Positions 1 through 29,120 are shown, counted from the stretch's first letter. The stretch: DNA of 29,120 nt from a virus (IMGVR_UViG_3300033571_022620:1-29120); one strand, 5' to 3'. Notes: generated by a model from the letters alone, not told the origin. Translations and numbers: made by a program.

Positions 1-25
1 AAGCCATTGTTTTTCTGTTACTTTA

Positions 26-274
26 TTATGATCCATAAATTTGTCTTATTTCTTGTTCTGATTTAGCTCCAGTAAAGCGATTTAATATTTGACCATTTTG
101 TACTAAAATAGTTGTAGGAATACCACTAACATGATATTGACTAACTAAATCTTTTTGTGTATCAACATCTATTTTTTGTACTGGTATTCCAGACATAGCT
201 ATTCTATCCATTATAGGTCCAAATGTTTTACATGGTACACACCATGTAGCTGAGAAGTATAAAAATTGTTTCAT
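26..274 (-). CDS. Thioredoxin-like protein
   Basis: This is a minimal thioredoxin-fold protein of 82 residues, shorter than the usual 105-110. The redox motif WCVPC lies at about residues 11-15 (canonical WCGPC, with Val for Gly), and the cis-proline loop follows as GIPT near residue 52. Thioredoxins reduce disulfides. A natural client in this genome would be the ribonucleotide reductase at 6838-8688, whose C-terminal cysteine pair needs an external reductant. That link is inference from gene content. It begins with ATG 4 bp after the stop of the QueD-like gene, so it belongs to the same tight minus-strand operon. A glutaredoxin is less likely because the CVPC motif follows Trp and the cis-Pro context is thioredoxin-like. 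Fold call is confident; client is not. Confidence 0.88.
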   Translation of the reverse strand: MKQFLYFSATWCVPCKTFGPIMDRIAMSGIPVQKIDVDTQKDLVSQYHVSGIPTTILVQNGQILNRFTGAKSEQEIRQIYGS

Positions 275-277
275 TGT

Positions 278-820
278 TTAAAATTCGTATTTTGAGTTTG
301 ATCGATATTGATTTAAATATAATTCTATATCTTCTTTAGGTATTGTTATAATCTTTTGTTCTTCATATAAAGCTGTATTTTTTTCATGTTCTCTAAATTC
401 AACTTGTACTACTTTAACTCTACCTTCTGTTTCTGCTTGAACAAAATCATTTAATTTATTATAAAAATATTCAGCAAAACGTTCTGCTCCTGTAGCTGGA
501 ATGATACGAAGTTGGATGAGTTCATTTTCTTCCATTAGTTGAAAACTTTCTAAATAGGGATCATCTTCGGCTACAATTGTAGTATGATCAAGCATATAAT
601 CTAACCATGCTTTAGGATTCATTCCATCAATAGTACCTTTAGCACGTTTCATACCTCCAAAATCCCAAACCCAATTACGTTCATCAAGTTCACCTTCAAA
701 CCACACCTTTAAACTTACTCCATAGCCATGAAGAAATCTACAATGTGTTCCTTCAGCTTTCCATTGACGGAATACTGTTGAATAACCATCAAATACTTTT
801 GTGCTTTTAAATTTTTTCAT
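278..820 (-). CDS. queD: QueD-like 6-carboxytetrahydropterin synthase (PTPS family)
   Basis: The 180-residue protein resembles COG0720 enzymes, which convert dihydroneopterin triphosphate to 6-carboxytetrahydropterin on the way to preQ0. Visible family marks are the catalytic Cys27 in HCRFLHG, the DFGGMK segment at 53-58, His79 in LDHTT and Glu113 in a TGAERFAEY context. The zinc site is unusual. Canonical QueD uses one His of an upstream xHxl motif plus both His of HGH; here Phe17 sits where the first is expected and the second motif is HGY (His31, Tyr33). His26, next to the catalytic Cys, could take part instead. The gene starts with ATG 4 bp after the phosphoribosyltransferase stop. Together with queC and a DpdA-like gene it suggests 7-deazaguanine synthesis for DNA modification. 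Family call is good; activity with the altered site is uncertain. Confidence 0.8.
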   Translation of the reverse strand: MKKFKSTKVFDGYSTVFRQWKAEGTHCRFLHGYGVSLKVWFEGELDERNWVWDFGGMKRAKGTIDGMNPKAWLDYMLDHTTIVAEDDPYLESFQLMEENELIQLRIIPATGAERFAEYFYNKLNDFVQAETEGRVKVVQVEFREHEKNTALYEEQKIITIPKEDIELYLNQYRSNSKYEF

Positions 821-824
821 AATA

Positions 825-1331
825 TTATTTATAATAAATTCCTTTTAAATGACGACTACCTCCATTTTCATCATCCATACCATAACCAAACATCCATCTA
901 TTTTCATCTGGAGGTAATGTCAATATATTTAATTCGTTTTTAAATTTGTCTTTGTATTTTTTAAGAGCAAAAATTCCTTCAACTGATTTAGCTCCTTTAT
1001 ATTCATAATGAACTTTTAAATATTCATATGTTAATCCTGAATCTAAAATGTCATCTATTAAATAAACGTGTTTATTTTCAACATCTACTCGTGAATCTAA
1101 CAACATTTTAAATCCAGTATTTTCAACTCCATCATATGACTTACAATTTACAAAATCACAAATAATATTCATGTTTTGTAATTCTTGAATTAAATCAGTA
1201 TAAAACATAAATCCACCTCTCATCACACCTATCATAACAAGTGGTTCAGTGTTATTATGTCTAAGAATAATTTTTTCAGATATTCTAATAATACCTGTTC
1301 TAATTTGATAAGGATTAAGTAATACTTTCAT
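825..1331 (-). CDS. Purine (hypoxanthine/guanine-type) phosphoribosyltransferase
   Basis: The 168-residue protein has the type I phosphoribosyltransferase layout: a VMRGGF turn near residue 37 and the PRPP-binding motif YLIDDILDSGLTY around residues 90-102. The length is near the 170-180 of hypoxanthine phosphoribosyltransferases, whose motif is VLIVDDIxDTGxT. These enzymes join a purine base to PRPP to give a nucleotide. The start ATG overlaps the stop of the upstream membrane-protein gene by four bases (ATGA), indicating translational coupling. Its place between queC and queD is notable: it could salvage host purines or handle a deazapurine base, but the sequence does not show substrate preference. 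The PRTase call is firm; hypoxanthine as substrate is a family-level guess. Confidence 0.82.
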   Translation of the reverse strand: MKVLLNPYQIRTGIIRISEKIILRHNNTEPLVMIGVMRGGFMFYTDLIQELQNMNIICDFVNCKSYDGVENTGFKMLLDSRVDVENKHVYLIDDILDSGLTYEYLKVHYEYKGAKSVEGIFALKKYKDKFKNELNILTLPPDENRWMFGYGMDDENGGSRHLKGIYYK

Positions 1332-1600
1332 ACTAGCTCTTCTAAAATTCCTATAATTTCACTTAATATAAGTATAAAAGTTGCGGTAGCCAAACTAAAA
1401 GGAATAAATCCATAACCTATAATGCGTATTCCTGATTTAATAAAACTAACATATTTATGCCATTTTTGATTTGGCATATGATTAAAATTAATTTCTTTAT
1501 GTGGTTCTTGCCATATTGGATTTTTTTCTCCTGTAAGTTCCTCATAATAAGGATTTAATTCACCTGTTTGAGGATCATGAGTTGGAATTTGTTTTTTCAT
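1328..1600 (-). CDS. Small membrane protein of unknown function
   Basis: I do not recognise this 90-residue protein. Residues 1-57 are polar, rich in Pro, Glu, Asn and His, and carry no signal peptide. Residues about 58-86 form one hydrophobic segment (start IRIIGYGFIPF) ending in an acidic ILEELV tail, so a single C-terminal membrane anchor with the N-terminal part in the cytoplasm is likely. Four-base overlaps at both ends (with the 71-residue gene upstream and the phosphoribosyltransferase downstream) place it in a translationally coupled operon with queC. No enzymatic motif is visible. Confidence 0.6.
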   Translation of the reverse strand: MKKQIPTHDPQTGELNPYYEELTGEKNPIWQEPHKEINFNHMPNQKWHKYVSFIKSGIRIIGYGFIPFSLATATFILILSEIIGILEELV

Positions 1601-1812
1601 ATTAATTCTTCTTCTTTAATTAACTCAGCTCCTGGATTAAATCGCAAGAGCCAAGCTGTATTTTCTTCAAATAAAGGTTTATATTCTGACCAATTGTAAG
1701 ACCATTGAATACAACCACTTTTTAATCCAGTGTATATTTCTCCTTCTTTATTAATCACAGCATACATCTGTGAAAAAGGACGAGATTTTTTATATTTTCT
1801 TTTGGTACTCAT
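1597..1812 (-). CDS. Hypothetical protein overlapping queC
   Basis: This is an unrecognised 71-residue protein. It starts with a basic stretch (STKRKYKKSR), continues with an aromatic-rich middle including YAVINKEGEIYTGL and QWSYNWSEY, and ends acidic (KEEELI). The pattern suggests a small soluble beta-rich domain. Its ATG lies inside the 3' end of queC (23-base overlap), and its stop overlaps the start of the next gene by four bases. Overlaps at both ends on the same strand argue that it is a real coupled gene. Function cannot be inferred beyond its position in the queC-queD operon. Confidence 0.6.
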   Translation of the reverse strand: MSTKRKYKKSRPFSQMYAVINKEGEIYTGLKSGCIQWSYNWSEYKPLFEENTAWLLRFNPGAELIKEEELI

Positions 1813-2662
1813 CTAAAACAGAAGAAACATATTCTTTTACATATTCCCAAGTCACTGGTCCAAATTCATCAGCATAACTAACTGGATCTTTTTTACCTAA
1901 TTTAATAAATGCTTCTACTCGTTCTACTGAACTTGCTGATTTATAATCTGAAAACCATTCTGTTGAAGCAACTGTTTCACCTTTTTCATCTTCCCAATAA
2001 ACAGTATGTTGAATTGGTTTGTAAGATGTATTTGTTTTAGAATAAATCTTGTCAAAATTTAAATGTAAAAATGTACAACATTTTTCTCCATCTTGTAAAA
2101 TACCAAATTTATCATTATTCAAGTAAGGAGTATAATATTTTACTTTTTCAGAACCCCAATTACCTAATTTAAATGCTTCAAAATCAGCATCTCTAAATTC
2201 TTGTCTACAATCAGGATAAATAGCATGATCACCTGCATGTATTCCCATTGCTATATCAACATTACAATTTTTAGCTTCTGCAATTGATAAAGCAACAGCT
2301 TGAATAATTGAACTGAAAATTTTATTACGATTAGGTACAACAGTTGCTTTCATATTTTCTTCAGCATAATGACCTTCAGGAACCTCAGCTCCACCAGTTA
2401 CTAAAGCTGAATTAAGCAATTTAGACAAACCATCAAGTTTAATTACTTGATATTTTACTTTAGGATAATATTGTTCATCTTCATGACCAGAATGAGAATT
2501 GATATATTTAACTAATTGCTTAGCTCGTTCAAGTTCAATTCTATGTTTTTGTCCATAATCAAAAGACAGTGCTGTTACTTCATAGCCATTAGCGAGTAGA
2601 TGAAGTAACAATGTGGAGCTGTCCATACCTCCACTTAATGACAATACTGCTTGTTTACTCAT
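1790..2662 (-). CDS. queC: QueC-like 7-cyano-7-deazaguanine (preQ0) synthase lacking zinc cysteines
   Basis: The 290-residue protein belongs to the PP-loop ATPase family that turns 7-carboxy-7-deazaguanine into preQ0 using ATP and ammonia. Visible marks are the PP-loop SGGMDS (residues 10-15), FDYGQKH (34-40), a VPNRNKIF segment near 109 and YPDCR (149-153). It is longer than E. coli QueC (about 230 residues). The C-terminal zinc site (usually TCY followed by CGxCxxC and Arg) is absent as cysteines: the matching segments read TSY (212-214) and SDYKSASSVER (238-248), with Ser or Asp at all four positions and an insertion of about 20 residues between. The surrounding framework (VERVEAF, KKDP) is kept, so this is a structured variant and not decay. 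It starts at ATG after a short A+T-rich gap and is followed by overlapping small genes. Family assignment is confident; the exact product is open. Confidence 0.88.
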   Translation of the reverse strand: MSKQAVLSLSGGMDSSTLLLHLLANGYEVTALSFDYGQKHRIELERAKQLVKYINSHSGHEDEQYYPKVKYQVIKLDGLSKLLNSALVTGGAEVPEGHYAEENMKATVVPNRNKIFSSIIQAVALSIAEAKNCNVDIAMGIHAGDHAIYPDCRQEFRDADFEAFKLGNWGSEKVKYYTPYLNNDKFGILQDGEKCCTFLHLNFDKIYSKTNTSYKPIQHTVYWEDEKGETVASTEWFSDYKSASSVERVEAFIKLGKKDPVSYADEFGPVTWEYVKEYVSSVLDEYQKKI

Positions 2663-2682
2663 TTTATTAATATAATTAATTT

Positions 2683-3171
2683 TTATTGTTTAGCCAAATA
2701 AATTCTTTCTTTTGTTCCTACTGTTTGATCATACCATTGTTCTTTATCCATATCATACCACCTATAAGGTAATGTAGGATCATCATTCCAACCATGAGCA
2801 CCATAATAAACAGCGTCTTTTCTTAACAAATTAGCTCTGTGTGATTTATGAAAATCATCATTACCAAACCAAACAGGCATAACAATTTCTTCATTAATCA
2901 CTTCTTTTTTCATGGTATTATTTTTACCTCTAGCAACCCAAACATCTATAGAGACATTTAAATAATGTTTTAATGCTGGTATATTATCTCTAAACATTTG
3001 GCTTATAGGATGGTTTATTCTTCCTTTAGAATAAGGTTTACCTTTTAATGTAGGTCTACCTTCTAAACCAGCTATAAGCTGATATGTTTCTACTCTTTGC
3101 TTTCCTAAACGTTTGTCATCTAGAGATTCAAGTGACTTTTTAAAGTCTGGATATGGTAAAAATGCTTGCAT
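2683..3171 (-). CDS. Pyr_excise/MSMEG_6728-like family protein
   Basis: The 162-residue protein matches the MSMEG_6728-like branch of the Pyr_excise family (PF03013, which also contains the T4 DenV pyrimidine-dimer glycosylase). Supporting features in order are an N-terminal FLPYPDF motif, LDDKRLGKQRVE at about 17-28, the HPISQMF segment, ALKHYLN, VWVARG, the PVWFG motif, HKSHRANLLRKDA and a C-terminal LPYRWY. These match the family pattern LPYPDF, LDxkRLGKQRvE, HP, SHRsxLlRKDp, LPYxWp. DenV repairs UV dimers, but the biochemical role of this branch is not established to my knowledge. The gene sits between queC and the DpdA-like gene, so a role in handling modified bases is possible. Family call is good; repair function is a guess. 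Confidence 0.72.
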   Translation of the reverse strand: MQAFLPYPDFKKSLESLDDKRLGKQRVETYQLIAGLEGRPTLKGKPYSKGRINHPISQMFRDNIPALKHYLNVSIDVWVARGKNNTMKKEVINEEIVMPVWFGNDDFHKSHRANLLRKDAVYYGAHGWNDDPTLPYRWYDMDKEQWYDQTVGTKERIYLAKQ

Positions 3172-3947
3172 TATTGAATAAAATTTTCTTTAAAATAATT
3201 AATGTTTTCTTTAGCTAATTGAATTTTATCTTCATCATTACTATTCATGATATCATCAATTTTAGTTTTTGGTTTAAACATAATACCATCTATATATTTA
3301 GTACCTTCAAAAGCTAAAGTAATTGGATTTGATGTATCACATGTTTTAATTTCAGGAAAATAAACACTAGGATAAAATTTAAATTCTGAAGCTAAATTAC
3401 AACCTAATAAATGATAATGAACATTTTCACTTAAACGATTTGTAATTTGCATATATGTTACAAACTCAATTCTACCTAATGTTTTTCTAGATTCAAAATG
3501 AGGATGACATGAAAAATCATCATAAAATTTAGCTAAATGATTAAGACCAATATATTTACATCCATCATCAACTAATTTATCATGTAAATCTTCAGCTTCA
3601 AATAAATTATTAGCTTGAATAACAACCATAATCTTTTTAGGATCAACTTTATTTTTCCATTGTAAATAATTTTCCCATGTTAAATCAGTATCATTCCAAG
3701 CATCTGGTGTAACGAAAACATCAGGATTAATTAAATTAATATATTCTGTTAATTCTATTTCAGTATGATTAACATTTTCAAACAATCCATTATCCATAAT
3801 AATAAATGAATCTTTTTGCTTTCTATATTCAAGCATAAAATTCAAATATTTTTCATTTTCTAATAAATGAGGCAAAATGTATTGATAATCATTAAAATTT
3901 AGACTATCTTCTAACATTGCAAAAGGTACTTCATGTGCTATTTTCAT
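3171..3947 (-). CDS. dpdA: DpdA/TGT-like deazaguanine transglycosylase
   Basis: The protein (258 residues from ATG 3947; an upstream GTG at 3971 would add 8) looks like a compact TIM-barrel of the tRNA-guanine transglycosylase/DpdA superfamily, which exchanges guanine for a 7-deazaguanine base. Supporting segments are IMDNGLF (50-56), in the place of the TGT DSGGFQ loop; VVIQANN (108-114) followed by GCKYIGL, resembling the TGT IVQGG and GYAIGGL strands; and LLGCN (180-184) followed by KTCDTSNP (201-208), in which Asp204 would be the nucleophile. It lacks the C-terminal CxCxxC...H zinc site of TGT. The ATG is chosen because it lies one base after the stop of the upstream AT-hook gene and avoids a 23-base overlap. 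Linkage to queC and queD supports a DNA-modification role. A distant TIM-barrel enzyme of another function remains possible. Confidence 0.68.
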   Translation of the reverse strand: MKIAHEVPFAMLEDSLNFNDYQYILPHLLENEKYLNFMLEYRKQKDSFIIMDNGLFENVNHTEIELTEYINLINPDVFVTPDAWNDTDLTWENYLQWKNKVDPKKIMVVIQANNLFEAEDLHDKLVDDGCKYIGLNHLAKFYDDFSCHPHFESRKTLGRIEFVTYMQITNRLSENVHYHLLGCNLASEFKFYPSVYFPEIKTCDTSNPITLAFEGTKYIDGIMFKPKTKIDDIMNSNDEDKIQLAKENINYFKENFIQ

Positions 3948-3948
3948 A

Positions 3949-4431
3949 TTATTGTTTTTTAGGTCTACCACGTCTTTTAGGAGCTACTCTCCTTATATTA
4001 TATTTTTTACTAGCGTAATTATAGTAATCTTTTATAGTTTTTCCAAATGATAAAATTTCTTCTTCTACTTTTATTTTATCAACTTCAAAATGATCATAAA
4101 TAGCGTTAATAAAATTGTCTAATCTATCTTTGTCATCAACTTCAAAATCATGCATTAATCGTTCATATTTACCTAATAGTAAAGAACCACGTTTAGCTCT
4201 ATCCCAATCTTCAAGTCCTGAATTATCACTGTCGTGTTTTTCCCAAAGAGCTGCTTGAGCCATCCAAAAATAAGGAGATGGTTCAAAATCACCATTGTTT
4301 ATTCTTTTTTCAATATGAGAAGATTTAGGAAGAGATTTTGGAACATCATAATTTCTCCACCATCTGAATTGATTGTATTTAAGTGGAGTAAGTTTTTTAA
4401 GATGTTTTTTTACAGTATCTCTTGAATGCAT
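3949..4431 (-). CDS. AT-hook-tailed protein of unknown function
   Basis: I do not recognise the body of this 160-residue protein. It is charged and probably helical, with aromatic clusters (FRWWRNYDVP near residue 22, SPYFWMAQAALWEKHD near 52). It ends in a strongly basic tail, RRVAPKRRGRPKKQ, containing an RGRPKK core typical of an AT-hook that binds the minor groove of A+T-rich DNA. It lies directly upstream of the DpdA-like gene (one base between stop and the preferred ATG), so it may be a DNA-binding partner for base exchange; that is inference. A terminator (4454-4480) separates it from the upstream structural gene, so it likely opens its own transcription unit. Confidence 0.62.
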   Translation of the reverse strand: MHSRDTVKKHLKKLTPLKYNQFRWWRNYDVPKSLPKSSHIEKRINNGDFEPSPYFWMAQAALWEKHDSDNSGLEDWDRAKRGSLLLGKYERLMHDFEVDDKDRLDNFINAIYDHFEVDKIKVEEEILSFGKTIKDYYNYASKKYNIRRVAPKRRGRPKKQ

Positions 4432-4453
4432 AACCTATTTATATTAATATAAT

Positions 4454-4480
4454 AAAAAAGGCTTGGAAAACCAAGCCTCT
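4454..4480 (-). terminator. Rho-independent terminator after the OmpA-like gene
   Basis: On the minus strand an 8-bp perfect stem AGGCTTGG/CCAAGCCT with a four-base loop is followed at once by a run of six T. It begins four bases after the stop codon of the 760-residue gene, and the A-rich plus-strand side fits a leftward terminator. It separates the OmpA-like gene from the deazaguanine cluster. Confidence 0.85.
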
Positions 4481-4483
4481 TAA

Positions 4484-6766
4484 TTATTTTTTAATACCTG
4501 CTAGTTTTTGCATTCTATTAACTTCATTTATAGATTCTTTTTGTTGTTTTAAAACATCTGTAGCTTTTCTAAGAGCTGTTTTTAATGTGTTATAGTTAAT
4601 AGATGGGTTAACATATGGTAAAAATGCTTTAACTAAAGTATAAACAAATTCTAAAGGTTTATTAATATTATTTTTTAATAAATTAGATAATGTTGGATTT
4701 TGATCTATAGTTTTCATTATAGTATCAACATCAGCACTTTCTTTAATAACTTTATATTGAATATTAGGAGTTTTACCAAATGTTGTAGATGTTCTATCAC
4801 CAGGTTGTACAGCTGTTGATAATTTTGTAAGAGCAGCTGTTGGATTGGTTAAAGCATCTGGGTTGATTCTATTAGCTATGTTAACAATTAAGTCTGCTAA
4901 TTCATCAGCGTTATTAATTTTATTTAATTGTTGTTGTATTGGTTTACTAGAAGCTACTCTGCTAGTTATTTTGTCTGAGTCTGGATCTTTAGGTTGATTT
5001 AATGTTGGTACTGTATTAGTTGGAACAGATGTTTTTGATTTTAAAAACACATAATTTTTACCTCCAGCTTGTGGTGAAAATCCTAATTTAGTTAATTGGT
5101 CTTTTTCAGCATCAGTTAAACCAGCTTTATCTACATCTAAAATAGATAAATAACTTCCAGCATCACTATCAGTAGCATACATACTACCTAATAAAGCTAA
5201 GATAGCTACTTTATTTTTTCTAATATCTTCATCAGAAATAAAATCATCTACAAAAGCCTCACTTAAGGTTTGATCAAATATTTCAGCTAATTTAGGAGCA
5301 AAAGCTTGTAATTTTCCAGAAGCACCTGGTGCTGTTTGTACTGCTTTAGCTCTATCATTAAATTTAACACCTAAAGCTTTACTAACTTTATTTAATAAAG
5401 TTTTTGGATTTTTCCTTATACTTAAAATACCAGCTGATATTTGTTTAGCTTTATCTGTTGAGTTAGGATCATTTTGGATTTTAACTAATTCATTATCACT
5501 AAAAGATTTAACTCCATCAACACCTAATTCTTTAAATATATTTAAATTATCAAAATTTAATGTTCTTAAAACAGTAGCTATTTGACCATTTCTATTTACT
5601 TGTCCAGAAACAGCAGATTGAATATCTTTTTCAGTTTGATCAGCTGTTACTTTTTCAGTTGATGGTCCTACATCAGGTCTTGGTTCTGATGTTGGTTCTG
5701 ATTTTGGTTCAGTTGGTTCACCTCCTGGTTCACCTCCTGTAGGTATATTTTTAGGAGCTGGAGGGTTCATTAGTAGATCAGCTACTTTAATTATAGCTTG
5801 TTGTTGTTCTTCAGTTTCAAAATCTACTCCTATATTAGCTCCTTGACCTTTATTATTATTATTAGCTTGAGTTTCAGTTGATTTTTTATAGTCTACTTTA
5901 ATTGGTGTAACTTTAACATCTTTTTTATTTAAACCTTGTTTAACTATTTCATCTTCTACAGCTTTAACAGTTTTATCTAATCTATTTTTAGTTAAATCAC
6001 CACCTTTGTTATCAACATTTGAACTAGGATCACCTTGGTTTGAAGCTCCAGCTGCTACTTTAATATTAGCTTTTGCTCCTTTATTATTTTTTAATTGTTT
6101 AGCTATAGCATCAACAGTTTTTTCTATATCAGCTTTATCATCATCACTTAAATCTGATTCACCTGTATCAAACTGAATGTGTGTTTCATTATCTGGGTCA
6201 ACATCAAAAGCTTTATTTTGTTTAACAGCAGCAGCAGCGTCTTTAAATTCATCAGCTCCAAGAGTATTTTCTAAGTCTCTGTCTAAATCCTGATTCATTT
6301 GAGCTACTATTTTAGCTTTAGAATCATTAGGATCAACTTTAACTGGGATGTTTTTACCATTTATATTTCCGATAGTATTAGCTAAAACTATAGCTGCTAA
6401 AGTTCCTACTAAAAGTTTAGCTACTCTAACTTTCTTTTTTACTTTATCAGCTAATTTACCATATTCTTTATTAACCTGTGATTTTAAGACATCACTGAAT
6501 TCATCTTGTGCTATATTATTTACTGGGACAATGTTACCAAATGTATTAACAGCTAATTCAATAGCTATTTTTTCTTCTTCTGGGTTTAGATCATCAATAA
6601 CATTTTGGGCTTTGTCTATGACTTTTCCATCAACTTCTTTGATAGATGAAATAAATTCATTTAAGGTTTTATATTCAGTTTCACCATCTAAAAACTTTTC
6701 AAATATGTTTTTCTCTTTTAATAAAGGATTATTAGTTAAATAAGCTCTTAAGTCAAAATTATCCAT
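4484..6766 (-). CDS. Large membrane-anchored protein with an OmpA-like domain, probable virion-associated
   Basis: The 760-residue protein has an N-terminal segment MDNFDLRAYL, a predicted membrane helix at about 114-133 (VAKLLVGTLAAIVLAN), then a domain at about 195-300 that resembles the OmpA C-terminal fold: HIQFDTGESDLSDDDKADI, a central IKVAAGAS strand, a GGDLTKNRLDKTV segment like the OmpA LSxxRA helix, and a following VKVTPIKVDY strand. OmpA-like domains commonly bind peptidoglycan. A Pro/Glu/Gly-rich linker (about 335-375) leads to a helical second half. The C-terminus INEVNRMQKLAGIKK resembles a short tail I recall from several marine phage virion proteins. Terminators flank it on both sides, so it is likely a single-gene transcription unit. 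A structural or host-envelope-interacting role is inference. Confidence 0.55.
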   Translation of the reverse strand: MDNFDLRAYLTNNPLLKEKNIFEKFLDGETEYKTLNEFISSIKEVDGKVIDKAQNVIDDLNPEEEKIAIELAVNTFGNIVPVNNIAQDEFSDVLKSQVNKEYGKLADKVKKKVRVAKLLVGTLAAIVLANTIGNINGKNIPVKVDPNDSKAKIVAQMNQDLDRDLENTLGADEFKDAAAAVKQNKAFDVDPDNETHIQFDTGESDLSDDDKADIEKTVDAIAKQLKNNKGAKANIKVAAGASNQGDPSSNVDNKGGDLTKNRLDKTVKAVEDEIVKQGLNKKDVKVTPIKVDYKKSTETQANNNNKGQGANIGVDFETEEQQQAIIKVADLLMNPPAPKNIPTGGEPGGEPTEPKSEPTSEPRPDVGPSTEKVTADQTEKDIQSAVSGQVNRNGQIATVLRTLNFDNLNIFKELGVDGVKSFSDNELVKIQNDPNSTDKAKQISAGILSIRKNPKTLLNKVSKALGVKFNDRAKAVQTAPGASGKLQAFAPKLAEIFDQTLSEAFVDDFISDEDIRKNKVAILALLGSMYATDSDAGSYLSILDVDKAGLTDAEKDQLTKLGFSPQAGGKNYVFLKSKTSVPTNTVPTLNQPKDPDSDKITSRVASSKPIQQQLNKINNADELADLIVNIANRINPDALTNPTAALTKLSTAVQPGDRTSTTFGKTPNIQYKVIKESADVDTIMKTIDQNPTLSNLLKNNINKPLEFVYTLVKAFLPYVNPSINYNTLKTALRKATDVLKQQKESINEVNRMQKLAGIKK

Positions 6767-6785
6767 AGTTAATATATTATAAATA

Positions 6786-6815
6786 TAATAAAAGGGACCA
6801 AATACTTGGTCCCTT
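6786..6815 (-). terminator. Rho-independent terminator after the ribonucleotide reductase gene
   Basis: On the minus strand a 10-bp perfect stem AAGGGACCAA/TTGGTCCCTT with a four-base loop is followed by TTATTATATTT. It lies about 20 bases past the reductase stop codon and before the ATG of the OmpA-like gene. Confidence 0.85.
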
Positions 6816-6837
6816 ATTACAAATGATTAATAGTTTT

Positions 6838-8688
6838 TTATACTACTTCACAAGCTCCACCAGCACATGCAGCCTGGTCAACTAAATTAGTACCATCACT
6901 AATTTCAACTACATTTTTTAAATCAACATTATGTAAATGTTTAGCCATTTCATCATATTGTTCTTTAGTAATTGTCTCAAATGGTGCTTGCTTATAACTT
7001 CCAAGATCTTCAGGTAAACAAGACATAGCTGAATATGAGTCTCTATTTTCCCACATCCACTTACCTACTTCTTTCCATTCACCTGCTTTGATATTAATAG
7101 TACAAGATACATTATTATAGTTTTCACCTTTTCTATGCCCTGGTCTTACCCACTCTAAATTAAAACGTTTAACTCGTTCTAATAAATCAAAAGTAGATTC
7201 AGATCTTGTCTTAGCACTTTCTGGAGCTGCTTGAGGAACTGAAATTACAGCTTGTTGATTTGGTTTAAACAAATCATCTTCAAGTAATTCTGGGTGGTAT
7301 AAAGAAAGGTATGTGTAAATAGCTTCATTTTTACCTACTCTAATACGACGAATATAATAATCATCATGCCAAGCATGAATACCACTTGAACAACCTAATA
7401 CTAATGAACTTGTACCAGATGGTTTAACTGTTGTTACACGAGCAGCTTTATTAATACCAATTAAAGCAGCTATTCTAGCATTTTCTTCTTTAGCTATTTT
7501 AGCAGCTGTTTTTAAATTTAATTTATCTAATTTTCCAGAAGCAATACCTGTAATACCAACACCTAATAAAGCATCACGTTCAGTTGTTTTTTTCCAAATA
7601 TCTCTTAAATAATGGAAATCTGTATATGAAGCTTGTAATGTACCGATAAATGCAGCTGCTTTAGCTCTAGCGTTAAAATCTTCTTGTGATTCAACATCAG
7701 TAGCGTTAATTTCACATAAATTACAAAATTGGTAAGGTCTTAAAGCAATTTCAGCACATGGATTAGTTCCAAAATCTTTATCATTAGAGAATAAAAATCC
7801 TGGTTCACCAGCGTTACTAGCTTCTACTTTTTCCCATAAATTCATAAATTCATCTTCTGTAATTTTATGACGGATAATAACAGCTGAGTTATTAGCTCTA
7901 CCACGTTGTGGATTTTCTTCCCACCAATTTCCAAATTTACATGTCAACATATCTTCATCATCAAAATCAAATAATGAAATTAATGCTGCTCTTCTAATAC
8001 CACCTGACAATACAGCATCAGCTAAATGACATAAAATGTCATGACATTCTAATGGTGTTAATTTAGAACCATTTTCTTTACGATCAAGAATCTTTTGTAC
8101 TTGGAACAATACTTCTTTTAAAGGTTCTGGTCCTGGTGCTTTTCCACCAGCTGTAATCAGATGAGCTCCTTTAGGTCTAATATCTCTAAAATCAAAACGT
8201 GGACGAGCACCACCTTTTAAATATGCTTTCATTAACATATGAACAGCATCAGCCCAACCTTCAATACTATCATTAACTAAATAGCGTTTTTCACGAGTTG
8301 GAATTTTAATTTCAGGTAATTTATCAACATGATGAGATTGAACTGAATAACCAACTCCACATCCGCTTAGTAACAAAAACATTGTTTCTGAGAATGATCT
8401 AAAATCATCAACTGGAAGGAATGAACAGTTAAAAATACGAGAGTTATTAATAGAAGCTGGTTTACCTGCAAATTGAAGTGATCTCATAGATGGTAATACT
8501 TTTTTATCATATACCATTTTATAAACTTCTTCAATTTCATCTTTTAAATGAGGAAACTTTTCTAAATGCATTTCCTTATTTCGGTCAACAATTTCTTCCC
8601 ATGTTTCACGACGTGAAAGTTCATCTTTATGCCTGGCATACTTCATATGAACTGTTATTTTGCTTAATATATCTTGTGTTGTATTCAT
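6838..8688 (-). CDS. nrdJ: Adenosylcobalamin-dependent (class II) ribonucleotide reductase
   Basis: The 616-residue protein is a ribonucleotide reductase catalytic subunit, reducing ribonucleotides to deoxyribonucleotides for replication. Visible motifs are LPSMRSLQFAG (65-75), NCSF with Cys88, LSGCGVGYS (107-115), the active-site NPCAEI (309-314) with the likely thiyl-radical Cys311, CNLCEIN just after, VTTVKPSGTSS in the middle, and a C-terminal CAGGACEVV that provides the shuttle cysteine pair. Overall shape and length fit monomeric class II enzymes of phages and not NrdA, and no NrdB-like subunit is present in the window. Class II enzymes need vitamin B12, so the host must make or import cobalamin. 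No B12 riboswitch was recognised upstream. Thioredoxin at 26-274 is a plausible reductant. The reductase call is very firm; class II is likely. Confidence 0.9.
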   Translation of the reverse strand: MNTTQDILSKITVHMKYARHKDELSRRETWEEIVDRNKEMHLEKFPHLKDEIEEVYKMVYDKKVLPSMRSLQFAGKPASINNSRIFNCSFLPVDDFRSFSETMFLLLSGCGVGYSVQSHHVDKLPEIKIPTREKRYLVNDSIEGWADAVHMLMKAYLKGGARPRFDFRDIRPKGAHLITAGGKAPGPEPLKEVLFQVQKILDRKENGSKLTPLECHDILCHLADAVLSGGIRRAALISLFDFDDEDMLTCKFGNWWEENPQRGRANNSAVIIRHKITEDEFMNLWEKVEASNAGEPGFLFSNDKDFGTNPCAEIALRPYQFCNLCEINATDVESQEDFNARAKAAAFIGTLQASYTDFHYLRDIWKKTTERDALLGVGITGIASGKLDKLNLKTAAKIAKEENARIAALIGINKAARVTTVKPSGTSSLVLGCSSGIHAWHDDYYIRRIRVGKNEAIYTYLSLYHPELLEDDLFKPNQQAVISVPQAAPESAKTRSESTFDLLERVKRFNLEWVRPGHRKGENYNNVSCTINIKAGEWKEVGKWMWENRDSYSAMSCLPEDLGSYKQAPFETITKEQYDEMAKHLHNVDLKNVVEISDGTNLVDQAACAGGACEVV

Positions 8689-8759
8689 AATCTAATTTTA
8701 GGTAAATAATTCATTAATGTTTTTAACATTTTTTTTTGTTTTTTGTATTTTAATAATGT

Positions 8760-9032
8760 TTAAGGTAATTTTTTCTCTAAAAGATCTGTCTTAATATATA
8801 AAACAAAATCTTTAGCTAATTTTCTATTGACACCAAGACAAAATTTATTAGCTGTCTCATTTAATAACTTCATAGTAACTCTATCTTTATGAGATTCATT
8901 AATAACATGTTTATATGTATCAAAAACTTCATTAAGTTTAACAGCTTCTACTTCATTATAATCACCATATGAGTAGTAATCTTCAAGATAACTCTCAATA
9001 TAATCATTGAATGTTTTTTTATTTAATAACAT
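8760..9032 (-). CDS. Hypothetical small acidic/helical protein
   Basis: This is an unrecognised 90-residue protein, rich in Tyr, Asp, Glu and Lys, probably all-helical, with the segment NDYIESYLEDYYSYGDYNEVEAV at its acidic N-terminal half and a more basic C-terminal half. Its start overlaps the 3' end of the DUF6884-like gene by 14 bases, which supports translation. It is followed by a 71-base A+T-rich gap before the reductase gene. No motif, signal peptide or membrane segment is seen. Confidence 0.6.
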   Translation of the reverse strand: MLLNKKTFNDYIESYLEDYYSYGDYNEVEAVKLNEVFDTYKHVINESHKDRVTMKLLNETANKFCLGVNRKLAKDFVLYIKTDLLEKKLP

Positions 9033-9504
9033 TTTTTAAATTTTTAATTTCGTTTAAAATAAATTTAGTTAATTTTTCAAATGACTCTTTTAACTTTTTA
9101 AGTAAAGCTGATTTTTGTTGGCCTATTCTTAATCCTTTAAAAGGTACTAATGTTTTTTTCATTTCTGGTTCAAGATATTTTCTATATTCATTACCAGCTA
9201 GAAAAACAAATTGGTCTTTATCAAGATTATAGCCTTTAGATTTTAATTGACTTATTACTTTTTCAGCCCATTCTTTTTTAGCATCAGCATCAAAGTTTTT
9301 TAAAGTTTTATCATAAGGTGCTATCTTTTTTTTCAATGGTAATAAATGATGTTTAGCAGATAAAATATAAATGTTACCATCATTTGTTAATTTTTTAGCA
9401 TATGCTAAATTCTTTTTAAACAAATCAGATACATAAAGATACTCAGCAGGAGCTGGTTTGTTTAATTTTGTCGCTACACATGCTACTAGTACAACTTTTG
9501 CCAT
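9019..9504 (-). CDS. DUF6884-like protein
   Basis: The 161-residue protein has the pattern I associate with DUF6884: an N-terminal VVLVACVATKLNKPAPAEYLY segment (hydrophobic strand, Cys, T-K-L, then P-A-x-x-L-Y), SDLFKKNLAYAK, IYILSAKHHLLPL near 45-57 and IAPYDKTL near 61-68, then a basic helical C-terminus. The second half of the strand-turn pattern (ILSAKxxL...PYDxTL) is the most telling. Its activity is not known to me. The domain faintly resembles the Cys-containing N-terminal strand of archaeosine-synthase-type proteins, which would be interesting next to a deazaguanine cluster, but that is speculation. It lies between the helicase gene and a small hypothetical gene, overlapping the latter by 14 bases. 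Confidence 0.65.
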   Translation of the reverse strand: MAKVVLVACVATKLNKPAPAEYLYVSDLFKKNLAYAKKLTNDGNIYILSAKHHLLPLKKKIAPYDKTLKNFDADAKKEWAEKVISQLKSKGYNLDKDQFVFLAGNEYRKYLEPEMKKTLVPFKGLRIGQQKSALLKKLKESFEKLTKFILNEIKNLKNVIK

Positions 9505-9522
9505 AGATTATGTTGATAAATA

Positions 9523-10902
9523 TTATATGTCATTAGCAGTGCCGCTTAGTTCAAAAAACTTTTGACTAAGAAGTCTACGATCTAACTCATCAAAATCTCC
9601 TTCAGACTGTTTACTGAGTTTTGCAATTTGCTCATCACTCATAACTGAATCATCTATATTTATATGACCATTAGATGTATCAATTTTAGCATGAAATGTC
9701 AGTCCATCAATACCATATCTATTTTTCATAATATGGAATCTACCAGTACCACTAACTTTATCTTGACGTTTACGAGATAATGATACAGCAAAATCAGTAA
9801 TCATAATTTTATCATAAGAACCTGCTGCTTTATCACCCTCAATAATATCATCTTTAGCACCTGCTCTATTTACTTGAGAAACTGACCAAATTGGAATATT
9901 TAATTGACGAGCTAATCCTTTAGTAGCTATATAAACATCATCAATTTCATCTTTACGTTCTCTTGAATTACGTTTTGAACGTAATAAATCAACATAATCA
10001 ATAATAATCAGATCAGGTTCATTACCCATATCTTTTAATTTTTGGATATGACTCTCAATTGTTTGAATAGTAGCTCTACCTGTTGGAAATTCTTTAATAA
10101 CCAATTTAGCTTCTAATTTTTCAACAGCTTCTTCAACTTCTTTTCTATGATTATCAATAACATTAACAGGTATTCCTGTAAAGAAAGCATCATAACGTTT
10201 TCCAACATATCCTTCAGATAATTCTAAAGTATAATGAACAACATTATAACCTAATCTAACTGCTTGACCTCCTAGAGCAACTAATGACCAAGATTTACCA
10301 CCACCTGGACTTCCAAATATTAAACCAAAATCTCCATTTCCTAAACCACCAACTAATAATTCATTAAATACTGGCCAAGGTGTAGGAACAAAATTACGAA
10401 TGTCATTTCTATATCTAGATTCAACATCTTTATTATATTCATGACCAATGTTTTTTTCTTGACCTGCTTTAAGAGCTGAGTCTACTAATATTCTGATATC
10501 ATCATACATACCTGAATTTAGAAGATCAACTGAGCTTAAAAGTGCTTGTTTTAATTGTTGATTTTTACAAAATGTACTAAATTCTTCTTCAACATACTTT
10601 AAGTCACTTGAAGCTGATTTGTAAGATTCTTTAAGTTGATCAATTACAGCTGTTTTTAAAACATCATTTTCAAGTTTTTTAACCTCAATTTGAAGAGCTT
10701 CTAAAGTAGGTGATGTATGATATTTATCAAAATATTTTAAAGTTTGATCTACAATCCATTGCAAAGATTGATTGTCAAAATATTCAGGACTAATAGTGTC
10801 TCTGATGTTTAGAATAAAGGACTTATTATTTAAAAGCAAATTAATAACTTTTAATTGGAATGGAAGTCCATATTGAGATAATTTATTGAAACTATTTACC
10901 AT
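9523..10902 (-). CDS. Replicative DNA helicase (DnaB/T4 gp41-like)
   Basis: The 459-residue protein is a RecA-fold hexameric helicase that unwinds DNA ahead of the replisome. The N-terminal third (about 1-165) is helical, as in DnaB/gp41 primase-interaction domains. The motor domain has a Walker A IFGSPGGGKSW (195-205), VVHYTLELSEGYVGKR, a Walker B DLIIIDYVDLL near 294-304, SVSQVNR and a C-terminal KNRYG motif that matches the DnaB arginine-finger region (KxRxG). Length is close to T4 gp41 (475). It sits downstream of uvsX and the 5'-3' exonuclease with a short A+T-rich gap, forming a replication operon. No separate primase gene is visible in the window. Confidence 0.92.
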   Translation of the reverse strand: MVNSFNKLSQYGLPFQLKVINLLLNNKSFILNIRDTISPEYFDNQSLQWIVDQTLKYFDKYHTSPTLEALQIEVKKLENDVLKTAVIDQLKESYKSASSDLKYVEEEFSTFCKNQQLKQALLSSVDLLNSGMYDDIRILVDSALKAGQEKNIGHEYNKDVESRYRNDIRNFVPTPWPVFNELLVGGLGNGDFGLIFGSPGGGKSWSLVALGGQAVRLGYNVVHYTLELSEGYVGKRYDAFFTGIPVNVIDNHRKEVEEAVEKLEAKLVIKEFPTGRATIQTIESHIQKLKDMGNEPDLIIIDYVDLLRSKRNSRERKDEIDDVYIATKGLARQLNIPIWSVSQVNRAGAKDDIIEGDKAAGSYDKIMITDFAVSLSRKRQDKVSGTGRFHIMKNRYGIDGLTFHAKIDTSNGHINIDDSVMSDEQIAKLSKQSEGDFDELDRRLLSQKFFELSGTANDI

Positions 10903-10924
10903 AACTTTTATTTTAATATAACTA

Positions 10925-11950
10925 TTATTTTTTGGAAGTACAAAGATAAGTGAAAATACTTATTAACCAATTTTCTACATTGGGTATAGAATTACCTAAA
11001 TTGTCTTCAGAATACATACTTAAGAAATCTGATTTGTTTAAACTAGATTTTGGATTAGATAACATTAAATCAATTTCTTCTTTACTTTCATCAGAGATAT
11101 TTGGATTAGACAAGTCCATTAATTGTTCATTAATTTTTAACTGATGTCTAAAATTATAAACATTTTCATATAATAACCCTTTAGTATTCTCTAATGCTTT
11201 AAAACTTTTGTCAATAATAAAGTCTAAACTAACTTTTTCATCTTCTACTAATTCTGGAAAGAATTTGATTAGTTTTTTAGCTCCTAAACCTTTAACACCA
11301 GGGACATTATCAGATGAATCACCTAACAATATTTTCATGTTAATATAATTTTCAGCAGACACACCATATTCTTCTTTAACAGTTTTAGGTGTATAAAATA
11401 CTTTTTTAATAGGAGAATAAACTGTTACTTTTTTATTCACCAATTGAAGAAAATCTTTATCTGATGACATAATAGTTACATCTCCATTGTATTTACTCGC
11501 TATATAACCTATTATATCGTCGGCTTCTAAACGATCAATAATTGTCACATCAACAGGAAGACATTGTAAATAATACATTAACCTTCGCATTTGATTAACA
11601 ATAGATTCACTTTCATCATCTTGAGATTCAAAACCTTCCCAATTAGTAATTCTGGTTAGATTTCTGTTTCCTTTGTAATCACTATATAAATTTTTCTTAT
11701 TAATAGTTGAACCAGGTCCATCGAAAACTAAAATTACTCTTGTTGGATTAATATGTCTAATAGCAAATCCAAGTGATTTTAAGAATCCTGTAAGTCCTCC
11801 AATATGATGTCCATGTGGATTCATATGGTTTATAACAGCAAAACTTCTTAAAAAAGTATTCATGGAGTCAACTAGGAGGACTTTTGGTTTTAAGTCCTCC
11901 TTAGTTGCTGCTTTTATATTGTCTAGTATAGATTTAAAATCTTTATTCAT
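10925..11950 (-). CDS. 5'-3' exonuclease / flap endonuclease (T4 RNase H-like)
   Basis: The protein removes RNA primers and flaps during lagging-strand synthesis. It has the FEN metal-binding layout: KVLLVDSMNTFLRSF near the N-terminus (first Asp), VILVFDGPG (second), the DRLEADDIIGYIA cluster with adjacent acidic residues, IMSSDKDFLQL, and the helix-hairpin-helix-like GDSSDNVPGVKGLGAKKLIKFF. About 341 residues from ATG 11950, a little longer than T4 RNase H (305). I prefer this ATG over a TTG at 11962. It overlaps the stop of the recombinase gene by eight bases, consistent with coupling. Together with the polymerase, which has no detectable 5' nuclease of its own, it completes primer removal. 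Confidence 0.9.
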   Translation of the reverse strand: MNKDFKSILDNIKAATKEDLKPKVLLVDSMNTFLRSFAVINHMNPHGHHIGGLTGFLKSLGFAIRHINPTRVILVFDGPGSTINKKNLYSDYKGNRNLTRITNWEGFESQDDESESIVNQMRRLMYYLQCLPVDVTIIDRLEADDIIGYIASKYNGDVTIMSSDKDFLQLVNKKVTVYSPIKKVFYTPKTVKEEYGVSAENYINMKILLGDSSDNVPGVKGLGAKKLIKFFPELVEDEKVSLDFIIDKSFKALENTKGLLYENVYNFRHQLKINEQLMDLSNPNISDESKEEIDLMLSNPKSSLNKSDFLSMYSEDNLGNSIPNVENWLISIFTYLCTSKK

Positions 11951-13028
11951 CTGTATTGTCAAAAATGTCCCTTACATCCTCAGCTACCTCATGCTCTTCA
12001 ACAATATCGAAATCTGTACTTCCTAAAACTTGTAACCATTCATGTGAGTGTTCTTTTTTATACTCATTAATAGCTTTAGGATCTTCTTCAATAAAACCAT
12101 GTGGTGTCATAATAACTCTACCCATTGTAGTAACACCATTAACGTGATTTTTGTCAACAGCTACTTTAGTACGTTTAGCAAATTCAACATCTTTACCATT
12201 TTTAGTGGCTTTAATTTTAGATGTGCCTGAATTAGTAATATTACCAAATGTTACAACTAATGTAGAATCAAAAAACATTGTGTTACCACCTTTGTTTTTC
12301 ATTTTAGGCATTTCCATTGGTGTTGCTGGTTTATCAACCCAAATTTTGTTGATACAAACTAATGAATTAGTATAAGGTGATGATTCTTTTCTTGATAATA
12401 AGATACGTTGATTAACATTATTACCAAATTGAGTACTCATAGCACCAGCATTCCATTCATTATTATTTTTATTTGATTTAACAGACATTTCACATGGTAC
12501 AGATCCAATTGAATCCCACAAGAAACATAAGTCATAAGGTAAATTACCTTTTTTCTGTTCATCTAATAGATCAAGAATAAATTCAGCTACATCTTCAACT
12601 GTATTTAATCTACCTCTATCTACATAGATAAAAAATCCATTGTAATCAACTACCTCACCTGTGCTTTTATCAACTACTTCATCAACTTTTAGTCCCATCA
12701 TTTTAGCATGATCCCAAGACCATTTCATCTCAGTAATAATAAACACAGGTAAAATACCCATTTTTTGAGCATTAACTGCTATCTCAAGTAAAGCTGTAGT
12801 TTTACCAGTATCCGAATGGCCACGTAACAAAGTTATATGACCATGCGGAATACCAGGTAATGTTACAATTTCTTGAAAGGCTGGAGATAGTGGAATCCAT
12901 TTTTGTTCTTTAAATTTTACACTGTTAGAACTAAGAAATTTTGATTTCTTAAAGGAATCTAAGTTAAAGGTACCTTTAATAGCACCTGAAACTGTTTCAC
13001 TAACTGAATTTCCACTTTTTTTAGCCAT
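11943..13028 (-). CDS. uvsX: UvsX/RecA-like recombinase
   Basis: The 361-residue protein is a strand-exchange ATPase for recombination-dependent replication and repair. It has Walker A GHSDTGKTT (70-78), preceded by LPGIPHGHITLLR as in UvsX/RecA, a Walker B-like DLCFLWDS (166-172), and conserved NKIWVDKP and KNKGGNTMFF segments corresponding to the DNA-binding loop region. The C-terminus is acidic (DVRDIFDNTDE), typical of phage recombinases. It lies between the ssDNA-binding protein gene (5 bp upstream) and the exonuclease gene (eight-base overlap), the same functional grouping as in T4-like phages. Whether orthology is to UvsX or to cellular RecA cannot be settled by eye; context favours UvsX. 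Confidence 0.9.
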   Translation of the reverse strand: MAKKSGNSVSETVSGAIKGTFNLDSFKKSKFLSSNSVKFKEQKWIPLSPAFQEIVTLPGIPHGHITLLRGHSDTGKTTALLEIAVNAQKMGILPVFIITEMKWSWDHAKMMGLKVDEVVDKSTGEVVDYNGFFIYVDRGRLNTVEDVAEFILDLLDEQKKGNLPYDLCFLWDSIGSVPCEMSVKSNKNNNEWNAGAMSTQFGNNVNQRILLSRKESSPYTNSLVCINKIWVDKPATPMEMPKMKNKGGNTMFFDSTLVVTFGNITNSGTSKIKATKNGKDVEFAKRTKVAVDKNHVNGVTTMGRVIMTPHGFIEEDPKAINEYKKEHSHEWLQVLGSTDFDIVEEHEVAEDVRDIFDNTDE

Positions 13029-13033
13029 AACAA

Positions 13034-13846
13034 TTAATCATTAAAAAGTGAATCAAATTCGTCTTCATCAAAATTGCTCTTCTTTTTAGGAGCAGGTTCT
13101 GAATAGTTTGGTTTTGGAGTTTCAATAACATCTGAATCAGTGTCATCTGAATCTTCAGTTGCTTCAACTTCTTCTTCAGGATTGAGATAGTTCATCAACA
13201 AACTTTTCATTTCATCAAACTCATACTTTTTGTAAAGTGACATTACATCAGGTTGTTCATTCAACCATTCTTTTACTTGAGCATTGTTTTCACTTAAAGG
13301 TGTTTGTTTAGTACGAACACGAATTGATGATTTGTTGTACATAGTACCATTAGTATCAGGTCCTGTAGTTTCAATTGTCAAATCACGACCATCAACAATT
13401 GAAGTGTAGTCTCCGATATCTTCATCCTCAGCCATTGATAACAATTCCATGTACATAGCTTTACCAAACTCCCACAAACGTACTCCTTTTTCTTCTTCAC
13501 CTCTAACAATAACAGGAGCAAAAATTCTCATTTTTGGCTCAATTTTCTTAGCTAAACGCCAATTTTCTTTGTCAGAAGTTTTACGAAGTTGTGAAGTAAA
13601 TTCTACAATTGGATCTTTTTCACCCCAATTTGAAAGAGCTACCATTGTACGATTTCCAATTCCATAATGGAAAAGAACTTCTTTAAATGGGTTTGACTTG
13701 TCGAATTTTGAAGGCACAATTCGAATAACTTGTTTTCCTACTGATGGCTTCCAAAAATATTTGGAACGATCTTCTTTACTACCACCAGATTTTTTGTTTT
13801 GCAATGATTGCAAACGGTTTTTAATAGCATTTAAATCCATACTCAT
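13034..13846 (-). CDS. Single-stranded DNA-binding protein (gp32-like)
   Basis: About 270 residues. The N-terminus (MSMDLNAIKNRLQSLQNKK) is a basic helix as in gp32 proteins, which uses it for cooperative binding. A core follows with FWKPSVGKQVIRIVPSK and an aromatic-rich OB-fold-like region, and a strongly acidic tail ends in FDEDEFDSLFND, which in gp32 recruits partner proteins. T4 gp32 has a zinc site; no cysteines are seen here. I choose ATG 13846: a TTG nine codons upstream (13873) overlaps the -7 box of the best promoter in the window (13871-13901), so the transcript would begin downstream of it. ATG 13840 is also possible. It leads the uvsX-exonuclease operon. Function from family pattern and position. 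Confidence 0.85.
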   Translation of the reverse strand: MSMDLNAIKNRLQSLQNKKSGGSKEDRSKYFWKPSVGKQVIRIVPSKFDKSNPFKEVLFHYGIGNRTMVALSNWGEKDPIVEFTSQLRKTSDKENWRLAKKIEPKMRIFAPVIVRGEEEKGVRLWEFGKAMYMELLSMAEDEDIGDYTSIVDGRDLTIETTGPDTNGTMYNKSSIRVRTKQTPLSENNAQVKEWLNEQPDVMSLYKKYEFDEMKSLLMNYLNPEEEVEATEDSDDTDSDVIETPKPNYSEPAPKKKSNFDEDEFDSLFND

Positions 13847-13870
13847 ATATTGTAACTTATTTATTTGATA

Positions 13871-13901
13871 CAAATATAATGAGGGATTTCTAAAAAGCCA
13901 A
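13871..13901 (-). promoter_or_regulatory. Bacteroidota-type promoter for the ssDNA-binding protein gene
   Basis: On the minus strand TTGG (13901-13898) is followed after 19 bases by TATATTTG (13878-13871). This matches the known Bacteroidota sigma-ABfr pattern (TTG/TTTG, spacer about 19, TAnnTTTG). It lies in the gap after the 150-residue gene and before ATG 13846, leaving a leader of about 15-20 bases. It suggests recognition by the host polymerase of a Bacteroidota cell. Confidence 0.55.
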
Positions 13902-13903
13902 GC

Positions 13904-14356
13904 TTAAAGAGAAATTATTTTAAAAATTTTTGTTTGAACTTTTCTTAACTCATTATTTTGAGTTAAAAGAATCATATTTTGATAATCAGGCCAGTTTATT
14001 TTATAATATGGGTCTATTAAACCACCATTTAAACTTCTTATCAAAGTATTTAAAGCATTAATAGTATAAAGAGTATTTGTTTCTTTTTTACGATGAACTA
14101 AAATAGTATTATGAAATACTTCATTGTTAAAATTAACAGAATCAATATTGTAAGTACAAATGTACTCATCAGTTTGTTTAGATTCTAAAACAAATATTTT
14201 ATTATATAATATTTTATACTGACCTGTTATATTAGAGATAGCTTCATCTAAATTCTCTCTTTGTATAAAGGTGCAAAACAGTTTGTTAGTCACGATATCA
14301 TCAATTGGTCGACTGATAAATATGTTATCAATTTGTGAAACCGTAATCTTTTCCAT
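13904..14356 (-). CDS. Hypothetical protein between polymerase and SSB genes
   Basis: I do not recognise this 150-residue protein. It appears to be an alpha/beta soluble domain with strands such as YKILYNKIFVLES and NTILVHRKKETNTLYTINALNTLIRSLNG, followed by INWPDYQNMILLT. It overlaps the 3' end of the DNA polymerase gene by 29 bases and is followed by the SSB promoter, so it is probably co-translated with the polymerase. Position suggests a replisome accessory role, but nothing in the sequence demonstrates that. No cysteine cluster, NTP motif or membrane segment is seen. Confidence 0.6.
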   Translation of the reverse strand: MEKITVSQIDNIFISRPIDDIVTNKLFCTFIQRENLDEAISNITGQYKILYNKIFVLESKQTDEYICTYNIDSVNFNNEVFHNTILVHRKKETNTLYTINALNTLIRSLNGGLIDPYYKINWPDYQNMILLTQNNELRKVQTKIFKIISL

Positions 14357-15629
14357 GTTTAAATTTAGTTTTAAAACCGTTTTTTTCTATAATTGATTTA
14401 ATATCAACCAAACATTGTTTAGTATCATGTTTAGAAAAATCAAACAAAATTGAATCATAAGTATACATAACTATTTTAGTTTGTTTATCTTCCAAATAAT
14501 TAAATAAATCTGTTAATATTTTAACATTATTTTCTGTTTCTTTACTTTGAATTAAATAATTAAGTAATTTTTGAGGTGATGGGTCAGTTATATTTGCTTT
14601 AGTTAGTTTTCTATTTCCTCCTATTAAAACATAACCACCATAATTAAAATCATTCCATATTTGATCTGTGAGTGAAATAATATCTTTAAAATAAGGTTTA
14701 TTTCTTAATTCTGATTTTACACCACCATATAAATTTTGAAATGTAATCTCTTTAGCTTCATCTTCATTTACTCCCATTATTTCAGCCAAATGTTGATATG
14801 GTTTATCACCTAAATCATAATTAATTAATTTGGCTATAATACTGGGATGATAAGCTGAGAAATCAAATTCAACTAAAAAGTCATTAGAAGCTACAAATGA
14901 TTGTCTAGCTCCATTTTCTTTAGGTAAAGCAGCAAAATTTATATTATTAAAAGCATTACTAGGTCTTGTAGTAATGTTATATAAATTAAATTTAGTATGT
15001 ATTTTATTTTTAGTTATTGAAAAATCATCATGATTTGTTTCAAAATAGTTTTTAAATTTTGATGGTGATATTTTTATGCCATTTTCTTCTATAGACTTAA
15101 ATATACCTGTATACTCATAATCAAAATATTGATCAATTTTGTTATCTAAGTATTGTTCAATTATTAAATAGATAGATTCCCATTTCTCATAATGTTTAGA
15201 AATAGGTATTAAAGAATTAACATTATTCCTAAAGTAATGTTGTCTATAGAAATAGTTGTGAGTATTTGTGTTAAATTCATGATTTTTAATAGCGTCTTTT
15301 CCATTATTTAATAATTTAAAATTTATATCAGTACTAGGTGTAGATTTAGGGAAAAAATAATCATGAGTTTTTTTATCTAAAACATGAATAATTTTATGTT
15401 TTTTAATAAACTTTAATACTTCATTCCAATCTAAATTAAAAGATTCAGTATGATTAATAGGTAAAATATATCCTTTTGTTTTATTACATCTGTAGTATAC
15501 ACAACATACACCTGTTAATTTAGGATGAAATAAATCATTATTAGGTATAATGTTTATAAAACAACTATCATAGCAGCTATCTCTTTTTAAATAGTTAAGT
15601 TGTTCAGTTGTTTCAATTATATAATGCAT
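14328..15629 (-). CDS. Family A DNA polymerase with a degenerate exonuclease-like N-terminus
   Basis: The 433-residue protein has family A polymerase motifs: a TRPSNAF...ALPKENGARQSF stretch (221-245) like TGRxSSxxPNLQNIP, motif A EFDFSAYHPSI (254-264), motif B KEITFQNLYGG (293-303) with a Lys and YG, and motif C YTYDSILF (389-396) instead of the usual HDE. The fingers between A and B are short (about 37 residues against about 53 in Taq). The N-terminal about 100 residues have the spacing of the 3'-5' exonuclease fold (FINIIPNND, GYILPINH, HVLDKKTHDYF) but the DxE metal-binding motif is not visible. It is much shorter than PolI (about 900) or T7 polymerase (704). It starts at ATG after a 131-base gap. 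In T4 the polymerase is family B, so this replisome is mosaic. Alternative: a replication-associated translesion enzyme, with the main polymerase outside the window. Confidence 0.8.
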   Translation of the reverse strand: MHYIIETTEQLNYLKRDSCYDSCFINIIPNNDLFHPKLTGVCCVYYRCNKTKGYILPINHTESFNLDWNEVLKFIKKHKIIHVLDKKTHDYFFPKSTPSTDINFKLLNNGKDAIKNHEFNTNTHNYFYRQHYFRNNVNSLIPISKHYEKWESIYLIIEQYLDNKIDQYFDYEYTGIFKSIEENGIKISPSKFKNYFETNHDDFSITKNKIHTKFNLYNITTRPSNAFNNINFAALPKENGARQSFVASNDFLVEFDFSAYHPSIIAKLINYDLGDKPYQHLAEIMGVNEDEAKEITFQNLYGGVKSELRNKPYFKDIISLTDQIWNDFNYGGYVLIGGNRKLTKANITDPSPQKLLNYLIQSKETENNVKILTDLFNYLEDKQTKIVMYTYDSILFDFSKHDTKQCLVDIKSIIEKNGFKTKFKHGKDYGFTN

Positions 15630-15633
15630 TTAA

Positions 15634-15759
15634 CTTAATATAATAAAATATAACTTAAAGGCCAAACTTTTTTATTTGTCTTTTCAAACAGAAGATGAAG
15701 CATATGAATGGATTAGCATCAATGGAGATGCTACAATATATACAATAATAAAAGAATAA
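15634..15759 (+). pseudogene. Plus-strand protein-like fragment in the polymerase/structural gap
   Basis: Of the 131-base gap 15630-15760, one plus-strand frame is open from 15634 to a TAA at 15757-15759 and ends with a sequence that looks like real protein: LSFQTEDEAYEWISINGDA then TIYTIIKE. No ATG is in frame; a TTG at 15676 or an ATA would be the only starts. It could be the remnant of a gene, a tiny ORF with a non-ATG start, or chance. A 6-bp inverted repeat AGCATC/GATGCT (15715-15732) lies within it. It is the only protein-like plus-strand stretch I saw in the window. Confidence 0.3.
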
Positions 15760-15760
15760 T

Positions 15761-16384
15761 TTAAGGTTCTATAATAGCACCTTCTAATAAATTAGGTAAA
15801 AATAAACTTATACCAGGGCATATTTTTTCTGCTTCTCTTAAAGATCTTTGATTTGAATCATATACTCCAGGTCTTATTAAAATATTATCTTTATATTGAT
15901 CATTAACAGGACCTTTAATTCTCCATAATAATGATACTAATGTTAATGTAACAGAGTGATATTGAGATGGATTTAATACTATGTTTCTAAACATAGCTTG
16001 ATTAACTTCTGTAAATTTTAATTTAGAAGAAGCATTGTATTTTACAAAATAACGAGTTAAATATCCAATATTATAATTTTCTAAAGTTGGAGTAAAATTA
16101 TGAGGTGTAATTGGTTGAGCATTAACACCTATAATATTAGCAGTTTTTGTTATTCTGTTATAATCAAGAGTTTGAGCTTGTGAACTAGAATTTTCATCAG
16201 TTATAGAAGAAGGAATAAGATTAATTAATTCAACAGATCCACTATTGTGTTCTTTTCCAGACCATGTTTTATTAGAAATATCTTTATGATAATAACCAAT
16301 GTATATATTTCCATTAGAGGTTCTATATTCATTACCCCCTGTATAATAATATTTGTCTAGTAGTTTTCCCTTTGGTATATACAT
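15761..16384 (-). CDS. Putative phage structural protein of unknown function
   Basis: The 207-residue protein starts YIPKGKLLDKYYYTGG, followed by EYRTSNGNIYIGYYHKD; this GGxEY...YxGYYH type of opening recurs in virion-associated proteins of marine phages that I remember, but I cannot name a function. The middle is Ser/Asn rich. The C-terminal half (NPSQYHSVTLTLVSLLWRIKGPVND, then GVYDSNQRSLREAEKICPG) seems ordered and ends hydrophobic. It starts three bases after the stop of the giant hub gene and is the last gene of the tail operon. No signal peptide or membrane segment is seen. Confidence 0.55.
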   Translation of the reverse strand: MYIPKGKLLDKYYYTGGNEYRTSNGNIYIGYYHKDISNKTWSGKEHNSGSVELINLIPSSITDENSSSQAQTLDYNRITKTANIIGVNAQPITPHNFTPTLENYNIGYLTRYFVKYNASSKLKFTEVNQAMFRNIVLNPSQYHSVTLTLVSLLWRIKGPVNDQYKDNILIRPGVYDSNQRSLREAEKICPGISLFLPNLLEGAIIEP

Positions 16385-16386
16385 TG

Positions 16387-19300
16387 TTATGAACGTTTTC
16401 CAACAGCTGGGTTATTTCTTACTGTTGATCTTTGATAAGTATTAATAACTTCTATTCCATAATTATTTGGACCATTATATAAGCCAATAACTGTAAAGCC
16501 TTCAAAAGCAGCTTCTACATCAGGTTTCCAATCATGATATCTAAATAAAGGATAAATTTGATTATTAAAGTATTTTTCTTTAGCTACAGTAGCAGGCATT
16601 TGGTCATAAGAAGCTTTTAATACAGGCATAGCTGGAGTTATTGTTGAATATCTACTTTGTAAACTTAATAAATATTTATCTATATTACTTTTAAGTTTAT
16701 CAGGTGTTAAATTAGTGACATCAATAGTACCTATACCACTAGATAAAGGAACTTGATCAGTACCAAAAATATCTTTTGTAATTACACTTGGAACAACTGT
16801 TCCACTATCAGTAGTGAAACCTCCTGGGCTTAATAAAGTTTTAAATGGTCCTGAACCTTTAGAATTAAAATTTCCAGTACCTATATCTTCTTTAACATAA
16901 GCTATATATAAATCAGGTCTATATACTGAGCCTGTCCAATTGTTAGGAAAACCAGCTGTAGCATAATCAGATACTTCTTGCTCATATTTATCTAATAACT
17001 CACTAAATTTAATAGAATTTGGATCTAAAGCACTTATAGGTTTATTAAGATCAGCCGCTGTTGATTTATTTCTAGTAGTTGTAATCCAATTTTGAACAAA
17101 TGTATTATAACCATATCCATCAGAGAATGTACCTGTTGGACCTGAACTACCTTTTACTGGGTATGTATTAAAACCTACTCCAAAGAAACCTAAATTATTA
17201 TTATAATTTTTATCAAATTGATCAACAGTATTACCAAAACTAGAATTAGGATCAGTGGCAGTTACTAATCTTTCAAAAGATTCATATCTAAATGTTTTAT
17301 TTTGAGATTTTATAACATCAGAAGTTTTATTATTTAAACTATTAAAATTATTTCTTCCTTGGATATTTATATCTCTATCAATAGAATCCTCAGGTATATC
17401 ACAATACATATACATCATCATAACTTGAAGAGATTGATAGTATATGAAATCTCTTAAAAGAGCGTAATTCAAAGCTTCAGAAGCTGCTTGAGTAAATTCA
17501 GCTTGAGCTCTTTCTCTTCTAGCTTGTATTAAAGCATCATTTAAAATAGTTAAATTTTTATCAATAGATCCATTAATATCATCTAATAAACAAATTTGAG
17601 TTTTTACTGTTGTTGTCCAATCATTTTTTACTAAATTATGACTAACTCCAGTAATAATAAATCCTAAGTTTTTACTATAATAATCTTTAGGTAATATACT
17701 CTTATCTACTGTAAAAATTTGTCCTATAACAAATCCACCAATACCATCTAAAACTATTTCTAATTGAAATGGTATTAAAGCTTTAAAATTTATATTTGGA
17801 TTAAATTGTAATAAAATAGATCTTAATGTAGATGAAGCAGAAGCTGGATTTGGAGGTGTAGGGATTTGATAATAATCACCTCCAACTAATTCTTCTCCAA
17901 TTATAAAATCTTTTATATAGGTTGTTAATAAAAACAATTTATTATATAAATGAGAGGTATTATTTTTAATACTATTAGGACTATTACTGTCATTTGGGTC
18001 TTGAGAATTAGGAAACTTATTAGGTACTAATCTATCTTTTAAACCAGCATTAAAAATAGATTGACTAGATGAATATATATCACCAAGATTACCTTTATCT
18101 TGAGCTCCTATAGCTATAATAGTTGATTGTTCTTGAAATATTTTAGAAGTAATACTTACATCTCTACAAATGCTTTTTAAACCTATTAAATCAAATTGAA
18201 ACTTATTATTAATTCTAGCTTTAGAAGGTTCTTCAACATAATACAAATCACCAATTTTTATAACATTATTAGTAGTAAATACAGTAAAGTTATTTAAACC
18301 ACCTAAAGCTGTTGATATACCATTTAATACATTTTGTACATAAGCTAAAACATCAACTCCATCATCATTAGTTGAGGAGTTCATTTGTTTAAAAGTTTTT
18401 AATAAAAAGTCAAGGTTAATAACTATATTAGACATATTTCCATATTTATTAACTTTATCATAAAAATTTTTTATATCAACAAGAGTCCAACGGTTATTTG
18501 TTGTTAATCTTGATTTTACACCTATATTACCATTTAAAGCATAATTTGGATAAAAAAATGATAATTCTGGAAAAGCTTCTGAATTATCAACATAACATAC
18601 ACCAGGATCAATTGATATTGAATCTGGGGCTGCTAAACAATAAGTAGTATCAATTCCGTCAACATCAAAATAAACATATTTTTCTTTTTTTTCTGTTTTT
18701 AACATAAAAAATGAATCCATTATTGCTAACCATAATTTAAAAGAAATATATTCATTAAAAGTATTAGTAAATTCTGGATCATCACCGTCTTTATGTTGTT
18801 TTAAATAAGGTTGAACTGATGGGAAAGCATCATTAAAAATTTTAGCATGACCTCTGCTTTGAAGTTTATCGCCTATATAATTAATATCTAAAAGCGAATC
18901 TCTTAAATTAACATCTTTGTATTCACCTGTATTTTCAAAATCTGTAGGATTACCTATAGCTTTAATACTTAATAAAACTTTTTCATAATCTGTATATTGA
19001 TATGGTTTAGTAACACCTTGAGATGAATATAAAGGTGGATTTTCTGTTGTACCATTATTAGAATTAGCAGAAACTTTTAAAGATGATATTACTTCACCTA
19101 TAGATATTAAATTAGTTGTACATTCAAAACCACCATTATCTAACATGGTCCAGTTAAAGTTTTTAACATATCCTAATAAAGAATCATAATTACATTTAGC
19201 TTTTTTAATGTTGTCATCAATTATTGAGTAAACATTATCAATTGTGAGATTAGTACTAAAAGCATCAATAAAAGGAGTATTAAAATTATTTATTGTTAAA

Positions 19301-19950
19301 TTATTAACATTAATTGGAGTTTTAGAATTAGCTGGATTTTTTATTAGATCAAATGTTGAATTGTCATAATCAATATATTTAGACCAACCCCATTCTAGTA
19401 TGACAGAATAGCCTGGTCTCATAAATAATATTTCTAATTCTTCTAATTGATGTCTATCCCAACAATAAAATTTAACAGTTGCTTCTCTTAAAGAACCATA
19501 AGCACTTTTAGTATCAATTTGAACACTAGAAATACCAGGCATAGGTCTAACCCCATAAGGTTGGTCAAGGTTTCCTTTATTTAGATAATTACTATAACCT
19601 ATATCTCCACCATAAGAGGCACCAACTGTGTTTATATTATATCTTAATTGTTCTTTATTATTTCTTACAAGAGGAACACCACCATATAAAATATACTTTT
19701 TAGCTAACTCATTACCAGTATAATTTTGATTTTTTACAATATTAATTTTATTATCATGGTCTATTTGTATATTGTTATAACTATCATAATCAACCATAGA
19801 TGTCATTCTAACCCATGAATTTTTTGTTTGATAGCCTATAAAAGCACCATTGTTTAAATAACCATCTCTAGTATCTTGAGATATAATTTCTTGTCTAGCC
19901 CTAAGTTGAGCTATCACTTCAGGTTTTAATGTATCTTTAAATATTGACAT
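16387..19950 (-). CDS. Giant baseplate hub protein (gp27/VgrG-like regions)
   Basis: At 1187 residues this is the largest complete protein in the window. The N-terminal region has PMPGISSVQIDTKSAYGSLR followed by EATVKFYCWDRHQLEELEILF and MRPGYSVILEWGW, which I associate with large baseplate/hub proteins of marine myoviruses. Near residues 720-800 there is a segment with the look of a gp27/gpD hub barrel (PFQLEIVLDGIGGFVIGQIF, then GFIITGVSHNLVKNDWTT and TVKTQICLL). The C-terminal third is Asn/Ser/Gly rich and includes unordered linkers and a PALF-like DxxP-rich stretch, possibly a spike or cell-wall-contacting region. The gene follows the LysM baseplate gene by 11 bases. Position and segments support a hub role; the exact equivalence to T4 gp27 is not certain. 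Confidence 0.65.
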   Translation of the reverse strand: MSIFKDTLKPEVIAQLRARQEIISQDTRDGYLNNGAFIGYQTKNSWVRMTSMVDYDSYNNIQIDHDNKINIVKNQNYTGNELAKKYILYGGVPLVRNNKEQLRYNINTVGASYGGDIGYSNYLNKGNLDQPYGVRPMPGISSVQIDTKSAYGSLREATVKFYCWDRHQLEELEILFMRPGYSVILEWGWSKYIDYDNSTFDLIKNPANSKTPINVNNLTINNFNTPFIDAFSTNLTIDNVYSIIDDNIKKAKCNYDSLLGYVKNFNWTMLDNGGFECTTNLISIGEVISSLKVSANSNNGTTENPPLYSSQGVTKPYQYTDYEKVLLSIKAIGNPTDFENTGEYKDVNLRDSLLDINYIGDKLQSRGHAKIFNDAFPSVQPYLKQHKDGDDPEFTNTFNEYISFKLWLAIMDSFFMLKTEKKEKYVYFDVDGIDTTYCLAAPDSISIDPGVCYVDNSEAFPELSFFYPNYALNGNIGVKSRLTTNNRWTLVDIKNFYDKVNKYGNMSNIVINLDFLLKTFKQMNSSTNDDGVDVLAYVQNVLNGISTALGGLNNFTVFTTNNVIKIGDLYYVEEPSKARINNKFQFDLIGLKSICRDVSITSKIFQEQSTIIAIGAQDKGNLGDIYSSSQSIFNAGLKDRLVPNKFPNSQDPNDSNSPNSIKNNTSHLYNKLFLLTTYIKDFIIGEELVGGDYYQIPTPPNPASASSTLRSILLQFNPNINFKALIPFQLEIVLDGIGGFVIGQIFTVDKSILPKDYYSKNLGFIITGVSHNLVKNDWTTTVKTQICLLDDINGSIDKNLTILNDALIQARRERAQAEFTQAASEALNYALLRDFIYYQSLQVMMMYMYCDIPEDSIDRDINIQGRNNFNSLNNKTSDVIKSQNKTFRYESFERLVTATDPNSSFGNTVDQFDKNYNNNLGFFGVGFNTYPVKGSSGPTGTFSDGYGYNTFVQNWITTTRNKSTAADLNKPISALDPNSIKFSELLDKYEQEVSDYATAGFPNNWTGSVYRPDLYIAYVKEDIGTGNFNSKGSGPFKTLLSPGGFTTDSGTVVPSVITKDIFGTDQVPLSSGIGTIDVTNLTPDKLKSNIDKYLLSLQSRYSTITPAMPVLKASYDQMPATVAKEKYFNNQIYPLFRYHDWKPDVEAAFEGFTVIGLYNGPNNYGIEVINTYQRSTVRNNPAVGKRS

Positions 19951-19961
19951 AACTTTATTTT

Positions 19962-20261
19962 TTAAGAATTTATTCTTTCATATTCATTTAATATAGCATT
20001 TATATCAGTAGGTATTCTAAATTGTACACCTAAATCAGGATATAATGAGTCTTTACTTATATTAGGATTAGCTATTTGTAACACCCACCATAATGTTGGA
20101 TCTCCATAAAATTGATTAGCTAAATTATCTAATCTATCACCTCTAACAGTAATAATATATAAATCATCATCTGATAAAGGTATGTTAGGATATCTTGTTG
20201 TTGTGTAATATCTTTTACCTCTATCTGTTCTTAATTCTAATATGTCTTGATAACGATTCAA
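19962..20261 (-). CDS. LysM-type baseplate protein (gp53/Afp7-like)
   Basis: The 99-residue protein has a LysM-like core: DLYIITVRGDRLDNLANQFY followed by GDPTLWWVLQIANPN and a final RIPTD. The order (hydrophobic strand, RGDRLDxLAxxFYGDPxLWWxIxxANP) is the signature of the LysM domains of phage baseplate wedge/hub adaptors such as T4 gp53 and of extracellular contractile systems. These domains hold the baseplate together and are not thought to be enzymatic. It starts two bases after the stop of the tube-fold gene and ends 11 bases before the hub gene, consistent with an assembly cluster tube-adaptor-LysM-hub. Confidence 0.8.
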   Translation of the reverse strand: MNRYQDILELRTDRGKRYYTTTRYPNIPLSDDDLYIITVRGDRLDNLANQFYGDPTLWWVLQIANPNISKDSLYPDLGVQFRIPTDINAILNEYERINS

Positions 20262-20263
20262 TT

Positions 20264-22165
20264 TTATTTTCTTGTTATTGGTAAATATTTGTTACTTAAT
20301 ACTTTTTTGCCATCTACAGTTTTTTCTACATATCCATACTCATAAGCTTTAATATCAGGAGTAATATATGGAGCTGTATAATTATCCACTGTATTTCTTC
20401 TTGGTAAAAATGTATGAATTGGTTTAAAACTAAGACTTACTTTCAAATATTTAGGTAATTCATACTGCTGGTAATCAGTTGAAGAAGTATCATCTGGCTC
20501 GTTTATTCCTATTTCCCAGTTATGGTCAAAGAAATTAGTTAAACGCATAGATGTTATAACACCAGGCTGTCTATATAAGTAATCACCTACTGTTAAATAA
20601 TGATAGTTACCACGCATTAATAATCGACTACTATAATCAGGTGCTAAGGATGATGCTAAATAATTTAACTTGTTATATAATGGAGCCATTTCTTGAGCTG
20701 TATGGGCAAAAACAATAAAACTTAAAGACATTTCACGAGTATAACCCTCATAAACATAAAAAGGTTCACCTCTACCCATATATCTAAATTCATTCCATTT
20801 AGCATTAAAGTCATCATCCATGTTTTCAATATATGCTCTAAATGCTAAAACTTCATTATTATTTACACCAGGTTTGTCATTGTTATTTACTTCAATTCTA
20901 AATTTAATAATATCACGACCAAAATAACCAGACAATCTATCAACATCAGTAGGATTATTTAATTGAAATAAACTACCAGTAAGTTTAGAAGGTAATTTAG
21001 CTCCAGCAGAAGCATCATAAAAAGTTTTAGCTTTTGTTATTTTAATAGTGTTAATAGAATCTATTGTACCTATGTTATTTTGAAAACCATAACTTCCTTT
21101 AGTTGTATCAAGAACCTTATAAGAAGGATTGTTATTTGTAACTGTACCTACTCTATTTTCTATATTAAAATAAGGATATGATGGAGCTAAATAAGTAGAA
21201 CCATTTTGAAGAGCTCTAAAATCTTTAAAGTCTGTATTAAAATTAGATCCTGAAAATATGGCTAAATTATCTTTTTGAGAAGTAAATTTTGATGTGTAAT
21301 CAGGTATAAAACTTGATAATCTTGAATAACTAAATGGTTTAAAAGTACCAATAGGAGCAATAATTGGACTTGTAGTAGTTGGAACTTTACCGTAGTTTAT
21401 ACCTCCAGTAATAGGATCTTTATCTGTTGTAGCGTCATTTAAAGGACCTGTATTTTTAACTCTGAAGATTTCAGTTTTTCCTAAACCATAAACTGAATCA
21501 GATCCACCAGATTGAGATTTTAAAAGATAATTAGTTGGATCTACTCTTATTGAATTAAAATAAGTTACTAATCTATTGGCTTTTGGATTTTGATTACCAT
21601 TAGTACCATCAAATGAAGTCATATTTTCCGCTGCTATACCTGATTCTCCTGTTTGGTAATTACCAGCATATGATTTTTGTCCAGTAATTAATCCATTTTG
21701 GTCATAATGAAGACCAAATGGAGATGTAGCGGCGTTAAGTAAAACATCAAGAAGATTATATTCTCTATTATATGTTCTTTTATCAGATGTAGCGTCACCT
21801 AAATTTTCAAATTGTGGATTTGATCTTTGTAAACCTACTTGTTTTAATAAAAATAAAGGACCATTTATACTATAATAAGGTCCTCTTTGTCCTATTTGAA
21901 CATCACCTAAAAATTTAGCTAGTCTAACTTCATCTCTAGCTATAGCTAAACTTGTATTTAAAATACCTCCTCTAATAAAACCATCATCAAATGGTTGAAA
22001 TTGTAAGTCAGGATTAATACCTACTTGAACATATGGTTGACCACTATAACCATAACCTAAAATATCACCATCATAAGGTATAGATTTTTGAGTAAAGTTT
22101 CCTAGTCCACCGTAGTAATATGGAAATGAGTCTATACCGTTGGCTAAGTCACTTAAAAATGGCAT
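20264..22165 (-). CDS. Tube-fold baseplate protein (tail-tube initiator-like)
   Basis: The 633-residue protein has a Gly/Asn/Pro-rich N-terminal two thirds and a C-terminal domain with the look of the tail-tube fold: FYVYEGYTREMSLSFIVFAH, TAQEMAPLYNKLNYLASSLA, NYHYLTVGDYLYRQPGVITS, WEIGIN and ELPKYLKVSLSFKPIHTFLP. The EMxxLYxKLNxLxSxxxP and LPxxxxVSLSFxPIH pattern is shared with baseplate tube-initiator proteins of contractile systems (gp48/gp54-like, Afp7/Pvc7-like). It precedes the LysM gene by two bases and shares a TAATG junction with the gene upstream. The first region of repeats like SxPYYYGGLGN may contact the tube. Role from pattern and position; specific T4 counterpart uncertain. Confidence 0.6.
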   Translation of the reverse strand: MPFLSDLANGIDSFPYYYGGLGNFTQKSIPYDGDILGYGYSGQPYVQVGINPDLQFQPFDDGFIRGGILNTSLAIARDEVRLAKFLGDVQIGQRGPYYSINGPLFLLKQVGLQRSNPQFENLGDATSDKRTYNREYNLLDVLLNAATSPFGLHYDQNGLITGQKSYAGNYQTGESGIAAENMTSFDGTNGNQNPKANRLVTYFNSIRVDPTNYLLKSQSGGSDSVYGLGKTEIFRVKNTGPLNDATTDKDPITGGINYGKVPTTTSPIIAPIGTFKPFSYSRLSSFIPDYTSKFTSQKDNLAIFSGSNFNTDFKDFRALQNGSTYLAPSYPYFNIENRVGTVTNNNPSYKVLDTTKGSYGFQNNIGTIDSINTIKITKAKTFYDASAGAKLPSKLTGSLFQLNNPTDVDRLSGYFGRDIIKFRIEVNNNDKPGVNNNEVLAFRAYIENMDDDFNAKWNEFRYMGRGEPFYVYEGYTREMSLSFIVFAHTAQEMAPLYNKLNYLASSLAPDYSSRLLMRGNYHYLTVGDYLYRQPGVITSMRLTNFFDHNWEIGINEPDDTSSTDYQQYELPKYLKVSLSFKPIHTFLPRRNTVDNYTAPYITPDIKAYEYGYVEKTVDGKKVLSNKYLPITRK

Positions 22166-22500
22166 TAATATTTACCTTCACGAGGCCCTAAATCTTTATA
22201 TGTATTTTGTCCGTTAGCTTTTACACCACCAAGAGATGGATAGTATGGTAAACCTTCAAGACCATTTGGGTTAGAAATAGGTGAATTAGATGGACCAGCT
22301 GTATAAGGATTTAATGGAATTTGTCTTGAAATTCTACCTGAAATTAAATCTTGAGATAATAATAAAGCTCCACCATTAGATGTTAAAGCTTGAATTGGAG
22401 ATGTTGTTCTTTGTCCTTCGTTTTCAAAAGAAAGACCTGGAGCTCCTTGTAAGCTTAAGTTTTGTGGAGTTGGAGTTGATAATTGATCTATGATAGGCAT
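22165..22500 (-). CDS. Small putative tail protein of unknown function
   Basis: I do not recognise this 111-residue protein. It is Pro/Gly/Ser/Asn rich, low in charged residues, and appears extended (LSTPTPQNLSLQGAPGLSF, then NPYTAGPSNSPISNPNGLEG). Its stop and the next ATG share TAATG, so the two are translationally coupled. It follows the tape-measure gene and a weak terminator, and could be a small virion component or assembly factor. Confidence 0.5.
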   Translation of the reverse strand: MPIIDQLSTPTPQNLSLQGAPGLSFENEGQRTTSPIQALTSNGGALLLSQDLISGRISRQIPLNPYTAGPSNSPISNPNGLEGLPYYPSLGGVKANGQNTYKDLGPREGKY

Positions 22501-22525
22501 GGTTATATTTTATTATAAATATGTT

Positions 22526-22552
22526 AAAAAAAAGGATTATTTAAAACCTTTT
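22526..22552 (-). terminator. Weak terminator after the tape-measure gene
   Basis: On the minus strand AAAAGG and CCTTTT (6 bp) flank an 11-base loop that includes the tape-measure stop codon, followed by a run of eight T. The stem is weak and A+T rich, so it may only slow transcription. Confidence 0.4.
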
Positions 22553-24888
22553 GCTGCGGATTTATCTAAATTAGTTCCCATAGCTCTAGTTGTACCATCT
22601 GACATAACCATTTTATTTTCTATTTGAATTGGTTGAAGATTTCTTTCTTTTAAAGCATCTTTAATCTCATCTAATCGTTTATTAGTTTCATTACTACTAT
22701 TATTATTCATATTATTTGTAGTAACACCACCTGCACCAGAAGGTACACTAACAGACATACTACCCCCACCACCTCCACCATCTACATCAGGAAGAGCAGC
22801 GGCTATAGCTCCTACAGCTATACCTGCTCCTATTAAACCAGCTGTAGCAGCTATAGGATTAGATAAAAAACCAGTGAAAGCAGATGCTATAGCTGCTGAT
22901 TTTTCAGCGGCTGCTGCTTGTCTAGCTAATTTAACAAAAGTAGCTGTACCTTGTATAGCTTTTGTTATACCAGAAGCTAATTGAAAACCTACTATACCTG
23001 CTATACCATAAAAAATTACTTTTAAAGCTGTAGCATTAGTTAATATGTTTGTAAGCATATGTAGAAATGAACCTAAAGGTCCTTCTACAATTTTAGATAA
23101 TGTTTGTTTAAATGAATCTAATAAAGCATTAAATTTTTCTTGTAACGATATTTGTTGATATTGAGCTACTAATTGTTTACCATTTTCAGTATTAGCTACT
23201 TGATCAAAAAATGCTTTTTTAGCGCTGGCATCTTGTATTTGATCAGCTTGGGCTTTAAATTGCTCAAATGTTCCAAATCCTGTTTCTTGTAGTAATTTTT
23301 GTTGTTTTAAAGCATTAGCCATTTCATCAGCTGTCAATCCAACAGATTCTGCTAAAGCTTTTTGTTGAATAACATTCAAATCTTGGAAAGCAGCTAAACC
23401 ACCAGTTTGTTGAATTAATTCAGCGGCGGCCGCAGCACTATCACCTTGTAAAGCTAAAGCTCTAGCTTTTTCAAAATTTAATTGTTTACCTAAAAGTAAT
23501 TCTGCTTTTAATTCATTTTCAATTGATGATTCAAAATTTAATAAAGATTCAGTTACTTTAGTTGTATCTGCTAAAGCTAAACCTATTTTTTGAGCTTGTA
23601 TAACGGCTTGAGCTAATAATTTTGGATTATTTTTATATTGGGCTGCTAATTGACCAGATACTTTAGCTACTTCATTAAGTACTTTTCTAAAGTTAAGCAT
23701 AATACCTGATTCTCGTCTTAACTGAACAACTTGATCACCTATTTCATTTGTGACTTGTTCAGCTGACTCTCCATTTAATAAGCCTAATTTTAGTAAACTA
23801 GCTGCTTCAGTGTTTTGTAAACCTAATTGTTTTGTTAAAAATACTTGATCTGCAACTTGTTTATCGGTGAATACAGTTCCAGTACCAAATGATTCATTTA
23901 GTTGGTTATTAGCTTCAATTTGTGCTTTTATATTAAATAAAGCGGCATTTAAATTTGAATTTAATTTACCTGCGTTAAATTGAGCTGCTTGAAAAGCATA
24001 TGTAACTTCTTCAGCACTATCTCTAGATATACCTAAATTTCTACCAAAATCTGTTGTTACTTGATCTAAATCAAATAAAGCTTTAAGTATACCAGCTAAA
24101 GTAGCGGCTGTTAAAAATTCATTAACTTTTAAAACACCACTAATTTCTCTTAATTTTTCTTTTTGTTTATCAGTTAATTTTGTTTGCTCTTTAAGATATT
24201 CAATATAATCTTTTTGTTTATCATTATTAGCTTGAGCGTATTTTAATTTAGCTTTTAAGTTTTGAACTAAGTTTTCATCAACTTCTTTTTGCTGTAAAGC
24301 AGCTATTAATTGGGCTGCTATAGCAGCTTCTTGTTGTCCATAAGCTCTAGCTATAACTTCTTGATCTTTGGACATTATCTTGACTAAGTCAGATACTTTT
24401 TGTTCTTCTAAAGCTATAACTGTTTTTTTATCAGCTATTTGTTGAATAAGTCTTTGTTGATCAGCTACAGCATTTAAATCTCCCTGATTGATTCTTCTAT
24501 TAGCTTCAGCTAAAGCTGCTTCTTTTTGTCTTAATTCTGTTAATCTAGCTGATAATCTTTCTTTAGCTTTAAAACCATCATTAATTTTTTTCTCTAAAGT
24601 TAAACCTCTAGTCCCTAAATTTTGTAAATCATTAGTTAAATTTTGGGTTTTTTGTTTAGTTTTTAATAATTCTTCTTCAGCTGTTTTTAATTTATCAGCT
24701 AATATAAATTGATTTTGACCTTCTTTATTAAGTTCTTTTACAAGAGATAACTGTTCTTTTAAAGACTCTTGAACTTTAGTAGCTTGATTATAAACAGAAG
24801 AGATTAAGTCAATTTGGACTTGATAGTCCGCATTAGCTTGATCAACAAGTTGAGGATTTATAGGATTATTTGGTGGATTTGTAGGCAT
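22537..24888 (-). CDS. Tape-measure protein
   Basis: The 783-residue protein sets tail length and is extruded during infection. Residues about 20-290 and many later segments are long amphipathic helices rich in Gln, Ala, Lys and Glu (coiled-coil-like; for example KTKQKTQNLTNDLQNL). Two hydrophobic segments follow near residues 625-655 (LKVIFYGIAGIVGFQLASG) and 680-710 (AATAGLIGAGIAVGAIAA), typical of tape measures and thought to form a membrane channel. A Gly-rich run (DGGGGGGS) leads to a C-terminal charged tail (KRLDEIKDALKERN). It lies directly after the gp26-like/chaperone pair, the usual place for a tape measure, and is flanked by terminators. Length is between those of T4 gp29 (590) and many siphophages. 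Confidence 0.8.
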   Translation of the reverse strand: MPTNPPNNPINPQLVDQANADYQVQIDLISSVYNQATKVQESLKEQLSLVKELNKEGQNQFILADKLKTAEEELLKTKQKTQNLTNDLQNLGTRGLTLEKKINDGFKAKERLSARLTELRQKEAALAEANRRINQGDLNAVADQQRLIQQIADKKTVIALEEQKVSDLVKIMSKDQEVIARAYGQQEAAIAAQLIAALQQKEVDENLVQNLKAKLKYAQANNDKQKDYIEYLKEQTKLTDKQKEKLREISGVLKVNEFLTAATLAGILKALFDLDQVTTDFGRNLGISRDSAEEVTYAFQAAQFNAGKLNSNLNAALFNIKAQIEANNQLNESFGTGTVFTDKQVADQVFLTKQLGLQNTEAASLLKLGLLNGESAEQVTNEIGDQVVQLRRESGIMLNFRKVLNEVAKVSGQLAAQYKNNPKLLAQAVIQAQKIGLALADTTKVTESLLNFESSIENELKAELLLGKQLNFEKARALALQGDSAAAAAELIQQTGGLAAFQDLNVIQQKALAESVGLTADEMANALKQQKLLQETGFGTFEQFKAQADQIQDASAKKAFFDQVANTENGKQLVAQYQQISLQEKFNALLDSFKQTLSKIVEGPLGSFLHMLTNILTNATALKVIFYGIAGIVGFQLASGITKAIQGTATFVKLARQAAAAEKSAAIASAFTGFLSNPIAATAGLIGAGIAVGAIAAALPDVDGGGGGGSMSVSVPSGAGGVTTNNMNNNSSNETNKRLDEIKDALKERNLQPIQIENKMVMSDGTTRAMGTNLDKSAAKGFK

Positions 24889-24904
24889 TTATGTATATAA
24901 ATAT

Positions 24905-24930
24905 TAAAGGCGTCTATTTTTTAGACGCCC
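24905..24930 (-). terminator. Rho-independent terminator overlapping a stop codon
   Basis: On the minus strand an 8-bp stem GGCGTCTA/TAGACGCC with a five-base A loop is followed by TTTAATATTT. The TAG of the second frame at 24914-24916 is part of the hairpin. It lies between the putative tail-chaperone frame and the tape-measure gene. Confidence 0.8.
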
Positions 24931-25144
24931 TTGTTACTATATCAGGTTTAAATACAGGTGATTTGTTTGAAGGGTCTAAAGTTTGTTTTTTACTATTTGC
25001 TTTATCCCATTCTTCTTTTTGTTTTTCATGGAATTCATTTATTTTTCTTATATGAAATCTTCTAGTTGTAATAGGCATATCATATACTTCACTATATATA
25101 AATCCACCACCTCCATGATATGTTAAATCATGGACTTCAGTCAT
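24914..25144 (-). CDS. Second reading frame of the gp26-like gene (putative tail-assembly chaperone extension)
   Basis: The frame is open from 25222 and carries protein-like sequence from about 25183 (FFGLTPEYKAIY) onward, before its first ATG at 25144. Conserved-looking features are YHGGGGFIYSEVYDMPITTR then RFHIRKINEFHEKQKEEWDK, the MPxxxRRFxIxxxNE pattern being what I expect in the downstream part of frameshifted tail-assembly chaperones. From ATG 25144 it would be 76 residues. If a +1 (or -2) shift occurs on the T7 run at 25175-25181 it becomes an extension of the gp26-like protein by about 86 residues. The sequence upstream of ATG favours the fusion. A GGAG sits 15 bases before the ATG, too far for a strong ribosome site. 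Confidence 0.55.
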   Translation of the reverse strand: MTEVHDLTYHGGGGFIYSEVYDMPITTRRFHIRKINEFHEKQKEEWDKANSKKQTLDPSNKSPVFKPDIVTRASKK

Positions 25145-25154
25145 ATAAATAGCT

Positions 25155-25919
25155 TTATACTCCGGAGTCAGGCCAAAAAAAGCTAGTACCCATAGGTAAT
25201 GTGATGCCCTCCACAACACCACCTCTTGAATCTGTATAACTAATACTTAAATCTAAATCAGGAGTGATTTTAACTATATATTCACGCAAAAAACGTGCAT
25301 CTTTAACCATCATATTATCTACAAACATTCTTATATCATCTTGTTCTTTACTACCATTAACAGATGTTATTGTGTGTTTTAGACGAGTTGTAATATCATA
25401 TGAACCGTTTGGATTTACTTTAGTTAAACCTTTAATTTCTTGATCAATTTTCTTCTCATCAGCATGAGTTAGTAATTTAAAAGTTATACTTACTTTAGAT
25501 ACAGGCAAAGTTAAAGCAAACTCATTTATACCTTTTGAAAATATTGATTCATCAATTTGTTTTGGATTAAAACTAGTTAAATCAACTGATGTTTTGATTT
25601 TTTGTCCATAATCATCTACAATTTCAAATTCATAGTCTTTACCATAACCTAAAATACGAGAGGCAATTAGTAAAGCATTTTTATCTCCAATTAACAATTC
25701 ATTGTAATCAATTTCAGATACAATCATAGATTGTAACAATTTATCAATTACAACACCTTGCCTAATAAAGTTCATGTTAGTTAAAATGTCTTCTTCACGA
25801 GCAGACATATACTTCATTTCAACTGTGCCACTAGATAATGGAGATGATTCTGGATAAGGTAAACCTTTTGATGGGAGTTCTACAACTTCTGTTGGAAACT
25901 TAAATTTATTTTCTGACAT
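25155..25919 (-). CDS. T4 gp26-like baseplate/tail-assembly protein
   Basis: The 254-residue protein fits the T4 gp26-like baseplate family (PF12322) in its opening PSKGLPYPESSPLSSGTVEM, then KYMSAREEDILTNMNFIRQG, the IGDKNALLIASRILGYGKDY region and a C-terminal DLDLSISYTDSRGG, FFWPDSGV. In T4 this gene lies in the baseplate-hub assembly group with gp51. A second open frame overlaps its last 67 bases, with the T-run at 25175-25181 (minus strand AGC TTT TTT TGG) as a slip site. The gene starts with ATG after a gap of 36 bases that contains the ATATTTATA motif at 25936-25944. Family call good; baseplate or chaperone role is partly inference. Confidence 0.72.
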   Translation of the reverse strand: MSENKFKFPTEVVELPSKGLPYPESSPLSSGTVEMKYMSAREEDILTNMNFIRQGVVIDKLLQSMIVSEIDYNELLIGDKNALLIASRILGYGKDYEFEIVDDYGQKIKTSVDLTSFNPKQIDESIFSKGINEFALTLPVSKVSITFKLLTHADEKKIDQEIKGLTKVNPNGSYDITTRLKHTITSVNGSKEQDDIRMFVDNMMVKDARFLREYIVKITPDLDLSISYTDSRGGVVEGITLPMGTSFFWPDSGV

Positions 25920-25955
25920 AACAAATGTATTTGTATATAAATATATAGTAAAAAA

Positions 25956-26990
25956 TTATTTTAACACTTTTTTAATCTCTTCTAAAACATGTTTTACTGG
26001 AGTTGGATATTTTGATTTTGAGTCTAATACTTGTTTTAGTTGATATTCAGGATTATATATTCTATGACAACTAAATTCATGGTATGGAGGTGTAAAATCA
26101 GAAATTAAAAATACTTCTGTATTACAAGCCCAAGCTAACCATGATAAACCTGTTGAAGATCCAATATGATATTCTGAAGTGGCTATTTCTATTGCTCTTT
26201 GGTCTAAAGAAATATCACCTGTTTTATCTGTTATATTTTTTAATTGTGTTGGTTCTTTAGATATTACAACTACTTCATATCCTTTTTCAACAAATAAATC
26301 TACAATTTGTTGCCATTCTTCTGTTGTACCCCAATCTTTATCTTTACCAGAAGTAAATTCACTTAATGTAATTTTCTTTTGTTTTGGGAAATTAGGCATA
26401 CCAATATTAGGTTTAATTTCTTTATATTCTAAACCTAAAATATCAGAAGCAACACGTTGTAACGGTTTGTTTAAATGGTTGGATGGAGCATATATTTTGT
26501 TAATATCAGGTAATGTTCCCACGTAGTATTGAGCGTATATATTCCATATCTTAATGTTTGGTTTAACAAACATTATTTCAGGATAGGAAGTAATAAAGAA
26601 TTCATTATAGAAAGTAGAAACAATTAATTTACAATTATGTTTTTTTCTAAATTCTTCAAAATATGGTACCCAAGCTAAAGTATCACCTATACCCCAAGAA
26701 TCACATTTTATAAATACTACTTTATTTTCAGCATTATAATTATCAAAACCAATCAAATTATTGTTTGAATCAGTTATAGTTATTCTCCATTTAGTAAACC
26801 ATTGTCTATCACCTGTTAAAGGTTTATTAGGTAAAACTTTAATTTGATTAACTAAAGATTCTGATTCAATATCATAAAATGATACTGTATATTCTTGATT
26901 TAATTCTTCCTCTGATTCAGGGAAAAAATAAATTAAAGGTCCTCCAATTGTAACTGGTAATTCTGTTACATAACTAATTTTTATTTTCAT
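25956..26990 (-). CDS. Glycosyltransferase resembling autotransporter strand-loop-strand O-heptosyltransferase
   Basis: The 344-residue protein has the GT9-like two-domain layout. Evident features are IKCDSWGIGDTLAWVPYFEEF (start residue 94), FYNEFF near 127, PLQRVASDILGL, FTSGKDKDWG, a WQQIVDLF, GYEVVVISKEPT segment, then IGSSTGLSWLAWAC (276-289) and ISDFTPPYHEF (296-306). This series is what I recall for the Aah/TibC-type heptosyltransferases, which glycosylate autotransporter adhesins. The Cys-rich iron-binding finger of TibC is not visible near the C-terminus. N-terminal residues 1-90 form an extra domain. It follows the tail-fibre genes by nine bases. A fibre-modifying role is inference; an envelope- or capsid-modifying role is possible. 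The sugar donor is not known. Confidence 0.68.
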   Translation of the reverse strand: MKIKISYVTELPVTIGGPLIYFFPESEEELNQEYTVSFYDIESESLVNQIKVLPNKPLTGDRQWFTKWRITITDSNNNLIGFDNYNAENKVVFIKCDSWGIGDTLAWVPYFEEFRKKHNCKLIVSTFYNEFFITSYPEIMFVKPNIKIWNIYAQYYVGTLPDINKIYAPSNHLNKPLQRVASDILGLEYKEIKPNIGMPNFPKQKKITLSEFTSGKDKDWGTTEEWQQIVDLFVEKGYEVVVISKEPTQLKNITDKTGDISLDQRAIEIATSEYHIGSSTGLSWLAWACNTEVFLISDFTPPYHEFSCHRIYNPEYQLKQVLDSKSKYPTPVKHVLEEIKKVLK

Positions 26991-26999
26991 ATTATTTTA

Positions 27000-27251
27000 T
27001 TAAGGTGCTAACATTATTTGTTTCCAAGTTATTCCATTAAAGAAATATAAAGATCCTGTTGTTGATGCTTGATAATTAACAATTTGACCATTTATAGAGT
27101 TACTTGGAGATGGTAATGATCCTGTAGGAGTTAAAACTACTGAACTTGATGTAGCTAGGTCTCCATATGAAAATATACTACCATAAATGGTTTGTACACC
27201 TTCTTCAGCATCAAATTCTGTTCCTGAAAATATTATTGGTTCTTCTGGCAT
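27000..27251 (-). CDS. Small fibre-associated protein
   Basis: I do not recognise this 83-residue protein. It is rich in Ser, Thr and Gly, beta-rich in appearance, with the segment GSIFSYGDLATSSSVVLTP in the middle and a C-terminal GSLYFFNGITWKQIMLAP. The final WKQI-type ending resembles the terminal part of phage fibre proteins where the polypeptide displays a tip. It lies between the tail fibre (24 bases upstream) and the glycosyltransferase (nine bases downstream), suggesting a fibre component or assembly helper. Confidence 0.5.
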   Translation of the reverse strand: MPEEPIIFSGTEFDAEEGVQTIYGSIFSYGDLATSSSVVLTPTGSLPSPSNSINGQIVNYQASTTGSLYFFNGITWKQIMLAP

Positions 27252-27275
27252 AATTTTATATTTGTTTTATTATAA

Positions 27276-29120
27276 TTATTTAGCTATCCATAATAGACTA
27301 CTTCCTGATGGTTGTATCATATATGGTCCTTCTTTAAATGTTGTTAATACTGGCAAAGTAATTCTAGTACTTCCAAATCTAACAGTTGTTGTTCCTGTTT
27401 GAACTGTAGAACTTCCTGTTTGATAAACTTCTAAACCTGGGTATCTAGTTAATGCTATTCTTTGAGTGTATGTCATTACAGGCATTCTAAAACCACCTGT
27501 TGTAGAATTAACATGTAATGCTATAGAAGCACTAGGTGTTGTATTGATACCAACTTGACTACCTGTTACTACAAATGAGTTAGTTCTAGAATTATCAGCT
27601 GTTCCATTACCAACAATAAATTGAGCATTGTTTAATAATGAACTTGTAATATTAAATTTACCTACTACTGTTTGATAATTACCTCCAGCTACAGTTCCAT
27701 ATCCTTCAGTGTGAGAATAATCTCCATATGTTGTTGTTTGGTATCCTTCAGCATGAGAACTAGTACCATATGTTGTTGTTTGATATCCTTCAGCATGTGA
27801 AAAAGAACCTGAAGATATAGAATCAAATCCTTCAACATGTGAATAATCTCCATAAGCTACAGTGCTAGCACCTTCAGCGTGAGAGCTAGATCCATATGTT
27901 GTTGTACCATCACCTTCTGCATGTGAGTATGATCCAGAAGTCACTGTAACACTTCCTTCAGCATGAGACCAAGAAGCATATGTTTGTGTTCCATAACCTT
28001 CAGCATGAGACCAATAACCACGAGTTTTAGTTTCATTACCTTCAACATGGGATCCATAAGCATAAGCTATATTGTAACAACCTTCAGCATGTGAGTGTTC
28101 ACCTATAGTAATGTTTTGGTCACCTTCAGCATGTGAATCTAATCCAACAGCTGTATTAAATTTACCTTCAGCATGTGAATAGTTTCCTTGAGCTGTGTTA
28201 TTTCTACCTTCAGCATGTGAATAAGAACCTGAAGCTAAATTATTTGCTCCTTCAGCATGAGCACCAGTTCCATTAGCAGTATTATTATTACCTTCAACAT
28301 GAGCGTAATTTACTGGTAGGAATGTTCCTGTATTAACATCTAAAAATCTTATAAAGTTAGCATTACCTTCAGCATGTGAATAACTACCACTTATTATATT
28401 ATTATAACCTTCAGCATGTGAACTAATACCATTTATTGTATTAGCTTCACCTTCAATATGGTTATATTTACCACCTATTATAAGGTTATTATAACCTTCA
28501 GCATGTGAACCTGTATCAGGAATTGCTTCTATTGTATATGAAATTGTATTTTTTTCTCCTTCAACGTGAGAATATAATCCATAGTTTGTATTATTATAAC
28601 CTTCGGCGTGAGCATAACTTCCATTAAATGGAGATGACTCATCAACTATATTTTTATATCCATGAACAAAAGCAAATGGAGCTGATGCTGTTAAAGCTCT
28701 ACCATGAGTAAATGTTGGGCCCGCGCTAAATGAACCTGTAATATTCCTTTGATTACCTTGTAATGAAGGTAAACTAACATCTAAACTACAAGATGTATGG
28801 TTATCTCTTGTTGTAACATCTTGCCAATCATCTGTTGGTACAAAAGAACCTGTATTAATTGTTACTAAAACAGCATTTGAACCACTATCAGTGACAACTA
28901 CAGCATTACCAGCAAAATTCATTTTATTTACACCAGTGTATCCTCCAACTAATGTTCCTTCATCATAAACATTACTAAATGAAGTTCCTGAAGTACCACT
29001 TGAACCTGATGTACCAGCTGCTCCTGATGTACCTGAAGAACCTGATGTACCAGCTGCTCCTGATGTACCTGAAGAACCTGATGTACCAGCTGCTCCTGAT
29101 GTACCTGAAGAACCTGATGT
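27276..29120 (-). CDS. Trimeric tail fibre with collagen-like and YadA-like repeats (5' end outside window)
   Basis: The frame has an ATG at 28922 but stays open in frame from there to the right edge (29120), so the gene is truncated by the window and the ATG is internal. The upstream part is a Gly-X-Y-like array of GTS, GSS and GAA triplets (collagen-like). Downstream there are about 21 copies of a [S/A/N]H[A/V/I/T]EG motif spaced mostly 14 residues, the pattern of YadA-type left-handed beta-roll heads (for example SHAEGYNT, SHAEGRNNTAQGN). The C-terminal part has a fibre tail (FRMPVMTYTQR, GLEVYQTG). Such proteins are trimers. No chaperone-type peptidase motif is seen. Adhesion to the host is the expected role. 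It precedes the glycosyltransferase, which may modify it. Confidence 0.85.
   Translation of the reverse strand, partial: TSGSSGTSGAAGTSGSSGTSGAAGTSGSSGTSGAAGTSGSSGTSGTSFSNVYDEGTLVGGYTGVNKMNFAGNAVVVTDSGSNAVLVTINTGSFVPTDDWQDVTTRDNHTSCSLDVSLPSLQGNQRNITGSFSAGPTFTHGRALTASAPFAFVHGYKNIVDESSPFNGSYAHAEGYNNTNYGLYSHVEGEKNTISYTIEAIPDTGSHAEGYNNLIIGGKYNHIEGEANTINGISSHAEGYNNIISGSYSHAEGNANFIRFLDVNTGTFLPVNYAHVEGNNNTANGTGAHAEGANNLASGSYSHAEGRNNTAQGNYSHAEGKFNTAVGLDSHAEGDQNITIGEHSHAEGCYNIAYAYGSHVEGNETKTRGYWSHAEGYGTQTYASWSHAEGSVTVTSGSYSHAEGDGTTTYGSSSHAEGASTVAYGDYSHVEGFDSISSGSFSHAEGYQTTTYGTSSHAEGYQTTTYGDYSHTEGYGTVAGGNYQTVVGKFNITSSLLNNAQFIVGNGTADNSRTNSFVVTGSQVGINTTPSASIALHVNSTTGGFRMPVMTYTQRIALTRYPGLEVYQTGSSTVQTGTTTVRFGSTRITLPVLTTFKEGPYMIQPSGSSLLWIAK
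29005..29120 (-). repeat. 36-bp perfect tandem repeat in the fibre gene
   Basis: Three consecutive identical 36-base copies (29005-29040, 29041-29076, 29077-29112) and the first eight bases of a fourth (29113-29120) encode a 12-residue unit of the type SSGTSGAAGTSG. The array continues beyond the window. The copies are identical at the DNA level, including silent positions, which points to recent duplication or ongoing length change. Confidence 0.95.

Follow-up and report, generated by a model that had tools for sequence, protein, structure and literature searches.

A CP220-type DpdA cluster in a T4-like phage of uncultured bacteria, with a guanine phosphoribosyltransferase that may salvage the base expelled from DNA

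Why would a phage encode, side by side, enzymes of 7-deazaguanine synthesis, a transglycosylase-like protein and a phosphoribosyltransferase (PRT) of guanine type, and could these act together as one pathway? The window considered here, i.e., the whole stretch of DNA analysed, is a complete linear 29,120-bp IMG/VR entry (G+C 28.8%) from a T4-like phage of uncultured bacteria. A helicase, UvsX, a gp32-like protein and tail genes are encoded to the right of the cluster, and nucleotide-metabolism genes (RNR, thioredoxin, ThyX and a dUTPase-like gene) lie nearby. The following features are relevant:

26..274, minus strand: thioredoxin-like protein (PF00085, 2.5e-17)
278..820, minus strand: QueD-like CPH4 synthase (PF01242, 3.6e-15; phrog_2389, 2.4e-39)
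825..1331, minus strand: HGPRT-type phosphoribosyltransferase (PF00156, 5.5e-16; TIGR01203 HGPRTase, 6.8e-26)
1790..2662, minus strand: QueC (CDG to amide/nitrile), zinc-cysteine-free variant (PF06508, 4e-39; TIGR00364, 8e-38)
2683..3171, minus strand: MSMEG_6728/Pyr_excise family protein, encoded between DpdA and QueC (NF038085, 1.1e-32, exceeding the curated cut-off)
3171..3971, minus strand: putative DpdA3-like DNA guanine transglycosylase (sole family match phrog_19058, function unknown, 6.6e-26)
3949..4431, minus strand: DpdA-adjacent ORF with a C-terminal AT-hook-like tail, RRGRPKKQ

A preliminary description had drawn together the QueD, QueC, DpdA/TGT-like, AT-hook, Pyr_excise-like and PRT genes of this locus, and the grouping holds: every cluster gene is an intact minus-strand ORF, and gene order is kept across independent IMG/VR contigs, so the cluster is not a product of chance. 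At least 376 relatives are present in IMG/VR.

The frame of the DpdA-like protein yields 266 aa from a GTG or 258 aa from an internal ATG (3171-3947); the 258-residue start suits most relatives, and the contigs L002-L004 start 8 codons upstream (266 aa). An AlphaFold model built from 15 relatives (mean pLDDT 91.1, pTM 0.89) had as its best Foldseek match in the PDB the bacterial TGT 6rkt (E 6e-6), the sole match with E < 0.001, and its matches among viral structures comprised a phiST protein, R9TGF0 of Vibrio phage nt-1 and several proteins annotated as queuine tRNA-ribosyltransferases. The 266-aa protein, earlier proposed in its 258-residue form to be DpdA/TGT-like, does not fall outside that fold, as structure prediction gives it a TGT/DpdA fold, i.e., a TGT-type TIM barrel. 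In an alignment of 16 sequences reaching down to 24% identity, D60, D90, Q119, H187, G190 and D212 are invariant; by order and motif, without superposition, D60, D90, Q119 and D212 would fit the general-base, base-recognition and nucleophile positions of TGT and are the putative catalytic/base-binding residues. The C-terminal CxCxxC...H zinc site of tRNA TGT is absent from all 16 aligned relatives.

Within the DpdA/TGT enzymes, the closest characterised kin is the DpdA of Campylobacter phage CP220 (32.5% identity over 90%, E 8e-25). A tblastn search of 50,697 phage records matched only Campylobacter firehammerviruses, Flavobacterium phage immuto (28%, to a protein that carries a DpdA annotation) and, weakly, Bacillus BSP7-type phages, to which a profile search added Cellulophaga phage phiST, Chryseobacterium phage MA9V-3 and Brevundimonas phages MaInes and StAshley. 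The same profile did not clearly recognise the DpdA of phage Iggy (2.8 bits and E 0.058 among 14 proteins) or E. coli Tgt, and when the family was aligned by hhalign with individual TGT sequences, including E. coli Tgt, the alignment was weak. As neither Iggy DpdA nor E. coli Tgt is clearly recognised, sequence comparison places the enzyme with CP220 DpdA, in a subfamily that we take to be DpdA3 (the name being from Cui et al. 2023). The cluster is thus a further member of the CP220-type DpdA systems and extends them to T4-like phages of uncultured bacteria.

Two enzymes of the synthesis pathway, QueE and FolE, had been suspected to lie to the left of the window, and this is where a sister contig has them: L003 (81% identical) reads DpdA - MSMEG_6728 - QueC - PRT - QueD - thioredoxin - QueE - FolE, and the window ends after thioredoxin, i.e., before the QueE and FolE positions of L003. 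By this analogy, both genes are very likely to be found immediately left of base 1. FolE was found in 12 of 20 relatives and QueC in 16, and contigs as long as 176 kb again carry the same gene set. None of the IMG/VR relatives searched, the 176-kb G007 among them, has a gene that scores above the QueF cut-off; with QueC as the last synthesis enzyme, the inserted base should therefore be preQ0 or ADG. CP220 and CPt10 DNA contains dADG (PMC8306585), and the replacement of dG in firehammerviruses is complete (PMC10273834). These precedents favour dADG here, with dPreQ0 next, and by the same analogy the guanine of the window phage's DNA may be replaced completely, which would protect it from restriction. 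Together, the TGT fold, the kinship to the CP220 and immuto DpdAs and the presence of QueE and FolE in L003 uphold the initial reading of the locus as a 7-deazaguanine DNA-modification cluster.

The same description had pointed to atypical metal sites as a sign that the base or route might differ. The atypical sites are real. Compared to the E. coli K-12 enzymes, QueC retains the SGGMDS PP-loop and YPDCR with all four zinc Cys gone, and QueD retains its Cys, Asp-His (LDH) and Glu, with one of three zinc His left (the first His is changed to Phe and HGH to HGY); a conserved His precedes the catalytic Cys of QueD. A zinc site is likewise missing from DpdA. The suggested departure in base or route is weakened by how widespread these changes are: CxxCxxC occurs in none of 58 environmental QueC relatives, HGY in 40 of 42 environmental QueD relatives, the QueD change also in Iggy, ART, phiST and phiSM, and the loss of QueC zinc Cys also in Iggy and ART. 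Judged by these sequences, they are recurrent phage variants, and since DpdA1 phages have them too, they do not by themselves indicate a different base. A wholly zinc-free pathway of QueD, QueC and DpdA was considered and rejected, as L003 FolE retains its Cys/His/Cys ligands; a role of the QueD-like protein as a CDG decarboxylase is judged unlikely, given a single PTPS gene per relative genome, beside FolE and QueE. A phmmer search of QueD against the PDB gave no match. QueD of phage 9g complements E. coli (PMC6884629), but it has canonical zinc ligands, and its complementation does not validate the variant. Activity of QueC and QueD despite the lost ligands is a prediction, and how enzymes so poor in zinc ligands work is a separate biochemical question.

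The PRT matches HGPRT structures in the PDB (E 3e-17); its TIGR01203 score lies below the curated cut-off, which the homologue in L009 passes. Invariant in 12 homologues are the PRPP loop DDILDSG with its catalytic Asp, K124, W146, D153 and R160, and from these residues the enzyme is assigned as a 6-oxopurine PRT of HGPRT type. In the HGPRT mechanism, this Asp acts on N7 of the purine. A second PRT type found in DpdA3-like clusters is Gpt/XGPRT-like (NF006613; structural matches to Gpt of E. coli and of archaea; WIVYPWE in most). Guanine is a substrate of both HGPRT and Gpt enzymes.

How tightly are these PRTs linked to the DpdA3-like enzyme? The 95 loci with window-type DpdA form 31 clusters at 80% DpdA identity, of which 19 hold both FolE and QueE and are here called complete. 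A PRT is encoded in 13 of these 19, of HGPRT type (Hpt) in seven and Gpt type in six, with none carrying both, and the PRT genes adjoin FolE, QueD, QueE or QueC. Of 20 mostly large records, 14 have a PRT. Among cultured phages, a Gpt-type gene is present in all firehammerviruses with window-type DpdA (each of the 14 Campylobacter records that encode it comes from a PRT-bearing phage), immuto, phiST and relatives, and Brevundimonas phages MaInes and StAshley. No DpdA1 phage appears among the PRT matches listed, although DpdA1 is carried by 233 records (60 of them listed), and none was found when Iggy, phiSM and ART were searched directly for a PRT. With genus taken as the first word of the organism name, a rough label under which records of one genus are not independent, a PRT occurs in 4 of 6 genera having window-type DpdA versus 0 of 39 DpdA1 genera among the matches listed (p = 1e-4). 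The association has exceptions on both sides. Cyanophage BUCT-ZZ01 has a Gpt-type gene between QueE and QueD/FolE and no window-type DpdA, and CC_R7 has a PRT with no DpdA detected; Chryseobacterium phage MA9V-3 has the DpdA with no detected PRT. As about one-third of complete clusters and MA9V-3 are without a detected one, the PRT is not essential to DpdA3-like systems; it is probably a functional part of the cluster and not a mere neighbour.

Comparison with characterised or cultured systems places the window more exactly. The Campylobacter Firehammervirus phages CP220 and CPt10 likewise have FolE, QueD, QueC, a same-family DpdA (32%) and a guanine PRT; in CP220, however, the genes are scattered rather than clustered, QueC and QueD retain the zinc ligands that the window enzymes have lost, and the PRT is Gpt instead of HGPRT. 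Flavobacterium phage immuto (Immutovirus), the closest relative in culture, shares clustered QueD, QueE, PRT and FolE and a same-family DpdA (28%), and its QueD and QueC, 70% and 63% identical to those of the window, display the same metal-site losses. It differs in its added QueF and formyltransferase, from which a preQ1-type derivative is probable in immuto, and in its Gpt-type PRT and other surrounding genes. Cellulophaga phage phiST has a QueD 66% identical, a same-family DpdA (HMM 2e-27) and a Gpt-type guanine PRT, but no QueC is annotated in its QueD-QueE-FolE-DpdA group and the PRT lies about 20 kb off. The DpdA1 phages (9g, CAjan, Iggy) also combine FolE, QueD, QueE and QueC with a TGT-type enzyme, and Iggy and ART have QueD/QueC metal-site variants as in the window; unlike the window, their DpdA is not clearly related in sequence, no guanine PRT was found for them among the matches listed and their replacement is partial.

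Our preferred reading, to which we assign a probability of roughly 0.6, is that the cluster makes a 7-deazaguanine and swaps it into phage DNA for guanine, with the PRT salvaging the guanine expelled. FolE, QueD and QueE would convert GTP to CDG, and QueC would turn CDG into either 7-amido-7-deazaguanine or preQ0, which the DpdA3-like enzyme would then put in place of guanine in finished, replicated DNA. As in CP220, most or all guanines would probably be exchanged in this way. Each TGT-type exchange would free one guanine, i.e., some 50,000 per genome copy (a 176-kb genome at 28.8% G+C contains about 50,700 guanines); complete replacement over a burst would thus free millions, while each new base would cost one GTP via FolE. 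The HGPRT-type enzyme would combine guanine with PRPP to give GMP, feeding both dGTP and the GTP used by FolE. Because two guanine PRT subfamilies have repeatedly been recruited to one neighbourhood, salvage of the guanine expelled by DpdA best explains the presence of these genes.

Other readings of the same genes have to be weighed against this one. It is unlikely, in our estimate, that the pathway operates as described with DpdA modifying few guanines, as in DpdA1 phages, and with the PRT being ordinary nucleotide-metabolism cargo. Large T4-like phages do carry many nucleotide genes, as the RNR, thioredoxin, ThyX and dUTPase-like genes near this cluster illustrate, and some DpdA3 relatives have no PRT; moreover, when the DpdA of phage 9g was tested on plasmids, about 5-9% of G was modified (PMC6884629). 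Yet the nearest characterised DpdA comes from phages whose replacement is complete (PMC10273834), and cargo would sit poorly with PRT genes that are nearly absent in other phage records (HGPRT and Gpt alike) yet adjoin FolE, QueE or QueC.

Two further readings would assign the cluster another product. That the PRT has the 7-deazaguanine base as its own substrate, giving a nucleotide for the polymerase before or during replication, would accord with the adjacency of its gene and with early proposals that Campylobacter phages use modified dGTP (PMC6884629). This we consider improbable: a DpdA-family transglycosylase is present, the PRT residues match those of 6-oxopurine PRTs, and the enzyme retains the Asp acting on purine N7, an atom missing from 7-deazaguanines. 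An increase of queuosine in host tRNA, in place of DNA modification, has been proposed for phages with preQ0 genes but without DpdA (PMC6884629); for a cluster with a CP220-type DpdA transglycosylase, which has neither the zinc site of tRNA TGT nor a close sequence match to it, such a role is very hard to credit.

Exchange with guanine salvage may have a more general form, namely that phages replacing essentially all guanine in their DNA through base exchange carry their own guanine PRT, recruited at least twice from different subfamilies (HGPRT, Gpt), to recycle the expelled base; to this we give even odds. Few known DNA modifications are as extreme as complete post-replicative guanine replacement, and the guanine supply problem that it raises is not addressed in the literature searched. 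A linked guanine-salvage gene offers a testable answer: whole-genome base exchange would be a closed, phage-encoded guanine cycle, and a guanine PRT would be a candidate genomic marker by which to tell complete from partial replacement. The salvage component is the new element here and is not remarked on in the literature searched, where we found no paper linking a phage guanine PRT with 7-deazaguanine; this does not prove that none exists.

Regarding the remaining neighbours, the Pyr_excise-like gene is restricted to the window, L002, L003 and L004. Homologues of the AT-hook-tailed ORF lie directly upstream of DpdA at many loci; the tail itself is confined to close relatives and is missing from the homologues in L045, L040 and L046, and a role of the AT-hook as a targeting module for DpdA was rejected on this basis. 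The thioredoxin-like gene is common in DpdA3-like clusters and lies between QueD and QueE in L002 and L003.

Across the DpdA loci compared, the 616-aa ribonucleotide reductase upstream of DpdA keeps its position in most relatives, the gene that separates DpdA from QueC, a member of the MSMEG_6728/Pyr_excise family, is found in the closest relatives only, and a DUF6884 protein is present in 11 loci. In the window, these are:
2683-3171, minus strand, MSMEG_6728/Pyr_excise family gene
6838-8688, minus strand, ribonucleotide reductase
9019-9504, minus strand, DUF6884 protein (family match 5e-43)
The DUF6884 protein is related to YaaA and is possibly a DNA-damage protein (cf. PMC11701544).

Two contigs encode ~300-aa ORFs (G022:C1 near 7509; G023:C1 near 105331) with weak matches to the phosphoribosyltransferase profile; these are perhaps PRPP synthetases, which would then provide PRPP for salvage. 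Synechococcus phage BUCT-ZZ01 (L140) encodes:
7001-7462, Gpt-type phosphoribosyltransferase, flanked by QueE and QueD/FolE
No CP220-type DpdA was detected in this cyanophage, which may encode one more divergent enzyme for the insertion step.

In some clusters, a MazG/PRA-PH-like pyrophosphohydrolase gene adjoins FolE and DpdA; the products from two loci are 77% identical to each other:
L021, 11279-11803
L045, 12692-13180

At the right edge of the window lies:
27276-29120, minus strand, tail-fibre-like protein
Its SHAEG/HAEGY repeats are numerous, and its collagen-like SGTSGAAGTSGS end continues past the contig edge.
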